From NCBI RefSeq assembly GCF_013378445.1, contig NZ_JABXYK010000005.1:124001-188000 (forward strand): a DNA stretch of 64,000 nt. The letters are read 5' to 3'. The notes beneath the pieces were generated by a model that did not search any database, had not been told where the DNA came from, and saw only the letters and a program-made list of their open reading frames with translations. Below, piece after piece: positions 1-64,000 of this stretch. The position numbers were made by a program, and so were the translations under genes. The DNA is from Mycoplana rhizolycopersici. Its GTDB lineage: Bacteria; Pseudomonadota; Alphaproteobacteria; Rhizobiales; Rhizobiaceae. Within the stretch, counting starts at the first letter, position 1, and the number at the start of each line of letters is the position of its first letter.

Positions 1-264
1 TTCCGCTCCGAGCGGCTGATGGCGCGCGACCTTTTCGAGGAGGGCGATTTCATCGAGATCTTCGTCGACACGCCCTTGTCGGAATGCACCAAGCGCGATC
101 CGAAGGGCCTCTACAAGAAGGCGATGGCAGGCGAACTGCAGAACTTCACCGGCATCAGTTCGCCGTATGAGGAGCCTGAAAACGCAGAAATCCACCTGCG
201 GACCGTCGACCACAGCCCCGATGAACTGGCGCTCCGAATCGCCCAGTACCTTGCCGAAAGATAA
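1..264 (+). CDS. cysC: Adenylylsulfate kinase domain, C-terminal part (cut by window start)
   Basis: The last 87 residues of an APS kinase, which phosphorylates adenylylsulfate to PAPS in sulfate activation. The frame is open from base 1, so the gene begins outside the window. Visible family features are the [21 protein letters not shown] stretch and the following [12 protein letters not shown] motif that lies near the nucleotide site. In rhizobia this domain is usually fused behind the CysN sulfate adenylyltransferase subunit; whether that holds here cannot be seen. cysQ follows 90 bp downstream on the same strand, which fits the pathway. Family assignment is firm; fusion state is unknown. 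Confidence 0.88.
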
Positions 265-354
265 CGACCGGCAAGCCGCCGCCCCATGCCGCGCCGGCAA
301 ATCCCGGCCGGCATGGCAGGCCGCATTCGCATGACGCATGATCAGGAAACATCG

Positions 355-1152
355 ATGACCCTGCCCACCGATCTCATGGCGATACTCGAAAAGGCGGCGC
401 TGGACGCCGGACGCGCCATTCTCGAAGTCTATCGCGCCGGGCCATCCGTTGTGCTCAAGAAGGATGCGACGCCGGTGACGGAGGCGGACGAACGCGCCGA
501 AGCGATCATCCTTGCGCAACTCGGAGAGCATTTTCCCGATATTCCGGTCGTGGCGGAGGAGGCGGTGGCCGGCGGCAACGTGCCGGACGTTCGCGGGCGC
601 TCCTTCTTCCTCGTCGACCCGCTTGACGGCACGCGTGAATTCATCGCGAGACGCGACGAGTTCACCGTCAATATCGCGCTGATCGAGAACGGCGTTCCGG
701 TCGCCGGTATCGTCTATGCCCCTGCCCTCGGGACCGCTTACCGCGGTGCGAACGGGCAGGCCGAGAAGTTCGACGTGGACGAGAACTTCAACGTGCTGAA
801 CCGCCGGCCGATCGGCTGTCGCGCCCGAAATGCAAGCCTCAAGGCGGTCATCAGCCGCTCCCACGGCGATCCGCAGACCGAAGAATTCCTTCGTACGGAG
901 GGAATTTGCGACCACACCACGATCGGTTCGTCGCTCAAGTTCTGTCTTCTCGCGGAAGGGCTCGCCGACGTCTATCCGCGCTTCGGGCGCACGATGGAGT
1001 GGGACACCGCAGCCGGAGACGCGGTGCTGCGGGCGGCCGGCGGCCGCGTCACCTGCCCGGATGGAAGCCCGTTCCGGTATGGCAAGACCGACCAATCCAC
1101 CGACGTCGATTTTGCAAATTCGGCCTTCATCGGCCGGGGTCACGCTTCCTGA
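355..1152 (+). CDS. cysQ: 3'(2'),5'-bisphosphate nucleotidase CysQ
   Basis: A 265-residue member of the inositol monophosphatase fold that hydrolyses PAP (and PAPS) to AMP, recycling the by-product of sulfate assimilation in the cytoplasm. Metal-binding motifs are visible: VAEEA, the DPLDGTREF motif (about residues 85-95), and EWDTAAGDAVL near residue 215. Start 355 is chosen because AGGAAA lies about 6 bp before it and the length matches the family; the reading frame is open upstream to 286 but that would add an unconserved basic leader. It follows the APS kinase gene by 90 bp, consistent with one sulfur operon. Confidence 0.93.
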   Translation: MTLPTDLMAILEKAALDAGRAILEVYRAGPSVVLKKDATPVTEADERAEAIILAQLGEHFPDIPVVAEEAVAGGNVPDVRGRSFFLVDPLDGTREFIARRDEFTVNIALIENGVPVAGIVYAPALGTAYRGANGQAEKFDVDENFNVLNRRPIGCRARNASLKAVISRSHGDPQTEEFLRTEGICDHTTIGSSLKFCLLAEGLADVYPRFGRTMEWDTAAGDAVLRAAGGRVTCPDGSPFRYGKTDQSTDVDFANSAFIGRGHAS

Positions 1153-1367
1153 ACAACTTTTCCTTGCCGGCACCGTCACAATATTAACGAATTGACACGT
1201 GAACAGGGGGTATGTTGGAAGCGCTGCCTCCATACGGACAGAAACTTCGCCCATGGTTGAGGATCAGCACATGGGCCGTCATCTTGTAACTGGATGACGT
1301 ATCGAATAAACTGCCGACTGATCAGGCATTTAGCAAATATTACCTAGTCAACCACGAGAGCATTGCC

Positions 1368-2771
1368 GTGAAGAAAGACACTGCGCCCGCAGCACCCGAG
1401 CTGGAACCAGAAAGCCGAGAGCAGCCGCAGGCCAGCAACCTTCTGGATATGGCCAAGGCGCGAATCGTTCGTCGTGCCGAGCGCCAGAAGCGTCGCCTCA
1501 TCCGCGAGGCGTCGGCTGCGGCCGATTCGAGGCCGGGACGCGATCCGTTCGATGACGACGACGATCTCCTGCCCGCCAAGAAGGAACCGGGCAAGAAATT
1601 TTCGACCGCGTCGATCTTCGAAATGCCTGTCCTTCCCAAAAGGACGAGCAAGATCGCCTGGACGCCGGTCTCGTTCCTGCTCGCCGTGATCGTGCCGACG
1701 CTTGTCGTCGGCTTCTATTTCGCATTCATGGCAAGCCCCCAGTACGAGGTCGAGACCCAGTTCGCGGTCCGTGGCGCCAACCAGAGTTCTCTCGGAGCCC
1801 TCGGACTGGGCAGCCTGATGGGTACCACGGCCGAATCCGGCGACTCCTATATCGTAACCGACTATGTCCAGTCCCAGCAGGTCCTGCAGGACATGCGCGA
1901 TCAGGTCGGCCTTGATGTCCGTACGCTGTATGCACACGACGGCATCGACTTCTTCTACAAGACCGCAGCCGACGTTCCGTTGGACAAGTTCGTGTCCTAC
2001 TGGCGCGACATGATCAATGTCAGCTTCAATTCGACGACCGGCAACGTGACGCTGCAGGTGTACGCCTTTACGCCCGAGGACGCCAAGAGGATTACGGATG
2101 CGGTCCTGCTCGTTTCCGAAAACCTCGTGAACAAGCTGTCCGAAGAATCCCGCAACCAGTATACCGACGTCGTCAACAAGCAGGTCGAGCGCGCCGAGAA
2201 CCGACTGGCCAGCGTCCGCGAGCAGCTGTCGCAGTTGCGCCAGACCGAACAGGCGGTCGATCCGAGCACGCTTGCGTCGATGGAATCGTCGATCATCGGT
2301 GACATCGAGAAAGAACTGGCCCAGATCAGAAGTCGCTACAAGGCGCTGACCACTGCCGCCAGCAGAGAAGCCCCGTCCGCCAAGGTGATGGAACGACGCA
2401 TCATCGCCCTTGAGGCACAGCTTGCCGAACAGAAGGCCCGCGTCGGCTCGGGAACCGTGCAGAAGACAGGCCGCAATGCCGGTACCGGGAACGGCAACCT
2501 GACCGAGGTCATCGATCGCTTCTCGCAACTCTCGATCGAACAGGAATTTGCCGTGAAGGCCTATTCGACTTCACTCGCCGGCCTGGAGACCGCGATGGTG
2601 GAGGCCCAGAAGCAGGAGCGCTTCTTTGCAACCTATGTCGCGCCGCGTGTTCCCGAAATTGCCATCTATCCGAAGCGTTTTCTGAATACGCTGCTCGGTT
2701 TCTTGGCATTCTTCGCAGCCTGGCTCGTCGGCTTCTTCGTCTACAAGTCGATCAAGGACCACGCCATTTGA
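1368..2771 (+). CDS. kpsE: Capsule polysaccharide export inner-membrane protein, KpsE/BexC/RkpR type
   Basis: 467 residues with the layout of a polysaccharide co-polymerase of ABC-dependent capsule export: a cytoplasmic N-terminus of about 105 residues with an acidic DPFDDDDDLLP patch, one membrane helix near residues 106-126 (WTPVSFLLAVIVPTLVVGF), a long periplasmic part with coiled coil around residues 260-360, and a second membrane helix near the C-terminus (FLNTLLGFLAFFAAWLVGFF). The start codon is GTG with GAGAG upstream. The N-terminal extension is longer than in E. coli KpsE, as in rhizobial homologues. kpsM and kpsT follow directly, so it probably bridges the ABC transporter to the outer-membrane channel encoded at 9457-10671. 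Confidence 0.88.
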   Translation: MKKDTAPAAPELEPESREQPQASNLLDMAKARIVRRAERQKRRLIREASAAADSRPGRDPFDDDDDLLPAKKEPGKKFSTASIFEMPVLPKRTSKIAWTPVSFLLAVIVPTLVVGFYFAFMASPQYEVETQFAVRGANQSSLGALGLGSLMGTTAESGDSYIVTDYVQSQQVLQDMRDQVGLDVRTLYAHDGIDFFYKTAADVPLDKFVSYWRDMINVSFNSTTGNVTLQVYAFTPEDAKRITDAVLLVSENLVNKLSEESRNQYTDVVNKQVERAENRLASVREQLSQLRQTEQAVDPSTLASMESSIIGDIEKELAQIRSRYKALTTAASREAPSAKVMERRIIALEAQLAEQKARVGSGTVQKTGRNAGTGNGNLTEVIDRFSQLSIEQEFAVKAYSTSLAGLETAMVEAQKQERFFATYVAPRVPEIAIYPKRFLNTLLGFLAFFAAWLVGFFVYKSIKDHAI

Positions 2772-2814
2772 TGGCGGTTCGTCGCCGCCGAGGTGGAACT
2801 CTGGAAACGCCACG

Positions 2815-3606
2815 ATGTACCTGACGGAGAAAAGCTTTCGCTATGCCTTGAGGGAGAATGCGCGCGTCATCGCAGCGTTGGTGGTCCGAAGCGGCGTGAC
2901 CCGCTTCGGCGAAAGCCGCATCGGCTATCTGTGGACGCTCTTGGAACCTGCGATCTACGTAGGGATGTTCCTTTTGATGCATGGCTTCGTTCGCAGCAAG
3001 CTGCCCTTCGGCGACAGCGCGATGCTGTTCTTCCTCACCGGCGTGATCGGGTTTCGCATGACGAACCTGATTGCCAGAAAGGCAGCTAACGGACTGTCGC
3101 ACAATCAGCCGATGCTGGCCTATCCGCTGGTCAAGCCGCTGGACACGATCGTTGCCGCCTTCATTCTGGAAGCGATCATCTGGCTGATCATCTGCGCGCT
3201 GTTCCTTTTCTTCATGTACGCGTTTCTCGGCCGCAAGATCATCGTCTATCCGCTGGAATTCGGCGCAAGCGTGCTCGCGATCAGCTATTTCGCCTTCTCC
3301 TTCGCGGTCTTTACCGCGACATTCGGAACCCTGGTTCCGCTCTGGGCGAAGGTGCTCAAATTCAGCAACATGCCACTGATGCTTTCGTCGGGCGTCGTGT
3401 TCGTGCCTGCGACGCTGCCGCCACAGATACTGGCGATCATCTGGTGGAACCCCTTCCTTCACTGCGTGGAATGGTTCCGTTCGGCCACCTACCTCGACTA
3501 CGTTTCCGTGCTGGACAAAACCTACCTGCTGTCCGTATCGACCGGCCTCCTGGTGATCGGGCTGGCACTCGATCGGTTCTACAGAAACAGGATCATCAGC
3601 GAATGA
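2815..3606 (+). CDS. kpsM: Capsule polysaccharide ABC transporter permease (KpsM type)
   Basis: 263 residues with about six membrane helices and the ABC-2 permease pattern, including the SRIGYLWTLLEPAIY loop typical of polysaccharide exporters. The protein forms the inner-membrane channel that flips a lipid-linked capsule chain. Its stop codon overlaps the start of the ATPase gene by ATGA, so the two are translationally coupled. It sits 43 bp after the KpsE-type gene. The family is clear; the exported polymer cannot be told from the window because no repeat-unit synthesis genes are present. Confidence 0.92.
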   Translation: MYLTEKSFRYALRENARVIAALVVRSGVTRFGESRIGYLWTLLEPAIYVGMFLLMHGFVRSKLPFGDSAMLFFLTGVIGFRMTNLIARKAANGLSHNQPMLAYPLVKPLDTIVAAFILEAIIWLIICALFLFFMYAFLGRKIIVYPLEFGASVLAISYFAFSFAVFTATFGTLVPLWAKVLKFSNMPLMLSSGVVFVPATLPPQILAIIWWNPFLHCVEWFRSATYLDYVSVLDKTYLLSVSTGLLVIGLALDRFYRNRIISE

Positions 3607-4268
3607 TCGTGTTCGACAACGTCAGCAAGGTCTTCAAGAATCCGCGTGGCGGCAAAAAGGTCGTGCTGGAGAATTTCACCGCGACCTTCAGGCCGGGACT
3701 GAACATCGGCATCCTCGGCCGCAACGGTGCCGGCAAGTCCACGTTGATGAACCTCATTTCCGGCATCGATACGCCGACCACCGGCAACATCTACCGCACC
3801 GGCAAGATCTCCTGGCCGCTCGGCTTCAAGGGAGGCGTTCACGCACGCCTCACCGGAGCGCAGAACACTCGCTTCATTGCCGACATCTATGGCAAGGACC
3901 GCGAAGAAGTCCTCGAGTTCGTGAAGGATTTTTCGGAGCTGGGCTCCTATCTCGACATGCCGGTGCGCACCTATTCGGCCGGCATGCGCGCCCGCCTCGC
4001 CTTCGGTATCTGCATGGCGATCGAGTTCGAATACTATCTCATCGACGAAGTCATCGCCGTCGGCGACAGTTCCTTCAAGAAAAAGAGCAAGAAGGTGTTC
4101 GATGAACGGCGGGAGAACGCGACGCTGCTTCTCGTGTCCCACTCCTCTTCGCTGCTGCGCGCCTTCTGTCACATCGGCGGAATCATCAAGGACGGCAAAG
4201 TCACCTTTTACGACGACATCGATGAGGCAATCGCCGTTCATGAAGACAACCTCGCACATGGAAAATAG
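3603..4268 (+). CDS. kpsT: Capsule polysaccharide ABC transporter ATPase (KpsT type)
   Basis: 221 residues, the short form of polysaccharide-export ATPases without a carbohydrate-binding C-terminal domain. Walker A is GRNGAGKS (near residue 42), the signature is TYSAGMRARL, Walker B is EYYLIDEV, and the switch histidine is in LLVSHSS. It powers export through the KpsM-type permease encoded immediately upstream, with which it overlaps by 4 bp. A short form without the extra domain is expected when the glycan is built on a conserved Kdo linker, which agrees with kpsC and kpsS nearby. Confidence 0.93.
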   Translation: MIVFDNVSKVFKNPRGGKKVVLENFTATFRPGLNIGILGRNGAGKSTLMNLISGIDTPTTGNIYRTGKISWPLGFKGGVHARLTGAQNTRFIADIYGKDREEVLEFVKDFSELGSYLDMPVRTYSAGMRARLAFGICMAIEFEYYLIDEVIAVGDSSFKKKSKKVFDERRENATLLLVSHSSSLLRAFCHIGGIIKDGKVTFYDDIDEAIAVHEDNLAHGK

Positions 4269-4574
4269 TCGGCATTGCGGGGACGAAAATTCTCCGCATT
4301 GAATGCCGAGGCACATGGCAAAGACCCGCTCTCCAGTCTGAGCGGCATGTTCAGGTAGTCTTACGCCTACTAAAATTCACGCTCCACATCAAAGACTTGA
4401 CCTGCACGAACCCTGCAGTGTCGATGGGATCGGCAGTTCACTTCGGCTGCTGCCGATTGGCCTTCCCGTAACCATCGCCGATCGTCACCGTCCTCGCCAC
4501 GTCCCGCAGATCTATCCTTTGCACTAACAGGGCTGCGTTTGCGCCAGCCCGATTTGGCAATGGCCGCGGAGACA
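4269..4574. other. Intergenic gap after kpsT
   Basis: About 300 bp without a convincing gene. It holds a short inverted repeat with arms CGGCAG and CTGCCG at about 4431-4455, but no U-tract follows. A CTTGAC hexamer near 4396 has no good -10 partner at 17 bp, so I do not call a promoter. Confidence 0.4.
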
Positions 4575-5615
4575 ATGATGCAGGAACAGACGACGAGACT
4601 TGGCCTCCCCTACATTCTGCCCTCGCAGGCGCAAAAGCACGTGCCGCACAACGAGGCCCTGGAAACCCTCGATGCGCTCGTGCAACTGGTTCTGGCCACC
4701 ATCGGCAACTTCGCTCCGGCAACGCCGGAGGATGGGGCCTGCTTCGGCATCGGCGTTTCACCTTCCGGTCCCTGGAGCGCGCGCGCCGGCATGATAGCCC
4801 GCTGGTCCGGTGGTGTCTGGCAGTTCGTTCAGCCACAAAGGGGTTGGCTCGCATGGTGCTCCGACGAGAACCGGCTGTATGTCCATGACGGCGGCACCTG
4901 GACGCGCTTCACCCATATCGGCCCCCTTCAGACGCTCGGAGTCAACGCGACGCCTGACGAAACGAACCGGCTGGCGCTGTCCTCCGATGCCTGCCTGCTG
5001 ACCCATGATGGAGGCGACCACAGGCTCAAGATCAACAAGGCGGGTCCAGGCGATACGGCAAGCGTCGTGTTTCAATCGGATTGGGCGGGCCAGGCGGAAC
5101 TGGGGCTCGCCGGCAACAACGATCTCTCGATCAAGGTCGCAGACGGTTCGGGCGGCTGGCTGACTGCCCTTGCCATTGGCGATACCGGACACGTCGCCAC
5201 CCCACTCAGGCCCGCCGCGCACGCCTGGGCCAACGTTGCTCCTATTGCAATGGCCGCAGGCAGCCTGAGCGGCTTCACGGACACGGAGTTTGCAACGGGC
5301 GGCTTTGCGCTGGGTCTCCCCCTGCCCTCGGGAATCGGTAACACGCTCGTGGTTCCGACATCCGCATACTATCTCATCTGCCTCGGCGCCACGCCGGCCA
5401 GCACCAGCCCCATCACCGTCGATGTCATCGTCAATGGTACGAAGATCGTCGTTGGCACAGGCAATCACAGCGGCGCACCCGCATCCCGCAAGATCTGCGC
5501 TTCCGGGATCGTTCCGCTGGCAGAAGGCGATTGGCTCGCCCTGCATCACCAGGGGAATGCAGTGATCGATTTCGGCTTCAACAAGACGGACCTGTCGATC
5601 ATTGCACTGACTTGA
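4575..5615 (+). CDS. DUF2793-domain protein, phage-tail-like
   Basis: About 346 residues. The N-terminal half has the DUF2793 pattern, including LPYILPSQAQKHVPHNEAL, followed by repeated WSGGVWQF / WLAWCSDENRLYVHDGG elements, a fold also found in prophage and gene-transfer-agent tail or host-recognition proteins. The C-terminal 130 residues look like a separate beta-rich domain. Two ATG codons (4575, 4578) follow a GGAG at 4568-4571; the open frame upstream begins with TTG and is less likely. No signal peptide is visible. It lies between capsule export genes and has no phage neighbour, so a role in surface glycan biology is possible but unproven. Confidence 0.72.
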   Translation: MMQEQTTRLGLPYILPSQAQKHVPHNEALETLDALVQLVLATIGNFAPATPEDGACFGIGVSPSGPWSARAGMIARWSGGVWQFVQPQRGWLAWCSDENRLYVHDGGTWTRFTHIGPLQTLGVNATPDETNRLALSSDACLLTHDGGDHRLKINKAGPGDTASVVFQSDWAGQAELGLAGNNDLSIKVADGSGGWLTALAIGDTGHVATPLRPAAHAWANVAPIAMAAGSLSGFTDTEFATGGFALGLPLPSGIGNTLVVPTSAYYLICLGATPASTSPITVDVIVNGTKIVVGTGNHSGAPASRKICASGIVPLAEGDWLALHHQGNAVIDFGFNKTDLSIIALT

Positions 5616-5685
5616 GGGAACTCCGCCCGGTGCGACCCGGCATGCAGGCGAAAAAAGTCAGCCGTGGAAAATCCGGAGGAAATGC

Positions 5686-7131
5686 CTATCCCTGGGAAAC
5701 GTCGGGCAGCGGATTGTCAAAAGCCCCGCTGATGACATCGGCCTGCCGCCCCTTGTGCTCGACACGGCGGCCGGTCGCGACGGCCTCCGTCAGCTTGTCG
5801 CGCAGCGCCTGGATCGCAACCTCCATGCCCTCATAGGCGTAAAAGTCGCCGGGCTGGAGACATTGCTCATGGAGCCAGGAAAGGTACCGTGTCCGCACCT
5901 CGCCCGGTGAGACCTTGCTCCAGGTCCAGAAGGCATCGAGATCGATGCCCTTGTTGACGCAGAACGCCAGATCCGGGTGTCGGTAAATCGCCTGTCCCAT
6001 GACGGCCAGCGGAATGCCGTGATGAATGGCGAACAGGCCGGAGGTGCTGTTGATCGTGACCATGCCCGCGGCATGGCGCGTCAAGAGACCGAGCGAGCCA
6101 CCATCGATAATGTGGACGCGATCTGCCACGTCGTTCAGCTGGCTGACCTGCTGAATGAACTGCCGATCGCGGCTATGGCCCCGTTCCATCGGGTGGATCT
6201 TGAACACAAGCTGGTGCGTCGCCGGCGCATTTCGGGCAAACGAGACGATGGACTTCAAGATCAGCTTCTGGCTGTTCCAGCTGCCGGCAGCCCGACCGAG
6301 CTGGCTGTCGTCATGCACCTGGAGCGGAATGAGGTAGTATTTGTGATCGAAATGCTCGAGCAGGCGCTCGACGCAGCGGTAGTTGGCATTCAGGTTGCGG
6401 AACTTCCGATAGTAGTTCTTGATCCAGTAGAACGCCTCCGAGGCGAGCATGCGCTTCTGCTTGTGGAAGAGCTTGCGCTCGCTGGCGGTGGAAAGGAGAT
6501 TGCGGAGTGAGAAATACAGGAATGCGTAGGACGCCATGGCGCCGAACGAAGATGCGTAGGATACGCCCTTGCGGCGTTCGGAATAGCGTCCCGAATAGTC
6601 TTCCGGGGGCAGCTTTCCGGCAATCGGCGACCGCCAGTTGTTGCCACCGAATTCAAGGGTGATGTTACCCGGCCGCAGATAGCCTTCTTCCAGGCAGATG
6701 ACCGGAATGCCGAGCTTCTCGCAACAGGCGATTGCGACCCTGTGGACCTCGCGCTCGCAGCCGAAAAGCACGACATAATCGAAGCCATGCGCCTTCAGCA
6801 TCTCTGACAGCCAGACGTTCCAGGTATCGGAGGTGCCTGAAAAATTCAGCGTCTTGTCGCGATGGGCGAAGAGGCGATCGCCGACATTGAAGCACACGCG
6901 CCACGCATCGAAACCGCTCTCGTTCAGAAGCGTCTGCGCCTTGCGAAAGAAGGGGCCGACCGGACCCTGCAGAAGAAGAACCCGGGGAACGCTCTTCGAG
7001 GGGAAAGGAGTGGACTGCTTGCGACGCAGGTTCAGATAGATCAGGCGCGAAGATCCACGACCAGCGGCCTGCTCTCCATCACGCACGCCGCTCTTTGTCG
7101 TCCGATCTGTCGAAGCGCGATCGCTTGGCAT
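5686..7131 (-). CDS. kpsS: Capsule linker beta-Kdo transferase, KpsS type
   Basis: 481 residues of the capsule polysaccharide biosynthesis family (KpsS/LipB). In known group 2 systems KpsS adds the first Kdo to lyso-phosphatidylglycerol, after which KpsC extends the oligo-Kdo linker; it acts at the cytoplasmic face. Family marks are VLLLQGPVGPFF, the EEGYLRPGNITLE motif, and VFKIHPME with a later STSGLFAIHHGIP segment. The first 45 residues are basic and not conserved, so the true start could be somewhat further in. The gene lies downstream of kpsC on the same strand with a 172 bp gap and converges with the DUF2793 gene. Confidence 0.87.
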   Translation of the reverse strand: MPSDRASTDRTTKSGVRDGEQAAGRGSSRLIYLNLRRKQSTPFPSKSVPRVLLLQGPVGPFFRKAQTLLNESGFDAWRVCFNVGDRLFAHRDKTLNFSGTSDTWNVWLSEMLKAHGFDYVVLFGCEREVHRVAIACCEKLGIPVICLEEGYLRPGNITLEFGGNNWRSPIAGKLPPEDYSGRYSERRKGVSYASSFGAMASYAFLYFSLRNLLSTASERKLFHKQKRMLASEAFYWIKNYYRKFRNLNANYRCVERLLEHFDHKYYLIPLQVHDDSQLGRAAGSWNSQKLILKSIVSFARNAPATHQLVFKIHPMERGHSRDRQFIQQVSQLNDVADRVHIIDGGSLGLLTRHAAGMVTINSTSGLFAIHHGIPLAVMGQAIYRHPDLAFCVNKGIDLDAFWTWSKVSPGEVRTRYLSWLHEQCLQPGDFYAYEGMEVAIQALRDKLTEAVATGRRVEHKGRQADVISGAFDNPLPDVSQG

Positions 7132-7303
7132 GATGCTCCGGTTGTACGTGGGGAATATGAAAAGGTTGCTTGGTCATTGCACAGGCATCGATTTTTATCA
7201 ACGCGTTCATACTCAATTATTCTTACCAATCTGTCATTTTTCGAAATCTTCGTGCGTTCGTGCAACGTGACATATCCCGGCTGCAGCCGGGACCAGAACA
7301 GCC

Positions 7304-9328
7304 TTAGCCGAGCCTGCGGTCCCGGAGCCGCACGGCAATCCTGTTGGCAACCTGCGCAACGCCGCCCAGCAGGCGGTCGGCCGTCGACACGGGCTGCGGA
7401 CGTCCCTCCGAAATCTCTCGCACAAGATCTTCCGGACGGCACGGCATACCGCTCAGAGGGTGGATGTAGAATGGATAGAGGATGAGCGTTGCCGCGACCA
7501 GCATGTCGATGTTGATCCGCCGCTTCCGGCGTTGCAGAGGGTTGCGGTCGTCGGTCAACCCCCACCCCGCATAGAACGGCATGCCGTGCACACCGACGGC
7601 CTTGTCGCGGATCAGGGCCTCGAATCCGGTCAGGGACGTCATCGTCTCGATACGATCGGCCCAGGATATCCAGCGCATGATGTCGCCGTCACGCACGATC
7701 AGGTCTGCGGCATCCGGCACTTTGCCGCCGGAACGCATTCCGGACACGACGTCCGGATGCTCCTTGTAGACGACGAAGGCGTCGGGATAGAGCGCACGTA
7801 CGGCGGCGACCAGCGCTGCGTTGGACTTCACCACCGGCGAACCGAAGCGGATCGATGCGTCCTTCTCGACCTGCCCCGGCACGAGAATCTTCAACCGCCC
7901 GGCCGGAGGCTGCGGCAGATTCACAGCCGTGCCGACATTGTATTTGGAAATGCCCCGCGCGATCAGCATCTGCCGCAACGCCCGCGCCCGCTGCGACAAG
8001 CTGGCGTCGAACTCCGCCGTGCCGATAAGCTCTTCCAGTCCGCTGGCGCTGCGGGCATCGTAATAGACCGTGCGTCCGTCCAGGGCGACCGACGACGGCA
8101 TCACCAGCGACACGCCAAGTCCTTTCGACCTGACGAAGCCGTCCTCGATCCGGATCGCCTCGATCCCGTCCGGCAATTTCCTGTCAGAGCCCCAGACGGC
8201 GACAAGACCGCCGATTTCGCCTGCCCGGCGCGACGCGTCCTCTATTCGGCGCGCATGAAGGGGCGCCCCGGCCTGCCCTTTCAGGAACGGCGACAGCGCT
8301 CTTCGCTTCCATGGCGACATGCCCGCCGTCACCACGCGCCTCGGCAGGCGCGATCGCTGGTCGCGCACGGTTTGCGCCTGCTCGATGGCGCGTTCCAGCG
8401 TGCATTCGGACCGGTCGTGCAGATCCAGGTAACGGGCGTAGCGGAGATAGGCCGCATCGAAGATCTGCTCCAGGCTCGCCGCATGGCGGGGTGTCGGGGC
8501 AGCAACATGGTCGACCGTAGCGCCACGGCCGGAGAAAAACGAGACACCGAAGCAATGGACCGTCTTGCCGGCCATCAGCGCCTCGAACCCCAACTGGCTG
8601 GACACGTTATAGACCGCATCCGCATCTTCCAGCAGCGGCCAGGGGTTCATCGGTGCCGGCACGACGATCTCGACGCCGAGTTTCTGCGCCGCCTGCCGCA
8701 GCAGGCTGCGGTCGCCGGCGGCCGGATGGGTCCGCACGGCCAGGACCTTGCCGGAATGGTGCGCGGCCGCGTGCTCCATCATCCGCATGAAGGCGCCTTC
8801 ATCGGCAAGCGCGCCTGAAATCGAGGCGTCGCCCGCGACCTGATCGACGAGCAGGACGTAGGCGCGCCCGAGCGGCATCCCCGCCTCGCGCAGTCCGATG
8901 AGCCGGCCGTTGTTGTACTTGGAAAGCCGGGCCTGCCGGATCGCCTCGATCAGGCCGCGCGAGCGCTCCAGCGCACTGCCGTCAGGCGGAGTGTCGAGGA
9001 GCCTCTGCAGGCGCGAAGGCCCGGCAGCATCGAAATAGATCCCTTCGTCATCAACGACAAATGACTGCGAGGGTTCGCCGGCGCCAGGCGCATATCCCTT
9101 GATGAAGCCGTCCTCGACGATGATACAGGGCTTGCCCGTCCTGGCCGCGAGCGTTTTGGCGCGGAGACCCGACGGTCGCCAGCCCCAGCCGACGAAGCCG
9201 TCGAGCCGGCGCATGCCGGCAAGCGGCCAGAGAACGATCTCGGCATCAAGCAGGCGCGCGATATCCGCCCGGATCCGCCATAGCCCGGCGGATGTGACGG
9301 CATAGGTCTTTCGTTCTCGCTCACCCAC
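7304..9328 (-). CDS. kpsC: Capsule linker beta-Kdo transferase, KpsC type
   Basis: 674 residues, the full length of a two-domain KpsC. Two related glycosyltransferase halves are visible: each has a GWGWRPSG / GWGLTDDRN-like segment, an EDGFIKG or EDGFVRSKGLG motif, a SKYNNG or SKYNVG motif, and a VRTHP or VYKEHP motif. KpsC alternates beta-2,4 and beta-2,7 Kdo additions to make the linker on which the capsule chain is built. The tandem architecture argues against LPS WaaA-type transferases. It lies between the export lipoprotein gene and kpsS on the same strand. Confidence 0.9.
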   Translation of the reverse strand: MGERERKTYAVTSAGLWRIRADIARLLDAEIVLWPLAGMRRLDGFVGWGWRPSGLRAKTLAARTGKPCIIVEDGFIKGYAPGAGEPSQSFVVDDEGIYFDAAGPSRLQRLLDTPPDGSALERSRGLIEAIRQARLSKYNNGRLIGLREAGMPLGRAYVLLVDQVAGDASISGALADEGAFMRMMEHAAAHHSGKVLAVRTHPAAGDRSLLRQAAQKLGVEIVVPAPMNPWPLLEDADAVYNVSSQLGFEALMAGKTVHCFGVSFFSGRGATVDHVAAPTPRHAASLEQIFDAAYLRYARYLDLHDRSECTLERAIEQAQTVRDQRSRLPRRVVTAGMSPWKRRALSPFLKGQAGAPLHARRIEDASRRAGEIGGLVAVWGSDRKLPDGIEAIRIEDGFVRSKGLGVSLVMPSSVALDGRTVYYDARSASGLEELIGTAEFDASLSQRARALRQMLIARGISKYNVGTAVNLPQPPAGRLKILVPGQVEKDASIRFGSPVVKSNAALVAAVRALYPDAFVVYKEHPDVVSGMRSGGKVPDAADLIVRDGDIMRWISWADRIETMTSLTGFEALIRDKAVGVHGMPFYAGWGLTDDRNPLQRRKRRINIDMLVAATLILYPFYIHPLSGMPCRPEDLVREISEGRPQPVSTADRLLGGVAQVANRIAVRLRDRRLG

Positions 9329-9456
9329 GATGCGCTTGATCCGCTTCTTTCAGGTCAACAGCTTCATGGCACGCCATCGGGCGGCCAGATACGCCGAGGG
9401 GGCATCGGCCCGGCCGACGCCCCCTCGGGTTCCAAATCTATACCCTCGCCGACCGA

Positions 9457-10671
9457 TCAGAAAGTGCGGTTGACGTTGTTGACCGCCGAAAACGTGCCGG
9501 TCATCATGGACACGAAGCGGCCGAAATCGGTTGCCGGATGGCGCGACAGATAGATCACGTCGCGATTACGGACCGGGAACGACTGCGCCACGATGTAGCT
9601 CTGCGGCTTGCCCAGGTCGAGACGGTAGATGATCGGATAGCGGCCCTTGCCGTCCGACGTCATGCCCTTGGCGAGCAGGTCGCGGAACCGGTCATCGCCG
9701 ACGACATGGCGGTAGACGCTTTCGTTCTCGTAGCGGAAGATGAAGTAGCCCTTCGGGTCAGCCGTCGTCATGTTGCCGCCGCCGGCAAGTGCGGCCGCCT
9801 CGATGAGGCTCAGGCTGCTGGCATTGAACGGCACCTTGCCGGACTTCTCGGTCTGGCCGAGCGCGGAGAAGGTCTGCGGATCGTAGGTTACGTAGATCCG
9901 GTCCTCGGGCCGGACGATGATGTCCTCCTTCGGATTGTCCACGATCGTCTGAAGCAGCACGGTGCCGGTGCGGCCGCCGCGCTTCAGCGTCACATATGTA
10001 TCGTAAGGCGCCTTGGAGGCGCCGCCCGCCCGGGCGAGCACGCCGCTCAGATGCTCGGCGTTAAGGCCGAGCGGGATCATCGCTGCCTCGCGAACATCGC
10101 CCTGCACCGACACGGCGCGCGATTCGTTGCCGGCGATGGAGACGAGCACATCAGGCTCGACCGCCTTGGCCTTCAGCGCATCGACGATCGTCGATCGCGC
10201 CGTCTCGAGCGTCATTCCGGCGAAGCGCACGGCGCCGACATAAGGAATCTGGCCACGGCCATCCGGCTGGACGACGACGGGAATGGTGGTCGACTTGCGC
10301 TCCGTCGTAGAGAAAAGGCCGTCTGGGCCGGCTTCGAAGATCGTCACTTCGAGCTTGTCGCCGACGCCGATGACCGGCACGCCCCCGGCACCGCCGAAAC
10401 CGAACGTTCGTGCAAGGCTCGGAGTGCCGAGCATCGTCACACTGTTGGCCACGCGCTGGTCGATCTCGACCACGTCGAAGACGGTCTTCGTCTGCGGAAT
10501 CTTGTAGTTACCGCCTTCCGCCGCACCCGACTCGACCACTTCGCGGGTCAGAGGACCATCGCTCGGCACAAGGCAGCCGGAAAGCGTCAAGAGCGCAGCC
10601 CCGGTCACGAGGCGCATAAAAGACCGTGCAACCCTTTTGCCGGGGGTGCCGTTGCCTTCGATTTTATACAT
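9457..10671 (-). CDS. Outer-membrane polysaccharide export lipoprotein (Wza/BexD/KpsD-type OPX)
   Basis: 404 residues. A lipoprotein signal ends in LTLSGC, followed by a polysaccharide-export domain (IGVGDKLEVTIFEAG, near residue 110) and SLBB-type repeats (VSVQGDVREAAMIPLG; GKVPFNASSLSLIEA). It should form the periplasm-to-outer-membrane conduit paired with the KpsE-type protein at 1368-2771. The ATG at 10671 is preferred because GGGAA lies about 10 bp upstream; a GTG one codon earlier is possible. At about 400 residues it is closer in size to BexD/CtrA of Haemophilus and Neisseria than to the 558-residue E. coli KpsD. Confidence 0.87.
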   Translation of the reverse strand: MYKIEGNGTPGKRVARSFMRLVTGAALLTLSGCLVPSDGPLTREVVESGAAEGGNYKIPQTKTVFDVVEIDQRVANSVTMLGTPSLARTFGFGGAGGVPVIGVGDKLEVTIFEAGPDGLFSTTERKSTTIPVVVQPDGRGQIPYVGAVRFAGMTLETARSTIVDALKAKAVEPDVLVSIAGNESRAVSVQGDVREAAMIPLGLNAEHLSGVLARAGGASKAPYDTYVTLKRGGRTGTVLLQTIVDNPKEDIIVRPEDRIYVTYDPQTFSALGQTEKSGKVPFNASSLSLIEAAALAGGGNMTTADPKGYFIFRYENESVYRHVVGDDRFRDLLAKGMTSDGKGRYPIIYRLDLGKPQSYIVAQSFPVRNRDVIYLSRHPATDFGRFVSMMTGTFSAVNNVNRTF

Positions 10672-11022
10672 CACACTGCAATTCCCTTTGGCCGCGCCCA
10701 TACAAGGCACGACGCAGAAACCGGACCAAGGTCCGCTCCATCAAACCAACAGGGGTAGAAAGTCAATGTCCCACCACAATCTGTCCCAGAGACCGAGCCA
10801 AGGTCTCCCGCGTCACCATGGAGCAAATCCCTTGCACATTCGTTACGCCAAGAAAAGTCGATTTCGCGGTCACCTGCTAAAACCCGGCTTTTCCACGGGA
10901 TTTTCAAAGGGGGTGCGATAAAAAGAGCGCATTTTAATTATCCGTAAACACGTTCCTGCCGCACCTGCGCCGTCAATTTTCCTGGAATCAGTGTCGTCTG
11001 CCCCGCCCCTCGCATACGCCCA
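10672..11022. other. Intergenic gap upstream of the export lipoprotein gene
   Basis: 351 bp that should hold the promoter of the minus-strand OPX-kpsC-kpsS block and the end of the transcript from 14.4 kb. Around 10910-10950 it becomes AT-rich, unlike its surroundings. I found no clear promoter hexamers, terminator or small gene. Confidence 0.4.
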
Positions 11023-13467
11023 TCACATCCGCACACGCACCCCGCGCGGGTCATAGAGCGGCGACAGAAATGGTGTGCAGGCAACACGGATTCCCGCCAC
11101 GTCGAGCTCATACTGCCCGGAAAGCACATAGTGGGCATCGACGCCGTCGCCGTTTCTGACATAGCCGAGGCCGATCGGCCTGCCGATCGTATGGCCGTAG
11201 CCGCCGCTCGTCAGCCAGCCCGCCCGCTCTGTGTTGCGGTAGATCGTCTCGCGGCCGAGAAGAACGATGTCGGAACGCTCCGGCGTAAAGCAGACGAGCA
11301 GCTTGCGGACACCTTCGGCGCGCTGGCGTTCGACCGCCGTGCGGCCGCGAAAATCCGCCCCGCCCTTCCTTACCGCCCAGCCAATCCCGGCCTCGACCGG
11401 GGTGTGGTCCGGCCCGATGTCCGATCCCCAGGCCCGATATCCCTTTTCCAGCCTGCACGTCTCGATCGCCCGGTAGCCCGCATTGGCAAGGTCGTCGCTT
11501 CGCCCCGCCTGCATCAAGGCGTCATAGACCACCTTCGCATGTGCGGCGGGCACATGCAGCTCCCATCCCAGTTCTCCGACATAGGTGATGCGCAAGGCGC
11601 GAACCGAATGGCCGGCGACACGGATGTCGCGCACCGTGGCAAAGGGGAACGCCTCGTTCGAGACATCGTCGGACGTCACCTTTTGCAGGACGGCACGCGC
11701 GCGCGGCCCCATCAGCGCGAGGACGGACCAGGCATCGGTCACATCCTCCAGCCGCGCGTCGAGGCCGGCGGGAATATTGCGCGCGATCCAGTCGAAGTCG
11801 TGCGTCGCAAAGCCGGTCCCGGTGACGATGTAGTATTCGTCCTCCGCCAGCCGTGCGGCGGTAAGATCGCATTCGATGCCGCCACGATCGTTCAGCATCT
11901 GGGTATAGACGACGGAGCCCGGTTTTCGCGCCACGTCGTTTGCGGCGATCCAGGACAATGCCCGCTCGGCGTCGCGACCTCTCAGCGAGAATTTTGCAAA
12001 CGACGTCTGGTCGAAAATGACGGCCCTCTCGCGAACGGCACGGTGCTCGCGGGCCACGGCCCCGAACCAGTTCGGGCGGTCGTAGGTATAGAGGTCCCCG
12101 GGCCTTTCACCGGCGGCCAGATCGGCAAACCAGTTCGGGCGCTCCCAGCCGAGCTTCTCGCCGAAACACGCGCCCTGCCCCTTGAGGCGGCCGTAGAGCG
12201 GCGAGGTGCGGAAGGGCCGAGCGCTTGCGTGCTCCTCGGACGGCCAGGCCATGGTGTAGTGCTTTCCATAGGCCTCCACCGTGCGCCGCCGGATCCAGTC
12301 CGCATCGAAATGCGGGCGGCCGAAGCGGCGGATATCGACCGGCCAGAGGTCGAACGGCGCCTCTCCCCTGACAACCCATTCGGCAAGCGCCATGCCTGCG
12401 CCGCCTCCCGCCGCGATGCCGAACGCATTGAAGCCGGCGCCGACGAAAAAGTTGCGCAAGGTCGGCGCTTCGCCGAGGATGAAATTGCCATCGGGGGTAA
12501 AGCTCTCGGGGCCATTGAGCAATTGTTTCACCCCTGCCGTCTGCAGGGCCGGGACGCGTCCAAGCGCCAGCTCCATGATCTGCTCGAACCGCCCGATATC
12601 CGGATCAAGCAGCCCGAAATGGAAGCCTTCCGGAATGCCTTCCACAGCCCAGGGCGCCGGGTTCGGCTCATATCCTCCCATCACCAGGCCGCCGACTTCC
12701 TCCTTGTAGTAAGTCAGCCGATCCGGATCGCGCAGCGTCGGCAGATCCGTCGGCACGCCGAAGGCCTCGGTGATCAGATACTGGTGCTCCATCGGCACCA
12801 GAGGCACGTTTACGCCGAATCGGGCCGCAAACGTGCGTGTCCACTGCCCCGCGCAAACGACCACCCGTTCGCACTCGATCCGGCCACGCTCCGTCACCAC
12901 CGCGCGAATGCGGCCGTCGTCGATCACGAGATCGGTGACTTCCGTATCCTCGAATATCGAGGCGCCGGCCATCGTCGCGCCGCGCGCCAACGCCTGGGTG
13001 ATGTCGGAAGGATTGGCCTGCCCGTCGGTCGGCAGGAAGGCGGCGCCGACGAGATCGTCGATCGCCATCAGCGGCCAGAGTTCCTGCGCCTCGTTCGGCG
13101 TCAGCAATGCCATATCGAGACCAAAGGAACGCGCCGTCGTGGCCTGACGCTTCACCTCCGTCCAGCGCTGTTCGTTGCAGGCAAGCCGCAGTCCGCCGTT
13201 CATCTTCCATCCCGTGCCCAGCCCCGTCTCCGCCTCGAGCCGCTGGTAGAGATCCACCGAATAGCCGAGCAGCTGGGTGATGTTCGCGCTCGTGCGCAAC
13301 TGCCCCACAAGCCCCGCGGCATGGAACGTCGTGCCCGAGGTCAGCTTCTTGCGTTCCAGCAGAACGGTGTCCGTCCAGCCGAGCTTGGCAAGGTGATAGG
13401 CGGTCGAGCAGCCGACGATGCCGCCACCGATGACGACCGCCTTTGCGCTGGAAGGAAGCTCTTTCAT
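11023..13467 (-). CDS. Dimethylglycine/sarcosine dehydrogenase-like FAD protein with GcvT domains
   Basis: 814 residues. The N-terminal half is a D-amino-acid-oxidase-type FAD domain with VVIGGGIVGCSTAYHLA (residues 11-27) and TFHAAGL, where the histidine matches the covalent FAD ligand of dimethylglycine dehydrogenase. The C-terminal half (about residues 430-810) has the folate-binding GcvT aminomethyltransferase layout. Such enzymes oxidatively demethylate N-methylglycines and pass one-carbon units to tetrahydrofolate. The exact substrate cannot be read from the sequence. It starts 12 bp after the choline-kinase-like gene, so the two are almost certainly cotranscribed and may act on a choline- or betaine-derived compound. 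Confidence 0.82.
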   Translation of the reverse strand: MKELPSSAKAVVIGGGIVGCSTAYHLAKLGWTDTVLLERKKLTSGTTFHAAGLVGQLRTSANITQLLGYSVDLYQRLEAETGLGTGWKMNGGLRLACNEQRWTEVKRQATTARSFGLDMALLTPNEAQELWPLMAIDDLVGAAFLPTDGQANPSDITQALARGATMAGASIFEDTEVTDLVIDDGRIRAVVTERGRIECERVVVCAGQWTRTFAARFGVNVPLVPMEHQYLITEAFGVPTDLPTLRDPDRLTYYKEEVGGLVMGGYEPNPAPWAVEGIPEGFHFGLLDPDIGRFEQIMELALGRVPALQTAGVKQLLNGPESFTPDGNFILGEAPTLRNFFVGAGFNAFGIAAGGGAGMALAEWVVRGEAPFDLWPVDIRRFGRPHFDADWIRRRTVEAYGKHYTMAWPSEEHASARPFRTSPLYGRLKGQGACFGEKLGWERPNWFADLAAGERPGDLYTYDRPNWFGAVAREHRAVRERAVIFDQTSFAKFSLRGRDAERALSWIAANDVARKPGSVVYTQMLNDRGGIECDLTAARLAEDEYYIVTGTGFATHDFDWIARNIPAGLDARLEDVTDAWSVLALMGPRARAVLQKVTSDDVSNEAFPFATVRDIRVAGHSVRALRITYVGELGWELHVPAAHAKVVYDALMQAGRSDDLANAGYRAIETCRLEKGYRAWGSDIGPDHTPVEAGIGWAVRKGGADFRGRTAVERQRAEGVRKLLVCFTPERSDIVLLGRETIYRNTERAGWLTSGGYGHTIGRPIGLGYVRNGDGVDAHYVLSGQYELDVAGIRVACTPFLSPLYDPRGVRVRM

Positions 13468-13479
13468 GCTGAACGTTCT

Positions 13480-14364
13480 TTACTCTTCTGAATGGCGAAA
13501 TTGCGCATGGGCGCGCTGGAACCGGTCCAGATTGTCGGCGGTATAGCCGGCATAGTCGAAGTCGATGGTCGAATGCAGCTCCGAGACCATGCTCCACAGC
13601 GTCTCGCGCAGCAGCGAGGCGCATTTCATCGCCTGGTATCGCCGCCACAATCCGGCATCGAGCGGGCGTTCGAAGTAAAATTCCAGCAGCCAGCGCTCCT
13701 GCGCCTCGTCGAGTTCGTTGTTGGAGGCAAGCCCGCCGAGATCGAACAGCGGCGTATTGTAGCCGGCATAGTCCCAGTCGATCAGCCAGAGCCGGCTTCC
13801 GTCGTCGATAAAGTTCGCCGCCAGCAGGTCATTGTGTCCGAAAACAATGTCGTATGGCCCTGCCTGCGCCTCGAGGCAGCGGGAGATCCGCAGCAGGTCC
13901 TGAAGTTTCGACGCATGCCGACTTCCCGCCGCCGCAAGCGTCGCCGCATAATCCTCGATGACGTGGAACGCCCAGAAGATCATCGCGCTGCCGCGATAAT
14001 GCCGCCCGGTCTCGCGATGGGAACAGCGCACCAGCGCAACGGCACGCTCCAGATAGGCCGGCGAGCGGATGTCTTCGGGCGAAAGCGTCTTGCCGTCGAC
14101 ATAGTCCAGCACGAGCACGCCGGGCTGATGATGGACTATGGCAGGCGAAATGCCGGCCGCATGCGCCGCGCGGCTTGCGGCGACTTCGTTCTGCCGGCTG
14201 ATCTGGTGGACGGGAATGTCGTCGCCCAGGCGCACCACACAGGTCCGCCCGCTATCGGAAACCCTGTAGTTGCGATTGGTAATGCCCCCCTTGAGGACGG
14301 CGACCTCCGGCCTACCCTCCCACAGAGGCAGCGAACGGATCATTTCCAGCGCCGCCACGTCCAT
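13480..14364 (-). CDS. Choline/ethanolamine kinase-like phosphotransferase
   Basis: 294 residues of the aminoglycoside phosphotransferase / choline kinase fold. The catalytic loop GHNDLLAANFI (HxDxxxxN) and the metal-binding LIDWDYAG motif are intact, as is VLDYVDGKTL in the hinge. Start 14364 follows AGGGAA by about 10 bp; the longer open frame would add a Cys-rich leader without conservation. Known relatives phosphorylate choline, ethanolamine or thiamine; the DWDYAG form suits choline/ethanolamine kinases. It is the first gene of a two-gene unit with the dehydrogenase-like gene and is divergent from a DeoR-type regulator that probably controls both. Confidence 0.78.
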   Translation of the reverse strand: MDVAALEMIRSLPLWEGRPEVAVLKGGITNRNYRVSDSGRTCVVRLGDDIPVHQISRQNEVAASRAAHAAGISPAIVHHQPGVLVLDYVDGKTLSPEDIRSPAYLERAVALVRCSHRETGRHYRGSAMIFWAFHVIEDYAATLAAAGSRHASKLQDLLRISRCLEAQAGPYDIVFGHNDLLAANFIDDGSRLWLIDWDYAGYNTPLFDLGGLASNNELDEAQERWLLEFYFERPLDAGLWRRYQAMKCASLLRETLWSMVSELHSTIDFDYAGYTADNLDRFQRAHAQFRHSEE

Positions 14365-14459
14365 CTGACATCGTTCCCTGGCGCCTTGCGCGACGCGCCT
14401 CATTTTGCCTCGAAATTCCCGCACTCCCGGAAAACTGTCAAGAAATTTCCACAAAAAAT

Positions 14460-14481
14460 AACAAAGACATGGCTTTTTGTT
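14460..14481. promoter_or_regulatory. Imperfect inverted repeat, possible DeoR operator
   Basis: AACAAA and TTTGTT arms, 22 bp overall, lie in the 265 bp divergent region between the kinase-like gene and the DeoR-type gene. A further TTTTTTGT tract lies next to it. Position suits autoregulation and control of the catabolic unit, but the symmetry is weak. Confidence 0.3.
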
Positions 14482-14629
14482 GCATGTACAATCTAGCATG
14501 GCCTGCACGGCGTGGAATAATTAGGCTTTCTGCCCGAAATCCCTTGTAACCGCAAAGCCTTGAAATATGATAGATTATCGGATCCGCAGGCGGCACGCCG
14601 TCCGGCCGGATCTCCGGACGGGAAACGGC

Positions 14630-15433
14630 ATGGACACGACGACGACCACCCCCACTCTTTCGAACCATCGCGAGCGCGAAATCCTTGACGAATTGCGCCT
14701 TGCGGGCGGATCCAGCCGCATCCAGTTCCTGGCCGAGCGGCTGAACGTCTCCGAGGAAACAATCCGCCGCAACATCCGCACGCTCGAGGCGAGCGGCCTC
14801 GTCACCAAGGTTCACGGCGGCGTCCACATCACAGACAGCGTGACCGAACAGCCGCTGCATTTCCGCATGAACGTGAGCCCCGAACCGAAGCGTCTGATCG
14901 CCGCCAAGGTGGCGACGATCGTGAAGAACGGCGACAGCCTCTTCCTCGACATCGGCTCGACGACGGCGTTCATCGCGGTGGCCCTGCAGAAGCACCACGA
15001 TCTCTTCATCGTCACCAATTCGCTTTCCGTCGCGCACACGCTGGCCACCCGCAACAACAATCGCGTCTACTTTGCCGGTGGGGAGTTGCGGGCGCATGAT
15101 GCCGGCACTTTCGGCGTCGAGGCGCTGAGCTACATCGAACGCTTCAACCTGCAGCACGCGATCCTTTCGGTGACCGCCATCAATGCCCGCTCCGGCTTCA
15201 TGCTGCAGGACATGCAGGAGGCCGACATCTCGCGCGCGGCGGCCCGCCAGGCGCAGAACCGGATCATCGTGGCGGATGCGCAGAAATTCGGCCGCTCGGC
15301 ACCGATTACCATCGCCCCGCCGGACACATATGACATGCTGGTGACCGACGACGAGCCGCCCGCCGACATCCGGCGCATGCTCGACCAGAACAACATTCAA
15401 CTTGTATTGGCGCAAAACGCGCGCGCCGAATAA
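14630..15433 (+). CDS. DeoR-family transcriptional regulator
   Basis: 267 residues. An N-terminal winged helix ([20 protein letters not shown], residues 27-46) is followed by the DeoR sensor domain, with the phosphate-binding-like [10 protein letters not shown] segment and [12 protein letters not shown]. Such regulators usually repress sugar-phosphate or related catabolic genes and respond to a phosphorylated metabolite. The start at 14630 follows GGGAAA; the frame is open to 14567. It is divergent from the kinase/dehydrogenase pair, which suggests that a phosphorylated product of the kinase could be the effector; this last point is inference. Confidence 0.86.
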
Positions 15434-15929
15434 GGACGCCGCCGACGCAATTCACTCGCCGCAGCGCGCACATACAAAAATACCGCCGTCAGGACCGGAG
15501 CACGTTTTCGGCTCTCTTGTGCTGACGACGGCATTTCCGGAGCGCCTTCGCGGACGCTTCTCTTGGACGGCCCCCTCTGGACCTGCCCTTAAGGAAAGCA
15601 GGAAGCATGCCAGACGCCTATTGTGCCGGAACTGCACAGTTTTTCCATCGCTGCCGCACGAACGGTTTGCCGCATCGCCCAAAATCGCAGCAACCAGGAC
15701 AAACGGATTCTTGCAATGCACAAAAACCGCTCATTCCGTAACGGCAGTTGTGACCGATGAGAGCAGGCGTCGCAGGCTCGAATATGTCCCGCCTGCCGGG
15801 CATCGTTCACGGAAGATGGACAGTTCGTTCGCCATCTGCCGGCTTCAAGTGAACGCGTGTTGGCGCGATACTGCACCCAACCCGGCGCTCCCGGCAGCGC
15901 CCTCGTCACTTGGAGGCAGGAGAATAGAC
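15434..15929. other. Intergenic gap before the first dioxygenase-like gene
   Basis: About 500 bp. One plus-strand frame stays open through it into the gene at 15930, but the predicted peptide is basic and Cys-rich with no recognisable domain, and a GGAG site marks 15930 as the start. No terminator, repeat or RNA gene was recognised. Confidence 0.45.
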
Positions 15930-16889
15930 ATGAACATGCAACTCACCGGCATTCACCACCTGACCGCGATCACGGCCAACGCGCCTGAGAACCTGCGCTT
16001 CTATACGCAGACACTCGGGCTTCGGCTCGTCAAGAAGACCGTCAACCAGGACGACACCAGTGCCTACCACCTCTTCTATGCCGACGGCCTGGCCTCGCCC
16101 GGCACCGACCTCACCTTCTTCGACTGGCCGGCGGGACGCGAGCGCCGCGGCACACACAGCATCACCCGCACCGGCCTCCGGGTCGGAAGCGTCGCCACCC
16201 TCGAATGGTGGAAGACACGCTTCGAGGAACTGAAGGTCATGGCCGACTCGATCAGGGAGATCGCCGGGCGCCAGACGCTCGACTTCGAGGATCAGGAAGG
16301 CCAGCGCTTCCGCCTGACCGTCGATGACAGCGGCAATCCTTCTCACCCCTGGGAGAAGAGCCCGGTGCCGGCCGAACACCAGATCAAGGGCCTGGGTCCG
16401 ATCACGATCAGCGTGCCAGACATCCGCAACACGCAGAAAGTGCTCGTGGAGGTGATGAACATGAGGAAGACGTCGACATATCCCTCGCCGGACGGCAAGG
16501 GCGACGTCCACGTCTTCTCTATGGGCGCAGGCGGACCGGCGGCCGAGTTGCACGTGGCCGTCGAACCGGACCTGCCGGCCGCTCACCAGGGTGCCGGCGC
16601 CGTCCATCACGTCGCCTTCCGCGTGCCGGACGTAACCGCCCTGCACGCCTGGACCGAGCGCGTGCACGGCTTCCGCGTGCCCTCCAGCGGCGAGGTCGAA
16701 CGCTATTACTTCCGCTCGCTCTATTTCCGGGAGCCGAACGGCGTGCTCTTCGAACTGGCGACCGACGGCCCCGGCTTTGCCGTGGACGAGCCGCTGGAGA
16801 CACTCGGCGAGAGCCTGTCCCTGCCGCCCTTCCTGGAACCGCGGCGGCAACAGATCGAAGCGCGGCTGAAGCCGCTGGTGACCGCCTGA
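15930..16889 (+). CDS. VOC-family ring-cleaving dioxygenase (MhqO/LinE-like)
   Basis: 319 residues made of two vicinal-oxygen-chelate modules. Metal-ligand positions are intact: GIHHLTAIT at the N-terminus, [10 protein letters not shown] at the start of the second module and [10 protein letters not shown] near residue 280. MhqO-type enzymes open hydroquinone rings with Fe(II) and protect against quinones. The start follows GGAGGCAGGAG. An FMN reductase gene lies 294 bp downstream and a paralogous dioxygenase-esterase fusion beyond that, the same three activities as the Bacillus mhq genes. The substrate is inferred, not shown. Confidence 0.83.
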
Positions 16890-17038
16890 ACCACCAATAT
16901 CAAGTCTCGATGATAGGGATGGCTTCCGTCGCATCGGCCAAGCGTCGCAACGACGGCGGAGACCAGCCATAAGCCACCTGCGGCCGGCTTCTCGGGCTTT
17001 CGGGCGTCGCCGAGCAGTCATTGCCGGGACAAATCTTT

Positions 17039-17069
17039 ACCGGCAGGCATCACAAGCACGCCTGCCGGT
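17039..17069 (+). promoter_or_regulatory. First of two related hairpins before the FMN reductase gene
   Basis: Arms ACCGGCAGGC and GCCTGCCGGT, 10 bp perfect, 11-nt loop. Its second arm is also complementary to the first arm of the next hairpin (17084-17116), so the two structures could be mutually exclusive. Confidence 0.55.
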
Positions 17070-17083
17070 GCCGAAGCGGAACT

Positions 17084-17124
17084 ACCCCGGCAGGAACATT
17101 GCCTTCCTGCCGGGGTTTTCGTTT
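17084..17124 (+). terminator. Rho-independent terminator or attenuator
   Basis: A perfect 13-bp stem (17084-17096 with 17104-17116), 7-nt loop, then TTTTCGTTT. It lies 195 bp after the dioxygenase gene and 59 bp before the FMN reductase gene, so it could end the first transcript or attenuate read-through into the second. Confidence 0.8.
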
Positions 17125-17182
17125 GATATTTGCAAAGGAACGGGCGCCCGGTGCGGCCGGTCGATTCTCAAGGAGAGACAAG

Positions 17183-17740
17183 ATGACGAAGCTGGTCGCG
17201 ATTTCGGGAAGCCTGCGCAAGGCTTCCTACAATACGGCGCTGATGCGTGCCGCAATCGCGATGGCGCCCGCGGGCGTCGAGATCGTCGAAGGAACCATCC
17301 GTGGCATTCCGCTCTATGATGGCGACGAGGAAGCCGAACACGGCGTGCCCGAGGCGGCCGCAAAACTGAAGGACCTCGTCGCCGGCTGCGACGGCGTCAT
17401 GCTGTTCACGCCGGAATACAACAACGCCATTCCCGGCGTGTTCAAGAACGCGATCGACTGGATGACGAGGCCGCCTGCCGACATCGCCCGCGTCTTTTCC
17501 GGAAAGCCCTTCGCCATCACCGGCGCCTCGCCCGGAAACTTCGGCACCCTGCTGTCTCAGGAGGCATGGCTGCCGGTCATGCGCACGCTCGGCACGCGGC
17601 CGTGGTTCGGTTCGAAGCTGATGGTATCGAAGGCCGCCTCCGTCTTCGATGCGGACGGAAAGCTGATCGATGAGGCAACCGAAAAGCGGCTGCGCACCTT
17701 TGTCGAAGGCTTCGCCGCCTTCGTGCAGGATGGCGGCTGA
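17183..17740 (+). CDS. NAD(P)H-dependent FMN reductase / quinone reductase
   Basis: 185 residues of the NADPH-dependent FMN reductase family. The flavodoxin-like phosphate loop is SGSLRKASYNTAL (residues 8-20) and the family signature TPEYNNAIPGVFKNAIDW is present. Such enzymes reduce quinones, azo compounds or metals by two electrons with bound FMN in the cytoplasm. AGGAGAG precedes ATG 17183 by about 6 bp. It lies between two ring-cleaving dioxygenase genes, so quinone reduction ahead of ring opening is a plausible job; relatives also reduce chromate, and the substrate cannot be decided here. Confidence 0.86.
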   Translation: MTKLVAISGSLRKASYNTALMRAAIAMAPAGVEIVEGTIRGIPLYDGDEEAEHGVPEAAAKLKDLVAGCDGVMLFTPEYNNAIPGVFKNAIDWMTRPPADIARVFSGKPFAITGASPGNFGTLLSQEAWLPVMRTLGTRPWFGSKLMVSKAASVFDADGKLIDEATEKRLRTFVEGFAAFVQDGG

Positions 17741-17830
17741 GGCAGGTGTCGACCCCACACTTGCCCAGGCTGCCGTCGCGGCCCGGGCGGATCGTGCCGA
17801 CACCCCGTCACCCAGCCCGAAAATGGCGAA

Positions 17831-17851
17831 CGGCGGCCACATGGGCCGCCG
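17831..17851. terminator. GC-rich hairpin between convergent genes
   Basis: CGGCGGCC and GGCCGCCG arms with a 5-nt loop, between the ends of the FMN reductase gene and the fusion gene. No U-tract, so termination is uncertain. Confidence 0.35.
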
Positions 17852-17857
17852 CCAGTC

Positions 17858-19414
17858 TCATCGCACGACCTTTTCCATGAACTGCCGCGCCAGTTCGACG
17901 TCCGCAAGGCCGATGTCGTGGCCGCCGGGAAGTAACCGGTTCTCGACGCTCGCGCCGGCGCCGGCAAGGCGCTTCTCGATCTCGGTGGCATAAGGTCCAT
18001 AAGGATCGGACTCGCCGGTCGCCATCAAGACGTTTGTTCCCGTCAGGTCGACCTTCGGCGCAGCCTCCAGTACGTTCATCGCCCGCAGCAGCACCGCATT
18101 GCGGATGACACCCGGATGCAGCTGGAGTGCGGCCCCCAGCATGTTGGCTCCGTTCGAATAGCCAAGGAAGACGGTCCTGGCCGGGTCGAGGCCGTAGGCC
18201 GCGTTGGCTTCCTCGATGAAGGCGGCCAGCGCTTCGGCTTCGGTCACGATTTCATTCTGGTCGAACGACGTCATCGTCAGGCGACGGAAGAAGCGCGGAT
18301 AGCCCTCGTCGGTGCTGCGTCCCCTGAGGCTGACGAGCATCGCGTTCGGTGCGATGCGGGCACCGAAGGGCAGCAGGCTTGTTTCATTGCCGCCGGTGCC
18401 GTGAAGCAAGACCAGCGCCGTGCCGTCGGCATCCTCCGGCCGGTGCACGCGGTGGATGAAGGGGAGATCTCGTTCGGTCATTCTTTCTTCTCCTGGAAGC
18501 GAAAATTGCGGCAGCCGCAGCCGGATTTCCTCCGGGTCGGCGCGAAAATGAGCAGGCACGAACAACTTCGAACCCAGCGTTTCCTGTGGTTCGTCCACGG
18601 TCATGCCCGGCGCGTCGGTCGCATATTCGATCAGCGCTCCTCCCGGTTCGCGCACATAGAGCGAGTAGAAATAGGTACGGTCGTGCATGTTGACGTCGCC
18701 CGCCGCCTCGGCTGCAAGCAGAGACGCGGTTCGCTCGACCGCGTTCTGGTCGGCGGCCCGCAAGGCGACGTGGTCAATCGTCCCGGTTCCCGGCGCAGCG
18801 GTCCAGAAGCCGCCGGCGTCGCGAATGTCGAGGACGTCTGCAACGTCGCTGGCGAGCCTGCGGATACCGCCGGCCTCCGCTACAGGGCGAAAGCCGAAGT
18901 GGCGGGTGATGAAATCGGCGGTCTCCGCAGGCTTTTCGCTGAAGATCGTCGCACCGCGAATGCGCTGGATGGCGTCGCCGGCCGGGATGTCCCGCGCCGG
19001 CCAGGGATCCTGTACCTTGAGCTCCGCCTCGCCGACGAGCTTGACGATGATGCCGTCCGGATCCTTCAGCCGCAGGACGGGTTCGCCGAACTCCTGCGCC
19101 GGTCCGCTCATCTGGATATTGTGCGACAGCGCCCGCGTCAGCCAGAAGCCGATTGCCTCGGGCCGGATGGAAAGAGCGATTTCGGCGGCCTGTCCGAGAC
19201 CGACGCGGCCCTGCGAGCCGTCCTCCCAGGCGAGAAAGGTAATCAGCGTTCCGGGCGCGCCGCTGGCGTCACCGTAGACGAGATGCAACTGGTCGGCGTC
19301 CTCGAAGCCGGCCGTCCGCTTGACGAGCCGCAAGCCGAGAAAGCCGACATAGAAGTCGACGTTAGCCTGGATCTTGCGCGTGATTGCCGTGATATGATGG
19401 ATACCGCTGGTCAT
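17858..19414 (-). CDS. Fusion: VOC ring-cleaving dioxygenase + alpha/beta-hydrolase (esterase)
   Basis: 518 residues. Residues 1-310 are a two-module VOC dioxygenase with GIHHITAIT, GTIDHVALRA and IEYATDAPGM at the metal-ligand positions. Residues 325-518 are a phospholipase/carboxylesterase-type hydrolase with LVLLHGTGG (oxyanion region), nucleophile elbow FLGYSNGAN, acid in TGESDPYGP and catalytic His in PGGHDIG. The start 19414 follows CGGAGAAC. Bacillus MhqO and MhqD supply the same two activities as separate proteins. The frame is continuous across the joint, with no sign of a frameshift. The gene converges on the FMN reductase gene. Substrate inferred. Confidence 0.84.
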   Translation of the reverse strand: MTSGIHHITAITRKIQANVDFYVGFLGLRLVKRTAGFEDADQLHLVYGDASGAPGTLITFLAWEDGSQGRVGLGQAAEIALSIRPEAIGFWLTRALSHNIQMSGPAQEFGEPVLRLKDPDGIIVKLVGEAELKVQDPWPARDIPAGDAIQRIRGATIFSEKPAETADFITRHFGFRPVAEAGGIRRLASDVADVLDIRDAGGFWTAAPGTGTIDHVALRAADQNAVERTASLLAAEAAGDVNMHDRTYFYSLYVREPGGALIEYATDAPGMTVDEPQETLGSKLFVPAHFRADPEEIRLRLPQFSLPGEERMTERDLPFIHRVHRPEDADGTALVLLHGTGGNETSLLPFGARIAPNAMLVSLRGRSTDEGYPRFFRRLTMTSFDQNEIVTEAEALAAFIEEANAAYGLDPARTVFLGYSNGANMLGAALQLHPGVIRNAVLLRAMNVLEAAPKVDLTGTNVLMATGESDPYGPYATEIEKRLAGAGASVENRLLPGGHDIGLADVELARQFMEKVVR

Positions 19415-19512
19415 GGATGTTCTCCGTTCAAGCGATACCCAATCAGGAATTTGCCCGGCCGAACAGCCCGCGTCCGGTGAATGCACTGTGCACCGTTTTG
19501 CGAACGGCGGCC

Positions 19513-20382
19513 TCAGTCCCCGTCGACGGTGGCCTTGTCGGCAAAGGCCTTGAAGGCGGCGCCATATTGCGGATGCCAGCGCGACAGCGGCGGACGGTTC
19601 TCCACGATATCGCCGGCCGCCCACAGGATGCGCTTCTCATCCGTCCTGCGCGTCACCTCGTTATCCGGGCAGAGAATGTAGAAGTCGCCCCTGGCGAGGC
19701 TCTCCATCGTGAAATCGACGGTCTGCTCCGGTGTCCACGCGCCCTCCGGCTTTTCCGTGCGCCCGTTCGCCGTCAACGCCGTGAAGACGAAACCGGGGAT
19801 GAGCAGATGCGCGCTGATCAGGCAGCCTTCCCGGTTGCGAAGATCATGCTGCAAGGCCTCGGTGAAGACCTTCACCCCCGCCTTGGAGACGTTATAGGCA
19901 GGATCGCCCGGCGGCGTCGTGATCCCCTGCTTGGATCCGGTATTGATGATCAGGCCGGCCTCGCCATGGTCAAGCATGCCGGGTACGAAGGTCTGGGTGC
20001 AGTTCACCACGCCCCAGAGGTTGACCATAAGGACCTTCTCCCAGTTTTCCCGTGGTCCAAGGACCGCGCTGCCGGGCTGGATGCCGGCATTGTTCATCAG
20101 CACATGCACGCCCTCGAAGCGCGAAACGACCGCCTCCCGCAGGCGCGTCACAGAACCGAGGTCGGAAACGTCGGTCGCTACAGCGAGCACGTCGTCACGG
20201 CCGGCCTGTGAAAGAGCGCAAACGGCAGCGAAGGCCTCATCCAGCCGCGGCCCGTCGAGATCGGCCAGAACGACGCGCATGCCGAGCGTGGCAAAGTGCT
20301 TGGCGGCGGCCAGCCCGATGCCCGAGGCCGCTCCCGTGACGACGGCGACGTTGCGCGGCGAGAATGCAGTTTGGTTTGTCAT
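19513..20382 (-). CDS. SDR-family oxidoreductase
   Basis: About 289 residues of a classical short-chain dehydrogenase. Cofactor loop TGAASGIGLAA near residue 15, ADLDGPRLDE after the second strand (an Asp there suggests NAD preference), MNNAGIQ, and the catalytic pair in NTGSKQG and YNVSKAGV. A second in-frame ATG at 20394 is possible; neither has a strong ribosome site. It lies 98 bp upstream of the dioxygenase-esterase gene on the same strand and could be cotranscribed with it, which would place it in the same detoxification or catabolic unit. Substrate unknown. Confidence 0.84.
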   Translation of the reverse strand: MTNQTAFSPRNVAVVTGAASGIGLAAAKHFATLGMRVVLADLDGPRLDEAFAAVCALSQAGRDDVLAVATDVSDLGSVTRLREAVVSRFEGVHVLMNNAGIQPGSAVLGPRENWEKVLMVNLWGVVNCTQTFVPGMLDHGEAGLIINTGSKQGITTPPGDPAYNVSKAGVKVFTEALQHDLRNREGCLISAHLLIPGFVFTALTANGRTEKPEGAWTPEQTVDFTMESLARGDFYILCPDNEVTRRTDEKRILWAAGDIVENRPPLSRWHPQYGAAFKAFADKATVDGD

Positions 20383-20614
20383 GGCGAGTTCCATCCGATC
20401 AAGGCATGCCACCGAGGGCGAATAGGCGTCGGAAGCATGCGAAAACAGTGAGCAAAGCAAGAACACGCAACGTGAACCCCTGCAGTCCGGCGACGATAGT
20501 CGTAGCAACGCGCTTCACCGCAGGCAAATGCCCGCGGTGAAGCTGCTTTCTGATGGATGTAGGGTGACGGCTCTGAAAGTCCACGCAAACGGCGCCATTC
20601 GGCGAACCTATGCG

Positions 20615-20833
20615 TTAGGCCGCGGTCAGACTTTGCACGCTGGCGCGCGGTCCTGCCGCAGACGGATCGTTCATGAGCTTGCGGATCGCCGCGCGCACCT
20701 CGTCGGCGGAATCGAAGCGCTTCGAATCCAGATCCCAGACGTGATACTTCACGGCAACGAACTTCAGCCGATCGTGATCAGGAACAACAACTCCGACGGC
20801 TTCGCCGCCGATCTCGATAACTTGCTTTTCCAT
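20615..20833 (-). CDS. Small conserved-looking protein, unknown function
   Basis: 72 residues, no signal peptide or membrane helix. The pattern is an acidic beta-rich start (VIEIGGEAVGVVVPD), a central aromatic patch (KFVAVKYHVWDLDSKRF) and a helical C-terminus. AGGAG lies 5 bp before ATG 20833, a strong site that argues for a real gene; the ATG five codons earlier overlaps that site. It stands alone, 233 bp from the SDR gene. I do not recognise it. Confidence 0.6.
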   Translation of the reverse strand: MEKQVIEIGGEAVGVVVPDHDRLKFVAVKYHVWDLDSKRFDSADEVRAAIRKLMNDPSAAGPRASVQSLTAA

Positions 20834-21413
20834 AGTAACTCCTGCCATGCACGGGCATAGCGAATGTCTTTTTGTGCTTTATTCGAAGTCGAGAAGTTAG
20901 TTTCGGCAGCCGGCCGAAAGCATCATCTCGAATTTCGTTCCGCGACAGGAGAACACATCACCAGCGGAAGCGATGTTGGCATTATGATGCAATGTTCACA
21001 CTCCCTTGGTTGAACTACACGCCAAGGTGGCGGCAGACGGACTTGGACAGCGAAAGATACGTGGGCCTTCACGTATGCCCCGAGAGATAGGCGCTTCACT
21101 CCAGCCTGTCAACTCGCACGCAGGATTTTTGGGAAATTTTTGCGCGCGGATAAGTGTGACAAATCATGCGCGAAAAATGGTTCGCACATGCAGCATTATG
21201 ACGAAATGAGCTTGCAAATATCAAAAAATGAGCAATCGCTCCAAGGTCGGGCGAAATCGCCGTTTTCTCGTCGCCTATTTTTCACGCAAAAGACGTAATC
21301 GACGCCTCGACGGTTCCCGCCAAAGGCTTAGGAAAGCGCATTATACCGGGACCAAAACGCAACAGATGATGTGAATTGCTTGCCGATTTGCCTGTTCTTC
21401 GCATGAAAACCCA

Positions 21414-21441
21414 TTGGCAACGTCTTTAGTCTAGATATGGT
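21414..21441 (+). promoter_or_regulatory. Candidate promoter of the efflux gene
   Basis: TTGGCA and TATGGT separated by 16 bp, about 135 bp before the start codon at 21578. Moderate match only. Confidence 0.3.
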
Positions 21442-21483
21442 GTGCGGGATGATTCTGGGCCAGTCCGTCCGGACAGGACCTTG

Positions 21484-21499
21484 TTGAGGGTGCGTTAAC
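21484..21499 (+). promoter_or_regulatory. CtrA-box-like site before the efflux gene
   Basis: TTGA, seven bases, then TTAAC, one mismatch from the TTAA-N7-TTAAC consensus; the right half continues as TTAACCAT. It is 78 bp before the start codon. Confidence 0.45.
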
Positions 21500-21577
21500 C
21501 ATAACACATGGAGAATGCACGAATCGCTTTTTGGACTCGAGATTGTGGGCCGTTTGTATCGCGGCTCGGGGAAGACC

Positions 21578-23071
21578 ATGAAGATTGCACGATCCCTATT
21601 GCCGTTGACAATGCTGTTGCTGTCGGGCTGCGTCGTCGGCCCGGATTACAAGGCACCGGAAACCGCGCTGCCCGGAAAATTCTCCGAGGCTGCAGGCAAG
21701 ACTGCCGGCAACACGACGCTCGACCCCTGGTGGGAAAATTTCCGCGACAAGCGCATGAACGAGCTTGTCGCGCGCGGCATGAACGAGAACCTCTCGGTCC
21801 TGCAGGCAATGGAGCGCATCACCGAAGCGCAGGCCAATGTCGTGGCCGCCGGCGCCGGCGCCTGGCCGCAGATCAACGGCGGCGGCAGCGCCACCGCTTC
21901 CGGCTCTGATGGCTCTCTGCTGAGGAGGCAGTCGACCACGGTACTGGCTGACGGCACCGTAATCCCCGGCTCCAGCCATACCCAGTCAAGGGTCGCATCC
22001 GGCAACGTTGGCGCCTCCTGGCTGCTCGACCTGTTCGGCCAGTATGCGCGCTCGAGGGAATCGGCCAACGCCTCGCTCGATGCCGCCTACGACAACGTCA
22101 ACGTAGCCCGGCTTGCCTACCTGAGCGAACTGACGACCACCTACATCAGCGCACGCTTCTTCCAGGAAGCGCTGGCGCTGAACCGCCAGAACCTGGAATC
22201 GCGCCGCGAAACGCTGAAGCTGACGCAGGACATCCGCGCCGCCGGTGCCGCCTCCAGCCTCGACGTTGTGCAGGCCGAGGGCCTCGTCAACCAGACACTC
22301 GCCGAGCTTCCGACGCTGGAAACCGGCTTCTACCAGTCGGCCAACCGGGCGGCGACGTTGCTGGGCGTACCCGCCGCGACGCTGACGCCGGAGCTGATTC
22401 GCCCCGGCAGCCAGCCCTTCCCGCGCCACTCGACCAAGGTCGGTGTTCCCGCCGATCTCATCCGCAACCGTCCGGACATCCGCGCGGCGGAACGCACGCT
22501 CGCGGCTGCGACCGCCCAGATCGGCGTTGCGGAATCGCAGCTTTACCCGGCCCTGACGCTCGACGGCACCATCGGCGCCGCACGCACGCTCAGCGCCGTC
22601 TCGGGCAACCTGACGTCCTGGGCCTTCGGTCCGACGCTGACCGTACCGATCTTTAACGGCGGCGCACTGCGCGCCCAGGTGGACATCGCAGACTCCGTCG
22701 CCAAGCAGCAGTACTTTGCCTGGAAGCAGACGGTGCTGAACGCGGTCGAGGAAGTCGAAAACGCGCAGACCGCCCTCATTCGCGACTATCAGACGGTAGC
22801 AGCGCTGCGGCGCCTGGTCGCCTCGAACGAGGAGGCCCTGTCACTGGCGCGCGAAAGCTATCGCGGCGGCGCCAGCACGATCCTCGACGTCCTCGACGCC
22901 GAACGCAACGTTGCAAACAGCCGCCTGACGCTGGCATCGGCCATCCGCTCGCTTGCCAGCGACTATGTCGCCCTCAACGTCGCGATCGGCGGCGGCTCCG
23001 CGATCGAGACGCCGATACCGACCCCGTCGCCGAACCGCAAGGTGGCGTCCGCGGCTGCAGCCACGCAGTAG
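21578..23071 (+). CDS. Outer-membrane efflux lipoprotein (NodT/OprM family)
   Basis: 497 residues. A lipoprotein signal ends in LLLSGC, followed by VGPDYKAPE, the usual start of NodT/OprM-type factors. Two repeated OEP halves are visible (NASLDAAYDNVNVARLAYLSE and FNGGALRAQVDIADS regions), with the NRPDIRAAE motif between them. It would form the outer-membrane channel of a tripartite pump. No periplasmic adaptor or inner-membrane pump gene is beside it, so its partners lie elsewhere. The frame is open to 21515, but ATG 21578 starts the signal peptide and follows GGGGAAG. A Thr/Pro/Ala-rich tail ends the protein. Confidence 0.9.
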   Translation: MKIARSLLPLTMLLLSGCVVGPDYKAPETALPGKFSEAAGKTAGNTTLDPWWENFRDKRMNELVARGMNENLSVLQAMERITEAQANVVAAGAGAWPQINGGGSATASGSDGSLLRRQSTTVLADGTVIPGSSHTQSRVASGNVGASWLLDLFGQYARSRESANASLDAAYDNVNVARLAYLSELTTTYISARFFQEALALNRQNLESRRETLKLTQDIRAAGAASSLDVVQAEGLVNQTLAELPTLETGFYQSANRAATLLGVPAATLTPELIRPGSQPFPRHSTKVGVPADLIRNRPDIRAAERTLAAATAQIGVAESQLYPALTLDGTIGAARTLSAVSGNLTSWAFGPTLTVPIFNGGALRAQVDIADSVAKQQYFAWKQTVLNAVEEVENAQTALIRDYQTVAALRRLVASNEEALSLARESYRGGASTILDVLDAERNVANSRLTLASAIRSLASDYVALNVAIGGGSAIETPIPTPSPNRKVASAAAATQ

Positions 23072-23098
23072 GGCTAGGTCGCCCCTTGACACAAATGT

Positions 23099-23127
23099 GC
23101 CCCGAAGAGCCCTGCGCTTTTCGGGGC
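23099..23127 (+). terminator. Candidate terminator after the efflux gene
   Basis: GCCCCGAA and TTCGGGGC arms around a 13-nt loop, 28 bp after the stop. The downstream tail ATTGTCTTT is only moderately U-rich. Confidence 0.5.
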
Positions 23128-23203
23128 ATTGTCTTTAGGTCTCCCGACGCGACCTTGCGGAACTAACGCTGCCGGCCTCGGCTCTGCCGCCGCGTCCTGC
23201 GCG

Positions 23204-23890
23204 TCAGTTCCCCTGCCCGTCAAAGAATGCCTCCAGCGTTTCCGCCGTCTTTTCATAGTGCGCATGCAGCGCTGCGACTGCCGCCGCCCCGTCGCGCGCA
23301 AGCGCCTTCTCCATGATCAGACGATGCTCAGCCTCGGCATCGCGGTGCGACATCAAAAGGCTGACGGAGACGCGCCGGTAGCGATCCGCATGGGCAAACA
23401 GCCGACCGCAGGTGTCGAGAAGGATTGGGGAGCCGCAGGCCGCGATCAGCGCCCGATGAAACGCGGCATGCCGCGCGTCCCAGTCATCGCGAATGGCGGA
23501 CGGCATGTCCTCCCGTCCCTGCGGCACACGCACCAGCAGATGATGCGCCGCGATCACCGCCGCCTCCCATTGCGCGTCGCCCCGTTCAATCGACAACCGC
23601 AGCGCCTCCCCCTCGCAGAGCTTCCGGTTTGCGGTGATGTCGCGCAGTTCGGAAAGGGACAACTGCGCGACGCTGTAGCCACGGTGATCGTCGAGCGAGG
23701 TGAAGCCCTCTGCCGTCAGCCGCGCCAGCGCCTCGCGAACCGGCGTCACGCTCATGGCGCATAGCGCCTGCAACTCCGCGAACCGCAGCCGGTCGCCCGG
23801 GCGGAAACGCCCCGTCTGGATCTCGGCGCGAATCCGCTCATAGGCATCGCTTGCCAGCGTCCGGGCGGCAGGCTTCGGCAAAATGCTCAT
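23204..23890 (-). CDS. GntR-family regulator (FadR/FCD subfamily)
   Basis: 228 residues. N-terminal winged helix with YERIRAEIQTGRFRPGDRL and VTPVREALARL, then an all-helical FCD ligand domain with the usual metal-ligand pattern (DARHAAFHRAL, and EAEHRLIMEKAL later). Such regulators commonly control sugar-acid or organic-acid catabolism. It is divergent from the fumarylacetoacetase-family gene with 133 bp between them, which contains a perfect 14-bp palindrome suited as operator. It is likely the local regulator of that hydrolase gene. Confidence 0.88.
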   Translation of the reverse strand: MSILPKPAARTLASDAYERIRAEIQTGRFRPGDRLRFAELQALCAMSVTPVREALARLTAEGFTSLDDHRGYSVAQLSLSELRDITANRKLCEGEALRLSIERGDAQWEAAVIAAHHLLVRVPQGREDMPSAIRDDWDARHAAFHRALIAACGSPILLDTCGRLFAHADRYRRVSVSLLMSHRDAEAEHRLIMEKALARDGAAAVAALHAHYEKTAETLEAFFDGQGN

Positions 23891-23917
23891 CTGGCCCTCA
23901 TTTTGTCTAATCCTCAG

Positions 23918-23931
23918 GATTTTCGAAAATC
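23918..23931. promoter_or_regulatory. Perfect 14-bp palindrome, probable GntR operator
   Basis: GATTTTCGAAAATC lies between the divergent GntR regulator and hydrolase genes, 28 bp before the regulator start. Dyads of this size in divergent promoters are typical of FadR-type operators. Confidence 0.5.
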
Positions 23932-24023
23932 ATTGACTCTTTGTAGGACTCATGGAAGGGAAACCGCAACAGGATTTCATCACGGCCGCCTGATCCGGCG
24001 CCGAAAACTTTGGGAGGTATCGC

Positions 24024-24863
24024 ATGAAGCTCGTTCGTTACGGAAAGCAGGGGGCGGAAAAGCCGGGCCTGATCGATGCCGATGGCAAGGTGCGCGACCT
24101 TTCGGCCGTCGTTTCGGATATCGCGGGCGAGGCACTCGGCAAGGAAAGCCTGAAGCGGCTGAAGGCGATCGATCCCGCAAGCCTTCCGCTCGCACCCGAA
24201 GGCGAACGCTTCGGCGCCTGCGTCGGACGCGTCGGCAATTTCATCGCCGTCGGCCTCAACTATGCCGACCACGCGGCCGAAAGCGGCATGGCCGTGCCTC
24301 CCGAGCCGGTGCTCTTCAACAAGGCGCCCTCCTGCGTGGTCGGCCCGGATGACACCGTCCTCATTCCACGCGGATCGGAAAAGACCGACTGGGAGGTGGA
24401 ACTCGCGGTCGTCATCGGCGAACGCGCTTCCTACGTTTCCGAGGCGGATGCCCTGGACTATGTCGCAGGCTACTGCATCTGCAACGACGTCTCCGAGCGA
24501 GCCTTCCAGACCGAGCGCAGCGGCCAGTGGATGAAGGGCAAGGGCTGCCCGACGTTCGGTCCGCTCGGCCCCTGGCTGGTCACCACCGACGAGATCGATA
24601 CCGCCGATCTCGCCATGAAGCTGAGCGTGAACGGCGAGTTCGTCCAGGACGGCTCGTCCTCCACCATGGTCTTCAAGGTGCCCTTCCTCGTGCACTACAT
24701 TTCCCAGTTCATGATCCTGGAGCCGGGCGACGTCATCACCACCGGCACTCCTCCGGGCGTCGGCATGGGCATGAAGCCGCCGCGCTACCTGAAGGCGGGC
24801 GACCGCATGGAAGTCTCGATCACCGGCCTCGGCGTTCAGCGCCAGACGGTGGCGCAGGGCTGA
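24024..24863 (+). CDS. Fumarylacetoacetate hydrolase family protein
   Basis: 279 residues. The FAH catalytic domain begins near residue 70 with FIAVGLNYADHAAE; the metal-ligand stretch DWEVELAVVIG and the TERSGQWMKGKGCPTFGPLG segment are present, and the C-terminus has GDVITTGTPPGVGMG. Relatives hydrolyse 2,4-diketo-3-deoxy sugar acids such as the fuconate pathway intermediate, or aromatic-degradation products; the RSGQWMKGKG segment leans to the sugar-acid type. AGGTATCGC precedes the ATG. The divergent GntR regulator probably controls it. No other genes of either pathway are adjacent, so the substrate is open. Confidence 0.85.
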   Translation: MKLVRYGKQGAEKPGLIDADGKVRDLSAVVSDIAGEALGKESLKRLKAIDPASLPLAPEGERFGACVGRVGNFIAVGLNYADHAAESGMAVPPEPVLFNKAPSCVVGPDDTVLIPRGSEKTDWEVELAVVIGERASYVSEADALDYVAGYCICNDVSERAFQTERSGQWMKGKGCPTFGPLGPWLVTTDEIDTADLAMKLSVNGEFVQDGSSSTMVFKVPFLVHYISQFMILEPGDVITTGTPPGVGMGMKPPRYLKAGDRMEVSITGLGVQRQTVAQG

Positions 24864-25003
24864 GCAACGCCCAGGCATGTCGCGCACAATGCGTAGGGGT
24901 TGGCAGCAACGACATGCGCGGGATCAAAAGCCTGAAGCGACAGGAGCGTATCTGAAAGATCGCGACCCGCTGCGGCTCTCGGAATCTCTTTCAAGCGATG
25001 CGA

Positions 25004-25024
25004 CCGCCGGCAAACTGCCGGCGG
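25004..25024. other. GC-rich hairpin downstream of the hydrolase gene
   Basis: CCGCCGGC and GCCGGCGG arms, 5-nt loop, about 140 bp after the FAH-family gene. No U-tract. The surrounding 24864-25161 holds no recognisable gene. Confidence 0.35.
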
Positions 25025-25161
25025 CCGATCTTGCGGTGCCTCCGCAAAGGCACACTGATCCTCCGCACCTCCCGCCCGCATTTCCACTTCCTTGCGCCAG
25101 CTGCGGAACAAAACGCGTCATTTCGCATTCAACCCGTCATACACGCACGGAGAACGCAACG

Positions 25162-25236
25162 ATGCATGACGGCTTCGTCGAACTCTCGGCCCTCGCCTGC
25201 CTCATCCTCACCTGCCTCCTGATGATTCCGGCCTGA
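25162..25236 (+). CDS. Possible 24-residue membrane peptide
   Basis: A very short frame encoding one hydrophobic segment (LSALACLILTCLLMIPA) after an acidic N-terminus. GGAG lies 9 bp before the ATG. The composition is that of a single membrane helix, which chance frames rarely show together with a ribosome site, but length alone makes this uncertain. No function can be given. Confidence 0.3.
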   Translation: MHDGFVELSALACLILTCLLMIPA

Positions 25237-25550
25237 GGGAAAGGCATGATCTGCAGGTGGGCGGCGCTTGCCGTATACCGAAAACGGCAGCGTCCCGCAG
25301 CCGGGCGAGACTGACGTGTGACATTTGACCCGGATGCCGCCGCGATACGAGGATGCAGCGGGATCGCTGCGGAGCTGCCGGCGGCCCGAAAACGAAGTTT
25401 GCCGCCATCGTCTGCATACGACAGGCGATAAAGTGTCGATGGCTCAGCTACGGCAAATAAGGCGACACACCGCTTCCGTGAGCAATCCGCGTTGCACTGC
25501 TCATCCGGTCACGGGACCCGCCCAAGACGATCTTCCCGCAGCGCGGGAGG

Positions 25551-26341
25551 GACATTGCAAAGGATTTCGCAGGCGCCTGTCCCACGACGGACGTCTATCG
25601 GCTGGTCCCCGGGGACGCAGGTGGAGTTCGCCGCTGGCGAGCCGAAGGTACTCACCCTCCCCCGGTGCATTGCGAGAGGACGACCTCGCCAGCTACCGGG
25701 AGCGGCGCAAGGACCACGGGGCAGCTCCTACGAAACACCGCAAACGCCCATCGAGGCAAGCGAAGTCGAAGACTATTTTGCCTCGATGCAGCGGCGCAAC
25801 AAACCGCTGCTGCGCGAGTTTCACAAACATATAGGCATATCCTCCGGCGGGAAGACCTGGGGCGTTCAGCTCGGCAAGCTGGCCGAAGACTTTGTGATCG
25901 AGGGTGAGGAGCCGTACGATCCCGAATATGTGCTGACCATGTCGCCGAGGATACTGCGCGCGATCCTCTCTGGCGAAACCGGCTGGGAGGAAGCGCTCCT
26001 GTCCATGCGTATCGATCTGCATCGCAAGCCCGACGTGTTCGACCTGACGTTCATGAGCCTGTTGCGCGACGGAAACGAGCCGGCGCAGACCCAGCAGATC
26101 ATGCGGGAGCGGCGCAACACCGAAACGATCGAACGCGACAGATTAAAGATTCAGAGGTTGCAGGCGAAGAACTGGCCCACGTCACCATCGCCGACGGCAT
26201 CGAGGAATGTCCGCGGCATCACTGGAAGTGGGACGTCAACACCAGGAGATGCATCGGAGGCGGGACTTGCCGTTGAATATCGAGTGCATCGAAAAATGCG
26301 GGAAGGAAGCCGACCCACCTCCGGAGTATTCCTCCGCCTGA
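25551..26341 (+). pseudogene. Decayed Rieske [2Fe-2S] protein gene, C-terminal part
   Basis: Six protein-like segments lie in order on the plus strand but in different frames: DIAKDFAGA..DVYRLVPGD (from 25551), VEFAAGEPKVLTL (25621), ALREDDLASYRERR (25667), a long piece ending ERDRLKIQRL (about 25735-26157), GEELAHVTIADGIEECPRHH (from 26163) and LNIECIEKCGKEAD to a stop at 26339-26341. The CPRHHWKWD motif (26208-26234) is the second Rieske cluster motif. Where the first motif (C-P-H) should be, at 26158-26161, about ten bases appear to be missing. I recall similar full-length proteins joining an MBL-fold hydrolase to a C-terminal Rieske domain, but the N-terminal half is not recognisable here. 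At least five frame changes rule out function. Confidence 0.68.
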
Positions 26342-26475
26342 CAAGACAATGCCGTCCGCGCCCTGCGGCGCCTCGTCGAAGGCGCAACGGGATTTGCTTT
26401 CGCCAGCGGTGGACCATCATCGATGGTGCGTGCCGACGTCTACCTTCCTGCACCATTCACGCAGGCTCGACGTCG

Positions 26476-26604
26476 TCAGCCGGCCAGTGCCCAGAAGATT
26501 GTCCCAAATACGAATATGAAGGCTGCCAAGGCGGCGAGCAGACGGCCGAGCCCCTCGTTGGTGTTCGTATTGTTGCCCACGATCAAATAATAGATTGAGT
26601 CCAT
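26476..26604 (-). CDS. 42-residue single-pass membrane protein
   Basis: A small gene with the strong ribosome site AAGGAG 7 bp before ATG 26604. The peptide begins MDSIYYLIVGNNTNTNEG and ends with one hydrophobic helix (about residues 20-41, including FIFVFGTIFWALAG) directly before the stop. The polar Asn/Thr-rich N-terminus followed by a C-terminal anchor suggests a tail-anchored or N-out peptide in the inner membrane. It lies alone between the Rieske pseudogene and the OsmC-like gene. I do not recognise the family. Confidence 0.62.
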   Translation of the reverse strand: MDSIYYLIVGNNTNTNEGLGRLLAALAAFIFVFGTIFWALAG

Positions 26605-26919
26605 GTGACACTCCTTCCCCATTTATTCCTTGCCTTGATCGGCCGCCCGTCGACTCATCGCCTGTCTCCGAGGAAAGAAAAGCGCGTTTCTCCAAACGGA
26701 GCGAATCAAAGGTCACGCAAGCCGCGAGACGATGGTGAAACTACTGAGATCGCGCTTGCGCTCCAGCTCCTCGATTTCGGAAGCCGAAGGCGCGCGGCAT
26801 GCGGGTCTTTATCACAAGGCTTTGCACCAGTGCCTTGCCGTCTATGGTCAGGCAAGACATTGTTTCCTGTGCGCCTGCCGTTTTTCAGGACTGGCATGGG
26901 ACAACCTTGGGAGGATGGC
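26605..26919. other. Gap between the small membrane gene and the OsmC-like gene
   Basis: About 315 bp serving as a divergent control region. One plus frame is open through it but lacks a start with ribosome site and family features. No clear promoter hexamers were recognised. Confidence 0.35.
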
Positions 26920-27324
26920 GTGGTGGTTTCAACAGTGGAGCTTCGAAACATCGCCGGAACCGAGGCGGCTTTGGGTTGGGCTGGAAGCCATACCGTCGTC
27001 GTCGATCGGCCTGAGGGCAAAGCGGGCGGCAAAGGTATCGGCTTCAACGGGGCGCAACTGCTCGGGCTAGCGATTGGCGGCTGCTACTGCAACGACCTTC
27101 GCTATACTTCCCATGAACTTGGCCGCGGTATTGGCGACATCGCAGTCACCGTCACCGTGGATCTCGCTGGGTCGCCCTTGATCGCCACGAAAGCCGAAGT
27201 GTCGGTTGACGTTCAGATGCTGGACGGCAGTGATCCGAAGCAGGTCATCGAAGAAGCCTGGCGAATATGCACTGTCGCGAACTCTCTGAAAAAGGGCTTT
27301 CCGGCTCTACTGGTTCGGATGTAA
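26920..27324 (+). CDS. OsmC-family protein
   Basis: About 134 residues with the OsmC/Ohr fold pattern. Both expected cysteines are present, in LAIGGCYCNDL (near residue 50) and AWRICTVANSL (near residue 118), so thiol-dependent peroxide reduction is possible. The GTG at 26920 is preferred because GGGAGG lies 5 bp upstream; ATG 26896 would place that site inside the gene. The first motif has an extra Cys two residues on (CYC), unlike Ohr. The partner and the oxidant are unknown. Divergent from the 42-residue membrane gene. Confidence 0.77.
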   Translation: MVVSTVELRNIAGTEAALGWAGSHTVVVDRPEGKAGGKGIGFNGAQLLGLAIGGCYCNDLRYTSHELGRGIGDIAVTVTVDLAGSPLIATKAEVSVDVQMLDGSDPKQVIEEAWRICTVANSLKKGFPALLVRM

Positions 27325-27481
27325 CACTCGCGAAGGACCATGTTCCCTTGCGGGTCGGTGTCGGGAAACAGAGGTTGGGCGACGGGCTGTGTTGTCTGCC
27401 AGGTTTGAGCTTTAGTGGCACTCAACCGTGTTTATGTGTCATACATGCCTGCTTCTCACTGTAAGGACTCGCATTCAAACC

Positions 27482-27787
27482 ATGAACGACAAAGTCATCG
27501 ACACTCTGACCGGCAGATACTTCACGCTCGACGATCCTGACGGCAGCTATGGATGCGGCCAGGTCATTCGCCTCGCCACCGAGGGCGTGTATTTCGTTCG
27601 CTTCGAAGGCAACGAGGTGACGCTCCCTTTGGAACTCGTATCCATCGCAGAGATGCTGGAGACCACCGATGAGGAGTACAGGCGTTGGCGGTTCTTCGAC
27701 ACTCTCGAGGAACGAGATAAGTGGATCGAATGGCTGGATGCACCATCCAAGCTGAGGGTCATCTCACTCGTTAAGCCGCCCAAGTAG
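27482..27787 (+). CDS. Hypothetical protein, acidic, 101 residues
   Basis: No signal peptide or membrane helix. The N-terminal 55 residues look beta-rich (GRYFTLDDPDGSYGCGQVIRL, then VYFVRFEGNEVTLPLELVSI), followed by a helical, Trp-rich C-terminus (EEYRRWRFFDTLEERDKWIEW). The first half resembles a small SH3-like or carbon-storage-like barrel, but no family is recognised. The ribosome site is weak (AAGGAC 13 bp upstream). Base use is less GC-rich than in the core genes, fitting the accessory character of the stretch. Confidence 0.55.
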   Translation: MNDKVIDTLTGRYFTLDDPDGSYGCGQVIRLATEGVYFVRFEGNEVTLPLELVSIAEMLETTDEEYRRWRFFDTLEERDKWIEWLDAPSKLRVISLVKPPK

Positions 27788-27960
27788 CCCTTCGCCCGCG
27801 CTCGCCGACGACTTCGCGTTTCAGGATACGGATTTTCTGCGATGTCTCAATCTCTGCTCTCATCTGAGGACACAGATCGGGACATAGGGGAACCGGACCG
27901 TGAGGCCCGGCTCTCCATTTCAGGCAGTGCTTCGCCTGCTGCTGGCCTGCTCTGTCATCA

Positions 27961-28335
27961 TCAATGCGAACGGCAGCGGCCAGTTTTTGTTGTCTCCTTG
28001 TCGCCGTCGTCATAGGCGATCCCGATCTTTTCGCCAGCCAGCGAGGCGATCGTGCCCGGATACCAGTCTCCCGCGCCCTTGTAGTTGCATTCAACTTTCA
28101 TTCCGATCATCCAATCGTATGGGCGAACAGCGCCAACAGCTACGGTCTCGCGGTCTCCGTCGTCGTAGCGGATGGTGACTTTATCCGCGCCGATCTTCTC
28201 CACTACGCCAGGGAACCAATAGCCAGCGCCCTGATAGTTGCCGAGCACCCAGTCGCCAACGGTCTGCGCCCGTGCATCGACGCTGCAAACAGCAATGAGG
28301 GAGAAAACCCCACGTGCCAGCCCAAAATCGAGCAA
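27961..28335 (-). CDS. Secreted protein with two Tudor/agenet-like repeats
   Basis: 124 residues. A hydrophobic leader (GVFSLIAVCSVDARAQ) looks like a signal peptide cut after ARA. Two repeats follow: residues 27-67 (VLGNYQGAGYWFPGVVEKIG, then IRYDDGDRETV) and 75-115 (VECNYKGAGDWYPGTIASLAG, then IAYDDGDKET). The W-Y/F-P-G and YDDGD-x-E pattern is that of Tudor/agenet-type small barrels. The start is uncertain: the upstream-most codon is TTG and no good ribosome site is seen. The C-terminus (TKTGRCRSH) may be truncated compared with longer relatives. Confidence 0.55.
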   Translation of the reverse strand: MLDFGLARGVFSLIAVCSVDARAQTVGDWVLGNYQGAGYWFPGVVEKIGADKVTIRYDDGDRETVAVGAVRPYDWMIGMKVECNYKGAGDWYPGTIASLAGEKIGIAYDDGDKETTKTGRCRSH

Positions 28336-28519
28336 TGGAGAATTGAATTTTAGCGGGTGAATATATTCTGAACAAAGCCGATCCCGAAACGCGTTCGCAA
28401 GATGCGACCCAAAATGGGTCCGCGCCCGCTCGGGCAGGTACCGGGGGAGCTTAATTGCCGGGCTACCTCCCGGCTTGGCCGCTGGCGATCGCGCATGCCG
28501 TTGGAGCTAAGCCGTCGCT

Positions 28520-28732
28520 CTAGCCTTCGGAAATCGATGGCAGAAGCGTGATCACTTCCCGCTGGTGACTTTCATCCAGAGGTTCGATGTTTTCTTTCCA
28601 GAAGGCTTCAGCCTCGGGAGTTTCATCCTCCCATAGCCGTGTGGTGACGTGGTTGTCGTCGATCTTTGATCGCCGATGGCCACCTAGACGGACATACTCC
28701 GTTGCCAACTCCGCTGCGTGTGTCTGTGGCAT
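28520..28732 (-). CDS. Hypothetical protein, 70 residues, charged
   Basis: A small acidic-basic mixed protein with no membrane segment. AAAGGTGA lies 6 bp before ATG 28732, a good site. The N-terminal helix (HAAELATEYVRLGGHRRSK) is followed by an acidic centre (WEDETPEAEAFWKENIEPLD) and a short hydrophobic tail. I do not recognise it; the small size, good start site and ordered composition favour a real gene. Confidence 0.5.
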   Translation of the reverse strand: MPQTHAAELATEYVRLGGHRRSKIDDNHVTTRLWEDETPEAEAFWKENIEPLDESHQREVITLLPSISEG

Positions 28733-29032
28733 GTCAATCACCTTTCATAGTCGCTAGACCAGAAAGGTGTGAGTATAGGCGTTTGTTCCTGGTCGCTTCA
28801 ATCCCGTTGAGAACGGCCCGGGAGAAAGCGATCCCCGAACCTGTGCCGCTGCGCGTTTCTGGGCGGCCTGCTCCTGATCTCGTGAACCTTGTCGGGATGC
28901 CCTTGCTATGCCGTCCTCCGATAGGAGGGTTTTTTCCATCAGGGGTCACCCACGAACGCAAATCCGTGAAAGAGGTTGGCGCTGTGATGACAGTCCTGGT
29001 TGACAGAGAAAGGAAGATGCTGACGCTGAGAG
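28733..29032. other. Gap in the accessory stretch
   Basis: 300 bp with no convincing frame on either strand. A short CCTCC..GGAGG dyad at about 28915-28930 is the only structure seen. Confidence 0.35.
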
Positions 29033-29368
29033 CTATTTTTTTAGGAAGAACTGCGCAGTTGCGTCCATCTCGTCCCGGAGAAAGCGAGCCGCATCTCCTT
29101 GAATGTTCTCACGCTGCGACTCACAGAACCGGACGATGAAGTCCTTGTCCTTAGGAAAATCTCGTAACCGATAGACCGCAGCAATTTTGGTGGCTATCGG
29201 TCGATCTCGGCTGTCGATGAAAGCCATCAGTTCGAAGAATTGGTCGCGCCTACGGGCGGCGGCATCTTGGTACAGCTTGACAACATAGCCCACTGCCGAT
29301 CCGGCCAATGCGATTAGCGGGGCAGCAAATCCCAGTATAGTAACCCAGAGAGGGACGGCTTGGTGCAA
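29033..29368 (-). CDS. Membrane-anchored hypothetical protein, 111 residues
   Basis: One N-terminal membrane helix (LWVTILGFAAPLIALAGSAVGYVV, roughly residues 7-30) with a cytoplasmic helical domain rich in Arg, Asp and Phe (AARRRDQFFELMAFIDSRD; FIVRFCESQRENIQ). The start appears to be TTG, so the call is tentative. This topology, a short anchor plus small cytoplasmic domain, is seen in many accessory genes of unknown role. It is the last gene before the tRNA. Confidence 0.5.
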   Translation of the reverse strand: MHQAVPLWVTILGFAAPLIALAGSAVGYVVKLYQDAAARRRDQFFELMAFIDSRDRPIATKIAAVYRLRDFPKDKDFIVRFCESQRENIQGDAARFLRDEMDATAQFFLKK

Positions 29369-29496
29369 AGGAGGCCTCGAATTCTAAGAAAGTAATTTAT
29401 TCGGGCACATATCGGTACTTGCAAAAGGCACCGCAGTTCAAAACCGCCACCATGTTGAATAATTTAATGAACAAAATCAATAACTAGGCGGTAAAA

Positions 29497-29573
29497 TGGT
29501 AGCGGAGGAGGGATTCGAACCCCCGACACAAGGATTATGATTCCTCTGCTCTAACCTACTGAGCTACTCCGCC
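29497..29573 (-). tRNA. tRNA-Met (CAT anticodon), elongator type
   Basis: A complete cloverleaf on the minus strand with encoded CCA. The acceptor arm GGCGGAG pairs with CTCCGCT, the anticodon stem GAGGA/TCCTT encloses loop ATCATAA with anticodon CAT (complement at 29537-29539), and GTTCGAAT forms the T loop region. The first acceptor base pair is G-T (G-U) and the anticodon stem lacks the three G-C pairs of initiator tRNA, so elongator Met is favoured; the lysidine-modified tRNA-Ile with CAT is the alternative. Confidence 0.95.
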
Positions 29574-29623
29574 GCCCGGTCGAAACGGCAACGCTGCGTT
29601 CGTTTTCCGTTCGGGACGGGCGG

Positions 29624-29653
29624 CTTATAGGGTGCCCTTGCCTCAAGTGTCAA
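29624..29653 (-). promoter_or_regulatory. Promoter of the tRNA-Met gene
   Basis: On the minus strand CTTGACA and CTATAAG are separated by about 18 bp, close to the alphaproteobacterial housekeeping consensus CTTGAC-N17-CTATAT. The -10 element ends 51 bp before the mature tRNA 5' end. Confidence 0.65.
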
Positions 29654-29708
29654 GCGCCGTTTCCCGCAAAAATGCATAGCCGCGCAAAGGCTTGTGAATT
29701 GTCCCGCT

Positions 29709-30914
29709 TCAGGCAGCCGTCGGCATGGAAAGAACGCGCTTCAGGGCCGCTTCTGCGGAGGATTCGCGCTCGGAGCGGGCGATGAAGCCGCCGCCAAAAA
29801 TGCGCGCGTCCTCGCCTTCGCCCGAGTAGAGCGCGCAGGCCTGGCCCGGCGCCACCCCGGCCTCGCCTTCCTCAAGCTCGACATAGAGGCCGCCCTCGTC
29901 GGCGTTGAGCCTTGCCGGCCGCGGCGGGCGGGTCGAGCGCACCTTGGCAAAGCAGGAGAAGCCGGCAGCGGCGACCGTGTCGAGATCGCCGTCGCCCAGC
30001 CAGTTGACGTCGCGCAGATAGAGGCGGCGCGTGTCCAGCGCCTCCTTCGGCCCGACGATCACCCGGCGCGAGCGCGCGTCGAGATAGACGACGTAGAGCG
30101 GCTCGCCGGTGGCAATGCCGATGCCGCGCCGCTGGCCGATCGTGTAATGCAGGATGCCCTCGTGCTGCCCGAGCACGCGCCCGTCGATATGCACGATATC
30201 GCCCGCCAGCGCCGCGTTCGGCTTCAGCTTGGAAACGATGTCGGAATATTTGCCCTGCGGCACGAAGCAGATGTCCTGGCTGTCCGCCTTCTTGGCGACG
30301 ACAAGGCCCATCTCCTCGGCAAGCCCCCGCACCTCCGCCTTGCTGAGATGGCCGAGGGGAAAGCGCAGGTAGTCGATCTGTTCCTGCGTGGTGGCGAACA
30401 GGAAATAGCTCTGGTCGCGCTCGGCATCCACCGGGCGAAAGAGCGCGCGCCGGCCGGGATCGCCCGGGACGGGATTGGGTCTTGAGCGGATGTAGTGGCC
30501 GGTCGCAAGCGCGTCGGCCCCCAGTTCCTTCGCCGTGGCAAGCAGGTCGGCAAACTTGACCGTCTGGTTGCAGGCGACGCAGGGGATCGGCGTTTCGCCG
30601 GCGATGTAGCTTTCGGCAAAAGGATTGATGACCGTCTCGCGGAAACGCTTTTCGTAATCGAGAACGTAATGCGGAATGCCGAGCGTCTCGCAGACGCGGC
30701 GCGCGTCCTCGATGTCCTGGCCCGCACAGCACGAACCGGCGCGATGCACCGCCGCGCCGTGATCGTAGAGCTGCAGCGTGATGCCGAGCACATCGTAGCC
30801 TTCGCGCTTGAGAATGCCGGCGACGACGGACGAATCCACGCCGCCCGACATGGCGACGACGACGCGTGTATCTTCCGGCTTCCTGTCAAAATCGAGACTG
30901 TTCACGACATCCAT
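29709..30914 (-). CDS. mnmA: tRNA-specific 2-thiouridylase MnmA
   Basis: 401 residues. It installs the 2-thio group at U34 of Lys, Glu and Gln tRNAs using ATP and a sulfur relay. The PP-loop is [13 protein letters not shown] (near residue 20); the catalytic cysteines are in [14 protein letters not shown] and [14 protein letters not shown] 30914 is preferred, giving the usual family length; the frame is open to 31073 but the added part is unconserved. It lies 136 bp downstream of the tRNA-Met gene with its end toward it. Assignment is firm. Confidence 0.95.
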
Positions 30915-31178
30915 CCGATGGTTCTTGCGCGGGGCATTTGCGATCGCGACGGCGGCAGCGACACAAGCCCCGTCCGGCGCCGCCCGGGCGCCCGTCGCCG
31001 ACATATAGAAACTTGCGCCCTTCTGGGCAAGGCGGGCGCGAACAAGGGCTGTCCGCTCCGCCGGCAAATGCACGGCCTGCCGCTGATTTCGAGCCCAGAG
31101 CGCTGCGCAGCGCGGTTGCGGGCGGCCCGCAAATGCCTTGCGAAACTGCGGGGCGGCTTTGCGACAGCGAAGCGCGCT
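30915..31178. other. Gap between mnmA and the 63-bp repeat
   Basis: About 260 bp that should contain the mnmA promoter. No gene, clear hexamers or terminator recognised. Confidence 0.35.
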
Positions 31179-31241
31179 TAGAGCATTTCCAGCCGAGGCG
31201 GCATCGCTTCGGCGTAACCGGATTTCACCGGGATTGCTCTA
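31179..31241. repeat. 63-bp element with inverted TAGAGCA/TGCTCTA ends
   Basis: Seven-base perfect inverted ends enclose a GC-rich core with an internal CCGGATTTCACCGG dyad. Short elements beginning AGAGCA are common in rhizobial intergenic DNA. Its right end supplies the stop codon of the LuxR-type gene. Confidence 0.45.
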
Positions 31242-31976
31242 GATGATCTTCAAACGCAGGGCCGATGCAATGGCCTGCATCCGATTGACCGCGTCCAGCT
31301 TCTTGGTCGCCGACTTGAAGTAGCTGCTCACGGTATAGGCGGATATCCCTAATATAATGGCGATCTCGTCGCCGCTCTTGCCGGCTGCGGCCCAGCGCAG
31401 ACACTCGATCTCTCGGCCCGACAGGCGCTCGCGCGCGGCGGGGCGCGGTGCAAAGGTCTGCTCCAGGCATTCGAACACCTGCACCGAGGTAAAATAGAGC
31501 GCCGGGAGCTTTTCCGGGTCCGGCTCGGCCGATTTCCCGGAGTAGACGACGATAAAGGGCTCGGCCGCGGTCGTGTGGAGGAGAAACGCGACCGACGTGG
31601 TGAACCCGAAGCGTTCCGCAAGCCCCGATGCGATGTCCGCGGCTTGCCGCGGCGCCAACAGCTCCGCACCGCCTGTGACCGGCCGCTTCGTCTGCGCCAC
31701 GTCGGTGACGAGACGGCTTTCATGGAAGACGCCAAGGCCGTCATAGCTGCGCACCATTTCGGTCGGCCAGTTGCTGATCACCAGCCGCTCGGCGAACCCG
31801 AGCCGTTCGCTCTCCGGAAACCGGGCAACGAGGAAGTGGCTGAAATCGAAATGTTCGGCACAACGGCGAAAGAGGCGCAGCACCTCATATTCCGTGCGTA
31901 CCCCTTCCAGCGCGCCGCCACTCAGGAAATCGGCCTGCCGCTGCTGGTTCATCAATAGATTGTCTGCGTATGTCAT
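31239..31976 (-). CDS. LuxR-family regulator, solo (no luxI nearby)
   Basis: 245 residues: an autoinducer-binding-like domain (residues 20-165) and a C-terminal LuxR helix-turn-helix (LSGREIECLRWAAAGKSGDE, then ILGISAYTVSSYFKSATKKL). The pocket departs from AHL receptors: the usual YPxxW reads NWPTEM, and the Asp-Pro pair reads ES in VFHESRLV. It may bind a different ligand or none. No acyl-homoserine lactone synthase gene is in the window. The helix-turn-helix is intact, so DNA binding is expected. Target genes are unknown; sciP lies 399 bp away, divergently. Confidence 0.84.
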   Translation of the reverse strand: MTYADNLLMNQQRQADFLSGGALEGVRTEYEVLRLFRRCAEHFDFSHFLVARFPESERLGFAERLVISNWPTEMVRSYDGLGVFHESRLVTDVAQTKRPVTGGAELLAPRQAADIASGLAERFGFTTSVAFLLHTTAAEPFIVVYSGKSAEPDPEKLPALYFTSVQVFECLEQTFAPRPAARERLSGREIECLRWAAAGKSGDEIAIILGISAYTVSSYFKSATKKLDAVNRMQAIASALRLKII

Positions 31977-32375
31977 CGATGGACCTCAAGCCCCGGCTCG
32001 GCTGAAGCTGCTCTGCACCGTTGCTCATGCTGAAAAGAAGGCATCTCCGGAAACCCCGGAAGGACAAGAGACATGACGCTTGCGCGGCGACGATACGCGG
32101 CTACGACCGGCGCGGCACGGCCCCTGATCCATAGCCATGTAGCAGAGGCAACATCTTGCTGGATATAGCGAATTCTCGTGGTGCATACTTGTACGGCACG
32201 CCACGGCCCGCAAGTTTCGGAATAGACCCCGGCATCAGCATCCGCACGCACTGCGACAGTCTTGTTCAACCGGATCGTTTCAATTGTTAGCGAATTGTTA
32301 CGGTTAGCTTAGGCAAATTTTAAATGTGGCAAACTACAGTCCGATCATATGGTCTTGTGTGTAGTAGAGAGTCCT
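31977..32375. other. Divergent region between the LuxR gene and sciP
   Basis: About 400 bp. At 32287-32301 a TTAG-N7-TTAC sequence resembles a weak CtrA box, 75 bp before sciP. No small gene was recognised. Confidence 0.35.
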
Positions 32376-32651
32376 ATGACCGAAATGATACGACCCCGCG
32401 TTAAGTATGTCATCGGCCCCGATGGCAGTCCCTTGACGATCGCCGATCTGCCGCCCGCCAATACGCGGCGCTGGGTCATCCGCAGGAAGGCTGAAGTCGT
32501 GGCCGCCGTACGCGGTGGCCTGCTGAGCCTCGAGGAAGCCTGCGAGCGTTACACGCTGACGGTCGAGGAATTCCTTTCCTGGCAGTCCTCCATCAATGAT
32601 CACGGTCTGGCGGGTCTGCGCACCACGCGCATCCAGCAGTACCGGCACTAG
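32376..32651 (+). CDS. sciP: CtrA inhibitor SciP (DUF1153)
   Basis: 91 residues, the full length of SciP. In Caulobacter this small helix-turn-helix protein binds CtrA and blocks activation of CtrA-dependent promoters in G1 cells. Family marks are KYVIGPDGSPLTIADLPP near the N-terminus, RRWVIRRKAEVVAAVRGGLL, and EEACERYTLTVEEFLSWQ. Start 32376 is the codon that yields the conserved N-terminus; GAGAG lies upstream. ctrA is 2 kb away, and chpT 3.7 kb, so three members of the CtrA circuit are clustered. Confidence 0.93.
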   Translation: MTEMIRPRVKYVIGPDGSPLTIADLPPANTRRWVIRRKAEVVAAVRGGLLSLEEACERYTLTVEEFLSWQSSINDHGLAGLRTTRIQQYRH

Positions 32652-32684
32652 TCCAGGCACTGACCGCCTGCATCCTCCCCTTCT

Positions 32685-33161
32685 TCACTGCGGCCGCACT
32701 CGTTGCGGCCGCAGTTGCATTTGCAGCAGACCCGTCATGATCGCCGAGGCGGTATAGAACCACAGCCCCGGCTGCGTGAAGGCTTCCGCGACCCCGCTCG
32801 TCTTTGCCGCGAAGATGACGAGTGCGACCAGCATGACATCCACCATCGACCACCGCGCCAACAAAGGCAGCAGCTTGGCAAACAGCCGCTCGTGCGGTCC
32901 CCCTTCCGCTTCCCCTTCCACCGGCGCGGTCACCTCGAAGGCGATCGCGATCAGCTTGATCACCGGAAAGACGATCGACAGCAACCCGACGACCGCGGCC
33001 AGGGTCCGGTTCTCCTCCACCCAGAGATAAGCGACGATGCCGAACAGCGACGGCGTCTCGCTGAAGAAGTAGAGCTTCTCGAACAACACCAGCGGCAGAA
33101 CCATCCCGAACGCCAGGGACAGTGTCGAGAGAATGAGCAGGACGGGAACGATCAGCGTCAT
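32685..33161 (-). CDS. PqiA-like (paraquat-inducible protein A) membrane protein
   Basis: 158 residues with about four membrane helices, one PqiA module rather than the two of E. coli PqiA/YebS. The VAYLWVEENRTLAAVVGLLSI and LLPLLARWSMVDVMLVALVI segments match the family. E. coli homologues work with MCE proteins in lipid transport between membranes; no MCE gene is adjacent here. It converges with sciP, 33 bp between stops. The frame is open upstream to 33263 but without family residues. Confidence 0.77.
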   Translation of the reverse strand: MTLIVPVLLILSTLSLAFGMVLPLVLFEKLYFFSETPSLFGIVAYLWVEENRTLAAVVGLLSIVFPVIKLIAIAFEVTAPVEGEAEGGPHERLFAKLLPLLARWSMVDVMLVALVIFAAKTSGVAEAFTQPGLWFYTASAIMTGLLQMQLRPQRVRPQ

Positions 33162-33352
33162 CGATGGCCTCGCGTGAATTTTCCGCCATGCATAACACCG
33201 CGCCACGGCCGATGCAGCATCCGCGCGACCATCCCGCGGTTGTCCGGAACCCAGGGGGGCCACTTTTCTCGAATGCGGGACTATGCAGAGGCGACCTCGG
33301 TCCCTACCTCATTCTGAGCTATGGCGAGAAATAGGCAGGGAGAATGCACGCG

Positions 33353-33634
33353 ATGGAGATAAGCAGCACGGAAGACGGTTCGCACGGGCGATACGCGGTC
33401 ACCGTAGACGGTCATGAGGCGGAAATGACCTATTCCCGCACCTCGCCACGACTCGTCATCATAGACCACACCGGCGTTCCCGACGCGCTACGCGGGCGCG
33501 GCGTCGGCCAAGCCCTCGCCCTGCACGCCGTCGAACAGGCGCGGGCCGGCGGCTGGAAGATCATGCCGCTCTGCCCGTTCTTCCGGGCCCAGGCGATGCG
33601 GCATCCCAAATGGAGCGATGTGGTAAATCTCTGA
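33353..33634 (+). CDS. GNAT-family N-acetyltransferase, small YjdJ-like form
   Basis: 93 residues. The acetyl-CoA loop LRGRGVGQALALHAVEQAR (near residue 50) is typical, with the C-terminal MPLCPFFRAQAMRHPKW pattern of the short YjdJ-type acetyltransferases. GCAGGGAGA lies 11 bp before ATG 33353; ATG 33344 is too close to it. Substrate unknown. It converges with fliJ. Confidence 0.77.
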   Translation: MEISSTEDGSHGRYAVTVDGHEAEMTYSRTSPRLVIIDHTGVPDALRGRGVGQALALHAVEQARAGGWKIMPLCPFFRAQAMRHPKWSDVVNL

Positions 33635-33791
33635 TCCGGGGGCCTCTTCGACAAACGAGAAGAACCCTCAGGACCGCGAACTCGTTCGGTCATGAGGGTT
33701 CTTCCTGAAGGCCGCGCGCAACGACAATGCCGCAATGCGCGTCATCGGCATGACCCGGCCTGGTAGCCGGAGCAGACAGGGCAGATCGGCG

Positions 33792-34142
33792 TCAGGCGCG
33801 GATGCGCACCGCGTTGTCGCGCTCCTCCAGCGCCGATGCCTTGGCAAAATCCGCCTCCGCCTCTTCGAGCGCCAGTTCGGCGGCGTCCTGCTGCACTTTC
33901 AGTTCCCGGATGGAAACCAGAAGGTTGTCGGCGCGCTGGCGTGCGGCCTTGGCAAAGGTCGGATAGGCGAAATGACTCGGGTCCGAAATGCCGGACCTTT
34001 TTTCTTCGATGGCGATCTGGCTTTCCAGTTCCTTCGACATCCGCTCGAATTCGGACATCATCATCTGTAACTGGTTCAGCTGCCGCCTTTTTTCCTTCAC
34101 CTGAAATTCCTTCAGGCGAACTAGGCTCTCACGTGACTTCAT
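33792..34142 (-). CDS. fliJ: FliJ-like flagellar export chaperone
   Basis: 116 residues, almost entirely predicted coiled coil (KEKRRQLNQLQMMMSEFERM; ESQIAIEEKRSG; LVSIRELKVQQDAAELALEE), the FliJ pattern. FliJ is the cytoplasmic stalk-like subunit that couples the flagellar ATPase to the export gate. ATG 34142 gives the usual family size; the upstream extension is not conserved. It is divergent from ctrA, sharing a 527 bp control region, an arrangement I recall from other Rhizobiales. Identification rests on coiled-coil pattern plus position. Confidence 0.74.
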   Translation of the reverse strand: MKSRESLVRLKEFQVKEKRRQLNQLQMMMSEFERMSKELESQIAIEEKRSGISDPSHFAYPTFAKAARQRADNLLVSIRELKVQQDAAELALEEAEADFAKASALEERDNAVRIRA

Positions 34143-34387
34143 ACGCAATACTCCCGTGGATAGCGAGACCCCGGCACTTCGGCGAACGGCCGGCGCAGGC
34201 GCGCAAATCGTCCAACCAACAAGCTTAAGGCATGCTTCGCCTGGTAACAGAGCGAAGCAGACCGACATTTTCACCCGACCAACGAACCGGTTGGACCGGC
34301 ACCGGCAAAAAAATCTGCCGATATTAACGAAACCCTACCGTTGGTAACCTTTCGTTTACGGGCATCGTTAATCATAGGTCGCATGAT

Positions 34388-34402
34388 TTAAGGGTCGGTA
34401 AA
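34388..34402. promoter_or_regulatory. CtrA-box-like site in the fliJ-ctrA region
   Basis: TTAA, seven bases, TAAA: one mismatch from TTAA-N7-TTAA. About 270 bp before ctrA and 246 bp before fliJ. Confidence 0.4.
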
Positions 34403-34437
34403 TGCAAAACCCAAAATGCCGCATGCCTTGTAATCAC

Positions 34438-34566
34438 GAGTCGAAAGAGTCGGTTAGCGCAATTTCCTCACAATGTGGGTGAGGAGTGCACTTTCAAATT
34501 TCTACATAAATTCAGGGAGCTGCTAAAATTATTTAACAATTTCGATACATCTTGCCAGAGTGAATC
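34438..34566. promoter_or_regulatory. Three GANTC (CcrM) sites upstream of ctrA
   Basis: GAGTC at 34438-34442 and 34447-34451 and GAATC at 34562-34566. In Caulobacter the methylation state of a GANTC site in the ctrA promoter times its transcription; the cluster suggests similar control. Confidence 0.5.
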
Positions 34567-34574
34567 AGAATTTG

Positions 34575-34582
34575 TTAACCAT
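34575..34582 (+). promoter_or_regulatory. TTAACCAT half-box before ctrA
   Basis: TTAACCAT, the extended CtrA half-site, 88 bp before the ctrA start. Suited to autoregulation together with the site at 34388. Confidence 0.4.
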
Positions 34583-34669
34583 TCGGTGGCAGCCTCAAAT
34601 CAGGCAACGACTGGATCCGTATCGTGTAGAGGGGCCAGGACACCTTGAGCGGCGGAAAAGGGGACATAG

Positions 34670-35368
<699 letters not shown>

Positions 35369-35398
35369 TCGCGCCTGCAACCACTCGGCAAACATCAA

Positions 35399-35425
35399 AA
35401 CCCGCCCTTCGAAGGCGGGTTTTTT
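35399..35425. terminator. Terminator after ctrA, probably bidirectional
   Basis: AACCCGCC and GGCGGGTT, 7-nt loop, then TTTTTT on plus; an A-run on the left gives a T-run on minus, so it can also end the convergent response-regulator transcript. Confidence 0.85.
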
Positions 35426-35554
35426 GTTGCCGGGAAAATGGTCCGGCATCATACATCGGATCGGATCGTCTCGAACACGCAAGGTTGCCAAATGCAAATC
35501 GCGGCAGCGAGGCCCGCTACCGCGTTCAAGACTTCCCAAATCCTCGCGAAGGGG

Positions 35555-35917
35555 TCAGGCTGCGATGGAGAGGTTGGCGAAGACGCTCGTGAGGATCTTG
35601 CGGTCGAACGGCTTCAGCAGGAAATCGTCGGCCCCTGCCCGCTTGCCCATCATCATCTTCCTCAGGTCGGCCTCTACGACGCAGTAGAAGATGCGCACCG
35701 TCTCGCCCTTGGGCAGCATGCGGATATTGCCGATCAGTTCCAGTGCGCCGTCCATGGTAGAATCGACAATGACAACGTTCGGCAGTTCAGCTTCGCAGCG
35801 CACCAGCGCCTCGAGCGAATTCGACGCTTCGAGAACCAGGTAATCCAGGCCTGAAAGGATTCGTTTCCCGACCTTGCGGACGACGTCCGAGCCGTCCGCA
35901 ATCATGATGCGCCGCAT
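35555..35917 (-). CDS. Single-domain response regulator next to chpT
   Basis: 120 residues, a receiver domain without output domain. The phospho-acceptor Asp is in VVIVDSTMDGAL and the switch Lys in FLLKPFD, but the acidic pocket has one Asp (MIADGSD) instead of two, and the usual Thr/Ser position reads VV in FYCVVEA. It may be phosphorylated poorly or act in a different way. It is not CpdR by sequence. It lies 111 bp downstream of chpT on the same strand, so a role in the ChpT-CtrA phosphorelay is a reasonable guess. GGAG precedes ATG 35917. Confidence 0.8.
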   Translation of the reverse strand: MRRIMIADGSDVVRKVGKRILSGLDYLVLEASNSLEALVRCEAELPNVVIVDSTMDGALELIGNIRMLPKGETVRIFYCVVEADLRKMMMGKRAGADDFLLKPFDRKILTSVFANLSIAA

Positions 35918-36028
35918 CGCCTGCTCCAGTTCCCCGCTCGCGGGAGCGGTCAATCATGAAGCAAGTGTAGCGGTATCTGGCAAACAAAAGGTTACCGCCC
36001 GGCGCAGCACAGCCGCCGGGCCGCACGC

Positions 36029-36676
36029 TCAGCCGGCGACGATCTTCGCCACGAAGGTGATTTCCTCCGGCGAGGAGACGATGTCGAGCTGCATCCCGGC
36101 TTCGTTCGCCAGAAGCACCGTGTAGTAGGGCTGGATACTGTGGGCGTCGACGGCCTCTTCCAGCTGGCCGGAAAGCATCTCGTTGAACTTCGGCGGCACG
36201 CGCAGCATGCGCCCCTTGGCCGTCAGGCGGAATTCGGCGTCGAGTTCCGGGCGCTCGAGCGTCACGTCGATCGAACCGCCGCGCGGGATCGCGCCATAGG
36301 CGACGAGGAACAGATTGAGAAGAAGCTTCACGCGGTTCTTGGCAATGATGGCGCGCGGCCCGCTCCAGGTGATTTCCGTCTTCTTCTCGGCTGCGGCGAA
36401 GTCGCGGGCAGCCTTCTCGGCCTCACCGGTATCGATTGACGCGCCGACCGAACCAGAGGCGCCGAATGCGAGGCGCGCGAACTTCAGCCGCACCGAAGCG
36501 TTCTGCGCGCTCGTGCGGATCAACTCCATCGCATCTTCGTCCGCCCCGCCCTCGTCGAGCAGTTCCAGACCGTTGTTGATCGCACCGACGGGCGAAATGA
36601 CGTCGTGGCACACGCGGCTGCACAGCAGCGCCGCCAGGTCTGGACCGCTCAGAGTGAGGTTCGGATTCTTTGCCAT
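36029..36676 (-). CDS. chpT: Histidine phosphotransferase ChpT
   Basis: 215 residues. The dimerisation helices carry the phospho-accepting histidine in SRVCHDVISPVGAINNGLEL (near residue 23), and the C-terminal part is a degenerate histidine-kinase ATPase fold (VKLLLNLFLVAYGAIPRGG). ChpT relays phosphate from CckA to CtrA and CpdR in Caulobacter. GGAG lies 6 bp before ATG 36676; the longer frame is not conserved. It is separated from ctrA only by the small response-regulator gene. Confidence 0.92.
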   Translation of the reverse strand: MAKNPNLTLSGPDLAALLCSRVCHDVISPVGAINNGLELLDEGGADEDAMELIRTSAQNASVRLKFARLAFGASGSVGASIDTGEAEKAARDFAAAEKKTEITWSGPRAIIAKNRVKLLLNLFLVAYGAIPRGGSIDVTLERPELDAEFRLTAKGRMLRVPPKFNEMLSGQLEEAVDAHSIQPYYTVLLANEAGMQLDIVSSPEEITFVAKIVAG

Positions 36677-36816
36677 GAAGGTCTCCAAAATGCCGGCAGC
36701 CGCCAAGGCTCCGTTTGCAACCGGCGGGCTTCGCACAGTCCCAATCGACACTTAACACGCGAAAATAACGCGAAGCAGTTTCAATTAGAAGTCAGCCATA
36801 AAGACACCACATTTGG

Positions 36817-36832
36817 TAAACCGATTGTTAAC
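36817..36832 (+). promoter_or_regulatory. CtrA-box-like site before eipA
   Basis: TAAA, seven bases, TTAAC, one mismatch from consensus, 59 bp before the eipA start. In Brucella eipA transcription is known to be controlled by CtrA, so this site is likely functional. Confidence 0.6.
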
Positions 36833-36890
36833 ATGATGCGGTCAAATTGACAGTCATGAAGATGTCCCGAACCACGACGAGGGAATAAAC

Positions 36891-37478
36891 ATGCGTGTTT
36901 CGAATTTGACCAGGCGCACGATGCTGCTTTCCGCGATGGGCGCGTTGACGTCCATCGCAATTCCGACCGCCACCCATGCCCAGAGCACGGGTGGCTCGAC
37001 CTATAGCGTGCAGGAGATCGTCGATGCCGGCCACAGCTTCTTCGGCTCCACCACCGGGGGCCTTGCAAAGATCGTGGAGCGCGCCTTCGAATCCTACGGC
37101 CTTCCGAACGGCTACATTCTCGGCCAGGAAGGCTCGGGCGCCTTCGTTGCCGGCCTGACCTATGGCGAAGGTGAGATGAACACCAAGAATGCCGGCAGCC
37201 ACCCGGTGTTCTGGCAGGGCCCGTCCCTCGGCCTCGACTGGGGCGGACAGGGCAGCCGCACGATGATGCTCGTCTATAACCTCCCCGACGTCAACGCGCT
37301 CTACACGCGGTTCGCCGGCGTCTCGGGCGCTGCCTATGTGGTCGCCGGCGTCGGGATGACGGTGCTGACCGAGCAGAACATGGTCATCGTCCCGATCCGC
37401 ACCGGCCTCGGTGCACGGCTCGGCGTCAATGCCGGCTATCTGAAGCTGACCCGCAACCCCACCTGGAACCCGTTCTGA
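36891..37478 (+). CDS. eipA: Envelope integrity protein EipA (DUF1134)
   Basis: 195 residues. The signal peptide (NLTRRTMLLSAMGALTSIAI, cut near THAQS) has a twin-arginine-like start. The mature protein is a single DUF1134 domain, with VQEIVDAGHSFFGSTTGGLA, YGLPNGYILGQEGSGAFVAG and TEQNMVIVPIRTGLGARLG. In Brucella EipA is a periplasmic protein needed for envelope stress resistance and virulence. Start 36891 follows the CtrA-like box by 59 bp. Divergent from chpT by 214 bp. Confidence 0.92.
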   Translation: MRVSNLTRRTMLLSAMGALTSIAIPTATHAQSTGGSTYSVQEIVDAGHSFFGSTTGGLAKIVERAFESYGLPNGYILGQEGSGAFVAGLTYGEGEMNTKNAGSHPVFWQGPSLGLDWGGQGSRTMMLVYNLPDVNALYTRFAGVSGAAYVVAGVGMTVLTEQNMVIVPIRTGLGARLGVNAGYLKLTRNPTWNPF

Positions 37479-37594
37479 GTGCAGTTTACCACCGTAACCG
37501 AAATTGCTCGCGCAGCCTCTGTGCAACGGGGCTGCGTCGGCTATATTGGCCCAGGGGTCACGGGGGATGACCGAAGAACGGGACCTGCAGCGTT

Positions 37595-38758
37595 GTGATT
37601 GAATATGCCCTGCTTTTCGCCCTCGGCTTCCTGGCAGCCACGCTGGTCGGGTTGCTTGTCGCGCCTGCGATCCAGCGCCGCATCGTCGCCTACACCGAGA
37701 ACCGGATGAAGGCGACAACGCCGCTGAGCCCGCAGGAAGTGCGCGCGCAGACGGACATGGCCCGCGCCGTCTTTGCGGCAGAAAACGCCCGGGTGTCGCA
37801 GAGCTTGGTTCGCGAACGGGAAAAGGGCACGCGGCTTGCCGTGCAGAACGAGGCGCTGAAGCGCGACGTCAGCCGGCTTGCCGCCGACAATGCCGACCTG
37901 CAGGCGCATATCGAGGACATGAACGTCGATGCCGGCGATCTGCGCTCCTCGCTCCGCCACGACGAACAGAAATTCGCCCAGTTGAAGGCCCAGCTTGAGG
38001 CATCCGACCAGGAAATCCTGCACAAGAAGCGTGAAATAGAGATCCTCAACGCCAATCGCGACCTCGTCCAGAGCGACCTGAACGACCATATGATCGCCCT
38101 TGCCGCGAAGGAAACCGAGATCGAGAACCTCGGAAGCAGGCTGCTGGCCCTGCGCCACGAGCGCGACAAGCTGGTCGAAGGCCTGCGCGTTGCGCAAGCC
38201 AATCTCAAGGAAACCAGCCTCAAGCTCTCGCGCGAGGTGAGCAGGGCCCGGCAACTCGAAAGTGAGCTTTCCCGCGAGCAGAACCAGAGCGCCGGCAATG
38301 ATGCCGCGCCGGAACGCCGCGTTGCCGAGGTGGACAGGCTGCGCGACAAGCTGAAAAACCACACTCCCGACACCAGGCCCCAGGCCGCCATTACACACAC
38401 ATCGGAAATGAAGCCTCTCCTCGCCGCCCCTGCCGAAATCCCGCTTATCGAACACGACCGTGAGTCCGCGTCAGGAAACGGTGCGAGCGTTCTGGACCTC
38501 CTCTCGCTGGAGGCTGACGTGCGCGACCGTAGCGCCGCGATCACCCAGCGGCTTTCCGAAGCGCCGACCGAGGCAACCGATGCGGCACTGCGCGAGGAGA
38601 TGGCGGACGTTGCGGCCAAGATGATCGTCCTGACCGATGCGCACGAGGGCGACGCCTCGCCGATCCGCAGCCTGCTGGACCAGGCGCCGCCGGCAAACGG
38701 ATCGGGCCGGCTCAGCCTCGCCAGCCGCGCCAAGAACATGCTTCCGCCGCAGGAATAA
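37595..38758 (+). CDS. Membrane-anchored coiled-coil protein, unknown function
   Basis: 387 residues, GTG start. A single N-terminal membrane helix (YALLFALGFLAATLVGLLVA) is followed by about 210 residues of predicted coiled coil (for example LAADNADLQAHIEDMNVDA; HKKREIEILNANRDLVQSDL) and a less ordered C-terminal part that ends in a basic motif (RLSLASRAKNMLP). The topology, one anchor plus a long cytoplasmic coil, resembles envelope or division scaffold proteins. It lies 116 bp after eipA and may share its transcript. No family is recognised. Confidence 0.68.
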   Translation: MIEYALLFALGFLAATLVGLLVAPAIQRRIVAYTENRMKATTPLSPQEVRAQTDMARAVFAAENARVSQSLVREREKGTRLAVQNEALKRDVSRLAADNADLQAHIEDMNVDAGDLRSSLRHDEQKFAQLKAQLEASDQEILHKKREIEILNANRDLVQSDLNDHMIALAAKETEIENLGSRLLALRHERDKLVEGLRVAQANLKETSLKLSREVSRARQLESELSREQNQSAGNDAAPERRVAEVDRLRDKLKNHTPDTRPQAAITHTSEMKPLLAAPAEIPLIEHDRESASGNGASVLDLLSLEADVRDRSAAITQRLSEAPTEATDAALREEMADVAAKMIVLTDAHEGDASPIRSLLDQAPPANGSGRLSLASRAKNMLPPQE

Positions 38759-38778
38759 TCCGGCCCCGCCCGGCCCTC

Positions 38779-39609
38779 TCAGCCGATCCGTCCCTTCGAC
38801 AAGGCCATCTGATAGAGCGCGATGCCGCAGGCCGTTGCGACATTGAGGCTATCCAGGCCGGGGGCCTGCGGCACCCGCGCCGTATGGAACTGCGACAGGA
38901 TCGTACCGGGCAACCCCTCGCCTTCCGTTCCCGCGACCAGCGCCAGCCGCGCGGACGGCGCGATCTGCCCGATGGCCGTCTCGCCTCGCGGCGAAAGCGC
39001 CCAGATCGCAAATCCGGCATCGGTGAGGCCCTGCAGCAGATCCCGCGCGCCCTCGCCTCTCGCATAGGGCAGGTTCAGCACCGAGCCGACCGAGACGCGG
39101 ATCGCCTTCCTGTAGAGCGGATCGCAGCAGGTTTCGTCGAGCAGGATGGCGTCGACACCGAAGGCTGCGGCGTTGCGGAACAGGGCACCCATGTTGTCAT
39201 GGTTGGAAATGCCGCAGGCGGCAAGCACGAGACTGTCGGCCGGCAGCGATGCGATCAGCGCCTCGATAGAGGGCGGTTCGTCACGCCGACCGATCGCAAG
39301 GACGCCGCGATGCATGTCGAAACCCGCGATCCCGTTGAAGATCGACTTCTCCGCGACATAGACCGGAACGTCGGCAGGAATATCCGCCAGGATGGCGGCG
39401 AGCCCTGCGAGCCTGTTCTCCAGGATCAGGATCGCTTCCGCGCGAAATCCCCTTTCCCGGACATGGGCCTGCGCCAGCATCCGCAGCACCACGGTTCCCT
39501 CGGCGACGAAGCGGCCCTCCCGTCCGACGAGATCGCGCTCGCGGATCGAGCGGAACGCCGCGATGCGCGGATCTTCGCTCTCGGTGATGCGGATCACCTC
39601 GCCCGCCAC
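38779..39609 (-). CDS. TrmH/SpoU-family RNA 2'-O-methyltransferase
   Basis: 276 residues. A substrate-binding N-terminal domain (REGRFVAEGTVVLRMLAQ) is followed by a SPOUT domain with the three motifs NHDNMGALFRNAAAFG, LVAGTEGEGLP and DSLNVATACGIALYQ, which form the trefoil knot and SAM site. It methylates a ribose in tRNA or rRNA; which base cannot be told. The 39616-40002 gene lies just upstream, 6 bp apart, on the same strand, so the two are cotranscribed. Confidence 0.87.
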   Translation of the reverse strand: MAGEVIRITESEDPRIAAFRSIRERDLVGREGRFVAEGTVVLRMLAQAHVRERGFRAEAILILENRLAGLAAILADIPADVPVYVAEKSIFNGIAGFDMHRGVLAIGRRDEPPSIEALIASLPADSLVLAACGISNHDNMGALFRNAAAFGVDAILLDETCCDPLYRKAIRVSVGSVLNLPYARGEGARDLLQGLTDAGFAIWALSPRGETAIGQIAPSARLALVAGTEGEGLPGTILSQFHTARVPQAPGLDSLNVATACGIALYQMALSKGRIG

Positions 39610-39615
39610 GGCCCG

Positions 39616-40002
39616 TTACCGGCCGCCGACGTCGATATCGGCGATGACGCGCCCGGCGGCGATGTCGAACAGAATCGCCTTGCGGGCACCATCGGAGAGT
39701 GTGCCGTAGAACAGGATCTGCCCGTCCGACTGGGACACCGACGACACGGTGAAGCCGTCCGGAAGCGTCACTGAACCGCTGACGGGCGCATCGCTCGGAA
39801 CGCTGAGGCCTGCGGAAAGACGGCTTTCGGGCTTGCCATCCGTCCGCGTCACCTTATAGACAATGGCCGCAAGCACCGCCATGAACATGACGAGCATGAT
39901 GCCACCGGAGACGAGCTGCAGGCGAACCATCTTGCGCCGGACATTCTCCATGGCCGGATCGAGCGGCTTTTCTTCCTGTTCATCTGCATCGAGATTCGAC
40001 AT
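39616..40002 (-). CDS. DUF6476-like membrane protein
   Basis: 128 residues. An acidic cytoplasmic N-terminus (MSNLDADEQEEKPLDPAMEN) leads to one membrane helix (VSGGIMLVMFMAVLAAIVY) and a periplasmic beta-rich domain (LPDGFTVSSVSQSDGQILFY). I recall such proteins as DUF6476 beside TrmH-type genes in Rhizobiales; the name is given with caution. It is 6 bp from the methyltransferase gene and divergent from rluD. Confidence 0.65.
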   Translation of the reverse strand: MSNLDADEQEEKPLDPAMENVRRKMVRLQLVSGGIMLVMFMAVLAAIVYKVTRTDGKPESRLSAGLSVPSDAPVSGSVTLPDGFTVSSVSQSDGQILFYGTLSDGARKAILFDIAAGRVIADIDVGGR

Positions 40003-40039
40003 AGGCGCTAGCGTCTCCGACAGTCAGGACAATCTTTGA

Positions 40040-41068
40040 ATGAGCGCCCCCTTTAAACAAGCCGACGACACAAGGAAAGTCCTGACAGCGGACGAGGATG
40101 CCGCAGGCCGCATCGACGCGTGGCTTGCAGCGACCCTGGGCGGCGAATATTCGCGCAGCCGCATCAAGGCGCTGATCGAGCAGGGTGCGGTGCTCGTCAA
40201 CGGCACCGCCGTCAGCGAACCGAAGCGCAAGATCCATCCGGGCGATACGATCGCGATCGAACTGCCCGAGCCGGAAGATCCGGAACCGCAGGGCGAGGAT
40301 ATCCCCCTGGAGGTTCTCTATGAGGATGACGACCTGATCGTGCTCGTCAAGCCGGCCGGCCTGGTCGTGCATCCCGGCGCCGGCAACTGGACCGGCACTC
40401 TGGTCAATGCGCTGATCCATCACTGCGGCACCAGCCTTTCCGGCATCGGCGGCGTGCGCCGGCCCGGCATTGTCCATCGTCTCGACAAGGAAACGAGCGG
40501 CGTCATGGTTGCGGCGAAGAATGACGCGGCACACAGGCACCTGTCCGCCCAGTTCGCCGACCACGGCCGCAACGGGCCGCTGGAGCGCGCCTACCAGGCC
40601 GTCGTCTGGGGCCGGCCGCGCCAGCTGCGCGGCACCATCGACGCCCCCCTCGGCCGAGCCGGCGACCGCACGAAGCGCGCCGTCAAGCGCGAGGAGAGCG
40701 AAGACGCCCGCGAAGCGATTACCCACTACGAGGTCATCGAGCGCTACGGCGAGAAGCCGGACTCCACGTGCCTCGCCTCGCTGGTGGAATGCCAGCTGGA
40801 AACCGGGCGCACCCACCAGATCCGCGTCCACATGGCCCATATCGGCCACCCCCTGCTCGGCGACCCGGAATATGGTGCCGCCTTCCGCACCAAGGCCAAC
40901 CTCCTGCCCGATCAGGCGCGCGCCGTGGTCAACGGCTTCCACCGGCAGGCGCTGCACGCCTACATGCTGCAGTTCGAACATCCGACGACCGGCGAGGTCA
41001 TGCGCTTCGAGGCGCCCGCCCCGGCCGATCTGGACGCGCTCCTGGATGCGCTTCGGGCGATCGGCTGA
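40040..41068 (+). CDS. rluD: 23S rRNA pseudouridine synthase RluD
   Basis: 342 residues: an S4 RNA-binding domain (RIDAWLAATLGGEYSRSRIK) and the RluA-type catalytic domain with HRLDKETSGVMV, whose Asp is the catalytic residue, plus LETGRTHQIRVHMA. RluD makes pseudouridines in helix 69 of 23S rRNA. The assignment to RluD rather than RluC rests on overall similarity. Divergent from the DUF6476-like gene with 37 bp between starts. Confidence 0.9.
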   Translation: MSAPFKQADDTRKVLTADEDAAGRIDAWLAATLGGEYSRSRIKALIEQGAVLVNGTAVSEPKRKIHPGDTIAIELPEPEDPEPQGEDIPLEVLYEDDDLIVLVKPAGLVVHPGAGNWTGTLVNALIHHCGTSLSGIGGVRRPGIVHRLDKETSGVMVAAKNDAAHRHLSAQFADHGRNGPLERAYQAVVWGRPRQLRGTIDAPLGRAGDRTKRAVKREESEDAREAITHYEVIERYGEKPDSTCLASLVECQLETGRTHQIRVHMAHIGHPLLGDPEYGAAFRTKANLLPDQARAVVNGFHRQALHAYMLQFEHPTTGEVMRFEAPAPADLDALLDALRAIG

Positions 41069-41121
41069 CCGCCGCAAAGCCTGGTTCCCCTTGAAAACGC
41101 GGGCTTTCGGCACGACATATT

Positions 41122-41176
41122 GCCTTGTCGCACAAGGCTGCACTCCTCCCTCCGGTTTTCACGGTCCCGTGAAAGC
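41122..41176 (+). other. Two small hairpins between rluD and rpoH
   Basis: GCCTTGT-cgc-ACAAGGC at 41122-41138 and TTTTCACGG-tc-CCGTGAAA at about 41157-41175, just upstream of the rpoH promoter. They may end rluD transcription, though U-tracts are absent. Confidence 0.4.
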
Positions 41177-41183
41177 ACCGGCG

Positions 41184-41215
41184 CTTGAACCATTGTTTCG
41201 CCATACCTATCTATC
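41184..41215 (+). promoter_or_regulatory. RpoH-type promoter of rpoH
   Basis: CTTGAA and CCTATCTATC with CTTG-N18-CCTAT spacing, close to the alphaproteobacterial heat-shock consensus CTTG-N17/18-CYTATNTNNG. It predicts autoregulation of rpoH, with a leader of about 120 nt. Confidence 0.65.
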
Positions 41216-41336
41216 ATCGTGGCGGGGTCGACATGTCCCGCCCCGGAGCATGATCCGCAAACGGAGAACCATTGCGGGCTAGGGCTCCGATCAAGGCTTG
41301 CCTGACAAGGAAGCCGCTTCAAGGAAGGGGTGCTCG

Positions 41337-42242
41337 ATGGCCCGAAATACATTGCCGTCCATCGCGGCCGGCGAAGGCGGTCTCAACCGCTATCTCGACG
41401 AAATCCGCAAATTTCCGATGCTTGAGCCGCAGCAGGAATACATGCTGGCCAAGCGTTACCAGGAACATGATGACCGCAACGCTGCCCATCAGCTTGTGAC
41501 GAGCCATCTGCGCCTCGTCGCCAAGATCGCCATGGGCTATCGCGGCTACGGCCTGCCGATCGGCGAAGTCATTTCCGAGGGCAACGTCGGCCTGATGCAG
41601 GCCGTCAAGAAATTCGATCCCGAGCGCGGCTTCCGCCTCGCCACCTACGCCATGTGGTGGATCAAGGCGGCGATCCAGGAATACATCCTGCGCTCCTGGT
41701 CGCTCGTGAAGATGGGCACCACCGCTAACCAGAAGCGGCTGTTCTTCAACCTGCGTCGCATGAAGGGCAAGATCCAGGCGATCGACGACGGCGATCTGCG
41801 CCCCGATCAGGTCACCGAGATTGCCACCAAGCTGCAGGTGTCCGAGGAAGAAGTCGTCTCGATGAACCGCCGCCTGTCGGGCGACGCGTCGCTGAATGCA
41901 CCGATCAAGGCCAGCGAAGGCGATTCCGGCCAGTGGCAGGATTGGCTCGTCGACGACCGCGACAGCCAGGAAGAGACGTTGATCGAACAGGACGAACTGG
42001 AAACCCGGCGCGCCATGCTGGCGCGTGCGATGAGCGTCCTGAACGACCGCGAACGGCGCATCTTCGAGGCCCGCCGCCTTTCCGAGGATCCGGTGACGCT
42101 GGAAGAGCTTTCGACCGAGTTCGACATCAGCCGCGAACGCGTGCGCCAGATCGAGGTCCGCGCCTTCGAGAAGGTTCAGGAAGCGGTACAGAAGTTTGCT
42201 GCCGAACAGGCAAGTGCCGTCCGCGTCATAGAGCAGGCTTAA
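41337..42242 (+). CDS. rpoH: RNA polymerase sigma-32 factor RpoH
   Basis: 301 residues. Region 2 has the sequence MLAKRYQEHDDRNAAHQLVT and FRLATYAMWWIKAAIQEYIL; region 4 has EELSTEFDISRERVRQIEVR, which reads the -35 CTTGAA element. The RpoH box between (near NQKRLFFNLRR) is present. Start 41337 follows AAGGAAGGGG. Rhizobia often carry two rpoH genes; this looks like the main one. It is followed by a strong terminator and preceded by a heat-shock promoter. Confidence 0.95.
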   Translation: MARNTLPSIAAGEGGLNRYLDEIRKFPMLEPQQEYMLAKRYQEHDDRNAAHQLVTSHLRLVAKIAMGYRGYGLPIGEVISEGNVGLMQAVKKFDPERGFRLATYAMWWIKAAIQEYILRSWSLVKMGTTANQKRLFFNLRRMKGKIQAIDDGDLRPDQVTEIATKLQVSEEEVVSMNRRLSGDASLNAPIKASEGDSGQWQDWLVDDRDSQEETLIEQDELETRRAMLARAMSVLNDRERRIFEARRLSEDPVTLEELSTEFDISRERVRQIEVRAFEKVQEAVQKFAAEQASAVRVIEQA

Positions 42243-42280
42243 GCCTCCGACGGTCTCAAAGCGACCGCCCAGATAAAAAG

Positions 42281-42317
42281 AACCCCGCAAGGCCTGCGCC
42301 ATGCGGGGTTTTTCTTT
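42281..42317 (+). terminator. Rho-independent terminator after rpoH
   Basis: AACCCCGCA and TGCGGGGTT arms, 12-nt loop, then TTTCTTT. Confidence 0.9.
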
Positions 42318-42334
42318 GTCGGTCCGGACGAGCT

Positions 42335-44758
42335 TTACTGGCTGTCCGCCGGTCCGAGCGCGTTCCAGGCGTTCATGACGGTGTTGAACACCTCCGCTCC
42401 CGATGCGCCCTTCTCCAGCGTAATTAGCGCGCGGCGGCCGTTGCGGTAGGTGACCGGAATGTCGATCCAGTCGCGGCTCTTCAGAAGCTCGTTGTTGCGG
42501 CTGATCGCATCCGGAAAATCGTTCAGCGCGATCATGTGGAAGTCTTCCGTGATCTTGGCCGGAACCGCGATCAGCGGGTCGCCGCGATCCTGCTCGGTGC
42601 GCTTCATCGCCACGCGCTGGACGCTGTCGATGCTGCCGCCCTCGAAGTTCGGCGGCAGCGCGAAGACGATCTCCACCAGATGGCTTGCCGGCAACGACTT
42701 GTCCGCATTGCGGCGGATCGTCACCTGCGCGGTCAGGCCGTTGGAAGGCGCATTGATCTGCGCACGGATCACCGGTTCGGGCTTGGCGTCACCGCCGGGC
42801 GATTCTTCCGCCTGCGACCATACCACCGTTCCGTCGATCGCCGTCGGAGCGGACTGGCCGAGCCTTTCCTCGTAGAGGAACATCTTCTGCGTCACGCCGA
42901 GCGGCGCCTGTTCGGCGGCCGACGGGTTCGCGGTCGGCGCGCCGGGCGAAGCCGGAGCGGTCTGTGCCGCGTCCTGCGAGGGCGTCGGTGTCGGCTCCGT
43001 TCCTGCGGCGGCAGGTACGGACGCACCGTCGGCGGCATTGGTACCGTCGGTCGCCGGGGTTGCGGCACCGGGCTCGGCGGAGGCCACTTCGGTCGACTGC
43101 TCGGCCACGGACTTGCCCTCCTCCGAGGAGGCCTCGCCAACGACGGGCGCGGGGCCCTCGTCGGATTCCGTTCCGTCCGGCAGCAGCCGCTGCGTAAACT
43201 TGCTGCTGGTCGGCTCCGCAGATGCAACTTCGGTGTCGCCCGGCCGACCTGCGCCGTTCGTGCCTGCCGTCGGCGTTGCGGAACCGTCCGTCGCGCCATT
43301 TGCCGGCGCTTCGTCAGTGGCGGCAGGTGCGGTGAGATCGGCAACCATCTGGTCCACCGCGTCGCGGTTCAGCCAGTAGGCAGCGCCAGCACCGCCGACG
43401 ACCGCGAGCACCGCGGCCAGCGCACCGATCTTGGCAAGGCTGACGCCGCGTTTGCGGGGTTCTGCCCGGTAGGGTCGCTGGCCGTTGCGCACGGCGGCCT
43501 CGGTAACGCCGGAAGCGTCAAACGAGTCCTCGACGGCAGCAGCCTTCTCCGGCTCTGCCGCGCCCGCCTTCGGCTGATACCCGATGAGGTCCTCGAGATC
43601 GCCCCAGGCATTCTCGGCAGGCTTCTTCGCCTGATCCGGGGTCTTCGTCTCTTCGGGCCAGTTCCAGTCGTTGGCGAACTCGCCGCTGGCCTCGCCTGCG
43701 GTAGGGGCAGGGGCCGGCTCGTTGCGCGGGCTCTCGTCCCAAGCATTTTCGGAAGGCGGCGTCGATGCAGGAAACTCGTGGAGCGTAAAGCCCGAATCGG
43801 ATCGCTCCGCCGTCCAGTTCGCCGGTGCCGCAGCAGCAGGCATTTCGAAGGACGCCTCGACTGCCGGCGGTTCCGCCCGGTTGGCCGGCTCGATGGCGTG
43901 CTCTTCCTGGTATGCAGGTTCTTCGTAGGCGGGTTCTTCGTAGGCGGGTGCGCCTGCCTGCTCGACGAAAGCGGTGTGATCGTAGGCCGGATCCTGAACG
44001 GGTTCGAGACCGATATAGGCGGGCACCTCGGACGGCGCCTCCGCGGCATCGGGATGGGCCGATGTCTCGACGTAAGTCTGATGCGGCTCTTCGACGGGTT
44101 CGGCCGGCTCGGCATGAGGTACCTCATGCATCGGCTCATAGGCCGTCTCCGCCTGCCAGCGCTCCTGCTCGGGTTCGGGCTCGACGGTCGCCGATGTCGG
44201 CCGAACATCTTCCACCGGCTCGTCATATTCGACGGCGGCAGGCGGCGCTTCGCGAGCGAACTCGGGCTCCGCTGCTGGATGAACGACATGCACCTCTTCT
44301 GCAGGGCCAGGTTCGGCAGGCCCGGTCTCGGCTGGCCAACTCTCGGCAAGTCCAGTTTCGGCTGGCGCAGGTGCTGGCGGCTCCGCCGGAGCGGCTTCGA
44401 CGGGTTCGTCATGCGTGGCAGCAGGGGCAGGCTCCGCCCAGGAAGCCGCAGCAACCGGCGGCGCCTCTGGTTCGGGCGGCGAATAAGCTTCGGGCTCCTG
44501 GAACGCCGTCGCATCGTCTTCGACCGTCAGATCCTCCGCCGGCAGGGCGACCGCGTGCTCGCTCTCGACCTCCGAGATCGCGGCTTCGAGCTTGTCCAGC
44601 TGACGCTGCACAAGCTCGTCCGACGGACGGGGATTCATGGCTTCCAGCTGCCTGCGCACCGCGCCGCGGGCCTTGTCGTAGACCTTGACCCGCATGTCCG
44701 GAGAATTGTCCGTGAGGCCATCAACGGCCCTACGAATGACTGCTACAAAATCCGCCAT
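42335..44758 (-). CDS. Large Ala/Pro/Glu-rich single-pass membrane protein, unknown
   Basis: 807 residues in three parts: an N-terminal helical domain of about 70 residues (RVKVYDKARGAVRRQLEAMN), a low-complexity Ala/Pro/Glu linker to about residue 435, one membrane helix (near residues 440-460, LAKIGALAAVLAVVGGAGAAY), and beyond another Thr/Ala linker a C-terminal folded domain (about 610-805, with LVEIVFALPPNFEGGSI). Short tandem repeats EEPAY occur near residue 275. I recall such genes being misnamed CheA-like kinases; no kinase motif is present. Probable role at the envelope, unproven. Frame is uninterrupted. Confidence 0.75.
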   Translation of the reverse strand: MADFVAVIRRAVDGLTDNSPDMRVKVYDKARGAVRRQLEAMNPRPSDELVQRQLDKLEAAISEVESEHAVALPAEDLTVEDDATAFQEPEAYSPPEPEAPPVAAASWAEPAPAATHDEPVEAAPAEPPAPAPAETGLAESWPAETGPAEPGPAEEVHVVHPAAEPEFAREAPPAAVEYDEPVEDVRPTSATVEPEPEQERWQAETAYEPMHEVPHAEPAEPVEEPHQTYVETSAHPDAAEAPSEVPAYIGLEPVQDPAYDHTAFVEQAGAPAYEEPAYEEPAYQEEHAIEPANRAEPPAVEASFEMPAAAAPANWTAERSDSGFTLHEFPASTPPSENAWDESPRNEPAPAPTAGEASGEFANDWNWPEETKTPDQAKKPAENAWGDLEDLIGYQPKAGAAEPEKAAAVEDSFDASGVTEAAVRNGQRPYRAEPRKRGVSLAKIGALAAVLAVVGGAGAAYWLNRDAVDQMVADLTAPAATDEAPANGATDGSATPTAGTNGAGRPGDTEVASAEPTSSKFTQRLLPDGTESDEGPAPVVGEASSEEGKSVAEQSTEVASAEPGAATPATDGTNAADGASVPAAAGTEPTPTPSQDAAQTAPASPGAPTANPSAAEQAPLGVTQKMFLYEERLGQSAPTAIDGTVVWSQAEESPGGDAKPEPVIRAQINAPSNGLTAQVTIRRNADKSLPASHLVEIVFALPPNFEGGSIDSVQRVAMKRTEQDRGDPLIAVPAKITEDFHMIALNDFPDAISRNNELLKSRDWIDIPVTYRNGRRALITLEKGASGAEVFNTVMNAWNALGPADSQ

Positions 44759-44828
44759 AAGAACTTTCTCGTGATCTCCGGCCTTATATGGTCGCGAATC
44801 CGGTCCGGAAGAAGTGTCAAATCAAATC

Positions 44829-46133
<1,305 letters not shown>

Positions 46134-46322
46134 TTCGTCTTTCCTGCTTCTTGCGCACGGCATGGCGCGCACTGTGAAAACCCGCGCATCTATACTGTGT
46201 AGTTTCGGCGAAAGCGACCCTGTTGTACCGCCGCAACCTGCTTTTTGCATGGCGTTTGCGGCAATTTCGGCCTATGCCTGCGCTTGCCTCACGCTTCGCC
46301 CGTCCTTAACGCTTCCCGCAAG

Positions 46323-47216
46323 ATGCATCTGAACCGAAAAGCTTACGCCTATCTCAGCATCACGTCGCTCTTCTGGGGCGCGAATTCCGTTGCCGGCAAG
46401 ATCGCCGTCGGCCACGTCAGCCCGATGATGCTGACGACGCTACGCTGGGTAGTCGCCCTTTGCGTCATTCTTGCGTTCATGAGCCCGCAAATCCGGCGCG
46501 ACTGGCCGAAGATCAAGCAGCACTGGCTCCAGCTCTTTCTTTACGGCGCGTTCGGCTTCACGCTCTTCAACGCCCTGCTTTATTCGGCGTTGAACTATAC
46601 CAGCGCCATCAACGTCGTCATTGTCCAGGCCGGCATTCCGATGCTCATCTTCGTGATGAACTTCATGCTCTTCCGCATCCCGGCGTCGCCGGCACAGATC
46701 ATCGGATTTTCGGTCACTCTCATCGGCGTGCTGGTCACTGCCGCACATGGCAGCTTTGCGACCCTGATGCAGCTGGAATTCAATTTCGGCGACTTGCTCA
46801 TGCTTCTCGCCTGTCTCGTCTATGCCGGCTATACGGTGTCGCTGCGCTGGAAGCCGACGCTGCATTGGCAAAGCTTCATCGCGGCCCCCGCCTTCGGCGC
46901 CCTGATCAGCTCTCTGCCGCTCCTCTGGTGGGAGATCGGCTCGGGCAACGCCATCGCGCCGGACGGGCTCGGCTGGATCATCGTGCTCTATGCCGGGATC
47001 TTCCCCTCGCTGATGTCGCAGGTGCTCTATGTTCGCGGCGTGGAGATGATCGGGCCGAACCGCGCCGGGCTCTTCATCAATGCGATCCCCGTCTTCGGCA
47101 CGATTCTCTCCATCGTCCTCATCGGCGAACCCTTCCACCTTTTCCATTTCGTTGCACTTCTGCTGGTCCTTGGCGGCATCGCCATTGCCGAGATCGGCCG
47201 GCCCAAGCAGGGGTGA
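46323..47216 (+). CDS. EamA-family (DMT) transporter
   Basis: 297 residues with about ten membrane helices in two EamA repeats (the first ending near VTAAHGSFATLM, the second with MSQVLYVRGVEMIGPNRAGL and IPVFGTILSIVLIGEP). Such transporters export amino acids, metabolites or drugs; the substrate is unknown. The ribosome site is weak. Divergent from purA by 189 bp. The first half has the usual TSLFWGANSVAGKIAV signature. Confidence 0.85.
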   Translation: MHLNRKAYAYLSITSLFWGANSVAGKIAVGHVSPMMLTTLRWVVALCVILAFMSPQIRRDWPKIKQHWLQLFLYGAFGFTLFNALLYSALNYTSAINVVIVQAGIPMLIFVMNFMLFRIPASPAQIIGFSVTLIGVLVTAAHGSFATLMQLEFNFGDLLMLLACLVYAGYTVSLRWKPTLHWQSFIAAPAFGALISSLPLLWWEIGSGNAIAPDGLGWIIVLYAGIFPSLMSQVLYVRGVEMIGPNRAGLFINAIPVFGTILSIVLIGEPFHLFHFVALLLVLGGIAIAEIGRPKQG

Positions 47217-47368
47217 GGGCCAAGGCTGACAAGGCGGGAAAAGGGGCAAGCCCACACCCGCCCCCACCAGACATTTGTTCCAGCCCGGCAAAGGTCATTG
47301 TGCATTCTGCATCGTGCCGCTTTGCAGACCCGCACGTTATTCTGGCGACGAGAGAACAGGAGACTGCC

Positions 47369-47788
47369 ATGACCAGTTACAGAGAAACCATCACGCTTAG
47401 CCACAAGGGTGCCGTGGACATGCTTGCCGCAGCCGTGGCGCATGCCGAACAGATCGGCGTGCCGCAGTGCGTCTTCATCGTCGATGCGAGCGGCGAAACG
47501 ATCGCCAGCATCCGCATGGACGGCGCCAAGTATCTCAGCATGCACACCGCTCGCTCGAAGGCCCGCACCGCCGCGTCGATCAACAACGCCACGGGCGGCA
47601 TGCCGGCGGAATTCGGCGTCGCTGCGGGCATCGCCTCGCAGGGCGGCGTCACCCACCTTCCCGGCGGCCTGCCGATCCGCTTCGGCGGCAAGCTCGCCGG
47701 CGCCATCGGCGTCGGCTCCGGCACCGGCGACCAGGATTTCGAAGTCGCGCGTGCGGCGCTGAAAGCGGTCGGCGCGGAAGCCGTCTGA
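47369..47788 (+). CDS. GlcG/HbpS-family heme-binding-like protein
   Basis: 139 residues of the DUF336 fold (GlcG/HbpS). The centre has VFIVDASGETIASIRMDGAKY and the Gly-rich THLPGGLPIRFGGKLAGAIGV segment characteristic of the family. Members bind heme or cobalamin-like ligands or stabilise catabolic enzymes; the role is often unknown. CAGGAG precedes ATG 47369. It converges with serA across a bidirectional terminator. Confidence 0.82.
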   Translation: MTSYRETITLSHKGAVDMLAAAVAHAEQIGVPQCVFIVDASGETIASIRMDGAKYLSMHTARSKARTAASINNATGGMPAEFGVAAGIASQGGVTHLPGGLPIRFGGKLAGAIGVGSGTGDQDFEVARAALKAVGAEAV

Positions 47789-47905
47789 CAGCGACAACAT
47801 CTGTCGATTACTGGCGAATGCCCCTTCTCCGGTTCCGCCATTCGCCAGATTATGTGACCGCATCTCGACCGGCCCTGCCCCAATCGCCCCATCCCCCTCA
47901 TGCAG

Positions 47906-47940
47906 AAAGCCCGCCCCGGATCGCTCCGGCGCGGGCTTCT
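47906..47940. terminator. Bidirectional terminator between convergent genes
   Basis: AAGCCCGC and GCGGGCTT arms with an inner CCGGA/TCCGG stem and TCGC loop, between the GlcG-like gene and serA. Short T-runs on both sides. Confidence 0.75.
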
Positions 47941-47965
47941 GTGTTCGTCTTGGGAGGAGACGAAA

Positions 47966-49561
47966 TCAGTCGACGTTGAACACCAGCGGCTTGGCCTGGC
48001 GGATCGCCGGATTGGCGCGCAGCTTGTCGAGCACCTCCTCGGATACGGGACCGTCGACATAGAGCAGCGCAATCGCGTCGCCGCCTTCCTTTTCACGGCC
48101 GAGCTGGAAGTTGGCGATGTTGACGTTCGCCGCACCCAGCGTCGTTCCAATGAAGCCGATCATGCCGGGAACGTCGGTGTTGGTCAGGTAGACCATGTGG
48201 CTGCCGACGTCCGCGTCGAGGTTGATGCCCTTGATCTGGATGAAGCGCGGCTTGCCATCCGAGAAGACCGTGCCGGCGATCGAACGCGTCTGGTTCCCGG
48301 TCTTGACCGTCAACTTGATGTAGCCGTCGAACACGCCCGACTTGTCGCGCTTGACCTCGGAAAGGATGATGCCCTTTTCCTTGATCATGATCGGCGCCGA
48401 GACCATGTTGACGTCGGCCACCTGCGGGCGGATCAGACCGGCGAGCACCGCGCTCGTCAGCGCCTTGGTGTTCATCGACGCGGTCTGGCCATCGTAGAGG
48501 ATCTCGATTTCCTTGATCGCGCTTTCGGTAACCTGGCCGACGAAGGCGCCGAGGACGTCGGCCAGCCGGATGAACGGCTTCAGGATCGGCGCTTCCTCGG
48601 CGGTGATCGAGGGCATGTTGATGGCGTTGGAAACGGCACCCTTGACGAGGTAGTCCGACATCTGCTCGGCCACCTGCAGGGCGACGTTCTCCTGAGCTTC
48701 CGTCGTGGACGCGCCGAGGTGCGGCGTGCAGACGACGTTCGGCAGGCCGAACAGCGGGCTTTCGGTGGCGGGCTCGACCTCGAACACGTCGAAGCCGGCA
48801 CCGGCGACATGACCCGACTTCAGGGCATCGGCCAGCGCCTTTTCGTCGACAAGGCCGCCGCGGGCGCAGTTGATGATCCGCACGCCCTTCTTGGTCTTGG
48901 CGATCGCCTCGGCATTGAGGATACCGCGCGTCTTGTCGGTCATCGGCACGTGCAGGGTGATGAAGTCGGCCTGGGCCAAAAGCTCGTCGAGCTCGACCTT
49001 GGTCACGCCCATCTCCTCGGCGCGCTCCTTCGACAGGAACGGATCGTAGGCGAGAACATGCATGCCCAGCCCGATCGCCTTCTTGCAGACGATGCCGCCG
49101 ATGTTGCCGGCGCCGATGACGCCGAGCGTCTTGCCGGTGATTTCGACGCCCATGAACTTCGACTTTTCCCACTTGCCGGCCTGGGTTGAGGCGTCGGCGG
49201 CGGGCAGCTGGCGGGCGACGGCGAACATCAGGGCGATCGCGTGTTCGGCAGTCGTGATCGAGTTTCCGAACGGCGTGTTCATGACGATGATGCCGCGGCG
49301 CGAGGCAGCCGGGATGTCGACATTGTCGACACCGATGCCGGCGCGGCCGATGACCTTCAGGTTGGTTGCGGCCGCGATCAGCTTTTCCGTCGCCTTGGTG
49401 GCGGAGCGGATCGCAAGGCCGTCGTAATTGCCAATGATCTCAGCAAGCTTTTCCTTGTCCTTGCCGAGTTGCGGCTGGAAATCGACTTCGACGCCGCGGT
49501 CGCGGAAGATCTGGACGGCGGTTTCCGACAGTTCGTCGGATACGAGTACGCGAGGTGCCAT
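47966..49561 (-). CDS. serA: D-3-phosphoglycerate dehydrogenase
   Basis: 531 residues, the long form with an intervening and an ACT domain. NAD loop GVIGAGNIGGIVCKKA, catalytic Arg in NCARGGLVDE, Glu in EVEPATESPLF and His in CTPHLGAST. The ACT domain (TNTDVPGMIGFIGTTLG) at the C-terminus can bind serine for feedback inhibition. First step of serine synthesis. Start 49561 is the conserved ATG. It follows serC by 88 bp, an operon with a small hairpin between. Confidence 0.96.
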   Translation of the reverse strand: MAPRVLVSDELSETAVQIFRDRGVEVDFQPQLGKDKEKLAEIIGNYDGLAIRSATKATEKLIAAATNLKVIGRAGIGVDNVDIPAASRRGIIVMNTPFGNSITTAEHAIALMFAVARQLPAADASTQAGKWEKSKFMGVEITGKTLGVIGAGNIGGIVCKKAIGLGMHVLAYDPFLSKERAEEMGVTKVELDELLAQADFITLHVPMTDKTRGILNAEAIAKTKKGVRIINCARGGLVDEKALADALKSGHVAGAGFDVFEVEPATESPLFGLPNVVCTPHLGASTTEAQENVALQVAEQMSDYLVKGAVSNAINMPSITAEEAPILKPFIRLADVLGAFVGQVTESAIKEIEILYDGQTASMNTKALTSAVLAGLIRPQVADVNMVSAPIMIKEKGIILSEVKRDKSGVFDGYIKLTVKTGNQTRSIAGTVFSDGKPRFIQIKGINLDADVGSHMVYLTNTDVPGMIGFIGTTLGAANVNIANFQLGREKEGGDAIALLYVDGPVSEEVLDKLRANPAIRQAKPLVFNVD

Positions 49562-49609
49562 GGAAGGCCTCCTTGAAAGATCGAATCTGGAACGGGAATG
49601 CGGATTGGG

Positions 49610-49635
49610 GCCTCGCCCCTCCAGGGAGGCGAGGC
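49610..49635 (-). other. Inverted repeat between serC and serA
   Basis: GCCTCGCC and GGCGAGGC arms with a 10-nt loop in the 88 bp between the two genes. It may stabilise or process the joint transcript. Confidence 0.4.
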
Positions 49636-49649
49636 AAGTCACGCAGAGA

Positions 49650-50828
<1,179 letters not shown>

Positions 50829-50880
50829 GTTGGCTATCCTTCCAGATAGAAAGCCCTTCGTTGGGGAAGGGTGTCCCGCC
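50829..50880 (-). ncRNA. serC leader RNA motif candidate
   Basis: On the minus strand a hairpin with arms CCCTTC and GAAGGG (50854-50871) is followed by a small stem CTATC/GATAG (50834-50849) whose loop holds the ribosome site GGAAGG. Folding of this second stem would hide the serC start. The order and position match the serC motif described upstream of serC in alphaproteobacteria; the exact consensus was not checked. Confidence 0.6.
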
Positions 50881-51048
50881 GCCGGAAATATGCGAGGTCG
50901 GAATCGAAGTCAAGCCGGATATGTCGCGCTGGGGAAAATATTGGGCGCAGCGTGGATGGTCGTGTGCGCTTGTCCGTTTGGACAACAGGTGCCCTGGGCA
51001 AGCGTTCGGAACGGTCGTCTTCGGAAGCCACCAGCATTTTCCTCCGTC
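50881..51048. other. Upstream of the serC leader
   Basis: About 170 bp that should contain the serC promoter on the minus strand. No clear hexamers were recognised. Confidence 0.35.
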
Positions 51049-51151
51049 ACCCCGGCCTTGAGCCGGGGTCCAGCGGCGTCGCGTCTGCGACGCGGAAAGT
51101 GCCTTATCGCGCAAAGACTTGCGCGGCGGGATGCCGGATCAAGTCCGGCAT
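51049..51151. repeat. Mosaic of four short palindromes (rhizobial intergenic repeat type)
   Basis: Four perfect hairpins in 103 bp: ACCCCGGC/GCCGGGGT (51049-51069), CGTCGC/GCGACG (51077-51092), CGCGCAA/TTGCGCG (51108-51125) and ATGCCGGA/TCCGGCAT (51131-51151). Such mosaic elements (RIME-like) are scattered in rhizobial genomes. Confidence 0.65.
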
Positions 51152-51293
51152 GACGGGGGCATTGTGGATGCGCCGGAGAAGCTGTCGAGGCTGCGGCATC
51201 GCCGAGACGTTACCGCATAGCTCCCGCAACCGTACCAAGGCATGAAAAAGATGTCGCGCGCGAGCCCTCAAACAGCCTTCACCGATCCCGGTC

Positions 51294-52139
51294 CTACCAC
51301 GTCGTGACGCGAATGCCTGCGCGGATTTCGTGGCGCTGGAAGCCGTCGTCGCGCGCCTTGGTGCCGGAGGCGCCCAGTGCCTTCTCGGCGCTGCTGTAAC
51401 CGAACATCTTGCCGCCATCGACGTCGGAATAGCGGTAGCCGATGTCCAGCTTGACGCGGTTGGTCAGGTCGTAGGAGGCACCAGCCATCAAGGCGTAGGT
51501 GAAGCGCCAGCTTTCTTCGCCCGGATTACGGACGGTGCCGCCCTGTTCGGTACTGCCGCAGACGCTGCTGCCGTCGACGCAGGTCGCCCGCGTCTTCAGG
51601 TCGTCCCACTGCACGTTGGTCGCACCCACACCGCCGCCGATATAGGGCGTGAAACCGGCATAGGTGCCGAGGTCGATGTAGCCGTTGGCCATGACGCTGA
51701 TGGCGTTGAAGCCGCTGTCCTGGGTGAAGTCGCAGCCCGTACCGGCGTTCTCGCCGGGGCAGGCACGCCCGATCGACGAATCAGCGTCGAAGCTCGAATT
51801 GAAGAAGTCGGTCGTGAGATCCGTTCGCACGAAGTTGTTGAACTGGTAGCCCATGCCGAAACCGTAGGAGAACGGCTTGGAGAAGCGGCCGTCGTCGAAA
51901 CGCTCGCGGCTCTCGTCCGCCCCGCCCTCACCGATGTAGTTGTAGCTGCCGTCGCCGCCCTTGATCGAGGCAGCGTATCCGAGGTCGCCGCGGATGTACC
52001 AGCCCTGCGCAACGGCGACGGTCGACATGTCGACCTCCGGCGCCTCGATGACGGGATAGAGTTCGCCACCGGCAAATGCCGTGCCGGCCGACAGGCTGGC
52101 CAGGAATGCGGCACCGAGAATTGTCTTTCGCACGATCAT
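51294..52139 (-). CDS. Outer-membrane beta-barrel protein (Omp25/31-like), first paralogue
   Basis: 281 residues. A Sec signal (KTILGAAFLASLSAGTAFAG) precedes alternating beta-barrel segments such as WYIRGDLGYAASI, FSYGFGMGYQFN and WRFTYALMAGASYDLTN, ending in the aromatic RVTTW. Two cysteine-containing loops (ACPGENAGTGCDF; TCVDGSSVCGS) suggest disulfide-closed extracellular loops. It is a paralogue of the next gene, with which it shares the WRFTYALMAGAS segment. A CtrA box lies 64 bp upstream. Confidence 0.85.
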   Translation of the reverse strand: MIVRKTILGAAFLASLSAGTAFAGGELYPVIEAPEVDMSTVAVAQGWYIRGDLGYAASIKGGDGSYNYIGEGGADESRERFDDGRFSKPFSYGFGMGYQFNNFVRTDLTTDFFNSSFDADSSIGRACPGENAGTGCDFTQDSGFNAISVMANGYIDLGTYAGFTPYIGGGVGATNVQWDDLKTRATCVDGSSVCGSTEQGGTVRNPGEESWRFTYALMAGASYDLTNRVKLDIGYRYSDVDGGKMFGYSSAEKALGASGTKARDDGFQRHEIRAGIRVTTW

Positions 52140-52202
52140 ATCTCGCCCCCACGACGGCCGGGATTGCGGCCGGTTAACTGAAGCGAGTATCGCAAGGGGA
52201 AG

Positions 52203-52217
52203 TTAAGACGCGGTTAA
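52203..52217 (-). promoter_or_regulatory. CtrA box upstream of the first outer-membrane gene
   Basis: TTAA, GACGCGG, TTAA: an exact TTAA-N7-TTAA, with an additional TTAACCA at 52227-52233. The start codon of the gene is at 52139. Confidence 0.6.
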
Positions 52218-52267
52218 GCATGTTTGTTAACCACGATTTCGCCGCGGGCGGTGCGATACCAACGCAG

Positions 52268-52298
52268 AAAGCCGCCCGGCGGAGCACCAGGCGGCTTT
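52268..52298 (-). terminator. Terminator after the second outer-membrane gene
   Basis: AAAGCCGCC and GGCGGCTTT arms, 13-nt loop, 24 bp beyond the stop at 52322. Confidence 0.75.
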
Positions 52299-52321
52299 TG
52301 AAGAAAATTCTGACGAAGAGC

Positions 52322-53146
52322 TTACTTGTAGATCGCCGGCTCGACCGGTGGCGGGACGTAGGGCACTTCGCAGGTGTTGAAGGTGTAGCGCAAACCGACG
52401 CGAGCCTCGTGGACGTAGAAGCCATCGTCCTCGCCCGGACCGCCGTTCATCGCATAGCCGAACATGTCGCCGCCGCTGATCTGGCGGAAGCGGTAGCCGG
52501 CATCGACCTTCCAGTTGCAGGTCAGATCGACGGAGGCGCCGGCCATCAGCGCGTAGGTGAAGCGCCAGCTGTCCTGGCCGTTGTGGCTGACGCTGTCGTC
52601 GCAGTCGTTCGGATTGTCGACCGAGCAGGAGGTGTTGCGCAGATTGCCCCAGTTGACGCGGGTCGCACCGATACCGGCGCCGACATAGGGCGTCACGCCG
52701 TAGTAGGTGCCGAGGTCGACATAGGCGTTGGCGAGCAGGCTGAGCGCAGACCACGAGGCGCGGTCGGTGGAAACGCAGTCTTCAGCAACGCCGCAGCTGC
52801 CGCTGGTGGAACCGTTGAAATCGCCGTCGAACAGATAGTCGAGCGTCACGTCCGTACGGAAGTAGTCGTTCCACTGGTAGCCGACACCGCCGCCGAGAAT
52901 GACGCCGCCGTCGAGATCGGTGTCGTCGAAGTCCGCCTTGTAGCCGCCGGGGCCGCCCTGATAGTAGCTGGCGCCGCGCATGTGCGTCCAGCCATAGCCG
53001 ACGTCACCGCGCAGGTACCAGCCGCTCGTGGAAACGGGCGCGACCTCCACCGGCGGCTGTACCGGTTCCGGTTGATAGACGTCAGCCGCATACGCCGATG
53101 AGCTCGCAATCAGAGCTGCAACGGCACCACTCAAAAACTTCCGCAT
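52322..53146 (-). CDS. Outer-membrane beta-barrel protein (Omp25/31-like), second paralogue
   Basis: 274 residues. Signal peptide KFLSGAVAALIASSSAYAAD, then a Pro-rich linker (VYQPEPVQPPVEVAPV) and barrel segments including GWYLRGDVGYGW, GGVGYQWNDYFRTDVTLDY and WRFTYALMAGASVDL. The C-terminus ends in a Pro-rich tail rather than a plain aromatic residue. GGAG precedes ATG 53146 by 7 bp; the ATG at 53164 overlaps it. Clearly paralogous to the gene at 51294. A perfect CtrA box lies 87 bp upstream. Confidence 0.85.
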   Translation of the reverse strand: MRKFLSGAVAALIASSSAYAADVYQPEPVQPPVEVAPVSTSGWYLRGDVGYGWTHMRGASYYQGGPGGYKADFDDTDLDGGVILGGGVGYQWNDYFRTDVTLDYLFDGDFNGSTSGSCGVAEDCVSTDRASWSALSLLANAYVDLGTYYGVTPYVGAGIGATRVNWGNLRNTSCSVDNPNDCDDSVSHNGQDSWRFTYALMAGASVDLTCNWKVDAGYRFRQISGGDMFGYAMNGGPGEDDGFYVHEARVGLRYTFNTCEVPYVPPPVEPAIYK

Positions 53147-53232
53147 GCCCCACTCCATAGTCATGTTGACCGGCACTGCATCAGCCCGCAGCGCCAAAAT
53201 CCTCGATTGACATGGATAATGAACGGCAAAGG

Positions 53233-53248
53233 TTAAGTTGCAATTAAC
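53233..53248 (-). promoter_or_regulatory. Perfect CtrA box upstream of the second outer-membrane gene
   Basis: TTAA-GTTGCAA-TTAAC, an exact match to TTAA-N7-TTAAC (written on +; the reverse strand also reads TTAA-N7-TTAA). It is about 87 bp before the start codon at 53146. Confidence 0.65.
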
Positions 53249-53359
53249 TACGACTATTTACTCTGGTTGTTAATGTTGCGGTAAGACTTACGGCCTGCGC
53301 CTGCTTCGGCAGATCGACGCGACTGGCGATTCGCATGAAAACGCGCAGCCTCGAAAGCA

Positions 53360-53389
53360 AAGGGGCCTCGCACGGGATGCGAAGCCCTT
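53360..53389 (-). terminator. Candidate terminator after glmM
   Basis: Imperfect stem with GGGCCTCGCA / TGCGAAGCCC, 5-nt loop, just beyond the glmM stop on the minus strand; a short T-containing tail follows. Confidence 0.55.
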
Positions 53390-53415
53390 CAAAACCTGTT
53401 CGGTCTTGCGCTCGG

Positions 53416-54768
<1,353 letters not shown>

Positions 54769-54923
54769 ATACGCTCCTGATATGTCTGGTTCGGACTGCG
54801 CGCGGGGCAAGGTAAAAACTGCCTGCGCAACAGCATGTCCCGTTCCGTGCCTGTTTGCCACAGATTGCGCCGAAGGGCATCTGAAATTCGGTTCTTGCCC
54901 GTTACAGCCCGTTACCATTTCGA

Positions 54924-54963
54924 ACGAAGAGGGCCGGCCGCATGAACGGCCGGCCCTCTTCGT
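54924..54963. terminator. Long perfect hairpin between ftsH and glmM
   Basis: A 17-bp perfect stem (54924-54940 with 54947-54963) and 6-nt loop, just after the ftsH stop. Both sides have short T/A tails, so it may end ftsH transcripts. Confidence 0.7.
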
Positions 54964-54979
54964 TTGTCGTAAAGGCTTG

Positions 54980-56902
<1,923 letters not shown>

Positions 56903-56954
56903 CGGGCTTTCCGGGCACTTTCTCGGCTGCAGGGTTGCGCCGTTTCATTCGCAC

Positions 56955-56986
56955 CTAACATAGGGTCGGAGTGACGCCTTGCCAAG
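56955..56986 (-). promoter_or_regulatory. RpoH-type promoter of ftsH
   Basis: On the minus strand CTTG, 18 bases, CCTATGTTAG, an exact match to CTTG-N17/18-CYTATNTNNG. The ftsH start is about 53 bp downstream. Confidence 0.65.
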
Positions 56987-57086
56987 GCAAACCGAACGCC
57001 GCGTGGGCATTTATCGGGATCATCGTTTACGCTTATGGCGGTTTTGCGGATCGCCAGGAACGCGCCTCGTAAATCACGCTTTTAGT

Positions 57087-58409
57087 TCAAGAGCAGACGC
57101 TCTCCGCCATGGCGGCCGGAGGCTTAGAAAACGGAGGAAGCGCGAACAATCGGGCGATGGCATCTGCCAGCGGCAGATCGAACAGCGGCAGGTAGCGATC
57201 GAAGGGGGACAGCACCGGGACGGCCGAGAACCCCGAGGGTGCCGGCTCGCCGCTGCCGGCACGTAGCCGCGGCCGCGCCCGGGCCGCGCGGGCAACGACG
57301 CCGGCGGGCACGCCGTCCCAGCAATAGGTCGCAGCCCCCCTGCCCGCGTCGACGAAGAGCGCCGTCCTGCCATGATTGCCGATGCGCCAGCGGCCGTCCC
57401 ATACAGCCTCGCTGTCTGCGGCGATCTCGAGCGCTTCGGTCCCGCGCATCTCCCGATACAGGAACAGACCATCACGGCGGCGATCGAACGCCACGCGGCC
57501 GGCCGTGATCCGTGTCAGCTCGCCCCCGTGCACGAATGCGGCGAGACGATCTGCCGCATCCTTTTCCAGCCGATGCTCGCGTCCGCCGAGCACGGCGACG
57601 ACGCTCAAAAACGCCAGCCAGGCGGCCTGCCCCTCCAGTGCAGCGAGCGATGCGGACGGAAGGCAGGCGACAGATGCGTCGAACACCTGCATGTGGCGGG
57701 AAAGGTAGGCGGCCCCTTCACGTGCGTGCCGCATGCGCGCTGCCGCGGCGGACTGCGCCTTCTCGTCCAGAAGGCGCCCCACCCCCTCTTTCCGGATACG
57801 GACGCGTTCGAAGGCGCGGTTCTCGTTGCTGGGATCCTCCAGCCAGGGCTGGTCGATGCCGTGCAGGTATCCCCGGATCTCCTCGCGCGAAACGCCGAGA
57901 AGGGGACGCAGCACCCAGACGGAGCCAAAAAGCAGCGTTGCAGGCGCAATGCCCGCAAGCCCCGCCCCTTCGGTACTGCGGGCCATCCGCATCGCAACGG
58001 TCTCGCGCCGGTCGTCGCGGTTGTGCGCGGTCACGATCGCATCGGCGCCGACAGCACGTGCGGCTTCGAAAAGCAGCGTGTGGCGCGCCGACCGCGCCGC
58101 CGCCTGAATGCCGCGCGCAGGCTTCTCGCCGCTCCAGCAGCGCGTGACATGGACGATCCCGCGGCGTGCGCAGAGCTCGGCTACCCAGCGCGCTTCTGCC
58201 ACCGAGGCGTCGCGCAGCGCATGGTCGACGGTGCAGGCCGTGACCGTGAAGCCCGGATAGCGACCGGACTGCAACGCCGCATCCAGCGCCACCAGCAGGC
58301 CGACGGAGTCGCCGCCGCCGGACACGGCAACCAGAAGTCTCGCAGGCTTGGAAAAGCTGTTCAGAAAGCGGGCGATCGCATCGTCGATGCCCTGGTCATG
58401 TGGGCGCAT
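57087..58409 (-). CDS. tilS: tRNA(Ile)-lysidine synthetase
   Basis: 440 residues. The PP-loop is LLVAVSGGGDSVGLLVA near residue 28; HNRDDRRETVAMRM and the GIAPA/LRPLLGVSREEIRGYL segment follow, then a poorly conserved C-terminal part. TilS changes C34 to lysidine in the CAT-anticodon tRNA-Ile. ATG 58409 is preferred; the frame overlaps the end of cpoB if extended. It lies 23 bp after cpoB and 185 bp before ftsH. Confidence 0.93.
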   Translation of the reverse strand: MRPHDQGIDDAIARFLNSFSKPARLLVAVSGGGDSVGLLVALDAALQSGRYPGFTVTACTVDHALRDASVAEARWVAELCARRGIVHVTRCWSGEKPARGIQAAARSARHTLLFEAARAVGADAIVTAHNRDDRRETVAMRMARSTEGAGLAGIAPATLLFGSVWVLRPLLGVSREEIRGYLHGIDQPWLEDPSNENRAFERVRIRKEGVGRLLDEKAQSAAAARMRHAREGAAYLSRHMQVFDASVACLPSASLAALEGQAAWLAFLSVVAVLGGREHRLEKDAADRLAAFVHGGELTRITAGRVAFDRRRDGLFLYREMRGTEALEIAADSEAVWDGRWRIGNHGRTALFVDAGRGAATYCWDGVPAGVVARAARARPRLRAGSGEPAPSGFSAVPVLSPFDRYLPLFDLPLADAIARLFALPPFSKPPAAMAESVCS

Positions 58410-58432
58410 CGCGAAATCGCTCCGTGTGCGGT

Positions 58433-59413
58433 TCAGCAGGCCAGGCGGCTCTGTTCGCTGGAAACCTTGGCCTTCACGGCCTTGGACGCGTTGGGATAGC
58501 GCTTGCCGACTTCGCGCAGCGTCGCGCATGCAGTGTCGCGGTTGTCGAGCGCGGCGAGCGACATGCCGAGCTTGAGCAGCATTTCCGGCGCCTTCTTAGA
58601 CTTGCCATAGGTCTGGTGGGCGTTCAGGAACGTCTTCGCGGCATCGTTGAAATTGCCCTGCGAGTATTGCGCTTCGCCAAGCCAGAAGCTGGCATCGGCG
58701 GCCTTGTCGCCTTCGGGAAAGATGTCGAGATAGTCGCGAAAGCCGTTCTCGGCCTCCTGATAGTCGCCCTGCAGCACGTGTCCGTAGGCGGCGTTGTAGA
58801 TGTCGTCCGGCCTGTCGAGCCCGCTTGCGGCCGTGCCGCTTGCCGACGGCAGGCTGGCGTCGAGGTCGGGGGCGGCACCGCTTCCGATCGAGGCGCTCTC
58901 GTTCATGTCAGCGCCGATCTGGTTGCCCTTCTCGTCGAAGCGGATCGAGCCGAGCGTCGTCTCCTGCTTGCCCACGTTGTCCGCAGCCGCAGTGTCGGAG
59001 GTGCCCGCGGCGGATGTATCCGCCGGGAGCTGGTTTGCCGCCGTCTGGCTGTTCTGTCCGTCCTGGCCGAGCGGCTTCTGCAGCGCGCCGCTCTTGCCCG
59101 TGCCCTTGCCGCTTTCGAGATCCTGGAAGCGGTATTCGTTGTCTTCCTGGGTCTTGCGAAGCTGCTCCTGCATCTGCAGCAGTTGGAAGCTCATTTCCTC
59201 GATCCGGCCGTTCAGCGAGCGGATCTGCTCCTCGAGCTGGCCGATGCGCATGAGCGAGTCATCGGACTGCGCCAGTACGATGTTCTTGTCCCCCTTGCCG
59301 CCGCCAGGCGAAAAATGGTTTGCCAGCGCCGAGAGTGGAGACGCGTGCAGCGCGCTCACCGGCCCTGCGAGGGCTGCCAAGCCGATAAGGCTTGCCGCGA
59401 AGATTTTCTTCAT
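58433..59413 (-). CDS. cpoB: Tol-Pal system protein CpoB (YbgF)
   Basis: 326 residues. Signal peptide (KKIFAASLIGLAALAGPVSA), a coiled-coil region (LEEQIRSLNGRIEEMSFQLL), a Ser/Ala/Gly-rich linker, and C-terminal TPR repeats (YNAAYGHVLQGDYQEAENGF; DASFWLGEAQYSQGNF). CpoB coordinates peptidoglycan synthesis with outer-membrane constriction by Tol-Pal. Downstream of pal as usual. Confidence 0.92.
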   Translation of the reverse strand: MKKIFAASLIGLAALAGPVSALHASPLSALANHFSPGGGKGDKNIVLAQSDDSLMRIGQLEEQIRSLNGRIEEMSFQLLQMQEQLRKTQEDNEYRFQDLESGKGTGKSGALQKPLGQDGQNSQTAANQLPADTSAAGTSDTAAADNVGKQETTLGSIRFDEKGNQIGADMNESASIGSGAAPDLDASLPSASGTAASGLDRPDDIYNAAYGHVLQGDYQEAENGFRDYLDIFPEGDKAADASFWLGEAQYSQGNFNDAAKTFLNAHQTYGKSKKAPEMLLKLGMSLAALDNRDTACATLREVGKRYPNASKAVKAKVSSEQSRLAC

Positions 59414-59570
59414 CCTTGCTTGTCCTGTTGGTCCAATTTCGCGCATTGGTGCGCTGCCGCAGGTTTTTCCATATGCTTTCAAAAAGCAACGGAGTTCGGC
59501 CAAAGTGTGATAAAAAACCGCGCCCGCAAGGGCAATGTCTCATTTCCCGCAGACCGGCCGGAAAAACGCA

Positions 59571-59595
59571 AAAGGCCCGCCATCTCCGGCGGGCC
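59571..59595 (-). terminator. Rho-independent terminator after pal
   Basis: GGCCCGCC and GGCGGGCC arms, 6-nt loop, followed on the minus strand by TTTTGCGTTTTT. It may partly separate pal from cpoB. Confidence 0.8.
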
Positions 59596-59626
59596 CTGCG
59601 GATCGACAGCGAGGCTGCCGGCCTGA

Positions 59627-60151
59627 TTACATGCCCGCACCACCGAGGACGGTGACAGCACGGCGGTTCTGCGACCAGCACGAAATGTCGTCGCAGACGG
59701 CAACCGGCTTTTCCTTGCCGTAGGAAATCGTCTTCATGCGGCTGGCCGGGATGCCACGGCTCGAAAGGTACTGCTTGGTCGAAGCGGCACGGCGCGCGCC
59801 GAGCGCGAGGTTGTATTCGCGCGTGCCGCGCTCGTCGGCATGGCCTTCGATCGTGATCGCATAGTTCGGATACTTCTGCAGCCACTGCGCCTGCTTGTCG
59901 AGGGTCGCGGCCGCATCGGCGCGGATCGACGTCGAGTCGGTGTCGAAGAAGATGCGGTCGCCGACGTTGACGGTGAAGTCCTGCGTCGAGCCCGGGGTCG
60001 CATTGTTCAGGCCAAGTTCGCCTGCGCTGTTGGGCATGTTCTTCTTGTTGGCACAACCTGCGAGCGCCAGGCCCATGAACAGGGCGATGATCGCGGGGTT
60101 GCGGGCGAGGGTCTGCATGCGGCCAGCGGCCGGGACTTCAGTGCGGCTCAT
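59627..60151 (-). CDS. pal: Peptidoglycan-associated lipoprotein Pal
   Basis: 174 residues. Lipoprotein signal ending ALAGC, then an OmpA-like domain with FFDTDSTSIRADAAATLDKQ and EGHADERGTREYNLALGARR, which binds diaminopimelate of peptidoglycan. AAGGAGA precedes ATG 60151. It links outer membrane, TolB and peptidoglycan. Confidence 0.96.
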   Translation of the reverse strand: MSRTEVPAAGRMQTLARNPAIIALFMGLALAGCANKKNMPNSAGELGLNNATPGSTQDFTVNVGDRIFFDTDSTSIRADAAATLDKQAQWLQKYPNYAITIEGHADERGTREYNLALGARRAASTKQYLSSRGIPASRMKTISYGKEKPVAVCDDISCWSQNRRAVTVLGGAGM

Positions 60152-60404
60152 GAGCCGGTCTCCTTAGCATCAGTTCAACAGGGCTTGGGTTTCAATCAGG
60201 GTTGCCAGACTGTAACCGCACGCGGTTAATCGGCATTCAACGATCATGGTTAACAAACGATTACGCAAATACCCCCTGTCGTCCGCCTCAGAATGACGAA
60301 CGCCGCCGAATCCCTCGCCTTACGGCCCTGATTTAACGGACTTTGAGGCGAGAAAGCGGCGGCGACGTCACAATTGGTTGCAGCTGGTTACAATGCAGAC
60401 CCGA

Positions 60405-61709
60405 TTACTCGAGCAGCGGCGACCATGCGGGGTCGGACGCATAACCGGCGGTCTGGATCTGCTGCTCGTTGTAGCCGGTGAGGTCGATCGAGAAGAGCTG
60501 CGGGCCGCCGGCGCCTGCCGGCTGGCGGAAGAACATCAGCACGCGGCCGTTCGGCGCCCAGGTCGGGCCCTCGTTGTGGAAACCCGTCGTCAGGATGCGC
60601 TCGCCCGAACCGTCCGGCTTCATCACGCCGATGGAGAACTTGCCGCCCGACTGTTTGGTAAACGCGATCAGGTCGCCGCGCGGCGACCAGACCGGCGTCG
60701 AATAGGAACCGTCGCCAAACGAGATGCGGTTCTGCCCCGAACCGTCGGCGCCCATGACGTAAAGCTGCTGCCGGCCGCCGCGATCGCTTTCGAACACGAT
60801 CCGCGCGCCATCCGGCGAATAGGACGGGCCAGTGTCGATCGCCGCCGTCGAAGTCAGGCGGGTGGTCGTGCGCGAGCGCAGGTCCATCGTGTAGATGTTG
60901 GCGTTGCCGTCCTGCTGCAGGCTCATGATGACCCGCTGGCCGTCCGGCGAGAAGCGCGGCGCAAACGTCATGCCGGGGAAATTGCCGACGACCTCGCGCT
61001 GGCCCGTCTCAAGCTGAAGCAGGTAGACGCGCGGCTGCTGTCCCTCGAAGGACATGTAGGTGATTTCCTGCCGGCTCGGCGAAAACCGCGGCGTCAGCAC
61101 GATCTCGTTGGAGTTGGTCAGCGCCCGCGCATTGGCGCCGTCCTGGTCCATGATGGCGAGCTGGCGCTTGCGGGCGTTCTTCGGGCCGCTTTCGGCGACA
61201 TAGACGACGCGGGTGTCGAAATAGCCCTTCTCGCCGGTGATGCGCTCATAGATCGCATCGGCGATGATGTGGGCGACACGACGCCAGTTTTCCGGCTGGG
61301 TGTAGAACTGCTGGCCGGTCATCTGCTGGCCGGCAAAGGTATCCCACAGGCGGAACTCGGCACGAAGACGGCCGTCGCCTTCCTGCGAGACGCGGCCGGT
61401 GACAAGCGCCTGCGCATTGATGACCTTCCAGTCCTCGAAGCGCGGCGGCTGGTCGGGGTTGCTGATCTTCTCGATGAAGGCCTGCTTGTTGACGGGCGCG
61501 AACAGCCCGGAGCGCTTGAGGTCGGCCGCGATCACGTCGGTGATGCGCTGGCCGAGGTCCCCGCCGGCGACGAAATCGGTCACGGCGATCGGCAGCGGCT
61601 CGACGTTGCCCTTGTTGATGTTGATCTCGACGAGCGCCATGGCCGGCGACACGGTCGCCGCCAGGCCCGTCAGGCCGGCTGCGGAATGAAGAAAAGTGCG
61701 TCTCAGCAT
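60405..61709 (-). CDS. tolB: Tol-Pal system beta-propeller protein TolB
   Basis: 434 residues. N-terminal signal with twin-arginine-like start ([20 protein letters not shown]), an alpha/beta domain, and the six-bladed propeller made of repeated DG-x-R / SPDG blocks (for example [24 protein letters not shown]). TolB links Pal with the inner-membrane TolQRA complex. It is 253 bp upstream of pal. Confidence 0.96.
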
Positions 61710-61744
61710 GCGTTCTAGGCCTTCCTAGTTTATGCCACCTGGCA

Positions 61745-62812
61745 TCACATCATCTCGCTCGGATCGAAGTTCACCACGACTTCGCTCCAAGCGTCGTATT
61801 TGTCCTTGGGCAGCTTGTCGAACGGCGCGGACTTCAGGATCGCCCGGCGTGCACCGCCGGCAAGCGCACGACGTGCCGCCTCGGAACCGCCTGTGGCAAC
61901 CACGTCCGGCTCGCCGACGATATTGCCATCCTGATCGAGCTGCATCGAAACCCTGATACGGACCTCGGTCGCATCCGCCATGCCGGGGATGATCGACCAG
62001 TTGTTCTGGATCAGGCCGCGCAGCGCATCCATCTCGCTCATCGAGAGCTTGGAACCGCCCGTCGTCTTCTTGCCGCCGAGCGCGGCTGTCTCGGTCGAGC
62101 GCTTGGCGCCGCCGCCCTTGCTTTCCGTCTTGTTCAGAAGCGCAGCCACCTCATCGGCGTTGAAGTCGCTTTCCTTGGCGGAAGCCGACTTCTTCTGCTC
62201 CTTCTTCTTTTCCTCGTTCTTGCGGTCCTCGGTCTTGGCCGTCTGCGCCTGGGCGGGCTTCGGCTTGACCTCGGGAACCGGTCCCGTCTCCGGCAGGGCT
62301 TCGGCCTCGGCCACCTCGGCGGGCGCTTCCTCGGTCGGCTTTTCCTCCGGCTTGGCGTCCGGCTTCACGTCCTGCTTCGGCTCGGCTTCGGCTGCGACCT
62401 CGGTCGCCGGCGTTGTCGCGGGCTCGGTCTTCTGGACCTCTTCCACCGGCTCCTCGGCCGGCTCGGGCGTCGGCACCGGCTTGTCGGCCTTCGGCGGCGC
62501 TGCGGCCGTCTCCGTGCTTTGCGGCTTCTTGTCCGGCGTCGGCGGCGTCTTCAGGTCGATGTCGTTGTCACCTGCGTTTTCAGCGTTCTCGACCACGTCC
62601 TGGCGCTTGGTCGGCACCGGCGCGGACTTTTCGGCCATCGGGGCCTTCTTGTCGCCCTGCTGGATCTGCGTCAGTTCCTCGATCGGCACGATGTCGACCG
62701 GCATCGCCTCGACGTCGGCTACGTCGAAGCTTTCCGGGCTGCCGATCGAGACCAGTGCCCAGGTGAGCACCAGTACGTGCAAGGCGGCGGATGTGGCGAG
62801 GCTGCCCTTCAT
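61745..62812 (-). CDS. tolA: TolA, Tol-Pal inner-membrane linker
   Basis: 355 residues. One N-terminal membrane helix (LATSAALHVLVLTWALVSI), a long charged Ala/Pro/Glu/Lys linker (about residues 50-230), and a C-terminal TolA/TonB-like domain (SEMDALRGLIQNNWSIIPGM, then RVSMQLDQDGNIVGEPDVVA). Spans the periplasm between TolQR and TolB/Pal. The linker is more proline-rich than in E. coli. 8 bp after tolR. Confidence 0.93.
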   Translation of the reverse strand: MKGSLATSAALHVLVLTWALVSIGSPESFDVADVEAMPVDIVPIEELTQIQQGDKKAPMAEKSAPVPTKRQDVVENAENAGDNDIDLKTPPTPDKKPQSTETAAAPPKADKPVPTPEPAEEPVEEVQKTEPATTPATEVAAEAEPKQDVKPDAKPEEKPTEEAPAEVAEAEALPETGPVPEVKPKPAQAQTAKTEDRKNEEKKKEQKKSASAKESDFNADEVAALLNKTESKGGGAKRSTETAALGGKKTTGGSKLSMSEMDALRGLIQNNWSIIPGMADATEVRIRVSMQLDQDGNIVGEPDVVATGGSEAARRALAGGARRAILKSAPFDKLPKDKYDAWSEVVVNFDPSEMM

Positions 62813-62820
62813 CGCGGTCT

Positions 62821-63270
62821 TCAGTTGTCCGGTTTCTGCTCTGTGACGAGGCCGATATTGGTGAAGCCCGCCGACTGGATGCGCGACATGACGTCGGCGA
62901 TCACGCCATAGGGTGCTGCGCCATCACCTCGAACGAAGATCCGCTCGGTATAGCCGGTCGTGGCGACCGCCTCGAGCTTGGCCGCGATCTCTTCGGCCGG
63001 GATCGCCGTTTCCTGCAGGAACACCGCGCCGTCCGCCTTCACCGAAATGGTGATCGGCTGCGTCTCGGCGTTCAGCGCCTTGGCCGAGGTCTTCGGCAGG
63101 TCGAGCGGCACGCCGACCGTCATCATCGGCGCGGCCACCATGAAAATGATGAGGAGCACGAGCATGACGTCGACGAACGGCGTGACGTTGATCTCGCTCA
63201 TCACCGCCTTGCGACGACCGCGGCTGCGGCGTCCGCCGCCGCCCTTTGCTCCACCGACTGACATGCCCAT
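62821..63270 (-). CDS. tolR: TolR, Tol-Pal proton-channel subunit
   Basis: 149 residues. One membrane helix after a Gly/Arg-rich N-terminus (VTPFVDVMLVLLIIFMVAAP), with the proton-path Asp in PFVDVM, then a periplasmic ExbD/TolR domain. AGGAGA precedes ATG 63270. Between tolQ and tolA, 31 and 8 bp gaps. Confidence 0.95.
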   Translation of the reverse strand: MGMSVGGAKGGGGRRSRGRRKAVMSEINVTPFVDVMLVLLIIFMVAAPMMTVGVPLDLPKTSAKALNAETQPITISVKADGAVFLQETAIPAEEIAAKLEAVATTGYTERIFVRGDGAAPYGVIADVMSRIQSAGFTNIGLVTEQKPDN

Positions 63271-63301
63271 GGATAGATCTCCTGCTAAAGGCCGGGGCCG
63301 G

Positions 63302-64000
63302 TTACTGCGCCGCCTGACGCGGCTGCAGCTTCTCGTCGATCTGGCGCGAAAGGATGGCGGAGAACTCGTCGGCAAAGCCTTCCATGCGTGCGGTCAGCTT
63401 GCCGGCATCGGCCGTGAACTTGTTATAGGCGATAACGGCGGGGATAGCCGCCAGAAGGCCGATCGCCGTCGCCAGCAGCGCCTCGGCGATACCCGGCGCC
63501 ACGACGGCGAGATTCGTCGACTTCGAACCGGCAATCGCCTGGAACGAGGTCATGATACCGACGACGGTACCGAAAAGGCCGATGAAGGGACCGGCCGAGC
63601 CGATCGTCGCGAGCGAACCGAGGCGGGCTTCGAGTGCTTCGGATTCGCGCGCCAGCGTCACGTCCATGGCCCGGTCGATACGCATCTGCAGGCCGATCGG
63701 CGAACGCGCGCCGCGCTCGAAACTCTTCTTCCACTCGCGCATCGCAGCAACGAACATGGCGCTCATGCCGGTGGTCTGCCGGTCTGACAGGGTGCGGTAG
63801 AGTTCCTCGAGCGACTGCCCGGACCAGAACACCTGCTCGAAGCTGTCGAGCTGCCGGCGGGCCTTGCCGAAGGCGAGCGTCTTGTCGACGACGATCGCCC
63901 AGGTCCAGACCGATGCCGCGATCAACCCGATCATGACCAGCTTCACGACGAAGCCGGCCTGCATGAACAGCGACCAGAGGCTCACGTCCGTCGATGCTGC
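63302..64000 (-). CDS. tolQ: TolQ, Tol-Pal proton-channel subunit (5' end outside window)
   Basis: At least 232 residues. Three membrane helices, the last two with the ExbB/TolQ signature (GSAGPFIGLFGTVVGIMTSF; AEALLATAIGLLAAIPAVIAY). A GTG at 63985 could serve as start, but the frame stays open to the window end and the readable upstream residues (ASTDVSLWS) fit the known rhizobial N-terminus, so the gene is taken as truncated. First gene of the tol cluster seen here. Confidence 0.93.
   Translation of the reverse strand, partial: AASTDVSLWSLFMQAGFVVKLVMIGLIAASVWTWAIVVDKTLAFGKARRQLDSFEQVFWSGQSLEELYRTLSDRQTTGMSAMFVAAMREWKKSFERGARSPIGLQMRIDRAMDVTLARESEALEARLGSLATIGSAGPFIGLFGTVVGIMTSFQAIAGSKSTNLAVVAPGIAEALLATAIGLLAAIPAVIAYNKFTADAGKLTARMEGFADEFSAILSRQIDEKLQPRQAAQ

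Follow-up and report, generated by a model that had tools for sequence, protein, structure and literature searches.

The question raised by this locus is whether two neighbouring genes for outer-membrane barrel proteins, omp2 and omp1, are governed by the cell-cycle regulator CtrA in Mycoplana rhizolycopersici. The 64,000-nucleotide stretch of DNA that was analysed (the window) contains exactly two exact matches to TTAA-N7-TTAA, one upstream of each paralogue (Table 1). On the forward strand the letters are TTAAGACGCGGTTAA at 52203-52217 and TTAAGTTGCAATTAAC at 53233-53248, as an earlier note on this DNA had recorded, and the box-to-start distances of 64 and 87 bp given there are borne out for start codons at 52139 (omp1) and 53146 (omp2); omp2 has two more in-frame ATGs, at 53158 and 53165. 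The motif was right but its strand had to be mended: since both genes are encoded on the minus strand, the reading that counts is the reverse complement, TTAATTGCAACTTAAC for omp2 and TTAACCGCGTCTTAAC for omp1. The C at 53248 that had been added as a ninth base is not the conserved one; the conserved C is on the other side of the box, at 53232, and occupies that position in 96% of 79 anchored sequences of the family. Read along the coding strand, both boxes contain exactly TAA-N7-TTAAC, the CtrA site reported for S. meliloti from five verified ctrA-promoter sites (PMC3616915), where CtrA was also mapped by ChIP-seq (PMC4433202). In a stalked budding bacterium, ChIP-seq of CtrA yielded the longer form, TTAA-N7-TTAAC, as its consensus (PMC7200025).

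Table 1. Coordinates in the window of ctrA, the omp genes and the elements around them; promoter and terminator elements are predicted.
Feature	Position	Strand	Remarks
ctrA	34670..35368	+	in window; NF045991, 427 bits (cut-off 350)
omp1	51294..52139	-	281 aa; omp2 paralogue; PF13505, 36.7 bits (cut-off 28.7)
Half-site TTAA near predicted omp1 transcription start	52174..52177	-	same place in seven genus rows
-10-like hexamer GATACT of omp1	52186..52191	-	10 bases past TTAAC; predicted transcription start ~52179
CtrA-type full box of omp1	52202..52217	-	TTAACCGCGTCTTAAC, read 52217 to 52202
Extra half-site TTAA upstream of omp1 box	52227..52230	-	13 bases away
Hairpin 3' of omp2	52268..52299	-	perhaps a terminator
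omp2	52322..53146	-	274 aa; OMP_b-brl barrel; PF13505, 52.0 bits (cut-off 28.7); synteny
-10-like hexamer CATTAT of omp2	53216..53221	-	10 bases past TTAAC; predicted transcription start ~53209
CtrA-type full box of omp2	53232..53247	-	TTAATTGCAACTTAAC, read 53247 to 53232
Extra half-sites upstream of omp2 box	53257..53273	-	TTAA 53273-53270, TAAA 53260-53257; spaced in steps of 13 bases
Terminator-like hairpin 3' of glmM, ahead of omp2 promoter	53363..53387	-	terminator scan, weak

Two such boxes within 1.05 kb, one per paralogue, are very unlikely to be accidental, as the earlier note had argued: dinucleotide shuffles of the window contained a mean of 0.02 exact boxes, and two boxes appeared in none of 100 shuffles. 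Across the genome (5.6 Mb, 78 contigs) the seven-base spacer occurs at 35 sites, compared with 9 for N6 and 5 for N8. The reversed word AATT-N7-AATT occurs 30 times, but a different word has a frequency of its own and makes a poor background, and the N6 and N8 spacers, about 7 per genome, were used instead. A simple ORF call places 31 of the 35 N7 sites in intergenic DNA. Pfam was run on 30 of the 36 ORFs near the sites, 26 of which matched, and eight were also scanned with NCBIfam. Seven N7 sites precede genes that are known or predicted CtrA targets, namely flagellin (two), rcdA (two), minC, rpoD and ftsK (one each); for many of the other neighbouring genes we know of no link to the cell cycle. 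Flagellin, rcdA, minC, rpoD and ftsK are reported as bound by CtrA or as carrying its motif (PMC3616915, PMC4433202), although rcdA is described as bound yet unchanged on CtrA depletion (PMC4433202).

The gene for CtrA is itself in the window. The genome contains 58 matches to the CtrA model, most of them partial and one above the cut-off. The stretch 34670-36831 holds ctrA (+), a gene for a CpdR-like receiver protein (-, named by eye) and chpT (-), with a box containing one mismatch at 36816-36831, upstream of chpT. Several further CtrA-like sequences were seen. A cluster at 60225-60264, which includes TAA-N7-TTAAC together with TTAACCAT, lies between genes that by eye encode a TolB-like protein (60405-61709, -) and a Pal-like lipoprotein (59627-60151, -), and would add a second envelope target to the window. 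TTAACCAT also occurs at 21495-21502, just upstream of a large ORF (21515-23071) that resembles an outer-membrane efflux lipoprotein by eye. Elsewhere in the genome an exact TTAA-N7-TTAA (L042, G000:C16:67100-67114) stands 39 bases before another gene for an OmpR-type response regulator.

On the minus strand the genes follow in the order ftsH, glmM, omp2, omp1, serC and serA, with a serC leader RNA (RF00517, 69.8 bits) at 50829-50881, directly before serC. The paralogy of the pair is real, since 108 of 278 aligned columns are identical (39%) and both proteins score above the Pfam cut-off for OMP_b-brl. A profile of ten relatives compared with solved structures matched the opacity protein Opa60 and, weakly, NspA. 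The family has nine matches in the genome, seven of them above the cut-off, and the box is found before omp1 and omp2 only; in this comparison the first in-frame ATG was taken as the start, and two of the seven other genes lie below the Pfam cut-off. The description of the pair as Omp25/31-like has support at the level of the barrel superfamily, through PF13505, but not for Omp25 in particular. Another barrel gene of the genome, L330, encodes an N-terminus that we take to resemble Omp25/RopB and is presumably the better candidate; it has no significant similarity to omp2 (E 0.12), and no box was found in its promoter. The pair is probably not Omp25 itself. In S. meliloti the gene adjoining serC, SMc00639, is annotated as "putative heat resistant agglutinin 1 protein", and we infer from its position beside serC that it is an orthologue of the omp gene. 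The mature omp2 protein would probably begin with Ala-Asp (AYA/ADVY, cleavage site placed by eye), like peptidoglycan-linked barrels, and mature omp1 would begin with Gly-Gly-Glu instead (also by eye; omp2 start region 53146-53060).

The box is conserved with the genes. Within the genus both boxes are found in seven of seven genomes, the window's own included; the loci of the genus include Mycoplana azooxidifex, which NCBI places in the Rhizobiaceae, Hyphomicrobiales. Across the family the box lies between -200 and -20 of 79 of the 81 first omp genes, in transcription order, and of 46 of the 52 second ones, compared with means of 0.28 and 0.08 boxes in mononucleotide-shuffled versions of the same promoters. 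Control promoters from the same regions are almost empty, with a box before glmM in 2 of 57, serC in 0 of 70 and serA in 0 of 63. Other spacers from 3 to 13 bases occur 0-4 times each, except N9 (30 first, 41 second), which is in excess because of an extra half-site 13 bases from the box. The first genes lacking the box are L127, which has a near match, and L149, and the second genes are L091 and L094 (both Shinella), L111, L140, L144 and L113, where the box ends too close to the predicted start for the interval used. The 81 first-gene rows comprise 21 loci and 60 regions from 59 genomes, the latter mostly those that scored best among 105 matches from outside the genus (107 of 121 genomes matched); genus genomes present in both sets (L087-L090) overlap, further overlaps are possible, and the third piece of L108, a split duplicate row, was dropped. 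Matches by tblastn or by profile gave the start codons, whose positions may be inexact. Marking by CcrM/GcrA was considered and rejected as a fixed feature, GANTC occurring within -160 to -20 of 23 of the 81 first and 12 of the 52 second genes.

In other families of the order the box is present in 56 of 59 first-gene promoters, representing 35 of the 37 families sampled; from the box down to the predicted start codon the median distance is 110 bases. Conservation of the boxes, which the earlier note had proposed as a check, goes beyond what it claimed. At E 1e-25 a match was obtained in 108 of 150 genomes, and the 59 rows stand for one genome each among the 103 that matched and lie outside the window's family, three loci of that family being excluded. 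The rows consist of the 25 best by score and 34 picked to cover families; of two neighbouring matches, the one transcribed first was used. In nine of the 34 family-covering rows no glmM or serC was found in the region, and the box is present in eight of these and in 24 of the remaining 25. The three rows without the box are L175, L231 (near match) and L249. Spacers besides N7 are N9 (32), N13 (12), N3 (7), N6 (3), N14 (3), N4 (1) and N12 (1), and the others, N8 among them, do not occur; the order-level controls, which include three loci of the window's family, have no box before serC (0/38), glmM (0/17) or serA (0/16). The order rows were anchored on the exact box and share descent, so the box bases are identical by construction and the rows are not independent; it is the control promoters that show how rare the box is by chance. 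Pairwise identity is 31% in the spacer and 27-31% in the distal flanks, approximately the level of unrelated DNA, and with similarity lost between and around them the half-sites look as though they are held by selection. Order-wide, the C that follows the second TTAA is down to 48%. In five loci (L174, L176, L228, L232 and L236) two full boxes stand 43 bases apart before the same gene, as if the operator had been doubled at about four helical turns. A search of the wider class at E 1e-12 gave matches in 20 of 190 genomes, among them three that are the window's genome or belong to its order.

The boxes occupy a fixed place within what appear to be promoters. Counted from the first base of the box, the columns +27 and +31 fall in a -10-like element: in the family, A at +27 and T at +31 are found in 97% and 95% of 79 anchored first-gene promoters (both in 74) and in 98% and 87% of 47 anchored second-gene promoters (both in 41), and order-wide in 89% and 77%. 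Placing the predicted transcription start about 7 bases past this element puts the first box base near -38. One result sits awkwardly with reading this as a CtrA activator site: the A and T are missing at that distance from all seven sites before flagellin, rcdA, ftsK, rpoD and minC, and of the 22 sites or orientations examined outside the omp pair, 5 have them. A scan for the sigma-70 consensus found no promoter at omp2 or omp1, which agrees with, but does not prove, an activator-dependent promoter. Additional half-sites accompany the boxes. GTNAA is found at -14 to -10 upstream of the first-gene box in 91-94% of 79 family sequences per fixed base, and in the 56 sequences of other families a GGTTAA half-site lies 13 bases upstream (-15 to -10), at 64-77% per base. 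Among the family's second-gene promoters, 41 of 52 have TTAA-N9-TTAA to one side of the box or the other.

The two genes appear to have separate promoters. The segment 52262-52305, between them, folds at -25.2 kcal/mol (z -5.0), and this strong hairpin suggests that omp2 and omp1 are perhaps transcribed apart, each from its own promoter, in which case omp1 would need one. The hairpin was not listed by the terminator scan, which found 3 terminators in the region compared with 2.3 expected in shuffles.

Conservation across the order, the exact seven-base spacing, the position over a predicted -35, the company of recognised CtrA targets and the presence of ctrA in the window all support the proposal of the earlier note that these are functional boxes of the CtrA type. 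Judged from these sequence features, it is likely that both omp genes are activated by CtrA bound across the -35 region, probably late in the cell cycle. The two boxes would then be activator sites of two promoters, one per barrel gene, at which phosphorylated CtrA on the two TTAA half-sites would cover the -35, with the first box base about 38 bases before the transcription start, and recruit the polymerase to a -10 element that is itself weak. The extra half-sites 13 bases away could strengthen or modulate its effect. In Caulobacter the full TTAA-N7-TTAA is reported near -35 (-39 at ctrA P2), and the genes concerned peak in the predivisional cell (PMC4287350). The omp promoters resemble these full-site promoters in having two half-sites, a seven-base spacer and a first base about 38 before the predicted start; they differ in that other genes are the targets, extra half-sites lie 13 bases away and the start is a predicted one. 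By analogy with the Caulobacter promoters, the pair would most likely be made late in the cycle, with a presumptive role in building the envelope at division.

It is unlikely that the site is instead read by another OmpR-type response regulator devoted to the envelope, with CtrA sharing it or not binding at all. What gives this idea its weight is the strictness of the omp site. At recognised CtrA targets across the order the exact box is present in 6 of 30 rcdA promoters (9 when relaxed) and in 1 of 30 promoters of a CcrM-type methyltransferase gene (3 when relaxed, with start codons guessed). The minC gene, considered as a further control and then dropped, was found in 12 of 61 genomes. The omp site, being far stricter, may therefore serve another or an additional protein. 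CtrA accepts inexact sites. CtrA sites before ccrM in rhizobia have also been reported by motif score (PMC2877005). The poor conservation at the rcdA and CcrM-type genes consequently does not exclude CtrA. The many partial matches to the CtrA model attest to numerous response regulators in this genome, and the omp2 half-sites face each other (GGTTAA-N7-TTAACC), whereas the flagellin and minC sites are direct TTAACC-N5-TTAAC repeats. Other regulators are known to act on such genes: Brucella EssR is reported to bind the omp25d promoter (PMC10746171), and S. meliloti ChvI to bind upstream of ropB1 (PMC3687685). The motifs of two named candidates were rejected at the boxes. The CenR motif TGA-N8-TGA (PMC9275681) is absent, by eye and on both strands, from the two 16-base boxes, and the box sequences also lack the TGTCA repeat described for one of three BvrR boxes (PMC10538546). 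TTAA-N7-TTAA is the published CtrA site, and exact copies in this genome precede CtrA targets, which favours CtrA as the protein that reads it.

It is also improbable that CtrA binds yet represses or modulates one or both genes, so that their expression would be low when CtrA is high. Half-sites over the -10 are described as repressor sites in Caulobacter (PMC4287350), and in 24 of the family's 47 anchored second-gene promoters (for example, L135 and L163) a further TTAA lies across the -10-like element, so that in those species regulation may differ in sense between the paralogues. Against repression, the overlap is seen in none of 79 first-gene promoters, and both full boxes of the window lie over the predicted -35. 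There is very little to be said for chance or for plain A+T-rich promoter sequence, such as might serve MucR-type silencing: both omp promoters are indeed A+T-rich within a G+C-rich genome, but the shuffles, the genome-wide spacer comparison, the exactness of N7 with N8 absent, the background identity of spacer and distal flanks and the nearly empty control promoters all argue against it.

Control by CtrA, part of the reading that we prefer, has precedents. Both the control of outer-membrane proteins by CtrA in Brucella and the CtrA box as a kind of operator are already known. In Brucella abortus CtrA is reported to bind upstream of omp25, and its loss alters the composition of the outer membrane (PMC10538546, PMC10787603, PMC6377625); here too an outer-membrane protein gene has a CtrA-type site upstream. 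The Brucella site, however, is at -389 to -337 and its gene is Omp25, whose orthology to the present pair is not supported. In Agrobacterium, of the same order, AopA1, AopA2 and AopB are described as peptidoglycan-tethered barrels, two of them with consecutive gene numbers, and ldt genes carry predicted CtrA motifs (PMC11527210); the window pair is likened to them as barrels only. The texts searched on S. meliloti, their tables aside, do not name the outer-membrane gene beside serC as a CtrA target. More generally, in a mostly open literature we found no binding or expression data presenting the omp pair as a CtrA target, which ChIP-seq tables may nevertheless list, and no report of the order-wide conservation of the omp site, the search largely excluding subscription journals.

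The regulons of CtrA vary widely among species and have few targets in common. We tentatively propose, at somewhat less than even confidence, that the promoter of the omp gene lying between glmM and serC belongs, throughout the Hyphomicrobiales, to the ancestral core of CtrA targets, its site kept more strictly than those of rcdA or ccrM, and that the supply of barrels late in the cycle is among the oldest outputs of CtrA in this order. A CtrA-type site has been kept in nearly all of the other families sampled before a gene that is not, by its name, a cell-cycle gene. The recurrence of the first-gene site suggests a long-standing link in this order between the supply of the outer membrane and cell division, and the omp promoter offers a defined test case for the timing of barrels relative to wall growth. 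If CtrA binds there, the cell-cycle clock of the order would have had the outer membrane as a direct output since ancient times.
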